Source: Bacteroidales bacterium (GTDB lineage: Bacteria > Bacteroidota > Bacteroidia > Bacteroidales > UBA932). Taken from it: a stretch of 48,633 nucleotides of DNA. The stretch spans positions 1-48,633 of the forward strand of contig JAFSMS010000042.1 in the NCBI GenBank assembly GCA_017447815.1, given 5' to 3'. This document shows positions 1 to 48,633 of this stretch, one piece after another. Below the pieces are notes generated by a model. The model had not been told where the DNA came from. It did not search any database and saw nothing but the letters and a program-made list of their open reading frames with translations. A program made the position numbers and the translations under genes. How positions within the stretch are numbered: position 1 is the first letter of the stretch; every line of letters begins with the position of its first letter.

Positions 1-11
1 CATGGCAAAAT

Positions 12-36
12 CCTGAGCAACTTTTTGTTGCTCAGG
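12..36. terminator. Perfect hairpin at the left edge
   Basis: The arms CCTGAGCAAC (12-21) and GTTGCTCAGG (27-36) are perfectly complementary, 10 bp, around a TTTTT loop. A short T-rich stretch follows on the minus strand (ATTTT) but no clear T tract follows on the plus strand. It may end transcription from a gene to the left of the window and so insulate the SusC promoter region. The neighbouring gene is outside the window, so the role is inferred from structure only. Confidence 0.45.
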
Positions 37-106
37 TACTTATAAAGAAAGTTAAACTAAAGTGCTGCGGAATTAAGGAAATACACGAAGTATTAAAAAA
101 AAAGGT

Positions 107-114
107 TATATTTG
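107..114 (+). promoter_or_regulatory. Possible -7 box upstream of the SusC gene
   Basis: TATATTTG matches the Bacteroidota -7 consensus TAnnTTTG. No TTG/TTTG lies at the expected 19-21 bases upstream, so this is only a half match. The region 1-250 is very AT-rich compared with the genes and would give a 5' leader of about 135 bases, long enough for regulation, but I see no recognisable riboswitch in it. Confidence 0.3.
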
Positions 115-250
115 CCTATTAAAACCGTTAAAACTTATTAAAAATATTGGCTAACCTATAAATAATCCCATTTATTCACAAATAATTACTGTTTACATAG
201 TAAGAGAATCTAAACCTTCAAAATACTATTATTAACCCTTAAAACCAACA

Positions 251-3200
251 ATGCACATGAAAAATCTCTTTTTAAGAGTGACCATGACTTTGGCACTGCT
301 CGCAGGCTGCACCGCAGCCTTTGCGCAGTCCACGGTCAAAGGTACTGTGAAAGATGCTGCCGGTGAACCTGTCATCGGAGCAGCAGTGCAGGTTGCAGGA
401 ACCCACAACGGTACCATTACCGAGCTGGACGGTTCCTTTGCACTCCCGGGCGTCCGTCAGGGCGACAAGCTGGAGATTTCCTGCATCGGTTATTCCGGCC
501 AGACCATCACCTGGAATGGCGGCGCCGTGAATGTGGTGCTTGCCGAAGATGCAGAAATGCTGGAAGGCACCGTGGTGACGGCTCTCGGTATCCGCAGGGA
601 CCAGAAGGCCCTGGGATATTCCGTGACCGAAATGAAAGGTGAAGAACTGGACCACAACGTGATTAACCCGGTCTCTGCCCTCCAGGGCAAGGTGGCCGGT
701 CTGGAAATTTCCGGATCTGACGGTGGTATGTTCGGTTCCTCCAAGATTATCATCCGTGGTGCTTCCACCCTGTCCGGAAACAACCAGCCCATCTACGTGG
801 TGGACGGTGTCATTCTGGACAACGCTTACAAGAACGGTGATGCCGACTGGAGCCAGACGGACCGCGACTGGGGTAATGAACTGAAGAACCTGAACCCGGA
901 TGACTTTGCTACCGTTTCTGTGCTGAAAGGCGCAGCCGCTACGGCCCTTTACGGCTCCCGCGGTCTGAACGGCGCCGTGGTGATTACCACCAAGAGCGGT
1001 AAGGGCACCAGAGGTCTGGGCATCACCTTCTCCCAGACCGTGGGTGTTGACTATGTTTATGGCGGCCCTACCTTCCAGAATGAATTCGGTGAAGGTTATC
1101 CTTCTTTGTACAGTGATGACCCCGAGTCCATGTGGAACTGGAACTATTTCAACACCAAGAACGGTGTTGCAACTATCTATGGCGCCGGCGGAGAGCAAAT
1201 CGGAATGTCTTACGGTCCTAAATTCGACGGTCGCGACGTCCTGGATTATGACGATTCCGTGATTAAATGGGAAGCCAAGAAGAACAACTTCCGTGAGGCC
1301 TACAACCTGGGCTGGAACACCAATACCAACGTGTCCCTGCAGGCCGGTAACGACCGCTCCAGCATCTACACCTCCCTTTCCTACAAGCATGCCAACGGTA
1401 CAACTCCGAACAACTCCTTCAACCGTTTCGCTTTCATGGCCAAGGCCAGCCACAAGATTACGGACTGGATGGAAGTGGAAGCCGGCGTGAACTTTGCCAA
1501 CTCCACCCCCCGCGGCGGTGAAACCAACTTCGGTGAAATGTTCATCGACGGTAACTGGAGCCGTTTGTACGACTCCAAGTACTGGAGAACGCGTTATCAG
1601 AGCCAGTACGGCGGTGTTGCCAGCGCTGCGTATGGCGACGAATACGGCTATGCCCCCGGTCGTGGCACCTGGTTCGCCCTCAACAATACCGAGCGCTATC
1701 AGAAGGAAACCTCCGTGCGTCCCAACGTAAAGCTCACCATCACCTTCGCTCCCTGGCTCAAGTGGGTTACCGAAGGCAACTACAACTACTACTATGTCCG
1801 CTCTGAGACCAAGGAACTGGGTAGTGGCTATATGAACGAGGGCGGTAGCTACGCCATGGGCCTCTCCACCAAGGAGCAGTCCAACCTGAATACCAACCTT
1901 ATGTTCAACAAAGATTTTGGTACAGACTGGAATCTGAATGCCTTCATCCGCGGTGAATTCTACCACAACTTCCAGCAGAGCATGAGCCAAAGCACCAGCG
2001 GCGGCCTCATCGTTCCCGGACAGTATTTCATCGCCAACTCCAAGAACACGCCCAACTGGGGCTCCTCCATCAGCGGAGAAAAGACCATCCTTTCCCTGGC
2101 CGGTCAGGTTGCCCTCTCCTGGCGCAATCAGGTTTTCCTGGAACTCACCGGCCGTAACGACTGGTCTTCCTCTCTCGTATATGCCGACCAGCACGGAAAC
2201 TACTCCTACTTCTACCCGTCCGTATCCGGCTCCTGGATTGTTTCCGACACCTTCCGTGATTCCTTCCCCAACTGGATTTCCTTCCTGAAGCTCCGCGCTT
2301 CCTGGGCACAGGTGGGTAACGATACGGATGCCTATCGTATCAACACAGCCTATACGCTGCGCACCAACACCACCAATGCCGGAAACACCTATGGCTTGGA
2401 AATCCCCACCACAGCCTACGCCACGGATCTTCGTCCCGAGCGTAAGAACTCCTGGGAAGTAGGTCTGGACTGGAGAGTGCTCAACAATCGCATCGGCCTT
2501 GACTTTACCTTCTATAAGGAGAACACCAAGGATCAGATCATGACCATCGCCGTTCCTTATGTTTCCGGTATCTCCAGCCAGCTGGTGAACGCCGGTAACA
2601 TCCAGAACACCGGTCTGGAAATTGCGCTGAACACCACCCCCGTCGAAACCAAGGACTGGACTTGGGATTTGAACTTCATCTATACCAAGAACAATTCCAA
2701 GATTATCTCCCTGCACGAGAATGTGGCCGACTTCATCACCCTTACCGGTATGTCCAACTATGGTAACTACCGTATCGCCTCCACTGCCAAGGTGGGCGGT
2801 CCTTACGGTGTCCTGATGACTGACAAGCTGCCTAAGATTGATCCCGAGACCGGCATGAAGCTTCTCTCCACCGCGCAGCAGCGTTATGGTATGACCTGGT
2901 ATGAGCGCTCCGGTGTTGTGGAGGAACTCGGTTCCATGCTGCCCAAGTTCCTGGGCGGTATCAACACCACCCTGCGTTACAAGGATTTCTCCCTGCGCGT
3001 GCAGTTAGACGCCCGCTTCGGCGGCAAGGTGGCCATCTATGGTTCCCACTACGGTACTGCATACGGTTACCTCGCCACTTCCCTCGTTGGCCGTGATGCC
3101 GAACACGGTGGTATCACCTATACCTCCGGCTATGACGGAAAGACCTATGACGACGGTGTCATTCCTGACGGTGCCTTCGCTGCCGGAACTGTCCTCTACA

Positions 3201-3601
3201 AACCGGACGGCAGTACCTACACCGTGGGCAACGTAGCCGAATCCTACCAGTCCCTGTATGAAAGGGGCATCCTGGAGCCTGTACACCAGAGCTACTGGAT
3301 GTTCCGTACCAACGCCTGGGGCCAGGGAACCGTCAACGACAACTGGGTAAGAGACCTCAACTACATCGCCCTGCGCGAGGTGGCCCTTACTTGGCGTCTC
3401 CCTGAAAAGTGGGCCCGTGCCATCCGTGCCAAAGGTGCATCCATCACCCTGGCCGGCCGCAACCTCGGCTACCTGCTGAACTCCCTGCCCAACAACTTCA
3501 ATCCCGAGTCCCTGCGCGGTACTCAGGCCTCTCAGTTCATGATCCGTTCCGTAAGCCCTTACACGGCAAACTTCACGGGCACTATCAACATTTCCTTCTA
3601 A
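251..3601 (+). CDS. SusC/RagA-family TonB-linked outer membrane transporter
   Basis: Energised outer-membrane importer that works with a SusD-type lipoprotein lid to take up oligosaccharides or peptides. 1116 residues. A signal peptide ends at about AFA-Q (residue 25). A carboxypeptidase-regulatory-like beta domain follows (about 30-110, GTVKDAAGEPVIGA), then the plug domain (about 115-245, with IYVVDG near 181 and GLNGAVVITTKSG near 238) and a long beta-barrel ending in an aromatic residue (NISF), as the family requires. The ATG at 257 (MKNLF) is an equally good start. The SusD partner begins 21 bp downstream, so the two are surely co-transcribed. No glycosidase, sulfatase, anti-sigma or hybrid two-component regulator is adjacent, so the substrate cannot be predicted. 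Confidence 0.95.
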   Translation: MHMKNLFLRVTMTLALLAGCTAAFAQSTVKGTVKDAAGEPVIGAAVQVAGTHNGTITELDGSFALPGVRQGDKLEISCIGYSGQTITWNGGAVNVVLAEDAEMLEGTVVTALGIRRDQKALGYSVTEMKGEELDHNVINPVSALQGKVAGLEISGSDGGMFGSSKIIIRGASTLSGNNQPIYVVDGVILDNAYKNGDADWSQTDRDWGNELKNLNPDDFATVSVLKGAAATALYGSRGLNGAVVITTKSGKGTRGLGITFSQTVGVDYVYGGPTFQNEFGEGYPSLYSDDPESMWNWNYFNTKNGVATIYGAGGEQIGMSYGPKFDGRDVLDYDDSVIKWEAKKNNFREAYNLGWNTNTNVSLQAGNDRSSIYTSLSYKHANGTTPNNSFNRFAFMAKASHKITDWMEVEAGVNFANSTPRGGETNFGEMFIDGNWSRLYDSKYWRTRYQSQYGGVASAAYGDEYGYAPGRGTWFALNNTERYQKETSVRPNVKLTITFAPWLKWVTEGNYNYYYVRSETKELGSGYMNEGGSYAMGLSTKEQSNLNTNLMFNKDFGTDWNLNAFIRGEFYHNFQQSMSQSTSGGLIVPGQYFIANSKNTPNWGSSISGEKTILSLAGQVALSWRNQVFLELTGRNDWSSSLVYADQHGNYSYFYPSVSGSWIVSDTFRDSFPNWISFLKLRASWAQVGNDTDAYRINTAYTLRTNTTNAGNTYGLEIPTTAYATDLRPERKNSWEVGLDWRVLNNRIGLDFTFYKENTKDQIMTIAVPYVSGISSQLVNAGNIQNTGLEIALNTTPVETKDWTWDLNFIYTKNNSKIISLHENVADFITLTGMSNYGNYRIASTAKVGGPYGVLMTDKLPKIDPETGMKLLSTAQQRYGMTWYERSGVVEELGSMLPKFLGGINTTLRYKDFSLRVQLDARFGGKVAIYGSHYGTAYGYLATSLVGRDAEHGGITYTSGYDGKTYDDGVIPDGAFAAGTVLYKPDGSTYTVGNVAESYQSLYERGILEPVHQSYWMFRTNAWGQGTVNDNWVRDLNYIALREVALTWRLPEKWARAIRAKGASITLAGRNLGYLLNSLPNNFNPESLRGTQASQFMIRSVSPYTANFTGTINISF

Positions 3602-3622
3602 CAACTCAATGCTGAATATATC

Positions 3623-5554
3623 ATGAAAAAGAAATTTTATATTGTTGCATTAGTAGCTTTGAGTTCCCTTCTCCTGTCCGGTTGCGCAAAGGAATTTGCC
3701 GAACTGAACAAGAGCAAGACCGCTGTCTCCACCCCGAATGCCAGCCAGCTTTTCTATGAATCCGTAGTCAAGTTTGAACCTCAGGGCTACCTGGAGTGGT
3801 ACTACAACGCTCCCATGATGTATACCTGGAGCCAGTGGGGTGTTCCCACGGGCGGATATACCACCTCTTTCACCACTACCACCGAAACCGGCGACAAGGG
3901 TAACAAGAGCATCGACGTGCTTCGCTACGCCAATGAAATCATGCACTACATTGAAGGTCTGGAGAGCGACTCCGACAAGGCTACCAATATGCCCTACTAC
4001 TACGCCTCCAAAGTGCTGGCCATCTATCTGGGCATCTTCGATACGGACCTGTACGGCTCCCGTGCCTATACCCAGGCTGCCAACTACCTCTACGGTGGAA
4101 CCCTCACTCCCGAATTCGACACGCAGGCCACGCTGTTTGACACCTGGCTTAAAGAACTGGACGAGTGTATTGCCGGTTTCCAGGCCGACGGTGCCGCCAT
4201 CCAGTCCTCCCAGGATGTGGTGTTCAAAGGTGACCTGACCAAGTGGGCCAAGTTTGCCAACTCCCTGAAGCTTCGTATCGCCGTCCGTCTCCTGAGCCAG
4301 GACAAGGCCAAAGCCCAGAGCATCGCCAACGCCGTAGTGAGCGCCAGTTGCGGTTACATCAGCACGGTGGATGACGATGTCCTCTTCAACAAAGCCACCG
4401 TTTCCTCTGAGAGTGACGACGTCATCTATCACTGGAACAACGGTTTCATGACCGGCATCGGCGCCAACGAGAACGTGGTTGACTTCATGGTGAATAACCT
4501 GGATCCCCGCGTACGCTTCTGCTATACCAAGAACAGCTGGTCGTCCAAGATTATCCAGGCCTATTACGACCGTGGCAAAGACATTCCCGATTTCATCGAG
4601 GAAGACGTGAATTACTCGGTTGACGCCAGTGGCAAGAAGAAGTTCGAAAGCTTCAAGGCCCCCGGCGAGCCCTGGGTGCGTTACCATGGTCTGCCGGCCG
4701 ATTTTGAAGCCGGCATGCAGAACACGGCCAACTACAACGAGTGGATGTTTGATGCCTCCCACTTCCAGATTTACAAGCTGAACGAAGACGGAACGGAAAG
4801 CTCTGACGGTGGCAAGTCCTATCGTTGCTGGTCCTACTTCAACCTGATGATGGTGACAGGCCGTACCTATCAGCCTTCCAGCTTCTTCTCCACCACGCCG
4901 GATGATGCGTTCTCCATTTCCAGCAACAGCCGTCCTTGGTATGGTTTGTACCTGGGCGCCGGTGAAGTGAACCTCTACCTGGCCGAATTCGCCTTATACA
5001 ACAATGGCAGCCTGGGTGGCAAGACCGCCGAAGAGTACTACACCGCCGGCCTTACCGCCTCCGTACAGGAGTACGATACGCTGAACAAGTTGAACCAGTG
5101 CATGTACTATGGCACCACTTACGGATATGATCCCGTAGATGCGGTCATTGACCTGAAGGATGGCGAAATTGACACCATGCTGGCCCAGGCCGACTACCAG
5201 CTCACCGGTTCCAACACGGAGAAGCTGGAGAAGATTTTCCTGCAGGAGCTTATCCACTTCACCATGTTCCCGAACGAGAGCTATGTAACCTCCCGCCGCT
5301 CCGGTTATCCGAAGTTCGGTTCCAGCCTGGTTCCCCGTATCGACTTCTCTGCCGTTCCCGTGACGCAGATTCCCCGTCGCTTCGACACCGGTATGCCGGT
5401 CAATACGGATATCATGTATGATAACCTGATGAAGGCCTACCAGGAACAGGGCTTTACGCCTACCTCCCGTGGCGAGAATGGTGCCATCCTGCACAACGAG
5501 CGCGTATGGTATGACAAGGGTGCACCCGAGTGGGGCGCCGGCCAGACGCTGTAG
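3623..5554 (+). CDS. SusD/RagB-family nutrient-binding outer membrane lipoprotein
   Basis: Surface lipoprotein that caps the SusC transporter and binds its substrate. 643 residues. The lipoprotein signal is clear: MKKK, a hydrophobic core and lipobox LLSG-C with Cys21. The body resembles the SusD-like group with TPR-type helices near the N-terminus (about residues 90-220, including the YLGIFDTDLYG region typical of this subgroup) and an irregular C-terminal half ending in the usual RRFDTGMPVNTD-like segment. It is at the long end for the family. It lies 21 bp after susC and is followed by a strong terminator, which closes a two-gene unit. Substrate unknown. Confidence 0.93.
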   Translation: MKKKFYIVALVALSSLLLSGCAKEFAELNKSKTAVSTPNASQLFYESVVKFEPQGYLEWYYNAPMMYTWSQWGVPTGGYTTSFTTTTETGDKGNKSIDVLRYANEIMHYIEGLESDSDKATNMPYYYASKVLAIYLGIFDTDLYGSRAYTQAANYLYGGTLTPEFDTQATLFDTWLKELDECIAGFQADGAAIQSSQDVVFKGDLTKWAKFANSLKLRIAVRLLSQDKAKAQSIANAVVSASCGYISTVDDDVLFNKATVSSESDDVIYHWNNGFMTGIGANENVVDFMVNNLDPRVRFCYTKNSWSSKIIQAYYDRGKDIPDFIEEDVNYSVDASGKKKFESFKAPGEPWVRYHGLPADFEAGMQNTANYNEWMFDASHFQIYKLNEDGTESSDGGKSYRCWSYFNLMMVTGRTYQPSSFFSTTPDDAFSISSNSRPWYGLYLGAGEVNLYLAEFALYNNGSLGGKTAEEYYTAGLTASVQEYDTLNKLNQCMYYGTTYGYDPVDAVIDLKDGEIDTMLAQADYQLTGSNTEKLEKIFLQELIHFTMFPNESYVTSRRSGYPKFGSSLVPRIDFSAVPVTQIPRRFDTGMPVNTDIMYDNLMKAYQEQGFTPTSRGENGAILHNERVWYDKGAPEWGAGQTL

Positions 5555-5570
5555 CCTAATGTATTTCAAC

Positions 5571-5607
5571 AAAGGAAGCCGGACTGCCACAGTTTGGCTT
5601 CCTTTTT
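5571..5607 (+). terminator. Intrinsic terminator after the SusC/SusD pair
   Basis: AAAGGAAGCC (5571-5580) pairs with GGCTTCCTTT (5596-5605) across a 15-base loop, and the right arm runs into a T tract (5603-5607). It lies 17 bp after the SusD stop codon and should separate the pair from the gene at 5634. Confidence 0.8.
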
Positions 5608-5633
5608 GAGCTGATAAAGCCAAAACATTTTCC

Positions 5634-6269
5634 ATGAAAAAACTTTTGAGCACAATCCTTATCCTTTGCCTTGGCGCCAGTTTGGCGCATGCTGCCATTT
5701 CCGTCCCTTTGTTCCCGGAGTTCAAGCATGCTACGGTTTACATGAAGAACCACAGCCGGATTGTAGCGCCCATGAACTACGACATGAGTGCCGACAAAAT
5801 GTACTACAAGGACGGCGAAACTGTGATGGAACTCTCCTTGGATAATCCTGTTGACAGTATTGTCTGGGCCGGGGAGCACAGTTTTGTATTGATGAACGGA
5901 AAATTCTGCGAGCGCGTGAAACTAAGCGGAAAGCCCGTACTGGTGCAGTGGCGTCTCAAGAAGGTGAGTATCGGCAAAAGCGGAGCCTTGGGAGCCAATA
6001 CCCAGAGCGGCAATGTCGTGGAGATGAATCTTTCCGGAATGGGGATGTATGGTGCAGGGGAAACCGGAAGCGTCGAGAACTTCAAATACACAAACACCAA
6101 CATTTATTTCATTCCTACGGGAAACGGCATCAAACGGATAAGTTCGTTGAAGCAACTGTACAAAGCGTTCCCCGCCAAGGCCGAAGCCGCCAAGGCATTT
6201 GCAAAAAGTCTGGATTTAACCCAGTATCAGGATTTCATGAAACTGATTGCCTTCTGTTTGGAAGACTAA
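5634..6269 (+). CDS. Secreted protein of unknown function, 211 aa
   Basis: Not recognised as a named family. The first 20 residues form a signal peptide with a likely cut after AHA. The mature part starts with beta-rich sequence (FKHATVYMKNHSRIVAPMNYD, KMYYKDGETVMEL, DNPVDSIVWAGEHSFV), a pattern I associate with small exported Bacteroidota proteins, and ends in a helical tail rich in Ala and Lys (KAFPAKAEAAKAFAKSL). It stands between two terminators (5571-5607 and 6290-6322) and is therefore probably a single-gene transcript. No recognisable promoter box is visible in the 27 bases before its start. Location is periplasm or outer membrane; function unknown. Confidence 0.75.
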   Translation: MKKLLSTILILCLGASLAHAAISVPLFPEFKHATVYMKNHSRIVAPMNYDMSADKMYYKDGETVMELSLDNPVDSIVWAGEHSFVLMNGKFCERVKLSGKPVLVQWRLKKVSIGKSGALGANTQSGNVVEMNLSGMGMYGAGETGSVENFKYTNTNIYFIPTGNGIKRISSLKQLYKAFPAKAEAAKAFAKSLDLTQYQDFMKLIAFCLED

Positions 6270-6289
6270 CGTGAACCCTGTTCCTTTTT

Positions 6290-6322
6290 GGGCGACCCTC
6301 TCACCGGGCCGCCCTTTTTTTT
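6290..6322 (+). terminator. Intrinsic terminator after the 211-aa secreted protein
   Basis: GGGCG-A-CCC pairs with GGG-C-CGCCC (5 bp, one mismatch, 3 bp) and is followed directly by eight T residues (6315-6322). It is positioned 20 bp after the stop codon. Confidence 0.8.
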
Positions 6323-6368
6323 CCTCATTGACCGCCCCCGAACGTGAGCGGGAGCGTGCGGGGAATGA

Positions 6369-6400
6369 TTTGCCTCTTTCCGGATTTTGTTATATCTTTG
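6369..6400 (+). promoter_or_regulatory. Bacteroidota-type promoter for the toxin-antitoxin pair
   Basis: TTTG at 6369-6372, a 20-base spacer, then TATCTTTG at 6393-6400: an exact match to the Bacteroidota housekeeping promoter (TTTG, 19-21 bases, TAnnTTTG). The first in-frame ATG (6407) lies only 6 bases after the -7 box, so the mRNA is probably leaderless or has at most a few untranslated bases. Confidence 0.75.
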
Positions 6401-6406
6401 TCGAAA

Positions 6407-6715
6407 ATGTTATACAAAATGGAAACGGCAAGCATACAGACAGCTTTTCGATTCCCGCCCGAACTGGTAGCAAGAATCAAGCGCGAAGCCAAACGGAACA
6501 AGAAATCCGTAAATGCCTATGTGACGGAGATTCTGGACAGGGAAACCCGTTTGGAATGGCCAAAACTTCCCAAGGACTATAAGGTCTCACAGAGTATTCT
6601 GGATTTACGGATGCCCGGTCATTTCATTCCGCCGACGGAGGCGCAGTTGACAAGTGATCCCAAATTAAGATATCTGTGGAATAAACATTACTTGCAAAAT
6701 GGCCAGAAGGATTAA
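6407..6715 (+). CDS. Ribbon-helix-helix antitoxin-like protein
   Basis: Likely DNA-binding antitoxin of a type II toxin-antitoxin pair. 102 residues from the ATG at 6407; a second ATG at 6419 would give 98. The N-terminal segment SIQTAFRFPPELVARIKREA followed by KKSVNAYVTEILDRE has the beta strand-helix-helix pattern of Arc/MetJ-type repressors, and the C-terminal half would wrap the toxin. The open frame extends upstream to 6344, but that would place the start before the promoter, so 6407 is preferred. It overlaps the downstream PIN gene by 17 bp, typical of translational coupling. Autorepression at 6369-6400 is likely by analogy with the family and not shown here. Confidence 0.8.
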   Translation: MLYKMETASIQTAFRFPPELVARIKREAKRNKKSVNAYVTEILDRETRLEWPKLPKDYKVSQSILDLRMPGHFIPPTEAQLTSDPKLRYLWNKHYLQNGQKD

Positions 6716-7148
6716 AGTATTTCTGGACACCAACGTGCTATTGGATGTTCTCTGCGAGGAAAGACGCCCCTACTCGGAAGCGTCCAGAATTGTTTTCCAA
6801 GCCATAAAATCGGGGCTGTTGGAAGGCGAACTCACTACCCAAAGTTTTCTGGATGCCAGTTATATCCTTTGCCGGGGCAGGAATAACCCAGCCCTGTCGG
6901 AGAGATTATTACGGTTAATGGATTTTATCAATGTCGATTCCATTGATTCGTTCAACATCCGGGAGGCGCTCGCCACACCGAAAGGGGATTTCGAAGACGA
7001 CGCCCAATATGCCTGCGCGATAGAGGGCGCCTGTGATATCTTTTTAACCCACGATCAGGAATTGATCAAACAATACAAGGACGTCAATCCACATATCCGG
7101 TTCTACACCCCTCAGGAGTTTGTCGCAAAATTGAAAGAAAAATCGTAA
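6699..7148 (+). CDS. PIN-domain toxin (VapC-like ribonuclease)
   Basis: Predicted metal-dependent endoribonuclease toxin. 149 residues, the usual PIN size. The first acidic residue is in VFLDTNVLLDVL (Asp10). The second acidic cluster is GDFEDDAQYACA (Asp97, Asp100, Asp101), and FLTHDQ (Asp119) occupies the fourth position, where many family members have Asn or Asp. These residues would bind Mg2+ in the active site, so it looks intact. It overlaps the antitoxin gene by 17 bp. The RNA target cannot be deduced. A PIN paired with a ribbon-helix-helix partner fits VapBC-like modules. Confidence 0.85.
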   Translation: MARRIKVFLDTNVLLDVLCEERRPYSEASRIVFQAIKSGLLEGELTTQSFLDASYILCRGRNNPALSERLLRLMDFINVDSIDSFNIREALATPKGDFEDDAQYACAIEGACDIFLTHDQELIKQYKDVNPHIRFYTPQEFVAKLKEKS

Positions 7149-7153
7149 TTTTG
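7146..7153 (+). promoter_or_regulatory. Possible -7 box for the CBM9-like/GH92 genes
   Basis: TAATTTTG fits TAnnTTTG, but the nearest upstream TTTG (7119-7122) is 23 bases away, outside the usual 19-21 spacing. It overlaps the end of the PIN gene (stop at 7146-7148). If used, the transcript would start a few bases before the ATG at 7163. Confidence 0.35.
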
Positions 7154-7162
7154 TAAGATTAA

Positions 7163-7924
7163 ATGAACCACAGCATGAAACGATTTTTACTCCCTGCCCT
7201 TCTTGTGATGGCCTGCGCATGCGGGCAAAAGGCTCCTGAGGCCCCTGAGGCCCGTGTTTACAATGCCCCCAAGGCCACCGGCACCCTGATAATCGACGGT
7301 ATCCTGGATGAGGCCGACTGGCAGAACGCTCCCCTGAGCGAAGCCTTTGCCGACATCCGCGGCGTGGACTTCGAGCCGAAGCCCACCAAACAGACCCACA
7401 TGAAAATGCTCTGGGACGATGAAAACCTGTACATCGCCGGCATCATCGAGGAGGACAACGTAACCGCCTCGCTCACCCAGCACGACGCCATTATCTATAA
7501 GGACAATGATTGGGAAGTGTTCATCGACCCGGACCAGGACTGCCGTTTCTACTTTGAAATTGAACTGAACGCCCTGAACACGGTGATGGACCTCCTGATG
7601 GACCGTCCGTACCGGGACGGGGGCAAGTTCTATCTCCCCTGGGACCTGCGCGGCCTCAAAACCGCCGTACACGTGAACGGAACGCTGAACGACCCTTCGG
7701 ACAAAGACACCGGATGGACCGTGGAGATGGCCATTCCCGTGGCTTCGCTCTGTGTCGATTTCCAGAAGCCGGAGGAACTCCTGCAGAAAGACTGGAAAAT
7801 CGGCTTCTCCCGCGTAGAGTGGCTCAAGGCCGGCGGCCCGGAAGAGAACTGGGTCTGGAATCCCACCGGCATGGTGGATATGCACCAGCCGGAAAGATGG
7901 GGTGTACTGCATTTTGCGAAATAG
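7163..7924 (+). CDS. Lipoprotein with CBM9-like carbohydrate-binding domain
   Basis: Probable cell-surface or periplasmic lipoprotein that binds sugars. 253 residues from 7163; the ATG at 7175 (MKRFLLP) is an alternative start. Signal peptide and lipobox (VMACAC-G). After the lipid anchor comes a family-9-like carbohydrate-binding fold: IIDGILDEADWQNAPLSEAF, then MLWDDENLYIAGIIEEDNV and DNDWEVFIDPDQD, the characteristic order for this group, and GWTVEMAIP near residue 190. It precedes a GH92 mannosidase by 54 bp, suggesting joint work on mannose-containing glycans. The stop codon TAG lies at the edge of a dispersed repeat (7923-7971). No catalytic domain is present. Confidence 0.82.
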   Translation: MNHSMKRFLLPALLVMACACGQKAPEAPEARVYNAPKATGTLIIDGILDEADWQNAPLSEAFADIRGVDFEPKPTKQTHMKMLWDDENLYIAGIIEEDNVTASLTQHDAIIYKDNDWEVFIDPDQDCRFYFEIELNALNTVMDLLMDRPYRDGGKFYLPWDLRGLKTAVHVNGTLNDPSDKDTGWTVEMAIPVASLCVDFQKPEELLQKDWKIGFSRVEWLKAGGPEENWVWNPTGMVDMHQPERWGVLHFAK

Positions 7925-7971
7925 ATTCTTCGCTTCACTCAGAATGACATCTTCGCTTCGCTCAGAATGAC
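7923..7971. repeat. Dispersed repeat, copy 1 (two units)
   Basis: Two tandem units: AGATTCTTCGCTTCACTCAG.. (7923-7948) and ATCTTCGCTTCGCTCAG.. (7949-7971), each ending AGAATGAC. On the other strand it reads CATTCTGA..GAAGAATCT. Related pairs occur at 35422-35467 and 38007-38051. The TAG stop of the upstream gene (7922-7924) overlaps the repeat edge. The repeat accidentally supplies an ATG at 7967 in frame with the next gene. I recognise this type as a widely seen intergenic repeat whose origin is not established. Confidence 0.85.
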
Positions 7972-7978
7972 AATCAAT

Positions 7979-10180
7979 ATGAAAAAGATCCTTTTCGCTG
8001 CAGCCGCGGTGCTTCTGGCCGCCTGCAGCACCCCCCAGGCGGAAGATTACGCTGCCTATGTGAATCCCAAAATCGGCACCGGTGGTCACGGCCATGTGTT
8101 CGTCGGGGCCAATGTGCCCTTCGGCTTTGTGCAACTGGGCCCGACCAGCATCCCGCAGAGTTGGGACTGGTGCTCCGGTTACCACGACAGTGACAACACC
8201 GTCATCGGCTTCAGCCACACCCATCTTTCCGGCACCGGCATCGGAGACCTCTTTGATGTGACCGTCATGCCCGTCATCGGCCTCACCACCGCCGAGCGCG
8301 GCACCGAGGACCGGCCCGACCGCGGCGCCTGGAGTTATGCCGACCGCAGCCAGGAAGTCGCCGAGCCCGGCTATTACAGCGTCCCGTTGGAGCGCTATGG
8401 AATCAAGGCCGAACTCACCGCCACCTCGCGCGTGGGCTTCCACCGTTACACCTTCCCGGAGGCTTCGAACGCCGCCATCATCTTCGACCTGGAGAACGGC
8501 GGATGCTGGGATGACGTTACCGACGCCGGCTTCGACGTGGTCAAGAACGACGGCGGCAAAGTCATCGCCCTGGGCGGTTACCGCTACTCTTCCGGCTGGG
8601 CCAGGAACCAGAAAATCTTCTTCTGGGCCACCTTCTCCACCCCGCTGGAAAACTTCTCCGTAGAGCAGAATACCAGCCGCGACAGCGAACGCGGACGCGA
8701 ACGCAAGGCCCTCTACGGCCGATGCGACCTGGGCAACACCACCGCCGGACAGCAGATTCTGGTGAAGGTGGCCCTCTCCCCCGTTTCCGTCGAGGGCGCC
8801 AAGGCCAACATGACCGCCGAACTCTCCGGCTGGGACTTCGAGGCCGTCAAGGCCGCCGCCCGCACCGCCTGGAACAGCGAACTGGGCAAGGTGAAAATCG
8901 AAACCGACGATGACGACAAGCGCACGGTCTTCTATACCGCCCTCTACCACACCATGGTGGCTCCCAGCCAGTACAACGATGTGGACGGCCGGTACCGCGG
9001 TTCCGACGACGTGGTCCGTGAGGGAAGCTTCCAGAACTACACCACCTTCTCCCTTTGGGACACCTACCGCGCCGCCATGCCGCTGATGACCCTCATCCAT
9101 CCCGAGAAGATGAACGACATGGTGGCCACCATGTACCATATCTATAAAGAACAGGGAGACCTCCCGGTCTGGCACCTCATGGGCAATGAGACAGACTGCA
9201 TGGTGGGCAACCCGGGACTGATCGCGTTTGCCGACGCCGTGGTGAAAGGCTTCCGCGCCGGCCTCACCGACGATGAAATCATCGAAGCCATGACGGCTAC
9301 GGCCACCACGCCCGACCGCGGCCAGGATCTGCGCATGCAGTACGGCTTCATCCCGGCCGACCTTTACCACGAATCCGTGGCCAACGACATGGAATATGCC
9401 GTGGCCGACGGCGCCCTGGCCAATGCCGCCGAGTATCTGGGACGGAAGGACATCGCCGCCGCCTACCGCGAGCGCAGCCACTCCTACCGCCATTTCTGGG
9501 ACCCGGAACTCCAGTTCATGCGTGGCCGCAAGACCGACGGCAGTTTCACCGAGCCTTTCGACCCCATCTACTCCCGCCACGAAACGTCCGACTACACCGA
9601 AGGCACCGGCTGGCAGTATATCTGGCTGGTTCCGCAGGACGTGGACGGCCTGGTCGGCCTCTTCGGCAGCAAGGAGGCCATGGAAACGAAACTGGACGGC
9701 CTGTTCGAGGCCCCGGACCACATTGAGGGCGAAAACGCTTCCCCGGACATCTCCGGCCTGATCGGCCAGTATGCCCATGGCAATGAGCCGGGGCATCATA
9801 CCATTTACCTGTACAGCATGCTGGGCCGCCCGGACAAGGCTGCCGCCCGCCTGCATCAGGTTTACGGGCAGATGTATTTCAACGATGTGGAAGGCCTCGC
9901 CGGCAATGAGGACGTGGGCCAGATGAGCGCCTGGTACGTGCTGTCTTCCATGGGCTTCTACCAGGTGGAGCCGGCCTGCCCGCGCTTCTGGTTCGGCCTG
10001 CCGCTGTTCAGCAAAGAGGTCGTGAAGGTGGCCGGCGGTGAATTCACCATCAAGGCCGAAGGCCCCCTGGACGGCCACATCGCCTCCGTGAAACTGAACG
10101 GCCAGCCCTACGACCTGCCCTACATCGAATACAAGGACATCGTCGCCGGCGGCACCCTGGAATATACTTTGGTAAAATAG
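7979..10180 (+). CDS. GH92 alpha-1,2/1,3-type mannosidase lipoprotein
   Basis: Exo-alpha-mannosidase of glycoside hydrolase family 92, calcium-dependent and inverting, acting on N-glycans or yeast mannan outside the cytoplasm. 733 residues from the ATG at 7979; an in-frame ATG at 7967 lies inside a repeat and is unlikely. Lipobox LLAA-C. The N-terminal beta-sandwich begins YVNPKIGTGGHGHVFVGANV and contains GFSHTHLSGTG. The (alpha/alpha)6 domain carries GNETDCMVGNPG, the catalytic-acid motif HGNEPGHH (Glu603) and the catalytic-base region AGNEDVGQMSAWYV (Asp645). All hallmark motifs are intact. It is 23 bp from manA, so released mannose probably feeds ManA after phosphorylation. Exact linkage specificity cannot be read from the sequence. 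Confidence 0.95.
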   Translation: MKKILFAAAAVLLAACSTPQAEDYAAYVNPKIGTGGHGHVFVGANVPFGFVQLGPTSIPQSWDWCSGYHDSDNTVIGFSHTHLSGTGIGDLFDVTVMPVIGLTTAERGTEDRPDRGAWSYADRSQEVAEPGYYSVPLERYGIKAELTATSRVGFHRYTFPEASNAAIIFDLENGGCWDDVTDAGFDVVKNDGGKVIALGGYRYSSGWARNQKIFFWATFSTPLENFSVEQNTSRDSERGRERKALYGRCDLGNTTAGQQILVKVALSPVSVEGAKANMTAELSGWDFEAVKAAARTAWNSELGKVKIETDDDDKRTVFYTALYHTMVAPSQYNDVDGRYRGSDDVVREGSFQNYTTFSLWDTYRAAMPLMTLIHPEKMNDMVATMYHIYKEQGDLPVWHLMGNETDCMVGNPGLIAFADAVVKGFRAGLTDDEIIEAMTATATTPDRGQDLRMQYGFIPADLYHESVANDMEYAVADGALANAAEYLGRKDIAAAYRERSHSYRHFWDPELQFMRGRKTDGSFTEPFDPIYSRHETSDYTEGTGWQYIWLVPQDVDGLVGLFGSKEAMETKLDGLFEAPDHIEGENASPDISGLIGQYAHGNEPGHHTIYLYSMLGRPDKAAARLHQVYGQMYFNDVEGLAGNEDVGQMSAWYVLSSMGFYQVEPACPRFWFGLPLFSKEVVKVAGGEFTIKAEGPLDGHIASVKLNGQPYDLPYIEYKDIVAGGTLEYTLVK

Positions 10181-10203
10181 TTTGATTTTAAGTCAGAAAG
10201 GGT

Positions 10204-11169
10204 ATGTATCCACTGAAATTCAAGCCTATCTTAAAAACGATCGTTTGGGGCGGAGAAAAGATTGCGCCCTACAAGGAAATTGAAACCGACCAGAAACATA
10301 TCGGCGAAAGTTGGGAACTTTCCGGCGTACACGGGAACGAGAGCGTCGTGGCCGAAGGTCCCCTGGCGGGCCGCAGCATCGCCGACCTCGTCAAACAGTA
10401 CAAAGGCGAACTCATCGGCTCCCATGTGTATGAGAATACCGGGGACGAATTTCCCCTCCTGATCAAGTTCATCGACGCCCTGACCGATCTGAGCATCCAG
10501 GTGCACCCCAATGACGAACTGGCCGCCAAGCGCCACAACTCCAAGGGCAAGACCGAAATGTGGTATGTGGTGGACGCCGAGCCCGGGGCTCACCTCCTGG
10601 CCGGCCTCACGAAGCACATCACGCCCGAGGAGTACGCCGCCAAGGTGGCCGACGGCACCATCACCGACGTCCTCGCCCGCCACGAGGTGCATCCGGGCGA
10701 TGTCTTCTTCCTGCCGGCGGGCCGCATCCACGCCATCTGCGGCGGCTGCTTCATCGCCGAAATCCAGCAGACCTCCGACATCACCTACCGCATCTACGAC
10801 TACGGCCGCCTGGGCCTGGACGGAAAGCCCCGCGAGGTGCACACCGAACTGGCCAAGGACGCCATCGACTACAAGGTTTACGACAATTACCGGACGGAAT
10901 ATACCCCCGTGCAGAACGAGGAAGTGGAAGTGGTGAGTTGCCAGTACTTCACCACCAGCATCTACGACCTTACGCTCCCCTACGCGAAAGACCTATCAGA
11001 ACTGGACTCCTTCCTGGTGGTCATGTGCCTGAGCGGTCGCGGAACCCTGGAGGTAGACGGCGAGGAAATAACTGTCCATCAGGGAGAAACGGTGCTTGTC
11101 CCCGCATCGGCCGACGATATCTGCTTCGTCCCCGAAGAGGGCATGAAACTCCTTACTTCGCACTTGTAA
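10204..11169 (+). CDS. manA: Mannose-6-phosphate isomerase, type I (class I PMI)
   Basis: Zinc enzyme interconverting mannose-6-phosphate and fructose-6-phosphate in the cytoplasm. 321 residues, normal for the short bacterial form. Motifs include NPILKT-like start KPILKTIVWGGEK, zinc-site IQVHPND (Gln99, His101), FFLPAGRIHAICGG (about 170-180, with a further zinc histidine) and TYRIYDYGR, characteristic of this family. The C-terminal cupin (GTLEVDGEEITVHQGETVLV) is complete. It follows GH92 by 23 bp in the same direction, so mannose release and use look co-expressed. Its last 17 bp overlap the 3' end of the convergent M23 peptidase gene. Confidence 0.93.
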   Translation: MYPLKFKPILKTIVWGGEKIAPYKEIETDQKHIGESWELSGVHGNESVVAEGPLAGRSIADLVKQYKGELIGSHVYENTGDEFPLLIKFIDALTDLSIQVHPNDELAAKRHNSKGKTEMWYVVDAEPGAHLLAGLTKHITPEEYAAKVADGTITDVLARHEVHPGDVFFLPAGRIHAICGGCFIAEIQQTSDITYRIYDYGRLGLDGKPREVHTELAKDAIDYKVYDNYRTEYTPVQNEEVEVVSCQYFTTSIYDLTLPYAKDLSELDSFLVVMCLSGRGTLEVDGEEITVHQGETVLVPASADDICFVPEEGMKLLTSHL

Positions 11170-12352
11170 GCCGGCTTTTCATTTCACGGGCAGCCGAGTC
11201 CAGCGCCGGAAGGAATTCCGGGCCGATGGGCTCGGCTGCCGGCGATTCCAGCTTGAGCGGATTGATGGGCGTCCCGTTTTTCCAGACACGGAAGTCCAGG
11301 TGCGGGCCCGTTGCGGTGCCCGTCATGCCCACATAGCCGATTATCTGGCCCTGGCTCACCCGCTGGCCGGCCTTGACGGCGTAACGGGAAAGGTGCAGAT
11401 AGGCGGTGGTGTACACGGAATTGTGGCGGATTTTGACGGTTTTGCCTCCCCCGCCGCCCCAGCCGACGCTGAGGACGGTGCCGTCGCCGATGCTCATGAC
11501 CGGCGTACCCGTCGGGGCCGCATAATCCACGCCCGTATGGGCCCGGACGGTCCCATGGACAGGGTGCCGGCGGTGATAGGAGAAGCCCGAGGAGATGCGG
11601 GTGAACTTGAGCGGCGCCTTCAGGAAGGCCTTGCGCATGCTCTCCCCTTTCTCGTTCCAATACGTGTTGCCGCCGTCCCCCTGGTCGAACCAGATGGCCG
11701 GAAGGCAGGTGGTATCCCGGACGAATTCGGCATAACTGATCCGGCCGATGCCCACGGACTCCCCTTCGCAGAAATCCTCACTGTAAAGCAGCCGGAAGCG
11801 GTCTCCCTTCTGCAGGCCGAAGAAATCGACCGTCCAGGCGTAGATGTCGGCCAGCATGGAGATGAGTTCGGGCGAGGCGCCGGCGGCCGTCATGTCGTTC
11901 CAGAGGGAGGAGCGGATGGTTACATCGGCCTGTTTCTCCAGGGTGCGGACGGGTTTTTCGTACTGCCATACGGCCAGTGAATCGCGGCAGCGGAAGATGG
12001 TCTGAAGGATGCGGCTGTTGTCGTAAACAAGGTAACTCAGCCGCGTGGAATCCTGATAATAGGCCTTCCAGGCGGCCCCGGCACGCATTTTCCGCACGTC
12101 AAAGACGCTGTCGCAGGCAGCGGCCAGCGAAAGGGCATCCTCCCGGGGAAGTCCCGCACGGGTAACCCAGGTCATGAAGTTTTCGCCGGACTTGATTTCT
12201 CCGGAGACGACCCGGAACGAATCCGTACAGAAGCCCAGCGGATAAATGGTATCTTTTACCGGAACAGCCTCCTGGGGAGCCTGTTTTTTCGTATTTTGCA
12301 CACAAGACGCCACAACGAGCGCAAGGAAAAGGACAGGCAGCAGTTTTCTCAT
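11153..12352 (-). CDS. M23-family peptidase lipoprotein (LytM-like)
   Basis: Predicted cell-wall endopeptidase or envelope-bound relative. 399 residues from the ATG at 12352 (MRKLLPVLFLALVVAS-C, lipobox Cys17). The frame stays open further upstream through the tRNA-Arg, but that extension is not credible. After a roughly 240-residue N-terminal region comes the LytM domain: HTGVDYA (zinc ligands His272 and Asp276), AYLHLSRY (His320) and GPHLDFRVWKNG (His351). The usual second His of the HxH motif is Asp353 here, so catalysis is less certain than the fold. It converges with manA and overlaps it by 17 bp. No good promoter is visible between it and the tRNA terminator. Confidence 0.85.
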   Translation of the reverse strand: MRKLLPVLFLALVVASCVQNTKKQAPQEAVPVKDTIYPLGFCTDSFRVVSGEIKSGENFMTWVTRAGLPREDALSLAAACDSVFDVRKMRAGAAWKAYYQDSTRLSYLVYDNSRILQTIFRCRDSLAVWQYEKPVRTLEKQADVTIRSSLWNDMTAAGASPELISMLADIYAWTVDFFGLQKGDRFRLLYSEDFCEGESVGIGRISYAEFVRDTTCLPAIWFDQGDGGNTYWNEKGESMRKAFLKAPLKFTRISSGFSYHRRHPVHGTVRAHTGVDYAAPTGTPVMSIGDGTVLSVGWGGGGGKTVKIRHNSVYTTAYLHLSRYAVKAGQRVSQGQIIGYVGMTGTATGPHLDFRVWKNGTPINPLKLESPAAEPIGPEFLPALDSAAREMKSRLTSAK

Positions 12353-12370
12353 CGCAACAAAAAGGTTACC

Positions 12371-12402
12371 GAAAAACGGGCGACCGCCGGCCACCCGTTT
12401 TT
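12371..12402 (-). terminator. Terminator downstream of tRNA-Arg
   Basis: ACGGG..CCCGT arms (core 12376-12398) form a 10 bp GC-rich stem with one G-T wobble or two and a 3-base loop on the minus strand, followed by a run of T (12371-12375 read on minus). It is symmetrical, with T residues also on the plus side (12398-12402). It ends the tRNA transcript just before the M23 gene. Confidence 0.8.
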
Positions 12403-12419
12403 GTGATTCCGTTGGGATT
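12399..12419 (-). repeat. Partial duplicate of the tRNA-Arg 3' end
   Basis: The 21 bases at 12399-12419 are identical to 12451-12471, which cover the acceptor 3' strand and part of the T arm of tRNA-Arg plus a few flanking bases. The copy then diverges (TTTGACCC against TCGAACCC). The two copies are 52 bp apart, with the fragment downstream of the real tRNA. Such fragments can be scars of integration at a tRNA gene; no integrase lies in the window. Confidence 0.8.
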
Positions 12420-12455
12420 TGACCCTTACGGGCCACATCACCAAAAAAAATTTTG

Positions 12456-12529
12456 TGATTCCGTTGGGATTCGAACCCAAGACCCACAGCTTAGAAGGCT
12501 GTTGCTCTATCCAACTGAGCTACGGAACC
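12456..12529 (-). tRNA. tRNA-Arg (anticodon TCT)
   Basis: A 74-base cloverleaf on the minus strand. Acceptor GGTTCCG pairs with CGGAATC (one G-T pair) with discriminator A. The D arm is GCTCAGTTGGATAGAGC, the anticodon loop CTTCTAA gives TCT, and the T arm is TGGGTTCGAATCCCA. The 3' CCA is not encoded. It reads AGA/AGG codons. A promoter with good spacing lies just upstream at 12544-12573, and a terminator at 12371-12402 follows a partial copy of its own 3' end. Confidence 0.97.
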
Positions 12530-12543
12530 ATCCTTTTGGGGTG

Positions 12544-12573
12544 CAAAGTTAGTTAAAAATTACCAAAAAGCAA
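12544..12573 (-). promoter_or_regulatory. Promoter of tRNA-Arg
   Basis: Read on the minus strand: TTG (12571-12573), a 19-base spacer, then TAACTTTG (12544-12551), fitting the Bacteroidota consensus. The mature tRNA begins 14 bases beyond the -7 box. The -33 element touches the end of the upstream gene, whose stop codon is at 12574-12576. Confidence 0.7.
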
Positions 12574-13557
12574 TTATCTGGGACTCATGGACAGCAGGAG
12601 CTGCAGTTGCTGGTTCATCGCCTCTGAAAAACCGGTCTTTCCCTCGCCGGAGGGGAAACTGTCCGTAAGAGTGCCGCCGTCGTAGTCGATGGAAAGGCCC
12701 GTAATCCCGACAGACCCCATCTTGTAAAGGTCTTCCAGCGTGGGATAGACATAGACAAAGTTCTCATCGTCACGGGCTTGCAGGAGGGAAATGGTGCTGC
12801 CGTCGGCCAGGGTGAAACGGACGGGGGCATCGTAGGGAATATGGTATTTTTCCTTGGAGCCGATGACAAAGGCCAGGTCCAGGTCTTCGCCGTTGGTGTT
12901 TTTGTAATACAGGTGCGACAGGATGATGTTGTAGTCGAAATTCTTGCCGCGGCCCACGATGGGATTGGAAGTGGACATGATGCTGCCGGTGTTCTCCGTA
13001 TAGCCGCCCAGTTCGGCACTGAGGTCTATGGTGCTGTCGGAAGCCTTGAGGATGGCTTCGCAGTGCCGCTTGAGAAGGGTTCCCAGCGGGTCGTCCGTCC
13101 AGGTAGCGCTGATGTAGTCCTCAGGGTTCCAGCCGGTGATGATGTCGGCCCCCTTGATCCCTTTCACCATCTTTTCCATCTCGGCAGGCTCCACGGCGTA
13201 CTTGAGACGGTTCAGGAAATTCCCGTCTTCCTGACGGCGGGGAGTAGAGGAACTCTGCCCGATCTGCTCCAGGCGCACGATTTTGCCGCTGCTCAGGGTA
13301 ACGGCCATCTTAACCCCCTTGGGCGCTGCGACGGCTTCTTTCTGTACCAGATTGATGTACAGGAGGTACAGGGTGGATCCGTCGGGGAAGCCCACCAGTT
13401 CTACACGGGTTTGGGCGGGCGTTTCGCCGATTTTGATGGTTTCATAGTCCGTGGCGATGTGGGTCATGCCCTCCGAACGGTAGTTGGTACGGATTTGCTG
13501 GGCATAGAGTCCCGAACTTGTGAGAACGCAAAGAGCCAGAATAGCCAGTTTCTTCAT
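12574..13557 (-). CDS. Exported protein of unknown function, 327 aa
   Basis: No family recognised. A clear signal peptide (MKKLAILALCVLTSSGLYA-Q, cut near residue 19) sends it out of the cytoplasm; there is no lipobox Cys at the cut site and no further membrane segment. The mature part has two similar-looking stretches about lengthy strands: VELVGFPDGSTLYLLYIN with VKMAVTLSSGKIVRLEQIG, and LDLAFVIGSKEKYHIPYDA with VRFTLADGSTISLLQARDD, each an XX(V/A)-x-(L)-S/DG-x-I pattern. This suggests an internal duplication of a beta-rich unit of about 150 residues. It is transcribed away from the gene at 13622 from a short shared promoter region. Confidence 0.7.
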   Translation of the reverse strand: MKKLAILALCVLTSSGLYAQQIRTNYRSEGMTHIATDYETIKIGETPAQTRVELVGFPDGSTLYLLYINLVQKEAVAAPKGVKMAVTLSSGKIVRLEQIGQSSSTPRRQEDGNFLNRLKYAVEPAEMEKMVKGIKGADIITGWNPEDYISATWTDDPLGTLLKRHCEAILKASDSTIDLSAELGGYTENTGSIMSTSNPIVGRGKNFDYNIILSHLYYKNTNGEDLDLAFVIGSKEKYHIPYDAPVRFTLADGSTISLLQARDDENFVYVYPTLEDLYKMGSVGITGLSIDYDGGTLTDSFPSGEGKTGFSEAMNQQLQLLLSMSPR

Positions 13558-13579
13558 TGTATTATCAGTTAATGGACTA

Positions 13580-13587
13580 CAAAGATA
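13580..13587 (-). promoter_or_regulatory. -7 box for the 327-aa exported protein
   Basis: Minus-strand TATCTTTG at 13580-13587, 22 bases before the ATG at 13557. No properly spaced TTG was found upstream, so this is a -7 match only. It lies 22 bases from the opposing -7 box at 13610-13617, so the two divergent promoters must overlap and may compete. Confidence 0.5.
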
Positions 13588-13609
13588 ATACTTTCTGCAC
13601 CAAAAATAC

Positions 13610-13617
13610 TATCTTTG
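13610..13617 (+). promoter_or_regulatory. -7 box for the 296-aa lipoprotein
   Basis: TATCTTTG lies 4 bases before the ATG at 13622. No TTG is present at 19-21 bases upstream. If this box is used, the mRNA starts at or next to the start codon (leaderless). Confidence 0.55.
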
Positions 13618-13621
13618 CACT

Positions 13622-14512
13622 ATGAAACGTTTCGTATATACTCTCCTTATCGTCGTTTTCGCCGTCACATCCTGCGGAAAAAACGGTTGGTACATCAATG
13701 TGGACAATACTGCCTGGGAAATATCGGCCGGCACGCAGGTGGGCTGGCCCTGCTTCCTGGACGACCAGCATGTCAGCGTCATCCAGGTGAACAACGCCAA
13801 CGGCTACTACCAAGTGCTGAACGGAACCTTCTCCGTAAAAGGTCACCGGGTAGATGTAACGGCCGACGGCACCTCCCTCTATATGGTGCGTACGTTCTCC
13901 AACCTGAAGAACAGCAGCAATAAAAACTACAGGAAACTCTCTCCGGAGGCCCCGGAAGCCCTGGACGGCAGCGTCTGGGCCTGTCTGAAAGACAACGACT
14001 TCACGTTCTATTATTTCCAGAATAACGGCACCTGCCGGAAAGGAACCTATCAGAACGTAAGCCACCGGGAAGGCTTCGACGACGGCTGGAGTTTCTCGAA
14101 TCTCCCTTACACGGCCTCCGGCAGCCATTTTTCAACGGCCGACGGGGAGGGCTATTTCTACGGGAATGCCTTCCTCCGGCTGGACTCGGTCGCCGTTCCT
14201 TTCGTGAGCACTCCCGAAAACAAGGACGGGACTTCCTCCCTGAAGGGCACCGTCTGGACCTACAACTCCGGCAGCGCCTATCCGGGGTTCATCCTCTTTA
14301 CTTCGGCCAAGGATTTCACCCGCATCCTGGTGGGAAGCAATGTGATTTTCGCCGTGCTCACAGGCACGTATGAAATAAAAGGAGACTCCGTCGCTTTCCA
14401 GACGGAAGCGGCGGAGCTCTGTGAGACCTGCCCCATCGAGGACGGGCAGTTTACGTATCTGAAGAAAAACTATTCTTTGGAAGAGAACATTTCCTTCACC
14501 TTGGGCCAGTAA
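13622..14512 (+). CDS. Lipoprotein of unknown function, 296 aa
   Basis: Signal peptide with lipobox VTS-C (Cys19). No known domain recognised. It seems to contain two related beta-rich repeats of about 130 residues: NTAWEISAGTQVGWPCFLDD..VLNGTFSVKGHRVDVTADG and GTVWTYNSGSAYPGFILFTS..VLTGTYEIKGDSVAFQTEA, plus a middle unit (GSVWACLKDNDFTFYYFQNNGTCRKGTY). The repeated scheme of W-x-aromatic, then G-T-(F/Y)-x-(V/I)-K-G-(H/D)-x-V, recalls lipocalin-like or META-like barrel lipoproteins, but this is a guess. The last 43 bp overlap the 3' end of the convergent Wzz-type gene. Confidence 0.72.
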   Translation: MKRFVYTLLIVVFAVTSCGKNGWYINVDNTAWEISAGTQVGWPCFLDDQHVSVIQVNNANGYYQVLNGTFSVKGHRVDVTADGTSLYMVRTFSNLKNSSNKNYRKLSPEAPEALDGSVWACLKDNDFTFYYFQNNGTCRKGTYQNVSHREGFDDGWSFSNLPYTASGSHFSTADGEGYFYGNAFLRLDSVAVPFVSTPENKDGTSSLKGTVWTYNSGSAYPGFILFTSAKDFTRILVGSNVIFAVLTGTYEIKGDSVAFQTEAAELCETCPIEDGQFTYLKKNYSLEENISFTLGQ

Positions 14513-15597
14513 CCCTTTGCCAGCACCAGGCCACATCCCAGAATGAATCCCAGGAAGGTCCAGACAATGAGTGTCTTGGCCCGGCTGTTGGACGGCTGGC
14601 GGGGAACCGTGACCGGCTGAATCACCGTCAGGGTGGGCGTGTCCCGCTTCACCTGCATCTTGGCCTGTTCCAGTTGCTTGGCCATCTCCGAGTAAATGGC
14701 GCTGCTCACGCTGTAGCGGGTTTGCAAGCGCTCCTGCTCCATGCGGGAACGGGTGGTGGTCATTTCCTGGGAACGGTCGCGGACGGTGGCCAGTTGGGAC
14801 TGGATCGACTCCGTCTCGGCCTTGATTTCATTGTAGCGGGCCTGCACATAGGCCAGTTGTTCCTGGGCCTTCTCCGTGCGGAAACGGGTGACCTCGCTCT
14901 GCAGCAACTGCTGGGCCTTCAGGGCCAGTTCGGCCGTCTGCATGGGTTCGGAACCGTTTACGGTAAGGGTGAGGTAGCCTTCCTTCTTATCCACCGCCAG
15001 CGAGACGCTCTGGCCGATGAACTTGAGCATCTTCTCCTCGTCCTTGCTTACCATGAGCGGCTTGGGGGAACTGTCTCCCACGCCGGCGGCATCCACAAAC
15101 ACCGGATCGGGTTTCTCCTTGCGGAGAAGTCCAATCAGGGTTCCGGGCAGGCCGATGGTATATTTCAGGATGTAACTGCCCACCGTAGGCTTCATATAAT
15201 CCTTGGCATAGGTGAACATGCTCACGGCGGTGTCGGCCTTCTCATAGTGGAGCGGCGTATTCATCAACTCCAGCCGGAAGGGCACGCTGCCCACGATCTG
15301 CGGATAAATGAGGGGCGACAGATCCGATCCGGTGTTGTTCATGCCCAGGTCGATGCCGGCCAGGGAGGCCAGGGAACTGAGCGACGAATTGGAACGGGAA
15401 TTCATCTGCGGGACCATGGTGCTGGTCACCGAGTAGGTGCGCTTCATGGTGAGGGCGGCCACCAGTCCCAGCACGATGAACACGGCCGTGCAGATGATGA
15501 TGGTCTTCTTGCCTTCCCAAAGTTGGCGCAGCAGGCCGATGATATCGATGCCTTCTTCCTCCTGATCGGGGAGATTGTAGGTACGGGTTTCGTCCAT
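14470..15597 (-). CDS. Wzz/chain-length determinant-type inner membrane protein
   Basis: Polysaccharide co-polymerase-type protein controlling length or export of a surface polysaccharide. 375 residues. A cytoplasmic start (IDIIGLLRQLWEGKK) leads into a first membrane helix (about 31-51) and the Wzz motif region (TYSVTSTMVPQ). A long periplasmic coiled coil follows (about 220-315, QLAYVQARYNEIKAETESIQ), then a second membrane helix near 343-362 preceded by the proline-rich VTVPRQPSNSRAK segment typical of the family. No tyrosine-kinase domain is fused. It begins 2 bp after the stop of the SLBB export gene, so the two are an operon. Its 3' end overlaps the opposite gene by 43 bp. Confidence 0.88.
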   Translation of the reverse strand: MDETRTYNLPDQEEEGIDIIGLLRQLWEGKKTIIICTAVFIVLGLVAALTMKRTYSVTSTMVPQMNSRSNSSLSSLASLAGIDLGMNNTGSDLSPLIYPQIVGSVPFRLELMNTPLHYEKADTAVSMFTYAKDYMKPTVGSYILKYTIGLPGTLIGLLRKEKPDPVFVDAAGVGDSSPKPLMVSKDEEKMLKFIGQSVSLAVDKKEGYLTLTVNGSEPMQTAELALKAQQLLQSEVTRFRTEKAQEQLAYVQARYNEIKAETESIQSQLATVRDRSQEMTTTRSRMEQERLQTRYSVSSAIYSEMAKQLEQAKMQVKRDTPTLTVIQPVTVPRQPSNSRAKTLIVWTFLGFILGCGLVLAKGYWPKVKEMFSSKE

Positions 15598-15599
15598 AA

Positions 15600-18290
15600 T
15601 TAGTTAAGTCTTTCGATGAGCAGAATCATGGATACGATGGAGGTGAGGCTGGACAGGGCGCCAGCGGCAATCTTGTCCCACTCGGGCTTCTCCTTGGGCT
15701 CCAGGGCTTTCTCCCGCTTCTCGTCATCCATTCTGAGGGAAATCACGCTGCCCGGCTCCACTTTGGGGTAGAAGCGCATCCACAGGAAACGGCGGGTGCT
15801 TAAACTCTCTCCGTTGGGCTTGGTGACGGTGACGCTGTTTCGGTCTGCGTATTTGGCGAAGCCGCCGGCACTGTGGTTGATGTACCACTTGGCGCTGTGG
15901 GGTCCCTGGTAAATGACGTTCTTCTGCGTGGCCGAGAACTCATCCGGAACATACTGGGCCATGCGGGTACCCGTTTCGCGAATAATGACGGTGTTTTCCT
16001 GACGGACCACGTTGATGACATCGCCGTCCATAAGAATGGGGTCATACTGCGTATTGCCCTTGTTGGCCCGTATCTTGGAAAGGTTCAGGCCGATGTTGCC
16101 GCGGCCGTTATAGGTGCGGAAGAGAATGGCGGCGGGTTCGGCATCATCCAGGAGACCGCCGGCCATTTCCAGGACCTCGGAAAGTTGGGTGCGGTTGTCT
16201 TCCAGCACATAGACGCCGGGATAGCGTACGCGGCCGTTCAGTTCCACGATGCGGCCCGTGGTGAAATTGGGCGTCTGGCGCACGACGATGTGGTCGTACG
16301 GGCGGATTTGGAAGTCACCTTCCGTCAGATTATAATTCTCATCGACGGCAAGGACGACATTGTCGAAGGACACTTCGTCTTTCTTGGAGATATTCACGCG
16401 GAACACCTGCACACGGTCGAATGCAGCGCCTTCTTCGAAGCCGCCGGCCATGGTGAGGAGGTCGTGCACGGTGAGGGAGGAATCGTAAGTGACGTTCACG
16501 GGCGTTTTCACGGCGCCGCTCACACGGACCTCGCCGATATTGGTGTACGTGGTGTTGTCATAGACATTGAGCTGGTCTCCGGGCTGGAGAAGTTTGTCCC
16601 CGTCCTTGTCCAGGTTCACCTGGATGTACTGCATCTTGTCGGGGTTGGTGACATCCTTGCGGAAGATATAAGCCACGGGGTAGGTGGTGGACTTTACGCC
16701 GCCGGCATACTCGATGGCCTGGGAGACCGTCATCTTGTCATTGAGGCCGAAGTCCTTGGTGAAGGGCTTGCGGACGGCGCCGTTCACGGCGATGGTGGCC
16801 ACGTCACGGTAGGCGGCCAGTCCGAGGACGGTCACGGCATCCCTGGCTTCCAGGCGGAAGTCCGGGTTGGAGCCGGTACCGGGATAAGGGACGGTGAGCA
16901 CGCGGACGGTGGAGTCGGGCAGCATGCGCTCTACGAAGACATAATCGGCCCGGGCGGTAAAGGTAGGCTGTGCCTTCTCCAGAAGGGCCTTGAGGCTGCG
17001 GTTGCTGTCCAGGTTGAAACGTCCGCCATAATAGACCTCACCGGCAATAGAAACATAATCTTCCAGTACACGGGGATTCTGCTTGACACGGACAATATCG
17101 CCGGCATCCAGGCTGGCCGTCTGGGCGCCGCTGAGGATATTGGCCAGGTTGTATTCCTTGAGTTTCTTTTCTCCGTCTTCGTAACGCTCGATGGAAACGT
17201 ACTCCCCATAGGCGTTGGTAGCAACGCCGCCGGCATATTTGATGAGGTCGGCCAGGGTTTCGCCTTCGGCCATTTCGTAGCGCATCGGACGGTTGACGGC
17301 CCCTTCGATGGTGACAATCTTCTGGGCTACCGGAACAAAGAGGACGTCGTTGTTCTGGAGGTCAAAGAGGACGCTGCCCGTCTGGCCGGTCATGTATTTG
17401 TAGAGGTCCAGGCGCTCGGTCTTTCCGCCGCGGGAACGCTGGATGTTACGGAGGGAGCCGATTTCCGTGGGACCGCCGGCGGCGGCCAGGGCATTGAAGG
17501 CCGTATTAAGGGCGCTGAGGGTGAATCCGCCCTGCACGCCCACCTCACCGTAGATGCTCACCGTCACGGTACGGGCCGTGGTGATGGTGACGGCAATCTG
17601 GTCCTGACGGAAGGAATAGTGCTGGGAGAGTTTGCTCTTGATGGCTTTCCGGCCCTGGGCCAGCGTCATTCCCTTGAGGAAGATTTTGGTGGAACCGGCG
17701 GGCTGGATGGAGCCGTCCGGGCCAATCCGCTGATGGATTTCCGTCTGGGAAGAGCCGAAAATGGAGATATGCACCTCATCGCCTTCTCCGAGAACATACG
17801 TTTCCGGAGCCTGGGCGCCGTCCGTGGTGCGGAAAACGTCCATGGATTTTCCCGTGAACAGATTATGGCCGTAAACATCCTGCGGGTTGGTGGAGGGCTT
17901 GTTTTCCTCGATGGCAAGGACCAGCGCCTTTTCGGCAGCCGCCTCACCGGCCGTAGTCTGCGGAGCAGCACCGGCCGTAGTAACATTCCGAAGAGTGTCA
18001 TTAACGGCTTGAACAGGCGTGTAGGCGGCGGCACTGGCCGGAACATTCCCGGCTTTTTCGGCCTGCATCTGGTTCAGGATGGACAGGACCCTTCCCTGGT
18101 AGTTGGGATATTCGGTGGGAGGGATGGCATCTACGTCGATACCGTTCTCCAACAGCCGTGCACGGACTTCCGCTTCTTCGAGGCCGCGCTTCTGCAATTC
18201 TGCACGGGCCATGGACATCATGTTGGCAGACTGTGCAAAGGCCGCTACAACAAGAAAGGTACACAGGATAACCGAAACAAATTTCTTCAT
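15600..18290 (-). CDS. SLBB-domain polysaccharide export protein (Wza-like, outer membrane)
   Basis: Probable outer-membrane channel for capsule or exopolysaccharide. 896 residues, much longer than E. coli Wza (about 380) because of many SLBB domains, a known Bacteroidota form. Signal peptide ends AFA-Q (20). The poly-export domain starts at YVLGEGDEVHISIFG (165-179). At least five SLBB-like units follow, recognised by repeated INGAV-, EGAVNRPMRYEM-, SIAGEVYYGGRF-, VSGAVKTPVNVTY- and ELNGRVRYPGVYVLED-type starts. A hydrophobic C-terminal segment (about 875-893) could be a membrane anchor. It is co-transcribed with the Wzz-type gene 2 bp downstream; no glycosyltransferases are nearby, so this is a detached export pair. 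Confidence 0.9.
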   Translation of the reverse strand: MKKFVSVILCTFLVVAAFAQSANMMSMARAELQKRGLEEAEVRARLLENGIDVDAIPPTEYPNYQGRVLSILNQMQAEKAGNVPASAAAYTPVQAVNDTLRNVTTAGAAPQTTAGEAAAEKALVLAIEENKPSTNPQDVYGHNLFTGKSMDVFRTTDGAQAPETYVLGEGDEVHISIFGSSQTEIHQRIGPDGSIQPAGSTKIFLKGMTLAQGRKAIKSKLSQHYSFRQDQIAVTITTARTVTVSIYGEVGVQGGFTLSALNTAFNALAAAGGPTEIGSLRNIQRSRGGKTERLDLYKYMTGQTGSVLFDLQNNDVLFVPVAQKIVTIEGAVNRPMRYEMAEGETLADLIKYAGGVATNAYGEYVSIERYEDGEKKLKEYNLANILSGAQTASLDAGDIVRVKQNPRVLEDYVSIAGEVYYGGRFNLDSNRSLKALLEKAQPTFTARADYVFVERMLPDSTVRVLTVPYPGTGSNPDFRLEARDAVTVLGLAAYRDVATIAVNGAVRKPFTKDFGLNDKMTVSQAIEYAGGVKSTTYPVAYIFRKDVTNPDKMQYIQVNLDKDGDKLLQPGDQLNVYDNTTYTNIGEVRVSGAVKTPVNVTYDSSLTVHDLLTMAGGFEEGAAFDRVQVFRVNISKKDEVSFDNVVLAVDENYNLTEGDFQIRPYDHIVVRQTPNFTTGRIVELNGRVRYPGVYVLEDNRTQLSEVLEMAGGLLDDAEPAAILFRTYNGRGNIGLNLSKIRANKGNTQYDPILMDGDVINVVRQENTVIIRETGTRMAQYVPDEFSATQKNVIYQGPHSAKWYINHSAGGFAKYADRNSVTVTKPNGESLSTRRFLWMRFYPKVEPGSVISLRMDDEKREKALEPKEKPEWDKIAAGALSSLTSIVSMILLIERLN

Positions 18291-18330
18291 ATGAATTTTT
18301 TAATAATTAATCTATCGGGCAATAGGCCCA

Positions 18331-18338
18331 CAAAGTTA
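18331..18338 (-). promoter_or_regulatory. -7 box for the polysaccharide export pair
   Basis: Minus-strand TAACTTTG, 40 bases before the ATG at 18290. A -33 match at the correct spacing is absent. It faces the opposing box at 18352-18359 from 13 bases away. Confidence 0.4.
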
Positions 18339-18351
18339 CAAAAAATAATTG

Positions 18352-18359
18352 TATCTTTG
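18352..18359 (+). promoter_or_regulatory. -7 box for the Na/phosphate symporter operon
   Basis: TATCTTTG, 28 bases before the ATG at 18388. No spaced TTG upstream. Together with 18331-18338 it forms a tight divergent pair. Confidence 0.5.
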
Positions 18360-18387
18360 TGCTCTCGCAAACAAAACCTGACCTGAA

Positions 18388-20076
18388 ATGGATATAGCCC
18401 TTCCTATTCTCACGCTGCTGGGCAGCATCGCCCTCCTGATTTACGGCATGAAAGTTATGAGCGAGGCCCTGCAGAAGATGGCCGGTCCGCAGTTGCGTCA
18501 CTTGCTGGGCGCCATGACCACCAACCGTCTCTCGGGCGTCGCCACCGGTGCATTGGTAACCGTTGCGGTACAGTCATCGGCCGCCACGACGGTCATGACG
18601 GTTTCCTTTGTGAACGCCGCCCTCCTCACCCTTCAGCAGGCTATTTCCATTATCATGGGCGCCAATATCGGCACCACCATGAGCGCCTGGATCATGAGCG
18701 CCGGTTTCTCGTTCAACGTAACGAACCTGGTATGGCCGGCCTTCCTGATCGGCATCATCCTCATCCAGATGGGCAAGCACCGGTATGTGGGAGATTTCCT
18801 CTTCGGCCTGTCGTTCCTCCTCTTTGCCCTGGGCATGCTCAAGCAGACGGGCATAGAACTGGATCTGGCCGGCAAACCGGCCGTGGTGGATTTCTTCGCG
18901 CAGTTCAAGACCAATTACGGAACCATCCTGCTGTTTCTGCTCATCGGCTCCATTCTCACAGCCATGGTGCAGTCATCGGCCGCGCTCATGGCCATCACCA
19001 TGGTGCTTTGCTCGACGGGCGCCATCACCATCTATCAGGGTATCGCACTGGTCATGGGCGAGAACATCGGCACCACCGTTACGGCCAACCTGGCGGCCAT
19101 GTCGGCCAATACGCAGGCACGCCGGACGGCCATGGCGCACTTGCTGTTCAATGTCTTCGGCGTCCTGTGGGTCCTGGCTTTCTTCTTCCCCTTCGTCCGG
19201 ATGGTCTGCGGCATCGTAGGCCTGGATCCCACGGCGGAAAGCCAGTCCCCCACCCAACTCTCCTTCGCCCTGGCCACCTTCCACACCGCTTTCAACGTCA
19301 TCAATACGGCCGTCCTCATCTGGTTCGTCCCGCAAATCGAGAAACTGGTGTGCTGGATCATCAAGCCCAGGAAGGAAGAGACGGAGGACGACTTCCACCT
19401 GGAATTCATCAGGGCCGGTATCATGAAAACGCCGGAAATCTCCGTCCTGCAGGCCCAGAAGGAAATTTCGGTTTTCGGTGATCAGATGCAGAAAATGCTG
19501 GGGATGGTGAAGGATCTTTCCCAAGCAAAGGAGGACAATGCCTTCCACGACCTTTTCGAGCGCATCCGCAAATACGAAGACACCAGCGACAAGATGGAAA
19601 ACGAGATCGGCCGCTACCTGGGCCAGGTGGGAGAGGCTCACCTTTCCGACGATACCAAGGAAAAGATCCGCGGAATGCTTCGCCAGATCGGGGAACTGGA
19701 GTCTATCGGCGACAGTTGTTTCAACCTGGCCCGCATCCTCCAGCGCAAGCGGGACAACAACGTGGAATTCAGCGAGCCCCAGGAAAAGAGCATCATCCAG
19801 ATGTACGACCTGGTGGACGGAGCCATGTCCCGCATGAACGTCATGCTCAAGGAGCACAAGGATCATTTCAGCATTGTCCCCTCCACCAAGTTCGAGGCCA
19901 ATATCAATACCCTGCGCAACAATCTCAAACAACAGAATATCACAGACTTGGACAACCATGTTTACAATTACGACAACGGGACGGTGTATATGGACCTGGT
20001 GAACGAGTACGAGAAGGTGGGAGACTATGTGCTGAACGTCGCCGAAGCCAGTCTGGGATACTCTTTCCAGGAATAG
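18388..20076 (+). CDS. Na/Pi cotransporter-family protein with PhoU-like C-terminus
   Basis: Inner-membrane sodium:phosphate symporter of the NptA/PNaS type. 562 residues. The two inverted membrane repeats each carry the QSSAA signature (TVAVQSSAATTVMT near 55 and AMVQSSAALMAITM near 195) and a GANIGTT/GENIGTT motif (near 93 and 225). From about residue 340 the protein is soluble and helical, PhoU-like, with two repeated helical bundles (LFERIRKYEDTSDKMENEIG; DLVDGAMSRMNVMLKEHKD). It may move phosphate or help keep phosphate balance. The nitroreductase gene starts 1 bp after the stop, so they form an operon. Confidence 0.9.
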   Translation: MDIALPILTLLGSIALLIYGMKVMSEALQKMAGPQLRHLLGAMTTNRLSGVATGALVTVAVQSSAATTVMTVSFVNAALLTLQQAISIIMGANIGTTMSAWIMSAGFSFNVTNLVWPAFLIGIILIQMGKHRYVGDFLFGLSFLLFALGMLKQTGIELDLAGKPAVVDFFAQFKTNYGTILLFLLIGSILTAMVQSSAALMAITMVLCSTGAITIYQGIALVMGENIGTTVTANLAAMSANTQARRTAMAHLLFNVFGVLWVLAFFFPFVRMVCGIVGLDPTAESQSPTQLSFALATFHTAFNVINTAVLIWFVPQIEKLVCWIIKPRKEETEDDFHLEFIRAGIMKTPEISVLQAQKEISVFGDQMQKMLGMVKDLSQAKEDNAFHDLFERIRKYEDTSDKMENEIGRYLGQVGEAHLSDDTKEKIRGMLRQIGELESIGDSCFNLARILQRKRDNNVEFSEPQEKSIIQMYDLVDGAMSRMNVMLKEHKDHFSIVPSTKFEANINTLRNNLKQQNITDLDNHVYNYDNGTVYMDLVNEYEKVGDYVLNVAEASLGYSFQE

Positions 20077-20077
20077 C

Positions 20078-20701
20078 ATGGCCGACAATTATTTGGAAAA
20101 ACGCCAGCAGGAACTGGCATCCTCACAGAAGAAGGTGGTTTTCCGGAATCATCCTTCGCTGGATACCCTGCTGCACCGCAACCGGAGTTACAGGGGCTAC
20201 GACCCGGCCCGCAAGGTAACGGAGGAAGAACTCCGGAAACTGGTGGGCGTCGTGAGCCTTACGGCATCCGGAATGAACCGCCAGGTGCTCCGCTTCCGCC
20301 CCGTGCTGGAGCCGGAAAAGATTCTGCCGCACATTACCCTGGGAGCCGCCCTGCCTCAGGAACACCTGCCCAAGCCGGGCATGGAGCCGTCGGCCTTTTT
20401 GGTGGTGTGCAGCACCATCCCGGAAGACAAGGTGGTGGACATCGACCTGGGCTTCGCCGCGCAGAGCATTCTCCTGAAGGCCACGGAAATGGGGCTCGGC
20501 GGCCTGTTTATCCTCAATTTCCGCAAGGAGGCCGTCAAGCAGGCGCTGGGGCTTCCGCTGGAGCCCGTTGCCGTCATCGCCGTCGGCAAACCGGCCGAAT
20601 CGGTCTTTCTGCTCCCTTCGGACGGGGAAAACCTGTCCTATTACCGCAAGGACGGCGTGCACTATGTCCCGAAACTGACTGCTGAACACTTAATGATATA
20701 A
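20078..20701 (+). CDS. Nitroreductase-family flavoprotein
   Basis: FMN-dependent NAD(P)H oxidoreductase of the nitroreductase superfamily, cytoplasmic, physiological substrate unknown. 207 residues. The FMN-binding N-terminal signature is HRNRSYRGYDPARKVTEEEL with later SLTASGMNRQVLRF (phosphate and ring contacts). The middle has DLGFAAQSILLKATEMGLGGLFI, the usual helix plus glycine loop, and the end has VIAVGKPAES. It is placed 1 bp after the phosphate symporter and 6 bp before the Dcu-type carrier, so it is very likely in one operon with both, though the functional link is unclear. Confidence 0.9.
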   Translation: MADNYLEKRQQELASSQKKVVFRNHPSLDTLLHRNRSYRGYDPARKVTEEELRKLVGVVSLTASGMNRQVLRFRPVLEPEKILPHITLGAALPQEHLPKPGMEPSAFLVVCSTIPEDKVVDIDLGFAAQSILLKATEMGLGGLFILNFRKEAVKQALGLPLEPVAVIAVGKPAESVFLLPSDGENLSYYRKDGVHYVPKLTAEHLMI

Positions 20702-20707
20702 CGAACT

Positions 20708-22087
20708 ATGACCTTTACAATGATTGTGGAGCTGCTCATCGTACTGGCAGCATTGTATGTGGGCTCGCGGTATGGGTCCCTGGCCCTGGGCGCCATCAGC
20801 GGCATCGGCCTGGCCATCCTGGTCTTCGGCTTCGGCCTCAAGCCCGGGACGCCTCCCACGGACGTCATCTACATTATCATCGCCGCCGTCACCTGCGCCG
20901 GCACGCTGCAGGCATCGGGCGGCATGGACTGGATGATCCAGATTGCCGAAAAGATGCTCCGGAAACACCCGGAGCACATCACTTTCCTGGGACCGCTGGT
21001 GACGTTCTTCCTCACCGTGCTCGTGGGTACCGGCCATGTGGTCTATACCATCATGCCCATCATCTGCGACATCGCCCTCAAGAAGAACATCCGGCCGGAG
21101 CGCCCCTGCGGCGTGGCGTCCATCGCCTCCCAGGTGGGCATCACCTGCTCCCCCATCGCAGCGGCCGTCGTGGCCTTCGTGACCATTTCCAACGCCAACG
21201 GCTACATGGTAAGCATCCCCCAGGTGCTGATGGTCACCATCCCGGCCTGCCTCTGCGGCCTCATGTGCGCTGCCGCCGCCTCCTACAAACGGGGTAAAGA
21301 CCTGGACAAAGACCCGGATTTCCTCCAAAGGAAGTCCGATCCGGAAATGTACAAGTACATGTACGGCAACTCCGCCACCACCCTGGACAAGGTCATCACC
21401 AAGGAGGCCAAAGCCTCCGTCTATGTGTTCCTGGCCGCCCTCCTGGTAATCGTGGGCTTCGCCTTCTGCCAGATGATCCATGTATCGGGCGGGGACACCC
21501 TGGCCAAGGCCATCAACCTTCCCAAGATGAACATCTGCATCCAGATTATCATGCTCACGGCCGCAGCCGCCAACATCATGTTCTGCAAGGCCCAGCCCAA
21601 GAAAGCCGTGGCCGGTGCCGTGTGGCAGTCCGGCATGGTGGCCGTCGTGGCCATCTACGGCATCGCCTGGCTGGCCGATACCTACTTCGGGAACTACATG
21701 GACCAGATGAAACTCATGCTCACAGACCTCGTGACCCACTACCCCTGGAGCATCGCCTTCGTTTTCTTCCTGGTATCCGTGCTCATCAACTCGCAGGGCG
21801 CCGTCGTGGTGGCCATGCTCCCGCTGGCCTATGAACTGGGCATCGCCGGTCCCGTACTGCTGGGCGTTCTTCCCAGCGTTTACGGATACTTTTTCATCCC
21901 CAACTATCCGTCCGACATCGCCACGGTGAACTTCGACCGGAGCGGGACAACCGTCATCGGCAAGTATCTGCTGAACCACAGCTTCATGATGCCGGGGCTC
22001 ATCTGCGTAATCGTTTCCACCCTGGTGGGCTATCTGGTGACCAACGTGGTGTTTGCCGGCTACTTCGCCAGTTTTATCCAGCCGTAG
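20708..22087 (+). CDS. Anaerobic C4-dicarboxylate transporter, DcuA/DcuB family
   Basis: Inner-membrane carrier exchanging fumarate, malate or aspartate for succinate during anaerobic growth. 459 residues, close to the roughly 440 of E. coli DcuA/DcuB, with about ten to twelve hydrophobic helices. Family stretches include GTGHVVYTIMPIICDIALKK and IRPERPCGVASIASQVGITC near residues 115-155, and the late YFFIPNYPSDIATVNFDRSG segment with TVIGKYLLNHSFM. DcuA cannot be told from DcuB by reading. It is the last gene of the operon starting at 18388; palindromic element copy A follows 7 bp after the stop. Confidence 0.92.
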   Translation: MTFTMIVELLIVLAALYVGSRYGSLALGAISGIGLAILVFGFGLKPGTPPTDVIYIIIAAVTCAGTLQASGGMDWMIQIAEKMLRKHPEHITFLGPLVTFFLTVLVGTGHVVYTIMPIICDIALKKNIRPERPCGVASIASQVGITCSPIAAAVVAFVTISNANGYMVSIPQVLMVTIPACLCGLMCAAAASYKRGKDLDKDPDFLQRKSDPEMYKYMYGNSATTLDKVITKEAKASVYVFLAALLVIVGFAFCQMIHVSGGDTLAKAINLPKMNICIQIIMLTAAAANIMFCKAQPKKAVAGAVWQSGMVAVVAIYGIAWLADTYFGNYMDQMKLMLTDLVTHYPWSIAFVFFLVSVLINSQGAVVVAMLPLAYELGIAGPVLLGVLPSVYGYFFIPNYPSDIATVNFDRSGTTVIGKYLLNHSFMMPGLICVIVSTLVGYLVTNVVFAGYFASFIQP

Positions 22088-22093
22088 CCCCCT

Positions 22094-22203
22094 CGTGACA
22101 CGTAACTATCTTACACATAGCCATTTACGTATAATCCTCTGCGCAAAAAGCGCAGAGGATTATACGTAACACACACAACGTCAAGTACTTAGCAGCCACC
22201 TAT
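22094..22203. repeat. 110-bp palindromic element, copy A
   Basis: The core is a perfect 20-bp hairpin (22125-22144 with 22150-22169, loop AAAAA) reading TTACGTATAATCCTCTGCGC on the left. The flanks are partly complementary, with left end CGTGACACGTAAC and right end GCCACCTAT. The right end contains CTA (22200-22202), the stop TAG of the minus-strand kinase. It lies between convergent genes, so the hairpin probably acts as a two-way terminator. Copies B and C have the same layout: centre 53 bases from one end and 56-57 from the other. Confidence 0.9.
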
Positions 22204-23282
22204 ATTCCGATGAACTTCGACATGGCGGGCACTTGGTCCATGGCGGAGTGGAACAAGGCCACCTGGTTACGGGTGCGCACCAGGTTGTGCTCCGGGTATT
22301 TGATCTTGTAGTAGGTGTCTCCGTTGATATAGTCGGCAAAGAAGCGTACAGCCTGCATATAAGGGAAGAGGCAGGCGGCGTAAGGAAGGTTTTCTTTCTC
22401 GATGGGCGTGAGAAAACTGCCGGCCCCTTCCAGATACCCTTTGGTGAAGGCTTCAAAAATATCCATCCTGAGGGCCACTTTGCCGATATCCGGGTCATCC
22501 TCGGCCACGGTGTTTCCCGCAGTGCGCATGAAATCGCCGAAATCTGAGAACACGAACGAAGGCATGAGGGTATCCAAGTCAATGACACAAAGCACGTTGC
22601 CCTGGGCGTCAAACAGCATGTTGTTCACCTTGGTGTCGCAGTGGCAGATGCGCTTGGGCAGCAAACCTTCCCGATGCAGCCTTTCGGCCTTGCACATCTG
22701 CTCCTCGTACTTGAGCAGGTCGGCCAGGATGGACTGCACCTCGGGCTGGGACATCCTGCCGGCTTTATCGGCCGATACGGCCTCGTGCAACTGCCTTGCG
22801 CGGAGTTCCATGTTGTGGAAGTCGGGGATGGTCTCTCCCAACGTGTCCGGAATGTCGGAAAGCATCGCCTCGAAGTTGCCGAAGGCTTTGCCGGCATAAT
22901 AGGAATATTCCGGATTCACCGTGTTATGGGTATAAGCCCCCTCGATGAAAACCGACAGGCGCCAGTAGGCATTGCCGTCTGTCCAGTACGTCTTCCCCGT
23001 GCTCCTGCAGGGGATGAAAGTGAGCACTTTCCTGTCGATGTCCGGGTCTGAGGCAAGTTTCTTCCGGATATGGGCCGTCGCACAATCGATGTTGTGCTGC
23101 AACAGTTCCACATCCTGGAAAATGGCGTGGTTGATTCGCTGAAGAACATAGTTCCGGGGACCGGCCGTCTGAACCAGCAGGGTATCGTTGATCAGACCCT
23201 CTCCGAGCGGTTTCACGGCCAGCACCTGTTCTTCGACGGCAAACTGGCCGACAATGGATATGAGTTCATTCGTGTTAAGCAT
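22200..23282 (-). CDS. N-acetylhexosamine 1-kinase-like phosphotransferase (APH fold)
   Basis: Probable cytoplasmic kinase phosphorylating N-acetylglucosamine or N-acetylgalactosamine at C1, resembling NahK. 360 residues from the ATG at 23282; a TTG six bases earlier lies in the promoter box. The N-lobe is GEGLINDTLLVQTAGPRNYVLQRIN with a possible ATP-binding Gln48-Arg49. The catalytic loop is ICHCDTKVNNMLFD (Asp216, Asn221) and the metal site VIDLDTLMP (Asp235). These match the aminoglycoside-phosphotransferase fold. No lacto-N-biose phosphorylase or epimerase is adjacent. It has its own promoter (23286-23317) and is bounded by palindromic elements on both sides. Other sugar or choline kinases of the fold remain possible. 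Confidence 0.82.
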   Translation of the reverse strand: MLNTNELISIVGQFAVEEQVLAVKPLGEGLINDTLLVQTAGPRNYVLQRINHAIFQDVELLQHNIDCATAHIRKKLASDPDIDRKVLTFIPCRSTGKTYWTDGNAYWRLSVFIEGAYTHNTVNPEYSYYAGKAFGNFEAMLSDIPDTLGETIPDFHNMELRARQLHEAVSADKAGRMSQPEVQSILADLLKYEEQMCKAERLHREGLLPKRICHCDTKVNNMLFDAQGNVLCVIDLDTLMPSFVFSDFGDFMRTAGNTVAEDDPDIGKVALRMDIFEAFTKGYLEGAGSFLTPIEKENLPYAACLFPYMQAVRFFADYINGDTYYKIKYPEHNLVRTRNQVALFHSAMDQVPAMSKFIGI

Positions 23283-23285
23283 ATC

Positions 23286-23317
23286 CAAAGGTACAAAAAA
23301 AGAAAGCAGAATACAAA
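23286..23317 (-). promoter_or_regulatory. Promoter of the hexosamine-kinase-like gene
   Basis: On the minus strand: TTTG (23314-23317), a 20-base spacer, TACCTTTG (23286-23293). The ATG (23282-23280) begins 3 bases after the -7 box, so the message is almost certainly leaderless if this promoter is used. It starts 12 bases from the edge of palindromic element B. Confidence 0.8.
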
Positions 23318-23329
23318 TGCCCGCTATTC

Positions 23330-23439
23330 CGTGACACCTAATTCACTGTGCAGTAAGCATTTACGCAAAATCCTCTGCGCAAAAAGCGCAGAGGATTAAA
23401 CGTAAACGGCTGAAGGATAGCGTGTTAGCGGCCACCTAT
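23330..23439. repeat. 110-bp palindromic element, copy B
   Basis: Same orientation and length as copy A. Core arms TTACGCAAAATCCTCTGCGC (23361-23380) and GCGCAGAGGATTAAACGTAA (23386-23405) pair as 12 bp, a 3-base internal mismatch and 5 bp, around AAAAA. Left end CGTGACACCTAA, right end GGCCACCTAT, whose CTA (23436-23438) is the TAG stop of rnfA. It should end the rnf transcript before the next gene's promoter. Confidence 0.9.
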
Positions 23440-24035
23440 TTAACCATTCCGCTGAAGCCCATGAAGGCGAGGGCGAGGATACCTACGCTGATGATGGCGA
23501 TAGGGACACCCTTGAAGGCCTTGGGAACATTGTTCAGGGCCAGGTGCTCACGGATCCCCGCGAAAATCACCATGGCAAGGCCGTATCCCAGCGAAGTGGC
23601 AAAAGCGTACACCAGGGCCTGACCCAGATTGAGCATGCCGCCGGGCACAAAGGCGAACTCCTTGGTAACCACATTGATGGCAACGCCCAGCACAGCGCAG
23701 TTGGTGGTAATCAGGGGAAGGAAGATGCCCAGGGCCTGATACAGGGACGGGGACACTTTCTTGAGCACGATCTCTACCATCTGCACCAGGGCGGCAATCA
23801 CCAGGATGAAGGCGATGGTCTGCAGGAAGGTGATGCCGAAGGGCACCAGCAGGTACTGGTTGATGAGGTAGGTCACCAGCGTAGCCAGCGTAATCACGAA
23901 GCATACGGCCATGGACATGCCCGTTGCCGTGGACAGTTTATTGGAAACGCCCAGGAAGGGGCAGATACCCAGGAACTGAGCCAGGACGATATTGTTGACG
24001 AAAATCGCCGAAATGATAATCAGAAAATACTCCAT
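23436..24035 (-). CDS. rnfA: Rnf complex subunit A
   Basis: Integral membrane subunit of the Rnf ferredoxin:NAD oxidoreductase, which pumps Na+ or H+. 199 residues with six membrane helices, the family's standard size. Conserved RnfA/NqrE stretches: [21 protein letters not shown] near residues 13-33 (with the Cys that helps hold the membrane Fe-S centre) and [11 protein letters not shown] near 110 (second such Cys). It is the last gene of rnfBCDGEA, starting 3 bp after the rnfE stop. Its stop codon TAG is contributed by palindromic element B. Confidence 0.95.
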
Positions 24036-24038
24036 AGC

Positions 24039-24629
24039 TTAGTTCTTTTTAAGGTATTTGTTAAACAGGACCATAAGGTAGCCCAGGCACAGGAATGCGC
24101 CGGGAGCCATGACGAAGGCCAGCATGCCGTCGTTGCCGCCGATGAAGTTGAAGCCGAACACGCTGCCGGAGCCCAGGATCTCGCGGACCAGGCCCAGCAC
24201 CGTAAGCGAGCAGGTGAAGCCCAGACCCACGCCCAGGCCGTCACAGGCACTCTCCAGCACGCCGTGCTTGTTGGCAAAAGCCTCGGCGCGGCCCAGCACG
24301 ATGCAGTTCACCACGATAAGCGGAATGAACAGGCCCAGGGTCTCATACATGGCCGGCGTATAGGCCTGCATGAGGAACTGGAGCAGCGTCACGAAAGTGG
24401 CAATCACAACGATATACACCGGGATGTGAACCTTGTCCGGCACCACGGGAGCGATGGCCGATATGGCCATGTTGCTGAGCACCAGCACAAAGAGCGTGGC
24501 AAGACCCATCGAAAGGCCGTTGATGGCCGATGTCGTGGTGGCCAGCGTAGGGCACATGCCCAGCAGAAGGACGAACGTGGGGTTGTTCTTGACCAGTCCG
24601 TCGGTAATCAGTTTGAACTTGTTACTCAT
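24039..24629 (-). CDS. rnfE: Rnf complex subunit E
   Basis: Membrane subunit of the Rnf complex, paired with RnfA by inverted topology. 196 residues from the ATG at 24629 (MSNKFKLITDGLVKNNP); an upstream extension in this frame falls inside rnfG and is rejected. Typical features are NNPTFVLLLGMCPTLATTTS near residues 15-34 (Cys ligand region) and PLIVVNCIVLGRAEAFA near 100-120 (second Cys), with six membrane helices. It overlaps the end of rnfG by 8 bp, indicating translational coupling. Confidence 0.94.
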   Translation of the reverse strand: MSNKFKLITDGLVKNNPTFVLLLGMCPTLATTTSAINGLSMGLATLFVLVLSNMAISAIAPVVPDKVHIPVYIVVIATFVTLLQFLMQAYTPAMYETLGLFIPLIVVNCIVLGRAEAFANKHGVLESACDGLGVGLGFTCSLTVLGLVREILGSGSVFGFNFIGGNDGMLAFVMAPGAFLCLGYLMVLFNKYLKKN

Positions 24630-25239
24630 TGCCAGATTCCTCCTTGTCATTAGGTTTGGTGGCACCGGTGACGGCATCGGCCCCCTGCAGGGTGTCAAAG
24701 GCCGCCAGGGCGTTTTCCACAGCCAGGGCATAGGCGCGAGAAGTGATGGTGGAAGCCGTGATGGCATCGACGTCGCCGCCGTCCTTTTTCACCGTGAGTT
24801 TCTTCACGGAAGGATCGAAGCCGGCCCACTGTGATACGAATTTGGGATCCGTGGTGCATTTGGCACCCAGACCGGGCGTTTCGCTGTGGGACAGTACGGA
24901 CGTGTTGCACACCTTGCGGTCGGGCGTAATCCCTACCATGACGGTCAGATTGCCGCCGAAGCCCACCACGGTGGACTCGATGGCATATCCCACCAGGTCT
25001 TCGCCGCTTTTGGCCTCATAGTAAGGGAAATCCTTTCCGTAAACCTCCACGAACGAGCGTTCGGAAGCGCTTTCGAAAGAAGGGAGCACCTGGGCGATGG
25101 CCCGGTTGGTCTTTTCGGCCGCCGCGGCGTCGATGGGTTCCTTGGTGAGCACATAGGCACCGCCGAGAATGGCCGAGCAAAGCAGGCAGGTGAGTCCCAG
25201 GACCAGCACCATATTGGTTAAATTGGATTTTGCAGCCAT
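24622..25239 (-). CDS. rnfG: Rnf complex subunit G, flavin-binding
   Basis: Single-pass membrane protein with a periplasmic domain carrying covalently bound FMN, part of the Rnf electron path. 205 residues; membrane helix about 9-30. The FMN-threonine motif (S/T-G-A-T) normally stands before an I-T-S-R segment. Here that place reads DAITASTITSR, i.e. TAST (161-164), while an exact TGAT lies 27 residues later near the C-terminus (191-194, DAVTGATKP). Which Thr is flavinylated is therefore not obvious. It begins 3 bp after the rnfD stop and overlaps rnfE by 8 bp. Confidence 0.9.
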   Translation of the reverse strand: MAAKSNLTNMVLVLGLTCLLCSAILGGAYVLTKEPIDAAAAEKTNRAIAQVLPSFESASERSFVEVYGKDFPYYEAKSGEDLVGYAIESTVVGFGGNLTVMVGITPDRKVCNTSVLSHSETPGLGAKCTTDPKFVSQWAGFDPSVKKLTVKKDGGDVDAITASTITSRAYALAVENALAAFDTLQGADAVTGATKPNDKEESGNE

Positions 25240-25242
25240 GGT

Positions 25243-26220
25243 CTATTTCCTCCCGAATTTTTTCTGTTTAAACCACATGTTCAGCAGCGGAACCACCGAG
25301 TTCATGATGAGGATGGCGAAGGAAACGCCCTCCGGGTAGGAGCCGAAATAACGGATCATCATGGTGAGGAAGCCGATGCCGATACCAAAGACGATGCCGC
25401 CCTTCACGGACATCGGCGAAGTCACATAGTCGGTAGCCATGAAGCAGGCGCCGAGGATGAGACCGCCGGTGAGAAGGTTGAAGAGAGGATCGGTGAAGCG
25501 GGCCGGATTGATGCCCCAGAAAATGAGGGACGTAACGGCCACGGTGCACAGGATGCTGAGGGTGATCCACGGCTTGATAACCTTGCGGCAGCACAGATAG
25601 ACAAAACCCGCCAGCAGGGCCAGGGCGCAGACTTCGCCCGCGCTGCCGCCCAGATTGGCGAACAGCAGGTCCTTGTAATCATAGGCTGCGGTGAGTTCCT
25701 GGACGGTGCTGCCCTGCATCAGGCCTTCCTGGATGGCGCCCAGCGGGGTGGCCCCGCTCACGGCATCGGCCCCGAAAAGGCCTTTCGGAGCGCTCCAGGT
25801 GGTCATGTAGGTGGGGAAGGAAACCAGCAGGAATACGCGGCCCACCAGGGCGGGATTCCAGATATTCTGGCCGATGCCGCCGAACGTCATCTTGGCCACG
25901 CCGATGGCCACGACCGCGCCGATGAAGATGACCCACCAGGGCGTGGTGTAGGGCACATTGAGCGCCAGGAGAATACCGGTAATGACGGCCGAAAGGTCCC
26001 CGATGGTAGAGGGAGCCTTCAGCATGTATTTGGTGATGGCCCATTCCAGCAGCACGCAGGAAGCCACGCTAACCCCCAGGACCAGCAACTCCTGCCAGCC
26101 GTAGAACACCACGGAGCAGATGACTGCCGGAATGAGGGCGATCACGACATCCAGCATCAGGGACCTGGTAGAGTCCTTGGAATGGATGTGCGGAGAAGGT
26201 GATACCAATAACTTACTCAT
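25243..26220 (-). CDS. rnfD: Rnf complex subunit D, flavin-binding membrane protein
   Basis: Ten-helix-type inner-membrane subunit with covalent FMN and, in studied relatives, riboflavin. 325 residues from the ATG at 26220; a GTG at 26226 in the same frame is a possible alternative. The start SPSPHIHSKDSTRSLMLDV is characteristic of RnfD/NqrB. The FMN attachment motif is intact as GADAVSGATPLG (SGAT at about 155-158). GQNIWNPALVGRVFLL precedes it and the last third has ATDYVTSPMSVKGGIVFG. It follows rnfC by 6 bp. Confidence 0.95.
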   Translation of the reverse strand: MSKLLVSPSPHIHSKDSTRSLMLDVVIALIPAVICSVVFYGWQELLVLGVSVASCVLLEWAITKYMLKAPSTIGDLSAVITGILLALNVPYTTPWWVIFIGAVVAIGVAKMTFGGIGQNIWNPALVGRVFLLVSFPTYMTTWSAPKGLFGADAVSGATPLGAIQEGLMQGSTVQELTAAYDYKDLLFANLGGSAGEVCALALLAGFVYLCCRKVIKPWITLSILCTVAVTSLIFWGINPARFTDPLFNLLTGGLILGACFMATDYVTSPMSVKGGIVFGIGIGFLTMMIRYFGSYPEGVSFAILIMNSVVPLLNMWFKQKKFGRK

Positions 26221-26226
26221 AGTCAC

Positions 26227-27570
26227 TTATTTTTTCGCGCGTGCGCGGATAGCACTCAAAACAAATCCCTTGCCCACCCGGATGTTGTCCAGCAGCGGAA
26301 TATGGGCAGGGCAGGAATACAGGCAGCAGCCACACTCGATGCAATCCTGCGCGGCATTGGCCTCGCAGGCTTCCCAATCGGCCGCCTTGGAGAGTTTGTT
26401 CAGCAGGAACGGCTCCAGGCCCATGGGGCAGGCATCGGCACATTTGCCGCAGCGGATGCAGTTGGTCTCGGGAGCGCGGCGGGTCTGCTTCTCGGTGAGG
26501 AACAACAGGGCGCCGGTGCCCTTGACGGTGGCCGCCTGCAGATTGGCAACGGCCCGTCCCATCATGGGACCGCCGCTGATAATCTTCACGGCATCGGCCG
26601 GGATTCCGCCCAGATAATCGATGATGTACTGCAGCGGCGTACCCACCCTTACGATCAGGTTGGCCTGCTTGGGGAAGCACTCGCCCGTCACGGTGACGGA
26701 ATTGTCGATGATGGGCTTGTTCTTCTGGACCGCCTCATACACGGCCAGGGCCGTAGCCACGTTCTGGACCACGGCGCCCACGCTGATGGGAAGGGCGCCG
26801 GAACCCACCTGACGGTGCATCACAGCGTCGATAAGCTGCTTTTCACCGCCCTGCGGATACATCATCTTCATCACCATCACGTCCATGTCCTTGTAGCCCA
26901 GTTTGGCGATGACCTCGCGGATATGGGCGATGGCTTCGGGCTTGTTCTCCTCGATGGCGATGGTGCAGGGCACGCCGCCCATGGCCTTCTGCAGCAGGGC
27001 GGCTCCCACCACCACCTGCTCACCCTTTTCCAGGAGAGTGCGGAAGTCGGAGGTAAGGTAGGGCTCGCATTCGCAGCCGTTGATGATCACGCGCTCGCAC
27101 TTGGAGCCCGGAGGCGGCGAAAGTTTCACATGCGTGGGGAAGGTCGCGCCGCCCAGGCCGACGACGCCGCCCAGACGGATTTTTTCGACAATGGTCTTGG
27201 CATCCTCGGGGATGGCCGTGACCAGGGTGTCCGAAGTGTCGATTCCTTCCAGCCACTCGTCTCCTTCCACCGCAATCTCGATGTGGGTGGTGGAGCGGCC
27301 GGCCAGGTCGGCCCGGGGGGCGATGGACTTGACCGTTCCGGAAACGGAAGAATGGATGAAGGCGCCCACAAAGCCGCCCGGCTCTGCAATCACCTGGCCC
27401 ACTTTCACCTTGTCGCCCACGGCCACGCAGGGCACGGAAGGCGCACCGATGTGCTGGGACACGCCGATGTAAACGGCAGGGGCAATCGGGAGTTGCTGGA
27501 GAGCGCATTCCCGGGAAATCTTGTTGTCGTGCGGATGGACACCGCCGATACTGAATGTGTGCTTAGACAT
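26227..27570 (-). CDS. rnfC: Rnf complex subunit C, NADH/Fe-S subunit
   Basis: Peripheral cytoplasmic subunit that binds FMN and NADH and carries two [4Fe-4S] clusters. 447 residues. N-terminal domain begins TFSIGGVHPHDNK; the nucleotide-binding area has GLGGATFPTHVKL near 137 and NGCECEPYLTSD near 168. The clusters are CIRCGKCADACPMG and CIECGCCLYSCPAH near residues 370-425. There is no long Ala/Lys-rich C-terminal tail as in proteobacterial RnfC. It overlaps rnfB by 8 bp. Confidence 0.95.
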   Translation of the reverse strand: MSKHTFSIGGVHPHDNKISRECALQQLPIAPAVYIGVSQHIGAPSVPCVAVGDKVKVGQVIAEPGGFVGAFIHSSVSGTVKSIAPRADLAGRSTTHIEIAVEGDEWLEGIDTSDTLVTAIPEDAKTIVEKIRLGGVVGLGGATFPTHVKLSPPPGSKCERVIINGCECEPYLTSDFRTLLEKGEQVVVGAALLQKAMGGVPCTIAIEENKPEAIAHIREVIAKLGYKDMDVMVMKMMYPQGGEKQLIDAVMHRQVGSGALPISVGAVVQNVATALAVYEAVQKNKPIIDNSVTVTGECFPKQANLIVRVGTPLQYIIDYLGGIPADAVKIISGGPMMGRAVANLQAATVKGTGALLFLTEKQTRRAPETNCIRCGKCADACPMGLEPFLLNKLSKAADWEACEANAAQDCIECGCCLYSCPAHIPLLDNIRVGKGFVLSAIRARAKK

Positions 27571-28453
27571 TGGCAGCCTCCTTTGCTTTTTGTTGACGAA
27601 TTTTGATGCGTTCCTTGATGGCCTCTTTATCCAGCGGCTTGGGGAAGTTCACGCCATGGATGGCGCCGGTGGGGCACATGGCCTCGCACTCGCGGCAAAG
27701 TTTGCACTTGGCGGGGTCGATGTAAGCCACATTGCCCTCCACGGTGATGGCTTCGTGCGTGCAGGTCTTGGCGCAGATGCCGCAGCCGATACAGGCATTG
27801 GCGCAGGCCTTCTTGGCCACGGGGCCCTTGTCCTTGTTCACGCAACTCACATACATGCGCATGCCGCGGGGACCCTTGGGCCGAAGTTCGATGATGCGCT
27901 TGGGGCAGGCTTTCACGCAAGCGCCGCAGGCGGTGCACTTCTCCTGGTCCACCACCGGAAGACCGGTGACCGGATCCATGGAAAGGGCGCCGAACTGGCA
28001 GGCGTTCACACAGTCTCCGCAACCCAGGCAGCCGAACGAACAGCCGGTGTCTCCGGTGTACAGGAGCGACTTCACGTAGCAGGATGCATAACCGTCGTAC
28101 TCATTCACTTTGGGCCGGGCTTCACAGTTGCCGTTGCAACGGACCACAGCCACCATGGGAGCCTTGGCTTTCACCTCATAACCCAGGATGGCCGCTACCT
28201 TGGCCATGGTATCGTTTCCGCCGACCGGGCAATAGTTGTTGTCCAGGTTGGGGGCTTTTACCGCAGCCTCGGCGAATGCACGGCAACCGGCAAAACCGCA
28301 ACCGCCGCAATTGGCTCCGGGCATGGCCTTCTCCACCTCGTCGATGCGAGGGTCTTCCTCTACCTTGAAGCGTTGCGCCACCAGGTACAGGACCAGCGCC
28401 AGCACGAGACCCAGGACGGTCACTACTGCGATTGTCCAAATCAATACATTCAT
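27563..28453 (-). CDS. rnfB: Rnf complex subunit B, polyferredoxin
   Basis: Entry point for electrons from reduced ferredoxin. 296 residues. An N-terminal membrane helix (about 4-26) is followed by the RnfB-specific cluster motif ANCGGCGFAGCRAFAEA with a later Cys at NYCPVGG (near 78). Further along are several ferredoxin-type motifs: CSFGCLGCGDCVNACQFG, CTACGACVKACPKR, CIGCGICAKTCTHEA and CKLCRECEAMCPTGA, enough for four or more [4Fe-4S] clusters. First rnf gene in the operon, starting 3 bp after the RseC-like gene. Confidence 0.95.
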   Translation of the reverse strand: MNVLIWTIAVVTVLGLVLALVLYLVAQRFKVEEDPRIDEVEKAMPGANCGGCGFAGCRAFAEAAVKAPNLDNNYCPVGGNDTMAKVAAILGYEVKAKAPMVAVVRCNGNCEARPKVNEYDGYASCYVKSLLYTGDTGCSFGCLGCGDCVNACQFGALSMDPVTGLPVVDQEKCTACGACVKACPKRIIELRPKGPRGMRMYVSCVNKDKGPVAKKACANACIGCGICAKTCTHEAITVEGNVAYIDPAKCKLCRECEAMCPTGAIHGVNFPKPLDKEAIKERIKIRQQKAKEAANV

Positions 28454-28456
28454 AAC

Positions 28457-28870
28457 TTATCCTTTTATTGTAAAAATATATTCATTCTTGAGCCTGTCGC
28501 GGAAAAGATACAGCAACAGGTAATACACCGCCACGGCGCCGATGCCGGCCAGGCCGGCGGGGACTTCGGCCACACCCAGGCCGATGAGGCCCAGGATCAC
28601 GGCCAGCAGCACAAGCAGCGGAATGAAATAGGCCAGCCATACGGCCTTCATGCCCATGGACGCCTTCAGGACCACCGACACCTCATCCCCTACGCCGTAG
28701 GAGGCATACGGGTCCGTGGGCACCTCGATGGCTTTTTCGGCGATGTCCGACATCCCGCAAAGGCCGGCGGCGTGGCACTCCGAGCAGGCGCCATGCTGCA
28801 AAATGGCCACCGTAGTCACCTGCGGGGTCATTTTCACCACTTTACCCTTATGGTTCACTTCCTCTTTCAT
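28457..28870 (-). CDS. RseC/MucC-like (SoxR-reducing system-like) membrane protein
   Basis: Small inner-membrane protein of the RseC/MucC group, commonly placed before rnfB in Bacteroidota. 137 residues from the ATG at 28870. The N-terminal part carries a Cys cluster, GACSECHAAGLC (near 30-42), then EVSVVLKASMGMKAVWLAYF and two membrane helices (about 72-113). A role in assembling, reducing or tuning the Rnf complex is inferred from position and from the family's link to SoxR reduction. Its ATG overlaps the TGA of the upstream DUF3108 gene (ATGA). Confidence 0.82.
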   Translation of the reverse strand: MKEEVNHKGKVVKMTPQVTTVAILQHGACSECHAAGLCGMSDIAEKAIEVPTDPYASYGVGDEVSVVLKASMGMKAVWLAYFIPLLVLLAVILGLIGLGVAEVPAGLAGIGAVAVYYLLLYLFRDRLKNEYIFTIKG

Positions 28871-29655
28871 GGCCGATAATCTTTCAGTTTGGCCCACACG
28901 GCCCCCCAGCGCAACGGGGCCATCACGCCCAGCGGGACATAGTTGCCGTCGGCCGAAAACCAGAATTTCAGTTCCTGGTTGCCCTCGAACATGGCGCCCT
29001 TCACCACCGAGCAGGTGAAAAGGTGCGCGTCACGGGTTTCCGCCTTGGAGAGGTTGAACTTCTCCTGCCCATGGTAGGTGAGCACCACGTCGAAAACGGC
29101 GTCGTCAATGGCGAAACTCAGGTGATATTTGCCGCCCTTGTGCAAGCGCGAAATATCCATCGTCCGCAGATAATAGATGAGGGCGGGAAGGTCGTAAACG
29201 CATTCGTGAAGCGGAATTTCGTAGTGTTCGTCGCCCCGGCCGTTGAAATTGACATCGGCATGAATCACCTTCCGGTCCCAGTCGTAATGGTACTCGTTGG
29301 TGGCCGTGTACTTGCCCTCCAGGGTGTTGCGGGTGAACTTCAGGGGCCTCAACTCCTTGACGGTAAACCAGGAGTGGAAATCTTCCCTCATCTTGAAAAA
29401 GACATCGAAGAAGGGGGCCGACTTCACCCAGAAATTCACATGGTAGGCGGACTCCCCGTTGTACCGGGTTTCCTTCAGGTCCACGATGGCCTGGGCCACC
29501 TCCGTATTCACCAGGCCCCACTTGTACAGGAGGGACAGCGTAATCTCTTCCCCGGCCTTGTAAGGGGTTTTTCCGGTGGTGGGAATACAGCCTTTTCCCT
29601 GGCCGAAGACGGTCAGAGAAAACAGCAGACTGAATATAAGGAGTTTCCAGCGCAT
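28867..29655 (-). CDS. DUF3108 exported protein
   Basis: 262 residues with a signal peptide (MRWKLLIFSLLFSLTVFG-Q). The sequence matches the pattern of DUF3108: YKAGEEITLSLLYKWGLVNTEVA near the start, then FWVKSAPFFDVFFKMREDFHSWF and LPALIYYLRTMD, with SADGNYVPLGVMAPLRWGAVWAKL at the end. Predicted beta-rich periplasmic or outer-membrane-associated protein of unknown function. It starts 3 bp after the dnaB stop and overlaps the RseC-like gene by 4 bp. Confidence 0.85.
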   Translation of the reverse strand: MRWKLLIFSLLFSLTVFGQGKGCIPTTGKTPYKAGEEITLSLLYKWGLVNTEVAQAIVDLKETRYNGESAYHVNFWVKSAPFFDVFFKMREDFHSWFTVKELRPLKFTRNTLEGKYTATNEYHYDWDRKVIHADVNFNGRGDEHYEIPLHECVYDLPALIYYLRTMDISRLHKGGKYHLSFAIDDAVFDVVLTYHGQEKFNLSKAETRDAHLFTCSVVKGAMFEGNQELKFWFSADGNYVPLGVMAPLRWGAVWAKLKDYRP

Positions 29656-29658
29656 CGT

Positions 29659-31146
29659 CTAAAAAGCTTGCTGGGAAGATTCAAAATCGTAACCGGCATC
29701 GGGAGCGGGCTCGTTGGCGGCGCTGGCCACGGGGCCGCGCTGGGCATAGACATCCAGGCTCTGGTCCGGTTCCACGAACTTCACCTGGTTGGCCTTGTAT
29801 TTCATCTCGATATCGCAGACTTCACCGTTACGGTGCTTGGCGATCACGATGTAGGCTTTTTCCTTGTCTTCCGGATTGTCGGACATGCCCACGAAATCCG
29901 GCCGGTGGATGAAGATGACCATATCGGCATCCTGCTCGATGGAGCCGGATTCGCGGAGGTCGCTGAGTTGAGGCTTCCCGGTGCCGCCCGTGCGCTGCAC
30001 GGCGTTACGGGAGAGCTGCGACAGGGCGATGATGGGGATGTTCAGTTCCTTGGCCGTCGCCTTGAGGGTGCGGGAGATGGCGGCCACCTCCTGTTCGCGG
30101 AGTCCCCGGAGTTCCACCGGACCCTGCATGAGTTGCAGGTAGTCCACCACGATCAGGCGCACGCCTTTCTGCTTCACAAGACGCTTGGCCTTGGTCCGGA
30201 ATTCCATGATCGGGATGCCGGGGGTGTCATCGATGTACAGCGGCGCCTTGGCCAGGCGCTTGAGGGTGTCTTCCAACTGGACCCACTCGTACGGTTCCAG
30301 TTTCACGCCGCCCTTGATCTTTTCTCCGGACAGGCCGCTCTCCGTCGTGATGAGACGCTTGCCCAACTGGTCGGCGCTCATCTCCAGGGAGAAGACGGCA
30401 ACCGGCATGTTGGCATCCACCGCGGCATTGCGGGCGATGTTGAGGGCGAAAGCGGTCTTACCCACCGACGGACGGGCCGCCAGGATAATCAGGTCGCTCT
30501 TCTGCCAGCCCTGGGTGATGCGGTCGATGGAGGGATAACCGGAAGGCACGCCGGAGGGGCCGGTGATGCCCTGAAGTTCCTGCAGGTTGTCCAGCACCGA
30601 GTTGATGATGGAGCCGATATCCTGCACATCCCGCTTCACGTTGTTCTGGATGGCGGCGAAGACCTTGGTCTGGGCGTTGTCAATCAGGTCGTCCACGTTG
30701 GTGGACTCGTCGAACGACTGCTTCAGAATCTCATACGAAGCGGTGATGAGGTCCCGCTGGATGGTCTTCTGCTTGAGGATTTTGATGTAGTACTCGATGT
30801 GTGCGGCCGCGCCGATGTTCTGCGACAGGCTCGCGAGTACGACCGGACCGCCGATCACCTCCAGGTTTCCCTTGGAGCGGAGTTTTTCGCTCACGGTCAC
30901 CAGGTCGATGCTCACATGCTCGTTCACCAGTTCCGCCATCGCCTCGAAAATCATCCGGTGCTGCGGATCATAGAAGCACGAGGCAGAGAGTTCCTCCATC
31001 GATTCGTCGATGGTGGCAGGCTCTACCAGCATCGCGCCCAGCACGGCCTCTTCTACATCCAGGGCCTGCGGGGGTTTGTTCCCCATCAGGGCCTCCAGGT
31101 CCATCGGCTCGGCGGCACGGGATTTTTTACGGGCGGGTTCCGGCAT
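29659..31146 (-). CDS. dnaB: Replicative DNA helicase DnaB
   Basis: Hexameric 5'-3' helicase unwinding DNA at the replication fork. 495 residues, normal length. N-terminal domain (ALDVEEAVLGAMLVEPATID) about 28-130 for primase and loader contacts, a linker helix, then the RecA-like C-terminal ATPase with Walker A ARPSVGKTAFALN (about 225-237), Walker B RLIVVDYLQLM and the arginine-finger region QLSRNAVQR/LSDLRESGSIEQDAD. No intein is present. It sits 9 bp after the zinc-ribbon gene within the long minus-strand cluster, an unusual neighbour for rnf genes. Confidence 0.96.
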   Translation of the reverse strand: MPEPARKKSRAAEPMDLEALMGNKPPQALDVEEAVLGAMLVEPATIDESMEELSASCFYDPQHRMIFEAMAELVNEHVSIDLVTVSEKLRSKGNLEVIGGPVVLASLSQNIGAAAHIEYYIKILKQKTIQRDLITASYEILKQSFDESTNVDDLIDNAQTKVFAAIQNNVKRDVQDIGSIINSVLDNLQELQGITGPSGVPSGYPSIDRITQGWQKSDLIILAARPSVGKTAFALNIARNAAVDANMPVAVFSLEMSADQLGKRLITTESGLSGEKIKGGVKLEPYEWVQLEDTLKRLAKAPLYIDDTPGIPIMEFRTKAKRLVKQKGVRLIVVDYLQLMQGPVELRGLREQEVAAISRTLKATAKELNIPIIALSQLSRNAVQRTGGTGKPQLSDLRESGSIEQDADMVIFIHRPDFVGMSDNPEDKEKAYIVIAKHRNGEVCDIEMKYKANQVKFVEPDQSLDVYAQRGPVASAANEPAPDAGYDFESSQQAF

Positions 31147-31155
31147 GGGACGGGA

Positions 31156-31980
31156 CTATTCGAAATCCGGGTTGATGATGATACGGCCGCAGTGCTCGCA
31201 GATGATGAGTTTGCGGTTGGAGCCGATTTCCACGCGGCGCTGCGGGGTGATGGTGTTGAAGCAGCCTCCGCAGGAATCGCCGTTGTAGATACCCACGACG
31301 GCCAGGTGATTGTGGACGCTGGCGCGGATGCGCTCATAGGCGCTCATGGTACGGGCGTCGATCTTGGCGGCGCACTCGTCACGGCGCTCGCGGAGGACGG
31401 CCTCTTCCTTGGCGGTTTCCTCTACGATGGTCTCGAGTTCGGCCTTCTTGGCCTTGAGGTCTTCCGTGCGGATGGAAAGACGGTCCTTAATCTCGTCCAG
31501 TTCGGCCTTCTTGGCACCGATTTCATAACGGGTGTCGTTGATGGTCTTTTCGTCAATCTGGCGGAGAAGCTCCTGATTCTCAATTTCTTTGTTCAGGGAA
31601 TCGTACTCGCGGGAGTTCTGGATGGTCTCCAGTTGACGCTGATATTTCTCGATGATGCTCTCGTGCTCGGAGATGGAGAGTTTGGCGTCTGCGATGTTGC
31701 GGTTGAACTGGTCGATGACGGCGGAGATGTTGGCGCTGCGCTCCTTCAGGGTAGCGATCTCCGCTTCCAGGGCAGCCACTTCGGCCGGCAGTTCGCCGCG
31801 AAGCTGGATAATCTTGTCAATCTCGGAATCCGCAGCCTGCAGGTTGTAGAGGGTCTTGAGTTTTTCCTCTACGGGCATATCGGAATCCGCGAAACTCTTT
31901 TGCAGGGACACGAAAGTCTCCCTGTTGTCGATAGGAGCCTCCACTTTGTTGGTGGCGGTGGTCTTCTTGGTACTTGCCAT
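31156..31980 (-). CDS. Coiled-coil protein with C-terminal C4 zinc ribbon
   Basis: 274 residues. A long antiparallel coiled coil (about 40-200: LQAADSEIDKIIQLRGELPAEV, LNKEIENQELLRQIDEKTIND and so on) ends in a zinc ribbon with CGGCFN and CEHCGR (two CxxC pairs) near residues 233-267. It matches the widespread bacterial zinc-ribbon/coiled-coil family whose members are proposed to bind nucleic acids or act in RNA metabolism. It lies between NIF3-like and dnaB genes, an arrangement often seen in Bacteroidota. Exact function unproven. Confidence 0.85.
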   Translation of the reverse strand: MASTKKTTATNKVEAPIDNRETFVSLQKSFADSDMPVEEKLKTLYNLQAADSEIDKIIQLRGELPAEVAALEAEIATLKERSANISAVIDQFNRNIADAKLSISEHESIIEKYQRQLETIQNSREYDSLNKEIENQELLRQIDEKTINDTRYEIGAKKAELDEIKDRLSIRTEDLKAKKAELETIVEETAKEEAVLRERRDECAAKIDARTMSAYERIRASVHNHLAVVGIYNGDSCGGCFNTITPQRRVEIGSNRKLIICEHCGRIIINPDFE

Positions 31981-32006
31981 AAAACTTTATAAATCGATTT
32001 ATATTC

Positions 32007-32795
32007 TTACAACCCGAAGTAGTGGACAGGGTTGCTCCTGTCCAGCACGGCACTTTTGTAACTCGCAAAGGTAGGAAAATTTTTCCGTATCTCCGCGAGG
32101 AAAATGTCCACAATCTCCACTTCGCTCTCAAAATGGCCGATATCCATGACCATGAAGCCCTCCGGAGTAAAGAAATTGTGGTAGGAAACATCGGCCGTGA
32201 TATAGAGTTCTGCGCCGCGGGAGCGGGCAAGGGCCATCTCTGAGCCGCCGCTGCCCCCGAGAAGGGCCACCCGGGTAATGGGCGTTTCCAGCGGTTTGGA
32301 ACTGCGGATGACCTTCAGGCCGAATTTCTCCCGCACATAGGCCAGGGCCTCGGCGCCGGTCATCGGCTGCGGGAAGTCTCCCAGGCAGCCCAGGCCCACC
32401 GTCCCGTCCTCTTCCGGAGCCAGAATGCCGATGTTCTTCAGGCCCAGCCTCCTGGCCATGGCGCCGCTCACCCCGGCCATCACTTTGTCGGCCGTGGTGT
32501 GGGCGGCATAAACGGCCACTCCGTGCCTTACGGCCAGCATCACGGCCGCCCCTACCGGGTCGCCGGCGTTGATGCGGCGGATGCCTTTGAAGATGAGCGG
32601 ATGGTGCGTCACCACCATGTCGCAGCCTTTTTCCACGGCCTCCCGGATCAGTTCCGGCGTGCAGTCAAAACCCACCAGAACGCCGTGAACGGTATCCTCC
32701 GGACTGCCGATGAGCAGCCCGCTGTTGTCCCAGTCTTCCTGGATGCGGAGCGGAGCGAAATCCTCCAGCACCTGTGTGATATCCCCTACCCTCAT
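32007..32795 (-). CDS. NIF3-like dinuclear metal-centre protein
   Basis: 262 residues, the compact form of the NIF3/YbgI family, without the PII-like insertion that makes many Bacteroidota relatives about 365 residues. The metal-binding positions are visible: VVTHHPLIFKG (His63-His64), VYAAHTTADK (His97), and the C-terminal VSYHNFFTPEGFMVMDIGHFESE (His and Glu). A possible GTP cyclohydrolase-like or phosphatase role has been suggested for the family but is not settled. Overlaps the MerR gene by 4 bp (ATGA). Confidence 0.9.
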   Translation of the reverse strand: MRVGDITQVLEDFAPLRIQEDWDNSGLLIGSPEDTVHGVLVGFDCTPELIREAVEKGCDMVVTHHPLIFKGIRRINAGDPVGAAVMLAVRHGVAVYAAHTTADKVMAGVSGAMARRLGLKNIGILAPEEDGTVGLGCLGDFPQPMTGAEALAYVREKFGLKVIRSSKPLETPITRVALLGGSGGSEMALARSRGAELYITADVSYHNFFTPEGFMVMDIGHFESEVEIVDIFLAEIRKNFPTFASYKSAVLDRSNPVHYFGL

Positions 32796-33109
32796 AATGC
32801 CTTGCGTACTTGAACCAACTGTTCCCGGATTTCCTTCAGGACGCCGATGGCCTTCACCCGTTTGTCCACGCTGCGGCGGTCTTCGGTGAGGCGCTGCCTG
32901 GCCCCCTCCAGCGTAAGGCCCTGGTTTTTGAGCAGGAACTGGATTTGCTTGAGGGTTTCGATATCCTCGGGGTGATACAGCCGGTTGCCCTTCGCATTGC
33001 GCTGGGGCTTGATGAATTTCTCGAAGTAATTGCTCCAGTAGCGTATCGCTGAGGCATTTTCGCCCAGTTCCTGCGCCACTTCGCCCATTGTGTAAATCAG
33101 TTTAGCCAT
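32792..33109 (-). CDS. Short MerR-family transcriptional regulator
   Basis: 105 residues. Winged helix-turn-helix of MerR type: YTMGEVAQELGENASAIRYW (recognition helix) followed by RNAKGNRLYHPEDIETLKQIQFLLKNQG. The C-terminal helix is short and there is no effector-binding domain or cysteine set, so it probably does not sense metals by itself. It is the first gene of the minus-strand cluster reaching to rnfA, and so could regulate it. It has a well-formed promoter, with the ATG 7 bases after the -7 box. Confidence 0.85.
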   Translation of the reverse strand: MAKLIYTMGEVAQELGENASAIRYWSNYFEKFIKPQRNAKGNRLYHPEDIETLKQIQFLLKNQGLTLEGARQRLTEDRRSVDKRVKAIGVLKEIREQLVQVRKAL

Positions 33110-33116
33110 AGTTCTA

Positions 33117-33148
33117 CAAATTTAATCGCAAAACCATAGAAAACCAAA
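33117..33148 (-). promoter_or_regulatory. Promoter of the MerR-dnaB-rnf cluster
   Basis: On the minus strand: TTTG (33145-33148), a 20-base spacer, TAAATTTG (33117-33124). The ATG at 33109 follows after 7 bases, so the leader is very short or absent. I see no other promoter of this quality between the 12 genes that follow. Confidence 0.75.
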
Positions 33149-33457
33149 ATAATTCCACTTAAACAAGGGAATTTCCCTCCCCCGCGGGGCAATTCCCGCC
33201 CTTTTTGCCCCTGAGGGCTATGGTCATGATGCAGGTGGAGAGGACTGTCCCCTCTGCCAGGCAAACACACGATGCAATGGTGCAAAAGGTCTGCTTTTAA
33301 CCCACACACCTTTTGCGCCAAAACGGACTTACAGCCCCCTCTAGCCCATATTCACCGCAAAAGGTCGGCCCCTTAAAATCCGACCTTTTGCAAAAACACC
33401 TCTCTCCAAGAATGGCCGATAACCACCGGCGGCGGCAGTTGAGGCAGAGGCAGGGCA
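33149..33457. other. Gene-free region with inverted repeats
   Basis: No credible coding region. Three inverted repeats: GGGAATT/AATTCCC (33167-33173 with 33191-33197), GCAAAAGGT/ACCTTTTGC (33282-33290 with 33308-33316) and GCAAAAGGTCGG/CCGACCTTTTGC (33357-33368 with 33380-33391). The last two share the same arm. Short open frames here do not resemble proteins. It could hold a small RNA, an operator or a remnant mobile sequence. Confidence 0.6.
33357..33391. repeat. Perfect 12-bp inverted repeat GCAAAAGGTCGG
   Basis: Arms at 33357-33368 and 33380-33391 with an 11-base loop. The related shorter pair at 33282-33316 (9-bp stem, 17-base loop) makes four copies of GCAAAAGGT in the order forward, reverse, forward, reverse. 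There is no T tract right after it on the plus strand, so a simple terminator is unlikely. Confidence 0.8.
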
Positions 33458-33488
33458 TTGACGTGACCGCAAAAAAAACGTATCTTTG
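33458..33488 (+). promoter_or_regulatory. Promoter of the 268-aa exported protein
   Basis: TTG (33458-33460), a 20-base spacer, TATCTTTG (33481-33488). The ATG used is at 33530, giving a leader of about 35 bases, unlike the very short leaders elsewhere in the window. Confidence 0.75.
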
Positions 33489-33529
33489 CAGTGCCAGAGA
33501 ACAATCTCCGGGAAATAGTGACGATTGAT

Positions 33530-34336
33530 ATGAAAAAAATTTTACTGTTTTTTTCCCTTCTGATGGGAACTTGTGCCCTCGCATCTGCGCAGGATATCAT
33601 TACCAAAAAGGACGGAACGGACATCCGGGCCAAAGTTATGGAAGTCTCTCCGACCGAAATCAAATACTACGATTGGGATAATCAGGAAGGCCCGCTGTTC
33701 ATTGTCAAACCTTCCGACATCCTGGTAATTCGTTTTGAGAACGGAGCCAACTATGTTGTTGACAACCCGGAAAAAGTAGCGCTGGAGGTGAACAATGCCT
33801 TTTTCATTCACCATCCGGATCCGGTTTCTGTCCTGAGCGACGGAAACCTCCGCTACAAGGATTTGAAAGGAGCCTATTCTACAAGTGACTATGTTTACCT
33901 GTCCACTCCCCGCTACGGTCTGGGGTACCCCTGGCTGAATCTGATTATCCCAGGCCTGTCCCAATACTGCATGGGAGAACCCGGACTGGGCACAATGTAT
34001 CTGCTTCTGGGTGTAGGCAGTTCCATCATTACCGGTGTCGGATACGGACTTGTCGGATCATCGGCCATAAGAACAAATGGCAGAATCATATACGAGCAGC
34101 CGCAGTTCAATACCGGAACAACCCTCGCACTTATCGGACTGGCCGCCAACATCGCCGTCACAGTCACCTCCATTGTCAATGCCTACAACGTAGCAAAAGT
34201 GAAGAGCCTGTATGCCGAAGACCTGCGGAACTACCGCCAGGGCTATTCCATCATGGTTGCCCCCACCGTGCTCTTTGCATCGGCACCCACCGGCCTCCAA
34301 CCCGCTCCCGGCATCGGCCTCAAAGTCACCTTCTAA
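33530..34336 (+). CDS. Exported protein of unknown function with membrane segments, 268 aa
   Basis: Start set at the ATG of MKKILLFFSLLMGT; an upstream in-frame ATG at 33491 would lack a signal peptide at its N-terminus and is close to the promoter. Signal peptide cut near ASA-Q (about residue 20). The next 60 residues form a beta-rich segment, DIITKKDGTDIRAKVMEVS, then IKYYDWDNQEGPLFIVKPSD, a pattern common in exported Bacteroidota proteins. From about 125 come Gly-rich hydrophobic stretches (LIIPGLSQYCMGEPGLGTMY, LALIGLAANIAVTVTSIVNAY) resembling the C-terminal membrane region of DUF5683-like proteins. Function unknown. Confidence 0.75.
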   Translation: MKKILLFFSLLMGTCALASAQDIITKKDGTDIRAKVMEVSPTEIKYYDWDNQEGPLFIVKPSDILVIRFENGANYVVDNPEKVALEVNNAFFIHHPDPVSVLSDGNLRYKDLKGAYSTSDYVYLSTPRYGLGYPWLNLIIPGLSQYCMGEPGLGTMYLLLGVGSSIITGVGYGLVGSSAIRTNGRIIYEQPQFNTGTTLALIGLAANIAVTVTSIVNAYNVAKVKSLYAEDLRNYRQGYSIMVAPTVLFASAPTGLQPAPGIGLKVTF

Positions 34337-34396
34337 AAAGTGATGGGCCGGCTGTTTTATACAACCAACTAATATTCAACAACTTGCAAAATGGCG

Positions 34397-34434
34397 CCAG
34401 CCCGGAGCCTCAAAAAAACGAGGCTTCGGGCTGG
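34397..34434. terminator. Hairpin between convergent genes (33530 gene and trmB)
   Basis: CCAGCCCG-G-AGCCTC (34397-34411) pairs with GAGGCT-T-CGGGCTGG (34420-34434): a 14-bp stem with one mismatch and an 8-base A-rich loop. T-rich sequence follows on both strands but is weak. It probably stops transcription from both sides. Confidence 0.65.
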
Positions 34435-34531
34435 ATGTTTATTCGCAACCATCTATTTATCAGACGCTTACAACTTGAGCCAAAGCCCGGCGCAAGCGGC
34501 GAAGCGCAGCGCAAGCGAAGCAAGAAACGAG

Positions 34532-35421
34532 TTACTGCCGGGGGGCCGGCTGGTGGGAGAAACTGCGGCGGGGACCTTCGGCCGCAAGCCAATAATCATG
34601 GTCAAAGGCCTCTCCCGGGAAGGCATACGGGCCCTCGTGGTCTATCACAAAGGCCATATACGTAATGGGAAGGCCCATCTCCAGGAACATTTTCTCGTAG
34701 AACGTCTGCACCTGCAGGACCGCTCCCATGTCTGTCAGGAAGGGATGCCCGGCCACACAAGAGGGAGGGAGCCATCCGTCAGGATGGGAGGGGTCGCGAA
34801 GCGACGGTTCGGGGATATACATTCCTTCCTCGTAAATGTCTGTCCCATACACAAGCACCTTGAGGTCATTGACTTTGCAAACAGCCTGGGTGTATTCGTA
34901 AAGAAAGCGCGAGTCGGTCTTCAGGTGGACGATGCCGCCGGGCTTCAGGAACTTGCGGTAGCGCTCCAGGAAAAGCGGCGACGAGAGGCGGGCGTTCTCG
35001 GAGCCCCGCAACTGCGGATCGCTGAAAGTGAGCCAGATTTCGCTCACCTCGCCGGGGCCGAAGAAGGCCTCGATAAACTCGATGCGGGTGCGCAGGAACG
35101 CCACATTGGGCATCGCCTGCTGCGTGGCTTCCTTGGCTCCTTTCCACAGGCGCGCGCCCTTGATATCCACGCCGATATAGTTGATATCCGGGTGCCGCCG
35201 GGCCAGGGCAACGGTGTAATCCCCCTTTCCGCAGCCCAGTTCCAGCACGATGGGATGGTCATTTCCGAACATGTCCCGTCCCCAGTTGCCCTTGATGGGA
35301 TGGTCATTCAGTTTCAGTTCCCTGCTGCCGGCTCTTTGGCCAGGACGGCCGATGCGTCCGGCTGCAGCAGGCAGCGGAACGTCTCGTTCTCGGCAAATTT
35401 CTTCAGTTTTCCGTGTCCCAT
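34532..35421 (-). pseudogene. trmB: tRNA (guanine-N7-)-methyltransferase, apparent N-terminal frameshift
   Basis: Makes m7G46 in tRNA using S-adenosylmethionine. The main frame, from ATG 35272, gives 246 residues with the SAM site IVLELGCGKGDYTVALARRH, then YIGVDIKGARLW and EIWLTFSDPQ, all intact. The conserved N-terminus is in another frame: from ATG 35421 one reads MGHGKLKKFAENETFRCLL, 35 codons until TGA at 35316-35314. The main frame is open upstream of 35272 and reads ELKLNDHPIKGNWGRDMFG, matching the normal linker. Joining them needs a -1 shift (or an indel) around 35315-35345. Possible causes are real mutation, assembly error or use of ATG 35272. The catalytic domain shows no decay. 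Last gene of the trxA-trmB cluster. Confidence 0.72.
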
Positions 35422-35467
35422 AGATTCTTCACTTCGTTCAGAATGACTTCACTTCGTTCAGAATGAC
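35422..35467. repeat. Dispersed repeat, copy 2 (two units)
   Basis: Units 35422-35447 and 35448-35467, each ending TTCAGAATGAC. Read on the minus strand, it ends GAAGAATCT and runs directly into the ATG of the trmB N-terminal frame (35421-35419), with no base between. Separates trmB from the GldH-like gene. Confidence 0.85.
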
Positions 35468-35473
35468 ATGGCC

Positions 35474-35881
35474 TCAGTCATTCTTTGTCCTGGTGAGCAC
35501 AAGTCCCAGTCCCCGCAGACCTTCCGGCGCCGAAGGGGCATAGACCGTCAGCGTCCACAGACCGGCTTCCACGGGGGATACGCCGGCGCGGTACGGCTCG
35601 TACACTTCTGCCGCCAGGGGCAGATAGACCTTTTCCCGGAGCAGCGAATCGGAAGGCGATTTCCACTGGACCAGCAGCGGCATCTCGGAGGGAATTTCCT
35701 GCCCGGAAGCGGCATCGATACGGGTAAAGAAGTCCAGATTGTACACCACGGTGGTATCGGCCATGTCCAGGACAAACTCATAAGGGCCGTCCCCGGGGAT
35801 GAAGGTTTCCACGGAGGCCGGCTCCCGGCAGGCCGAAAGCAGCAAAGCGGCGGACAGTATGAGGAGCAACCGGCGCATCAT
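35474..35881 (-). CDS. gldH: GldH-like lipoprotein
   Basis: 135 residues with a lipobox (LLLSA-C, Cys18). The mature part is a small beta-rich domain: YEFVLDMADTTVVYNLDFFT, then PLLVQWKSPSDSLLREKVYL and ending GLVLTRTKND. The spacing of D-T-x2-Y-x-L and a distal P-S-D fits GldH, first found as a gliding-motility lipoprotein and kept in many non-gliding Bacteroidales. The name rests partly on gene order, because gldH commonly follows ricT and holB in this phylum. Its ATG overlaps the stop of ricT (ATGA). Function in this organism unknown; it probably does not indicate gliding. Confidence 0.65.
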   Translation of the reverse strand: MMRRLLLILSAALLLSACREPASVETFIPGDGPYEFVLDMADTTVVYNLDFFTRIDAASGQEIPSEMPLLVQWKSPSDSLLREKVYLPLAAEVYEPYRAGVSPVEAGLWTLTVYAPSAPEGLRGLGLVLTRTKND

Positions 35882-37035
35882 TCCTTGGGGGCCTTGTTGC
35901 GCGTGCGGTTGCGATTGCGGTTACGGCGCTTCTTTTTCTTCTCCGGGTCGAAACGGTTGATGGCATCGTCCCCGACGGCCGATATGAACTCCGGTGCGGA
36001 AACCTCCTCCTGCCGCAGCGTAGAGGGTTTTTCTCCCCGGCGGTTCATCTCCTGGATGTCCCGGACCTCCTGGGCCGACAGCGGGAAAATCTGGGCCAGG
36101 GAACCTTTCTCATAGGAGAAATACAGCGTTTCGGCCAGGATGTCGGTCTTCACCAGGAAGGCCTGTCCGTCCTGCAATTCCAGCGGCTCCACCACCCGCG
36201 GGATGCGGGAATGGGCGTCCAGATAGGCCGCCACCTCGTAATTGAGGCAGCACTTGAGTTTGCCGCACTGGCCGGCCAGTTTCTGCGGATTCAGGGAAAG
36301 GTCCTGCGTCCGGGCCGCCGACGTAGTGATGGACTTGAACTCCGTGATATAATTGGCACAGCAAAGTTCCCGCCCGCAGACGCCCAGACCGCCGATCAGG
36401 CCGGCTTCCTGCCGGGCGCCGATCTGCTTCATCTCCACGCGGATATGGAACTCCTCGGCAAAATCCTTGATGAGTTGGCGGAAGTCCACGCGGCCGTCGG
36501 CAATGTAATAAAAGATGGCCTTGGTGCCGTCTCCCTGGAATTCCACGTCGCCGATTTTCATTTCCAGGCCGAGGTTATTCGCCAGCACGCGGGCCCGGAT
36601 CATCGTTTCCTGCTCGCGGGCGATGGCCTCCTGCCAACGCTGGATATCGAAGGGGCGGGCCTTGCGGTAAATCTTGCGCAGTTCCCCCTTGGAGGGGTCC
36701 ACGCCCTTGCATTTCATCTGCCGGCCGACGATGGGGCCTTCCAGCGTGACGATGCCCAGGTCGTGCCCGTTGGCCGCCTCCACCACCACCAGGTCGCCGG
36801 TCTTGATGCTCTGGCCGGAAGCGTTCACATAGATTCCTTTGCGGGTGTTCTTGAAGCGCACCTCGTAATAATCGTTGAACTGCTCCTGGGCGATGCCTTT
36901 GAGCGTGTCGTACACTTCCAGTTTGCAGCAGCCCTGCCGGTAACGGATATCCCGGTTGCCGGTCTGCTCGTCTATCGTTACAGTACAACCGCGGAAGCAG
37001 TCGAACTGGATGGATTCATTGCTATAGTCATTCAT
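35878..37035 (-). CDS. ricT: PSP1-domain protein RicT/YaaT
   Basis: 385 residues. Family of RicT (YaaT), which in Bacillus joins RicA and RicF in an iron-sulphur complex affecting RNase Y and development. PSP1 domain about 60-145 (KGIYVNASGQSIKTGDLVVV, GRQMKCKG). The family Cys set is intact: GVCGRELCCANY (Cys220, 225, 226) and CGKLKCCLNYE (Cys257, 262, 263). The C-terminal tail is very basic (KKKKRRNRNRNRTRNK), possibly RNA-binding. Overlaps holB by 4 bp and the gldH-like gene by 4 bp, so tightly coupled. Its role in Bacteroidota is not established. Confidence 0.9.
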   Translation of the reverse strand: MNDYSNESIQFDCFRGCTVTIDEQTGNRDIRYRQGCCKLEVYDTLKGIAQEQFNDYYEVRFKNTRKGIYVNASGQSIKTGDLVVVEAANGHDLGIVTLEGPIVGRQMKCKGVDPSKGELRKIYRKARPFDIQRWQEAIAREQETMIRARVLANNLGLEMKIGDVEFQGDGTKAIFYYIADGRVDFRQLIKDFAEEFHIRVEMKQIGARQEAGLIGGLGVCGRELCCANYITEFKSITTSAARTQDLSLNPQKLAGQCGKLKCCLNYEVAAYLDAHSRIPRVVEPLELQDGQAFLVKTDILAETLYFSYEKGSLAQIFPLSAQEVRDIQEMNRRGEKPSTLRQEEVSAPEFISAVGDDAINRFDPEKKKKRRNRNRNRTRNKAPKE

Positions 37036-38006
37036 AGGGTATATAATTGATTCACCAAATCGGTGAAGAGGATTTTCTGGTTCACGTTGCGCTCGACAAG
37101 GAGCAGGGAGCGGTCCAGGGCCGCCATTCCCCTGCGCGGGAAAGTGGGCTTGAGACTGCGGGCCATGCGGGTGTAAAAATCTTCCTCCCCTTCCGGGATG
37201 CGGGCGAGCGAAGGCATCTTCTGCAGGAGGAAAATGCGGCGAAGGTCCTCCGATGCCAGACGGCAGAAGGTCTTCTGCTGCTCCCGGACTTTCAAATCGG
37301 CCACGGCCTCTCCGGTTTCCAGGGCTCCCAGCATGTCACGGGCCACCACGGCCTCCAGCAAATCGTGGAACAAATCCACCAGGGCCGAGTTTCCCGCCGC
37401 TTCCCGGGCGTGGACCTCGCGGTCGGCCTCCGGGGAGAGGGGTTGCACGCGCAGGTGCAGACAGCGGGAGGCAATGGTCACCAGCACCTTTTCCGGGGCG
37501 TGGGTGATCAGGAGGAAAAGGGTTTTCTGCGGCGGTTCTTCCACTATCTTGAGCAGCGCATTGGCCGCCTGGGCGTTCATCTTCTCCGGAAGGTACAGCA
37601 CCACCGTCCGGTAACCGCCCTCCACGGCCGACAGCGACAGCCTTTCCAGGATGCTGCGGGCCTCATTCACCGAGATGTTGCTCTGCTTCCCCTCGATGCC
37701 GATGGCTGTATATAACTCATTCTCAAAGAAATACGGATTATCCAGCACCAAGTCCCGGAATTTCCCCACATACTGCAGCGAAACGGGCTTGTCGGCCCCC
37801 GCCACGGGGAAGACGAAATGGATGTCAGGATGGATCAGTTTCTGCACGCGCGGATTGCCGCCGTACAGTTCTTCCAGGAATTGCAGGACCAGCGGAAAAG
37901 CCCCGCCGCCGTCGTCTTCGTGCAGCAGCATGGCATGCGGAATGTGCCCGCTCTCCACCATCTGGTGCAGGGCGTTCACCACTTCCGTATTTCCGTAAAT
38001 CTTCAT
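37032..38006 (-). CDS. holB: DNA polymerase III delta-prime subunit-type AAA+ protein
   Basis: Clamp-loader subunit. 324 residues from the ATG at 38006 (MKIYGNTEVVNALHQMVESG); an upstream in-frame extension reads through a dispersed repeat and is rejected. Conserved parts: HIPHAMLLHEDDGGGAFPLV in place of the Walker A loop (degenerate, as usual for delta-prime), VLYLPEKMNAQAANALLKIVEEPP (sensor-1 region) and FLLITHAPEKVLVTIASRC with the SRC motif (arginine finger). The start codon directly abuts the repeat at 38007, so no Shine-Dalgarno sequence outside the repeat exists. Confidence 0.88.
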   Translation of the reverse strand: MKIYGNTEVVNALHQMVESGHIPHAMLLHEDDGGGAFPLVLQFLEELYGGNPRVQKLIHPDIHFVFPVAGADKPVSLQYVGKFRDLVLDNPYFFENELYTAIGIEGKQSNISVNEARSILERLSLSAVEGGYRTVVLYLPEKMNAQAANALLKIVEEPPQKTLFLLITHAPEKVLVTIASRCLHLRVQPLSPEADREVHAREAAGNSALVDLFHDLLEAVVARDMLGALETGEAVADLKVREQQKTFCRLASEDLRRIFLLQKMPSLARIPEGEEDFYTRMARSLKPTFPRRGMAALDRSLLLVERNVNQKILFTDLVNQLYTL

Positions 38007-38051
38007 AGATTCTTCACTTCGTTCAGAATGACGGGGTTCGTTCAGAATGAC
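38007..38051. repeat. Dispersed repeat, copy 3 (two units)
   Basis: Units 38007-38032 (AGATTCTTCACTTCGTTCAG..) and 38033-38051 (truncated GGGGTTCGTTCAG..), both ending AGAATGAC. On the minus strand it finishes GAAGAATCT and is followed at once by the ATG of holB. Lies between the polyprenyl synthase stop (38059) and holB. Confidence 0.85.
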
Positions 38052-38058
38052 GGGGCTG

Positions 38059-39036
38059 TCAAATCTGCCGGTCCCCCACATAGTGGGTCAGGGCCGTCAA
38101 ATAGTCTTTCCGGGCCGACGGCGGGAAGGCTTCCAGACATTCCAGCGCCTGGTCCAGATATCGGTTCATCACCTCGGTGGCCCGGCCCACGCCGTCGTGC
38201 TCTTTCACAAAGGCGCGCACTTCGGCCTCCAGTTCGGGACGGTCGGAAATGCGGGCCACCTTTTCCCGGACGGCCTTTTCCTCCGACTCCGATACGCTTT
38301 CCAGCGCACAGAGCAGCGGCAGGGTGATTTTCTGCTCCCGGAGATCGATCCCCGCGGGCTTTCCCAGAGCGACGTCCGAAGCATAGTCGAAAATGTCGTC
38401 CTTGATCTGGAAAGCCGTACCCAAACGGGCGGCGAACGTCTCTGCCGCCTTGCATAAGGGCTCCGGCGCCTGTACGGAAATGGCGGCCGACACGGCGGCG
38501 GTCACAAAAAGGGAAGCCGTCTTCCCATAGACAATCCGAAAATAGTCTTCCCGCGTCGTGGTTCCCAGGCCGGCCAGTTCCATCTGCCGCAGTTCCCCTT
38601 CGGCCAGGTGGCTGAGGGTGGCCGCGAAGCGGCGGAGCACTTTCTCCGGCTCCACCCGGGCTTCGAGGACCAGCGACACGCAGCGGACCAGCCAGAAATC
38701 TCCGATCAGGACAGCCGCCCGGGGGTTCAGAAGGGCCGCCACCGTGGGCCTTCCCCGCCGCAGCGTTGCACCGTCCACCACGTCGTCGTGGAAGAGCGTG
38801 GCGTTGTGCAGCAGTTCGATGGCGGCGGCATACCGCACGGTAGAATCGTTCACCTTTCCCAGGGCGCCCGCCATCAGGAGGGCGAGCATGGAGCGAAGCA
38901 TCTTTCCGGGGCGCTCCCGGAGGCTCTTGTTAAGGGATTCCAAAAGGGCCACATCCGACTTGAGAGACGCCGCGATCTGCGCCTCCACTTGCTCCAGGTC
39001 CCCTTTCAGGAAAGTATGTATCTCTTTAATTTCCAC
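38059..39036 (-). CDS. Polyprenyl diphosphate synthase
   Basis: Trans-isoprenyl diphosphate synthase, likely making the long-chain side chain of menaquinone. 325 residues. First aspartate-rich motif LFHDDVVDGATLRRG (Asp84, Asp85, Asp88) and second IKDDIFDYASD (Asp213, Asp214, Asp217), each DDxxD, with RPGKMLRS near 42 as substrate-binding site. Chain length cannot be read exactly; the small residues before the first motif suit a C35-C40 product, in line with octaprenyl/heptaprenyl synthases. One base separates its start from the LOG-family gene stop. Confidence 0.9.
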   Translation of the reverse strand: MEIKEIHTFLKGDLEQVEAQIAASLKSDVALLESLNKSLRERPGKMLRSMLALLMAGALGKVNDSTVRYAAAIELLHNATLFHDDVVDGATLRRGRPTVAALLNPRAAVLIGDFWLVRCVSLVLEARVEPEKVLRRFAATLSHLAEGELRQMELAGLGTTTREDYFRIVYGKTASLFVTAAVSAAISVQAPEPLCKAAETFAARLGTAFQIKDDIFDYASDVALGKPAGIDLREQKITLPLLCALESVSESEEKAVREKVARISDRPELEAEVRAFVKEHDGVGRATEVMNRYLDQALECLEAFPPSARKDYLTALTHYVGDRQI

Positions 39037-39567
39037 TTATTTGAAGTATTCCAACAAGTCTTCCACCGTTTCCGGGAAATGGAGCAGGTCCACATCGGCC
39101 CGGTCTGTCATGTTGGTGGCGACGTAATGGTCCAGAAGGGCTTTGAGCGGATTGTAGAATCCGTCCAGGTTGAGGGCGAAGACCTCGCCTTCATACCGGT
39201 GCAACTTCCGCAGCGTGTGCGTTTCCATGAGCTCGTCCAGCGTGCCGATTCCGCCCGGAAGGGCGATGGCGGCCACGGTGTTTTCACGCATCTTTTCCTT
39301 CCGGTCGGCCATGGTTTCCGTCCACAAGACCTCCGTCAGACCCGGATTCTCCAACCCCTGCATGAAACGGGGCAGCACGGCCACGTGGCGGCCGCCCACC
39401 TTCAGGGACTCTTCCGTAATGGCACCCATCGTTCCGCGGGCTCCGCCGCCGGAGATGATGTCGTACCCCAGCGCATGCAGGCCCCGGACCAGCCTCCGGG
39501 CCGCCTCGTTGTATTTGGGGTCGATGGTACCGGAAGAAGCACAATAGATGACAACCTGCCTGCCCAT
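39037..39567 (-). CDS. LOG-family Rossmann protein (TIGR00730 type)
   Basis: Cytokinin riboside 5'-monophosphate phosphoribohydrolase-like protein, splitting nucleoside monophosphates such as AMP-type substrates in bacteria. 176 residues from the ATG at 39567. Motifs: IYCASSGTIDPKY at the start, IISGGGARGTMGAI (36-50) and the family signature LPGGIGTLDELME (103-115) with ADRKEKM just before it. Starts 1 bp after the barrel-protein stop codon. Natural substrate here unknown; cytokinin signalling is not implied. Confidence 0.88.
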   Translation of the reverse strand: MGRQVVIYCASSGTIDPKYNEAARRLVRGLHALGYDIISGGGARGTMGAITEESLKVGGRHVAVLPRFMQGLENPGLTEVLWTETMADRKEKMRENTVAAIALPGGIGTLDELMETHTLRKLHRYEGEVFALNLDGFYNPLKALLDHYVATNMTDRADVDLLHFPETVEDLLEYFK

Positions 39568-39568
39568 C

Positions 39569-40216
39569 TTAGAAGAACATGCCAAGGGTTATCTTTACGC
39601 CGGAATAGTTCTTGACATCCTTCAGATCGGAAGTGGCCGCCGCTTCAATGGCGGACGCATTGAGTTTGTCTCCGCTGTAGAGTTGGCCGATATTCTTGAA
39701 CCACTGCACGGAAATCTGGAAATGATTCATCAGTTCCAGGCCGCCGCCGACACCGAAACCGCCCTCGAACTTGTTCTTGGCATCCCGCAGGTAACTTCTG
39801 AAGGGCTCCATGTCCATGCCATACGTAAAGATATTGTAATCCTCGCTGCCATAGACCTGATAGCCGATGAACGGTTCGAACAGGAAGAACGGCCGGAACA
39901 CCAGCAGGTCCACGCCCAACTGCAGTCCCAGTCCCAGTTCCAGATAACCGCCCCGGGTGGAAAGGTTGCGGAAATTATCCTTGAGAGTGGCTCCTTTTAC
40001 CTGATAGGACAGTTCGGGCTGGGCCGAAAAGATGGGGCCCATCTTGATCTTGTAAGCCACGCCCACATGGTACAGGGACATGCTCTTGGAGTCCGGTTTC
40101 CAGTTACCGTCCGTACTGGTGTTGGAACTGGTCCAGCCGCCGATAACGCCGAACTGGGCATTGGCGGTGGCCATGGCGGCCAGAACCAATGCAATGCAAA
40201 GGAAGAGTTTTTTCAT
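39569..40216 (-). CDS. Outer membrane beta-barrel protein (porin-family fold)
   Basis: 215 residues, signal peptide (MKKLFLCIALVLAAMATANA-Q). The mature part alternates strands typical of an eight-stranded OMP-b-brl barrel: FGVIGGWTSSNTSTDGNWKP, MSLYHVGVAYKIKMGPIFSA, GYLELGLGLQLGVDLLVFRP, GFGVGGGLELMNHFQISVQW, ending YSGVKITLGMFF with a terminal aromatic residue as barrel assembly needs. Role unknown, probably structural or small-molecule passage. Starts 4 bp after the trxA stop. Confidence 0.88.
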   Translation of the reverse strand: MKKLFLCIALVLAAMATANAQFGVIGGWTSSNTSTDGNWKPDSKSMSLYHVGVAYKIKMGPIFSAQPELSYQVKGATLKDNFRNLSTRGGYLELGLGLQLGVDLLVFRPFFLFEPFIGYQVYGSEDYNIFTYGMDMEPFRSYLRDAKNKFEGGFGVGGGLELMNHFQISVQWFKNIGQLYSGDKLNASAIEAAATSDLKDVKNYSGVKITLGMFF

Positions 40217-40220
40217 GGGT

Positions 40221-40535
40221 TCAGAGGTTTGCTTTGATCTTTTCTACCAGAGCAGGTTTGGGCATGGCGCCCACGGTTTTGTCCACCAGTTCGCCGTTTT
40301 TGAAGAACAGGAGGGTAGGGATGCTCATGATGCGGTACTGGGCGGCCACCTCATCGGCGTCGTCCACATTCACCTTCACCACGGAGATTTGGTCGGCCAT
40401 CTCTTCCTCCACCTCGTCCAGGATGGGAGAGAGCATGCGGCAGGGACCGCACCAGGTGGCCCAGAAATCAACGATGACAAGTTTGCTGTCCTGCAGCAAC
40501 TCGGAGAAATTGGTATTGCTAGCTACTTTTGCCAT
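40221..40535 (-). CDS. trxA: Thioredoxin
   Basis: Cytoplasmic thiol-disulphide oxidoreductase. 104 residues, normal size, no signal peptide. Active site FWATWCGPCRM with Cys29 and Cys32; IPTLLFFKNGELVDK holds the cis-proline. First gene of the minus-strand cluster running to trmB. A -7 box lies at 40557-40564. Confidence 0.96.
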   Translation of the reverse strand: MAKVASNTNFSELLQDSKLVIVDFWATWCGPCRMLSPILDEVEEEMADQISVVKVNVDDADEVAAQYRIMSIPTLLFFKNGELVDKTVGAMPKPALVEKIKANL

Positions 40536-40556
40536 AATTTTTAGTCTTTAATCTTA

Positions 40557-40564
40557 CAAAGATA
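40557..40564 (-). promoter_or_regulatory. -7 box for trxA
   Basis: Minus-strand TATCTTTG, 21 bases before the ATG at 40535. No TTG at the expected distance upstream. Sits in the 40-bp gap after the PG0541-type gene and probably starts the trxA-to-trmB transcript. Confidence 0.5.
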
Positions 40565-40575
40565 ATGAAAAAAAA

Positions 40576-40869
40576 TTAGAGCGCTTCTTCCACCGGAAGA
40601 ACATAGGCCCTCAGGCCCAGGGCGCGGCCCTCCGCATCCGTTTTGCGGAGCGCCTCCATCACCTTGGGGGCCAGGCTGTCTTCCACTACGGAAAGAATGG
40701 CATGGTTCTGCGTGGGCCAGGCATGGGAGCCCAGGTGCGGTTCTCCGTCCACGGAGCCTCGGCCGCCCACGTCCTGCCACACGGTATAGCCCCGCTGGCC
40801 CAGTTTCTCCAGCAGTTCCACAATCTCCTGATTGTAAGCCTGATTATAGGAAATGAATATTGCTTTCAT
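40576..40869 (-). CDS. PG0541-family transporter-associated protein (small PII-like)
   Basis: 97 residues. Sequence and context fit the PG0541 family of small proteins encoded beside RND efflux genes in Bacteroidota: MKAIFISYNQAYNQEIVELL start, YTVWQDVGGRGS in the middle and AILSVVEDSLAPKVMEAL near the end. The beta-alpha-beta order (ferredoxin-like) and a flexible T-loop-like centre recall PII-type regulators, suggesting it may modulate the pump. It starts 3 bp after the RND permease stop. The role is inferred from context only. Confidence 0.78.
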   Translation of the reverse strand: MKAIFISYNQAYNQEIVELLEKLGQRGYTVWQDVGGRGSVDGEPHLGSHAWPTQNHAILSVVEDSLAPKVMEALRKTDAEGRALGLRAYVLPVEEAL

Positions 40870-40872
40870 GGA

Positions 40873-43800
40873 TTACTCTTGTTTTTTAGCCTTTCTTCTT
40901 TCACGGTGTTCGGTGAAACCGCAGTAGAGGACCGGGATCAGGACCAGGGTGATGAGGGTGGACACCGACAGACCCCAGGCCACGGTGGTACCCAGGCCGC
41001 GCCACATCTCGGAACCTTCGCCCCGGCCCAGGGCCATGGGCAGCATACCCAGCACCGTCGTGAGCGTCGTCATCAGAATCGGGCGCAGACGGCTCTTGGC
41101 GGCCATGACGGACGACTCGCGCACGCTGTACCCGCGCTCCTGCAGGAGGATGGTGTAGTCGATAAGCACGATACCGTTCTTCACCACGATACCCAGCAGG
41201 ATGATGATGCCGATAAGCGACATCACGCCGATGGCCAGATTGGCGAGCATGTTGCCCAGCGCCACGCCCACGAAGGCGAACGGGATGGAGAACATGATCA
41301 CGAACGGGCCCATGAAACTCTCGAACTGGGAAGCCATCACCATGTACACCAGGATAACGATCAGAAGCACCAGGAACAGCATGTCCGAGAACATGTCCTG
41401 CTGGTTTTCATAGTCACCGCCGATGCGCCAACTCATCTCCGGGGGAAGCGGATTGGAATTGAGCAGTTCCGTCACGGTTTCCACACCCTCGCTCAGGGAC
41501 TTGCCCTGGGCCATGATGCCGGTGACCATGATGTAACGGTCACGGTTTTTGCGCTGGATGGTGGGCGGCACCTTGGCTTCCTTGATGCGTCCCAGGTCCT
41601 TTACGCGGATACCGCGTCCCTGGGTATTGTAAATCATGATGTTCTCGATATCCTCGAGGCTGGTACGGAACTCCGGAGCGTAGCGCACACGGATGTTGTA
41701 CTCTTCACCGTCCTCCCGGTAGTAGGAGCCCACCGAGCCGGACATGGCGGCCGATACGGCGGCGGCGGCCGTCACGGAAGACAGGCCGTTGAGGGCCAGT
41801 TTCTCACGGTCGAAGTCCACCTCGTATTCCGGGGTGTACTGGTCGCGGGAGAGGATGACCTGGGCGAAGAGTCCGCTGTCCATCATCCGCTGACGTACGG
41901 CGCGGGCGGCCGTCTCCGTATCGGAGAAGTCGTAGCCGTAGATTTCCAGTTGGACGGAAGCGCGGCCTCCCATGCCGCCGCCCTCGCTCACGTTGAACTT
42001 GTTGAGTTCCGGGAAGAGGCGGAGGTCGGCGCGGACGATGTCGGCCAGTTCGCTCACGCTGCGCTTACGGTTTTCCATGGAACCCACATTGATGTTCATG
42101 GAAATGAGGTAGGTGCCGTTCTGCTGCATGGAGGCGAAGGCGTTGTCGGAATCGGCCTGGCCGAAGCGGTAACTCATCACCTTGATCTCGGGAATGTCCT
42201 CGGCGATTTTCTTGTAGATACGGGCCGCCACGTCGCGTGTCACGTCCTGCGCCGTACCGATGGGCAGTTCGATGGTGGCCTGCATGCGGCCGGAGTCGGC
42301 ATTGGGGAAGTACTCGGTCTTCATCCGCGGGATGTAGATGGCCAGCACGGCGCCGAAAATGACCAGCGCCCCCACAAGGATCAGTTTCTTGCGGTTCATG
42401 CACCAGCCGATGAGGTGGGAATAACCGGCCGAAACGGCGTCCAGGGCCTTGTTCACGGGACCGAACACCGCCTTGTAGAGTTTGTTGGTCGTGGGCTTGT
42501 TGTCCATCAGTTGTGAGCACAGCATCGGAACCAGCGTCAGGGCGGCCGTGGTGGACACGATCATGATGATGGACACGATCCAGCCGAGCTGCTTGAACAT
42601 GATGCCGGCCATGCCGGAAATCATGGTCAGCGGCAGGAATACGCACAGCATCGTAAGGGTGGAGGCGATGACGGAGATACCCACCTCGGAGGTTCCGTGG
42701 ACGGCGGCCTCCTTGGGCTTCTCTCCCCGTTCCAGGTGGGACGTCACGTTCTCCAGCACCACGATGGCATCGTCCACCACCATGCCGATGGCGATGGACA
42801 GGGCGCTCATGGAGATGATATTGAGCGTATTGCCGGTGGCAAAGAGGTACAGGAGGGAGGCCAGGAGGGCGATCGGGATACTGAGCACCACGATGAGGGT
42901 GCCCTTCAGGCGGCCCAGGAAGAGGAACACCACCAGCATCACCACCAGGAAGGTGATGAGGATGGTCTCCTTGAGGGAGTTGATGGTGCGGAGGATGTTG
43001 TCGGAGTTGTCCACCACCGTGGTGATGTGGACATCGGCCGGAAGGTTGCGCTCCAGCGCGACCATCTCCTTCTTCACCTTGCGGATGACCTCGACGGTAT
43101 TGTAGCCCGACTGCTTTTGGATGATGATCTGGGCGCCGCGGGTGCCGTTGGTATAGGATTCCTGCGATTTTTCCTCCACGTCATCCACCACGCGGGCCAC
43201 GTCCCGGAGGTAAACGGTACCGCCGTTGAAACTGCCCAGCACCACGTCCAGCAGTTCGGAGGGGTCCTGGAACTCCTTCTTGATGCGGAGGGTATAGGTG
43301 TCCGAGCCGATGTCGATGCTGCCGGAAGGGATGTTCCGGTTTTCGGCGGCGATAATCTGGGAAATGGCGGGGATGGACAGGTTGTAGGCTTCCAGTTTGG
43401 CCGGGTCGCAATAGACCTGGATCTCACGCTTGGGGGCGCCTGCCACCGACACCGTACCCACACCGGACACGCGGGCCAGCGGCGTGGCCACCCTCTCGTC
43501 CAGAATCTTGTCCAGGGCCGATACGCTGGAACCGGCCGTGGCGGCCATGATCATGATGGGCATGTCGTCCACGCTGAACTTGAACAGGAAGGGCAGCGAA
43601 GCCCCGTCCGGCAGCGTCTGGGAAATCATGTCCAACTTGTCGCGGACGTCGTTGGTGGCTTCGTCGATGTCTGTTCCGTACTCGAACTCCAGGGTGAGGA
43701 CGGCAATGTTCTCCCGGGAATTGGACGTGATGTTTTTAAGGTCGGCCACACCGTTGAGGGAGTTTTCCAACAGTTTGGTAAGGTTGTTCTCCACATCTTC

Positions 43801-43968
43801 GGCCGATGCGCCGGGATAGGAACTCATCACCATGATGACGTTGGACTCCACGTCGGGGAAATTATCGACCGGCAGCCGCGTAAGGGCGAAAAAGCCCAAG
43901 ATGGCGAACGCCAGGAAGAGCAGCCCCGTGGTGACCGGATTGTTTACTGCAGTTCTGTAGATACTCAT
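40873..43968 (-). CDS. RND efflux transporter permease (AcrB/MdtB-type)
   Basis: Proton-driven inner-membrane pump of a tripartite efflux system. 1031 residues. Features: N-terminal helix, large periplasmic loops after TM1 and TM7, SIAIGMVVDDAIVVLEN (Asp-Asp proton relay in TM4, about residue 400), GVALGNMLANLAIGVMSLIG and RPILMTTLTTVLGMLPMAL in the second half. It belongs to the HAE1/HAE2-like branch; antibiotics, bile salts or other hydrophobic compounds are likely substrates but unproven. Its start overlaps the end of the adaptor gene by 4 bp. Confidence 0.95.
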   Translation of the reverse strand: MSIYRTAVNNPVTTGLLFLAFAILGFFALTRLPVDNFPDVESNVIMVMSSYPGASAEDVENNLTKLLENSLNGVADLKNITSNSRENIAVLTLEFEYGTDIDEATNDVRDKLDMISQTLPDGASLPFLFKFSVDDMPIMIMAATAGSSVSALDKILDERVATPLARVSGVGTVSVAGAPKREIQVYCDPAKLEAYNLSIPAISQIIAAENRNIPSGSIDIGSDTYTLRIKKEFQDPSELLDVVLGSFNGGTVYLRDVARVVDDVEEKSQESYTNGTRGAQIIIQKQSGYNTVEVIRKVKKEMVALERNLPADVHITTVVDNSDNILRTINSLKETILITFLVVMLVVFLFLGRLKGTLIVVLSIPIALLASLLYLFATGNTLNIISMSALSIAIGMVVDDAIVVLENVTSHLERGEKPKEAAVHGTSEVGISVIASTLTMLCVFLPLTMISGMAGIMFKQLGWIVSIIMIVSTTAALTLVPMLCSQLMDNKPTTNKLYKAVFGPVNKALDAVSAGYSHLIGWCMNRKKLILVGALVIFGAVLAIYIPRMKTEYFPNADSGRMQATIELPIGTAQDVTRDVAARIYKKIAEDIPEIKVMSYRFGQADSDNAFASMQQNGTYLISMNINVGSMENRKRSVSELADIVRADLRLFPELNKFNVSEGGGMGGRASVQLEIYGYDFSDTETAARAVRQRMMDSGLFAQVILSRDQYTPEYEVDFDREKLALNGLSSVTAAAAVSAAMSGSVGSYYREDGEEYNIRVRYAPEFRTSLEDIENIMIYNTQGRGIRVKDLGRIKEAKVPPTIQRKNRDRYIMVTGIMAQGKSLSEGVETVTELLNSNPLPPEMSWRIGGDYENQQDMFSDMLFLVLLIVILVYMVMASQFESFMGPFVIMFSIPFAFVGVALGNMLANLAIGVMSLIGIIILLGIVVKNGIVLIDYTILLQERGYSVRESSVMAAKSRLRPILMTTLTTVLGMLPMALGRGEGSEMWRGLGTTVAWGLSVSTLITLVLIPVLYCGFTEHRERRKAKKQE

Positions 43969-44987
43969 AGCACGTTCACCTTCACACCGTCCTTGAGGGC
44001 GGCCTGGCCTTTAACTACAACCGTCTGGCCGTCGGAGAGGCCTTCGGTAATCTCATATTCGGCGCCTATGTGGCGGCCGGTCTTCACCGGAACGTAACTC
44101 ACGGTACCGTCGGCCTGCAGGACATAGATGAAGCGGGTGCCGGTACCTTCCTGCTTCACGAGGCACTGATCGGGAACCACCACGGAACGGCGGTCGCCGA
44201 AGTTCACCGTCACGCGGGCGTACATGCCCGGACGGAGGGCCTTGTCGGCATTGCTGACTACCACCTCGGCCTTGAAGGTATGGGTGGCGGCATCGATGGT
44301 GGGATAGAGCCTGTCCACCTTGCCTGAGAAACTGCGGCCGGGGAGGGCATCGACGGTGAGGGTCACCTGGTCTCCCCTTTTCACTTTGGCGTATTCGCTT
44401 TCGGAAATGCCCACGTGCAGTTTCACGGGAACCACCTGCTGGACCGTGAACAGCGGGGCCGACATGGCGAACATGTCGCCGGCGTCAAAATTGCGCGCCG
44501 TCACAAAACCGGTGATGGGGCTGCGCAGGATGGTGTTTTCCTCTACGTTCTGGTAGTTGGTCCTGCGCACCTTGTAGCCCAGTTCGGCCGCTTCGAAATC
44601 GCTCTGGGAGACGCCGCCTTCCTCGTAGAGGCTCCTCAGGCGCTGGTATTCGATTTCGTCGTTCTGGATCTGGAGGGCCAACTGGTCCAACTGGAGGCGG
44701 TCCATCTCGGCCAGGATCTGGCCTTTGGACACATAGTCTCCCACTTCCACGTTGATTTTGCGGATGCGTCCGCCCTGCTGGGGCATGATATTGTTCACGG
44801 CATAGGGCTCCACCGTGGAAGCGTAAGTGATTTCCTGGGGTACGTTTCGGGCCTGGGCCACGGCTACTTCCACATTGGGAATCACCTCTGCGGGAACGGC
44901 CGCCGCCTCTTCGGCTTTACGGGAGCCGTTGCCGCCGCAGGAAAGGGCGGCAGCCAGGACGGCCAAAATGGCAAAGTTCTTTTTCAT
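43965..44987 (-). CDS. RND efflux periplasmic adaptor (membrane fusion protein)
   Basis: Links the inner-membrane pump and the TolC-type channel. 340 residues; lipoprotein signal MKKNFAILAVLAAALS-C (Cys17). The usual order is visible: a barrel-sandwich start (GGRIRKINVEVGDYVSKGQIL), a short alpha-hairpin (about 90-130, LALQIQNDEIEYQRLRSLYE), the second sandwich half (LRSPITGFVTARNFDAGDMF), beta-barrel (PGRSFSGKVDRLYPTIDA) and membrane-proximal domain (TGRHIGAEYEITEGLSDGQ). The stop overlaps the permease start. Lies 11 bp after the TolC gene stop. Confidence 0.94.
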   Translation of the reverse strand: MKKNFAILAVLAAALSCGGNGSRKAEEAAAVPAEVIPNVEVAVAQARNVPQEITYASTVEPYAVNNIMPQQGGRIRKINVEVGDYVSKGQILAEMDRLQLDQLALQIQNDEIEYQRLRSLYEEGGVSQSDFEAAELGYKVRRTNYQNVEENTILRSPITGFVTARNFDAGDMFAMSAPLFTVQQVVPVKLHVGISESEYAKVKRGDQVTLTVDALPGRSFSGKVDRLYPTIDAATHTFKAEVVVSNADKALRPGMYARVTVNFGDRRSVVVPDQCLVKQEGTGTRFIYVLQADGTVSYVPVKTGRHIGAEYEITEGLSDGQTVVVKGQAALKDGVKVNVL

Positions 44988-44998
44988 ATCGTTTCTCT

Positions 44999-46513
44999 TT
45001 ATTTTTCTTCAGTGAAATCGTAACCAAGCGTCTGCTCCAGGCCGGCCTTGGCAATGACAAAATTGTAGATGGCCTGCACCTGCTGCAGACGGGTCTGGGT
45101 GAGGGTGAGTTCCGTGTTGTTCAGATCGGTGAACGTGGTCTTGCCCACCTCGTAACTCTTGGATGCGATGTCGTAGGCCTTTTCGGCGCTCTTGAGCGCG
45201 GCCGATGCGGCGTCGTACGTGCGCATGGCCGTTTCCATGGTGGAGAGGCTCTGGCGGATGCCGATCCGCAGCTGCCGCTCGGTATTCTTGCGCTGAAGTT
45301 CCAGCTCGTCGGCCTGGACGCGGGTCTGCCGGATGGTGTGGTACCGCTGTCCGCCGGAGAAGATGGGGATGGTGAGCGAGAACACCATGGTGCTGGACGG
45401 CAGCCACTTCCACTGGCTCAGGTTGAACTTGTCGCTCTGGGTGTAATAGTTGTACGAAAGCTGCATGTTCAGGGTAGGGACATAGGCATACTGCTGCATG
45501 CGGATCTGCTTGGCCAGGGTTTCGGCCTGGATGGCCAGTTGCTGCATCTGGGAGTTGCGGTCCAGCGTGGCCACCTCGGCCTCGTTGATATCATAGAACA
45601 TGTGCTCCGAATAGTCGGACAGGCGGCCTTGCACGTCGATGGCGCGGTCCAGGTCCAGCCCCATCACGGCCTTGAGTTGCCAGAGGCCCAGACGGATGGA
45701 ATTCTCGGCATTATAGAGATTGGGAATGGCGGCAGCGTATGTGCTCTTGGCACGGGCCAGGTCCATTTCCGAAGCCTTCTGCACATTGTAGCGGCTCTCG
45801 GTGAGTTTGAGGTTGCGGGCCGCATTCTCCAAAACGGCGTTGTACACCTCATAGGAGGCCTTGGCCATGAGGACGGCGAAATAGGCCTGTTTCACGGAAG
45901 ACACCGTTCCCAGGCGCGACTCGCGGGCTTTTTCCACGGCCAGTTCCACCTGGTCTCCGGTGATGCGGAGGCTTTCCCATAACTGAAGGTTCACCAGGGG
46001 CATGGAGGCGCTGAGGCCGAAGGTCACCTGGTTGCGGCGGCCCATCTCGATGGGGTCGCTGCTGGAAGTGGTGGTTCCCTCGCTGGGCGTGGGGACATAG
46101 GGGATGAACGGCGTGCTGGTAGCCTCATAGAGTTGTTCGATGTAATACATGATAGGATCCATCAGGCCGGCCATCATGGAAGCCATGCCGCCTCCGCCGC
46201 TTCCGGAAGAACTGCTGCTGTCATCCGAGCCGAAGAACACCTTCTGCTTCTGGATGGCAAAACTGTACATGCCCGAAGCGTTTATCTGCGGGAAAAGAGC
46301 GCCATAGGCTCCCTTCCGGGCATACTTTTGCCGCTGGATTTCCATATCGGCCACTTTGACGGAGGTGTTTTCCGAAAGAGCTATCTTGAGTGCGTCGTCC
46401 AGGCTGATCACGAGGGCCGTATCCGTCACGGGGCGCTCCGTCCCCTGGTACTGTGCCCATGCCGCCGAAGGGGCGAGCAGCAAAAGCAACAAAATCAATT
46501 TTTTCACTTGCAT
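44999..46513 (-). CDS. TolC-family outer membrane efflux protein
   Basis: Trimeric outer-membrane channel of the efflux system. 504 residues from the ATG at 46513 (MQVKKLILLLLLLAPSAAWA-Q); a longer in-frame start at 46564 is not credible because it would bury the signal peptide. Typical helical repeats: LVISLDDALKIALSENTSVK near 45, AKSTYAAAIPNLYNAENSI and VGKTTFTDLNNTELTLTQTR (the classic TolC sequence near the end). A Ser/Gly-rich insertion (SSSSGSGGGGMAS, about 117-130) is unusual. First gene of the four-gene efflux operon. Confidence 0.93.
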   Translation of the reverse strand: MQVKKLILLLLLLAPSAAWAQYQGTERPVTDTALVISLDDALKIALSENTSVKVADMEIQRQKYARKGAYGALFPQINASGMYSFAIQKQKVFFGSDDSSSSSGSGGGGMASMMAGLMDPIMYYIEQLYEATSTPFIPYVPTPSEGTTTSSSDPIEMGRRNQVTFGLSASMPLVNLQLWESLRITGDQVELAVEKARESRLGTVSSVKQAYFAVLMAKASYEVYNAVLENAARNLKLTESRYNVQKASEMDLARAKSTYAAAIPNLYNAENSIRLGLWQLKAVMGLDLDRAIDVQGRLSDYSEHMFYDINEAEVATLDRNSQMQQLAIQAETLAKQIRMQQYAYVPTLNMQLSYNYYTQSDKFNLSQWKWLPSSTMVFSLTIPIFSGGQRYHTIRQTRVQADELELQRKNTERQLRIGIRQSLSTMETAMRTYDAASAALKSAEKAYDIASKSYEVGKTTFTDLNNTELTLTQTRLQQVQAIYNFVIAKAGLEQTLGYDFTEEK

Positions 46514-46633
46514 ACTAACTAAATTAAGCCGCATATTTACTACAAAAATTACACCTGCCACCACATCATTTTAAAATACTTTTTAAAACTTGCGATTTCG
46601 GGGCGAAAAACCGTTGTTCCGCATTATTTTTGC

Positions 46634-46641
46634 TATCTTTG
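46634..46641 (+). promoter_or_regulatory. -7 box for lgt
   Basis: TATCTTTG ends 6 bases before the ATG at 46648. A TTG at 46614-46616 is 17 bases upstream, shorter than usual. If used, the mRNA is leaderless or nearly so. The 134 bp between tolC and lgt starts hold both divergent promoters; for tolC only an imperfect TAATTTTTG is seen. Confidence 0.5.
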
Positions 46642-46647
46642 TGGTCT

Positions 46648-47532
46648 ATGGAATATTTGGTAGTCAATTGGAACATAGACCCTGTCATCTTCCACCTGGG
46701 AGGCATCGAACTCCGGTGGTATTCGGTCTTGTTTGTCAGCGGGTTCATTCTGGGCTGGTATATCATGCGCAGTTTCTTCCGCCGCGAAAAAATCAATGAA
46801 AGCCTTCTGGACCCCATGCTGTACATGCTGCTTATCTGCACCATCGTGGGCGCCCGCCTGGGGCACTGTCTCTTCTATCAGCCGGACTATTATCTGGGCA
46901 GTTGGCAGGGCTTCTGGGAAATCTTCATGCCCTGGAAGGGGGGTCTCGCCAGCCATGGCGGCACCATCGCCATCCTCCTGGGCATCTGGTGGTATGCCCG
47001 GAAATATGGCAGGAAGAACGACTTCGACTACGTCTGGGTGTTGGACCATCTGGTGATTCCGGTCGCTTTCGCAGCCTGCTTCATCCGTCTGGGAAACCTC
47101 TTCAATTCAGAGATTTACGGCGGTCCCACCAGCCTTCCCTGGGGTTTTGTCTTCCAGCGTAACGGAGAAACCGTTCCCTGCCATCCCACCCAACTCTACG
47201 AAGGAGGCACCTATCTCCTGCTGGGCATCGTGCTCATGTGGCTGTACTGGAAAAAACTGGACAAACTGTACCGCGGCACCTTCGTGGGCCTGTTTCTCAT
47301 CGTGTGCTTCGGCAGCCGCTTCCTCATCGAATTCGTGAAAAACCCGCAGGTGGAGTTCGAGCAGGACATGGTCCTCAACATGGGGCAGCTCCTCAGCATC
47401 CCCTTCGTACTGCTGGGTATCGGCTTCCTGGTGTATGCCTATGTGAAAAAACTTCCCGCCGCAGCCGTCCATCCGGAGAGAACGGCGCAGAAGAAAGATC
47501 CCACCCACTTCGCCCACAGCATCGAGAAATAG
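46648..47532 (+). CDS. lgt: Prolipoprotein diacylglyceryl transferase
   Basis: Inner-membrane enzyme attaching diacylglycerol to the lipobox Cys of pre-lipoproteins, the first step of lipoprotein maturation. 294 residues from the ATG at 46648; an ATG at 46630 precedes the promoter box and is not used. Seven hydrophobic helices. Essential residues: LASHGGTIAI (His103) and the Lgt signature FIRLGNLFNSEIYG (Arg147, Asn150, Glu155). Also HPTQLYEG near 188. The lgt stop TAG (47530-47532) is the edge of palindromic element C. Confidence 0.95.
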   Translation: MEYLVVNWNIDPVIFHLGGIELRWYSVLFVSGFILGWYIMRSFFRREKINESLLDPMLYMLLICTIVGARLGHCLFYQPDYYLGSWQGFWEIFMPWKGGLASHGGTIAILLGIWWYARKYGRKNDFDYVWVLDHLVIPVAFAACFIRLGNLFNSEIYGGPTSLPWGFVFQRNGETVPCHPTQLYEGGTYLLLGIVLMWLYWKKLDKLYRGTFVGLFLIVCFGSRFLIEFVKNPQVEFEQDMVLNMGQLLSIPFVLLGIGFLVYAYVKKLPAAAVHPERTAQKKDPTHFAHSIEK

Positions 47533-47639
47533 GGTGGCCCATAACCTCCTGCCACTCAGCCATTTACGTACAATCCTCTGCGCATTTTGCGCAGAGGATT
47601 GTACGTAAGTGCTTCAGGGATAGCGCGTTGTGAGTCACG
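47529..47639. repeat. 111-bp palindromic element, copy C (inverted)
   Basis: Opposite orientation to copies A and B. ATAGGGTGGCC end on the left includes the lgt stop TAG; CGTGAC end on the right (GTCACG, 47634-47639). The core is a perfect 20-bp stem (47564-47583 with 47589-47608) around ATTTT. Compared with copy A, one pair changes from T-A to C-G on both sides (GTATAAT/ATTATAC against GTACAAT/ATTGTAC), a compensating change. Lies between convergent lgt and pgk; likely a two-way terminator. Confidence 0.9.
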
Positions 47640-47655
47640 CGCACGGAAGAGGGGC

Positions 47656-48633
47656 TTAGTCCTGGATGGCGGCGATGCCGGGGAGGACTTTGCCTTCGAT
47701 GGCTTCCAGCATGGCGCCGCCGCCGGTGGAGACGTAACTCACCTTGTCGGCATAGCCCATCTGGGTAACGGCGGCCACGGAGTCGCCACCACCGACGAGG
47801 GTGTAGGCACCATTCTTGGTGGCCTCGGCCAGGTCTTCAGCGATCTGGAGGGTACCCTTGGCGAAGTTCGGAAGCTCGAAAACGCCCACGGGACCGTTCC
47901 AGAGGATGGTCTTGGAGCTCAGGATAATCTTCTTCCAGTTCTCCAGGGAAGCGGGTGCGGCATCCATGCCCTCCCAGTCGTCGGGAATCTCGGTGATGGG
48001 GAAAATCTTGCGGGGCGTGTCGTTGTCGAAGGCCTGGCCGCAGACGGTGGCCACGGAGAGGGACAGGTTTACGCCGCGCTCCTTGGCTTCCTTCATAATC
48101 TCCAGTGCATCGGGAATGAGCTCGTCCTCATGCAGGGACAGGCCGATATGGCCGCCCTTGGCCTTGATGAAGGTATAGCCCATGCCGCCGCCGATGATGA
48201 GGTTGTCCACCTTGCCGACGAGGTTCTTCAGGACGGCCAGTTTGGAACTCACCTTGGAGCCGCCGATGATGGCGGTCAGGGGACGCTGTGCATTCTTGAG
48301 CACATTGTCGATGGCCTTGATTTCGCCTTCCATCAGGTAGCCGAACATCTTGTCATTGGGGAAGTACTCGGCGATGAGGGCGGTGGAACCGTGGGCGCGG
48401 TGAGCGGTACCGAAAGCGTCGTTGATGTAGCAGTCGGCATAGCTGGCGAGGGTCTTTACGAACTCCTTCTGGGAGGCCTTCACGGCAGCCTTGGCGGCTT
48501 TCTTTTCCTCGTCGGAGGCATCCTCGGCCAGGCCGCGGGGCTTGCCTTCTTCCTCGGCGTAGTAGCGGAGGTTCTCCAGGAGGAGGGCCTCACCGGGCTT
48601 CAGGGCATCGGCCTGGGCCTTGGCCTTCTGGCA
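47656..48633 (-). CDS. pgk: Phosphoglycerate kinase, N-terminus beyond the window
   Basis: Glycolytic enzyme making ATP from 1,3-bisphosphoglycerate. The last 325 residues are present; the start is beyond position 48633 (about 90 residues missing), and an internal GTG at 48483 is not the start. Seen: [71 protein letters not shown], and the nucleotide-binding end [17 protein letters not shown] with [18 protein letters not shown]. No inactivating change seen. Confidence 0.95.

Follow-up and report, generated by a model that had tools for sequence, protein, structure and literature searches.

A dispersed palindromic element in a Bacteroidales family and the divergent RAYT-like transposase that probably serves it

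The DNA analysed here, referred to below as the window, is a stretch of 48,633 nucleotides from a Bacteroidales bacterium (assembly GCA_017447815.1, contig JAFSMS010000042.1), in which a palindromic element occurs three times, each time next to the ends of genes:

22094..22201, no strand assigned: element copy 1, flanked by a convergent DcuA/DcuB-family gene (20708-22087, plus strand) and an APH-family gene (22200-23288, minus strand)
22125..22169, no strand assigned: central hairpin of copy 1, 20-bp stem and 5-base loop; its species-specific core is AATCCTCTGCGC/GCGCAGAGGATT
23330..23437, no strand assigned: element copy 2, adjoining the TAG stop codon of an Rnf-Nqr-family gene (23436-24035, minus strand), upstream of the APH-family gene
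23361..23405, no strand assigned: central hairpin of copy 2, a 12-bp perfect inner stem, three mismatches, then 6 bp
47532..47640, no strand assigned: element copy 3, between convergent LGT-family (46630-47532, plus strand, its TAG abutting) and PGK-family (47656-48483, minus strand) genes
47564..47608, no strand assigned: central hairpin of copy 3, 21-bp stem and 3-base loop

The Rnf-Nqr-family gene is presumably nqrE, and the locus of the first two copies is called nqrE-dcuB below, names that we assume from Pfam families. The three copies lie where a preliminary description of this DNA had placed them, and they align from end to end as homologous over the whole length. A stem of 20 bases with a 5-base loop, ascribed there to all three, is true of copy 1, while copies 2 and 3 depart from it as listed above. 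The fixed polarity that had been read from unequal distances between the core centre and the two ends (53 versus 56-57 bases, with an end GCCACCTAT) dissolves on closer reading: the extra bases are the TAG stop of the adjoining frame, and the window copies appear polar because such stops abut one side of all three (frames 22200-23288 minus, 23436-24035 minus and 46630-47532 plus), the consensus of 44 copies being symmetric. For each window copy the real sequence gives a better fold than any of 200 shuffled versions, whether computed for DNA or for RNA (z -4.4 to -9.3), and a tRNA is the sole Rfam match in the window at the gathering cut-off.

According to our analysis these copies belong to a family dispersed over the whole genome. 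In the 2.5-Mb assembly the core pattern CCTCTGCGCANNNNGCGCAGAGG occurs at 44 distinct sites and its reversed control at none, and a sequence-only profile built from these 44 copies recovers 51 sites, every one of them on both strands and with an E of 1.8e-12 or lower (among the best 150 of 686 candidates scored, 102 of the 106 listed matches are strong, the other four having E 2.5e-4 to 0.21). Three of the 51 fall inside the window, and the density is about one copy per 49 kb. The defined unit of fixed length that had been proposed is thereby borne out, and a chance resemblance of three terminators, unalignable beyond the core, is at odds with 51 sites and a full-length alignment. Searching the genome and its relatives by profile, as had been suggested, gave about 50 copies at home and the same frame with other cores in relatives.

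The same core half-stem is found in 44 of the 51 profile sites. Core positions 3-11 are invariant among the 44 copies by construction, because these were collected with the exact-core pattern; positions 12 and 14 are invariant as well, and 13 nearly so. Of the seven sites added by the profile five were read, and four of these have GAGC for GCGC, as is often seen in copies of a related genome, G005. The consensus is GTGRC-N3-TAA-N4-YTGATNNTCAR-N4/5-TTAC, then the hairpin, then the mirror image, symmetric about the hairpin centre, with a unit length of 107-110 bp. In the gapless alignment of the 44 copies (one of which carries a one-base insertion) T-51, G-50 and A-43 of the TAA are invariant, T-36 and A-28 occur in 43 of 44, and the stretches between the boxes are near random. 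Pairing of the outer arms exceeds the shuffled expectation at position 15 (34 versus 21.6) and slightly at position 19 (39 versus 35.8); from position 23 outward no excess above about 2 sd is seen, position 27 lying below expectation, and covariation of the outer-arm partners, tested over the 44 copies, is not supported. As the arm boxes have no covarying partners, it is their sequence that is conserved, while in the core it is the hairpin. No target-site duplications were seen by eye in the 44 copies with their flanks.

Many copies lie at gene ends. A long reading frame (150 aa or more, unvetted as a gene) ends near 32 of the 44 copies and on both sides of 17, and in 10 of 44 copies, as in 8 of 33 copies in G005, the TAA of the element doubles as the stop codon of a gene. 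It would be logical to ask whether such elements are gene-end structures under selection, that is, bidirectional terminators or stabilisers of mRNA 3' ends, to which the link with a transposase described below would be secondary. Besides the positions at gene ends, the hairpin forms as RNA, and in another genome of the set, G028, a T-tailed hairpin, recognised by eye, occupies the nqrE-dcuB spacer at the place of the G019 element. We nevertheless consider this explanation unlikely: there are 0 terminator-like sites (stem plus T-run) in 20600-24200, the region of copies 1 and 2, so the element does not qualify there as an intrinsic terminator, and termination alone leaves unexplained the shared core half-stem, the unpaired conserved arms and the co-occurrence with the transposase.

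The nqrE-dcuB locus is differently built in related genomes. The own genome (G000) has element, APH-family gene, element; G019 has one element; G028 has the T-tailed hairpin; and G005 has an element together with another gene, presumably a phosphorylase as judged from DNA alone. The APH-family gene (22200-23288) is thus absent at that place in G019, G028 and G005. At a second locus (L026, 9913-12805) three reading frames, which from their translations we take to be blaI, blaR1 and a TPR-like gene, lie between elements at 9859 and 12846; G005 lacks them, its outer flanks being joined by one element. At a third (L085/L027) the right flank of the G005 element is in place and its left flank matches G000 inverted, some 3 kb off, so that the edge of a rearrangement falls at the element.

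Such losses might suggest scattered attC-like recombination sites, with a site-specific recombinase moving modules of gene plus element, since single elements are left at the junctions when the L026 frames or, in G019 and G028, the APH-family gene are missing, and since stop codons abut or overlap the elements. Integron attC sites stand in cassette arrays behind IntI and fold by paired arms. The copies here are dispersed and their outer arms unpaired, the associated enzyme is a Y1/HUH protein, and plain recombination between repeats accounts for the losses equally well, which makes this alternative very improbable; recombination between element copies is the simplest reading of the gene-module losses.

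The preliminary description had found no transposase nearby, and indeed none is seen beside the window copies (family searches were run on 10 window proteins); the own genome, however, has three Y1_Tnp matches, one of which (C3:122737), on another contig, lies between two elements. It encodes a divergent Y1/HUH protein of about 306 aa with a long C-terminal part, which we call RAYT-like, and the search for a RAYT-type enzyme that had been advised has thus led to a gene with flanking elements. In a tree of 41 of the 48 same-genus Y1 matches the RAYT clade, the own genome's gene included, comprises 19 reading frames with support 100/100. H58, H60, Y118, N121 and N122 (HxH, Y, NN) are invariant in the 17 rows of an alignment, A4, from which L177 and L190 were left out; P follows NN in 11 of the 17, own genome included, and H or A in six. 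The HUH plus single-tyrosine motif with Y---NP that marks RAYTs of REPtrons is therefore present. The best NCBIfam match of the own genome's protein is REP_Tyr_transpos (NF047646; 49.1 bits, E 5.1e-13), below that family's cut-off of 80; Pfam Y1_Tnp is above cut-off in all six clade members scanned, and matches in a search of solved structures are weak throughout, the best being the IS200-type transposase 2ec2 (E 0.014). With a profile made from A4, full-length members turn up in 22 of the 37 same-genus genomes and in none of 24 others (E below 1e-80; at 1e-10 one further genome of the order, G051, matches); within the family, 20 of the 149 genomes have them (E threshold 1e-60). Another group of Y1 proteins with a long C-terminal part occurs in the same genus (L157 and L158 in G000, L166, L179, L183, L191), the last four of which have other long palindromes alongside, for example with stems around GCCGTTAACGTGCA, perhaps further repeat families.

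The exact own core is absent from 60 relatives, and the degenerate frame with a different core is present in other species of the same Bacteroidales family. Elements of G005, which has about 75-92% DNA identity to the own genome at shared loci, have the core CCTCGGC and ends CTGGYC; those of G019 have TTTCTCGTTC, one copy (L107, G019:C19:103778-103884) bearing a second core type, AATCCTCCTCGGAA; still other cores occur in other genomes. The core stem covaries, with double-sided changes in 15 of 16 predicted pairs over 28 elements; at columns 47-70, for instance, CG is found 12 times across species, GC eight, UA four and AU four, none being broken. A model (R2) of these 28 elements, taken from 11 genome handles and seven named MAGs, all RAYT-bearing, with 13 elements coming from beside RAYT genes, detects elements in 29 of the 37 genomes of the genus and in none of the 24 from other genera in the order (1e-3), as well as in 39 of 149 family genomes. 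Another model, R1, at E up to 0.1 gives weak matches in five of the 24 genomes outside the genus (E 0.014-0.097).

The transposase gene is flanked by the repeats, as in a REPtron. Among the 51 RAYT loci fetched (these being a part of all RAYT loci, many with less than 1 kb of flank, and L199 and L207 having been dropped because they duplicate G005 and G019), an element lies no further than 1 kb from a gene end in 47 (R2, E up to 0.05): 34 on both sides, seven upstream only and six downstream only, with four having none, whereas plain arithmetic (51 sites in 2.5 Mb) puts chance adjacency at about 4%. The downstream element begins exactly 14 bases before the end of the RAYT gene in 16 of the 51 loci, which makes the element's TAA box the stop codon of the gene. 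Fifteen genomes that contributed nothing to R2 supplied the 16 loci L214-L229, of which 14 have an element nearby; four of the 16 were picked after adjacency had been seen, and the remaining 12 have it in 10. In other genera the flanking elements are as close as 82 and 19 bases (L214) or 71 and 8 (L215). RAYT loci with no nearby element are L170, L203, L226 and L229.

Presence of the two partners is likewise linked. In the 149 family genomes elements (E up to 1e-4) occur in 19 of 20 with RAYT versus 20 of 129 others (Fisher 2e-12). Counting both strands among the best 61 (genus set) or 25 (family set) candidates per genome, 10 or more matches are found in 16 of 20 RAYT-bearing family genomes versus four of 129 others, and in 19 of 22 RAYT genomes of the same-genus set versus two of 15 (p 1.3e-5). 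There are exceptions in both directions. Elements with no detected RAYT occur in the genus in G030 (at least 61 matches, L230/L231 at G030:C31 and G030:C66) and G011 (19), and in 20 family genomes, four of which (G139, G140, G158, G188) have 10 or more matches; RAYT with few or no elements is seen in G015 (1), G036 (0), G020 (5), G090 (0) and G196 (1), the frames of G036 and G020 having an internal stop. These data also bear on the idea that the elements are immobile binding sites of a chromosome-organising protein, of which BIME/gyrase or IHF platforms are examples. The sequence-conserved degenerate boxes and the regular spacing of about one copy per 49 kb would fit such a role; patchy presence, turnover of the core between close species and dependence on RAYT presence speak against it, and we regard it as the least probable of the alternatives.

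The repeat type also co-varies with the RAYT. A genome (RUG13929) whose RAYT is 77% identical to the own genome's has the own genome's core, and UBA3764 and UBA2716 have another core in common. Four core labels, placed on 13 of the 18 rows of a RAYT tree that likewise leaves out L199 and L207, need 4 changes, the minimum being 3 and the shuffled mean 6.5, and 0 of 200 shuffles are as low. Two core groups have a single origin with full support and two do not; the group TCTCGTTC taken alone shows no clustering beyond shuffles on this tree (82 of 500 as low).

How the core changes can be followed at shared sites. Eleven G005 elements, from 11 of 16 pairs listed, are co-located with G000 elements, as judged from both flanks in six cases and from a single flank in five. 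Over 46 variable arm positions the 11 orthologous pairs have a mean identity of 0.447 versus 0.381 for other pairs (p 0.0016), the strongest pair (L089/L015) reaching 0.61. Taken singly, three of the 11 reach p <0.05, three are under the null mean, and reversed orientation fits better in four; with such mixed results recurrent insertion at the same sites is possible too. One G005 copy (L100) has one core half from each species, G000 and G005, and together with the arm agreement and the GAGC variants it hints at change in place. Since orthologous elements share some arm bases and differ in the core, about 50 hairpins would have to be converted together, the RAYT copying its preferred hairpin into existing frames; we regard this as a rather doubtful possibility. 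If true, the transposase would be a genome-wide sequence editor, beyond a mover of whole copies.

From our analysis and the data discussed above, we consider it very probable that the element is a mobile palindrome, non-autonomous and REPIN-like, on which a cognate Y1/HUH RAYT-like transposase encoded elsewhere in the genome acts in trans, and that this enzyme probably copies or moves the elements. By analogy with known RAYTs, it would recognise the folded central hairpin through its species-specific sequence, and the degenerate flanking boxes as sequence, and it would cut and rejoin single-stranded DNA and so spread copies, which may persist mainly at gene 3' ends. RAYT and core change together between species. 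Having often a 3' copy, whose TAA box is its own stop codon, and an upstream copy, the RAYT gene forms with its elements a REPtron-like unit. In this picture the family, its anatomy and its association, co-occurrence and co-divergence with the RAYT are observed, while cleavage, movement and the pairing of particular boxes with particular parts of the enzyme are inferred. As to movement, no pair of empty and filled sites with clean boundaries, which the preliminary description had hoped to compare, was seen, the one near comparison (nqrE in G028) having the T-tailed hairpin instead. We found no description of this element in the open PMC literature in a search that was not exhaustive.

RAYT systems have been studied mostly in Proteobacteria, and the clade described here is a divergent one, in a Bacteroidales family of gut and rumen, that offers many species and core types for comparison. 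The recognised part of the repeat appears to have two portions, a central hairpin that changes fast and a degenerate frame that changes slowly, so that, with these many species and core types, the change of partners between enzyme and repeat becomes directly testable by swaps of core and RAYT. In the passages of earlier work drawn on here, RAYT systems are among the few known single-copy domesticated transposases that maintain repeat populations for long (PMC3116915, PMC8049555).

The proposal of a small non-autonomous element of REP/BIME type is supported by the RAYT-like Y1 transposase flanked by elements in the own and many related genomes, and has to be amended in anatomy, as size, foot and hairpin position are unlike those of canonical REPs. 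A canonical REP has 20-40 bp and GT[AG]G at the hairpin foot; the unit here has 107-110 bp, and its outer GTGR, replaced by CTGG in G005 and by GTAA in G034, is separated from the stem by about 27 bases or more. With the REPINs of Pseudomonas fluorescens (Bertels and Rainey 2011, PMC3116915, in the parts used here) the element has in common that palindromes of about 100 bp and fixed length are dispersed in intergenic places, that each type matches a specific RAYT and that copies stand beside it. REPINs have two invariant 16-mers at their ends and a variable paired spacer (PMC3116915, same parts); our unit is inverted, symmetric and hairpin-forming, but its central hairpin is the part most conserved within a species, and its arms are unpaired degenerate boxes. 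In the Stenotrophomonas system (Nunvar 2010, PMC2817692, in the portions consulted) two palindromes likewise flank the RAYT and change with it while staying palindromic; in REPs a short hairpin bears a GT(A/G)G head, whereas the element here has no conserved head and a transposase of about 306 aa.

Closest by phylum is the Bacteroidetes TnpA-Y1 subclass 2.6 (Quentin 2018, PMC6006769, as far as the portions used here describe it), which also has repeats with no GT[AG]G and copies elsewhere in the genome. Its repeats are said to have 'atypical secondary structures', and its proteins a median of 179 aa with NH[LIV]H, WQ and YIH[QN]NP; on protein features, compared by eye (alignments A4 and A7 against Table 1), the enzyme here with its about 306 aa, F for W and Y--NN(P) falls outside it, and judged by these motifs it does not match any TnpA-Y1 subclass in that table. 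Subclasses 2.1 and 2.3 and the TIRYTs (PMC6006769, PMC3733652) have a long C-terminal part as our RAYT has; in the passages concerned they are reported without REPs, and their YIELNP, Y[IV]HLNP and YVDLNP are absent from it. The system works like a RAYT/REPtron system, as far as analogy goes, and in gene arrangement is one; we read it as a new anatomy for a RAYT/REPIN-like system, with no conserved GT[AG]G foot, a central hairpin and a transposase with a long C-terminal part.
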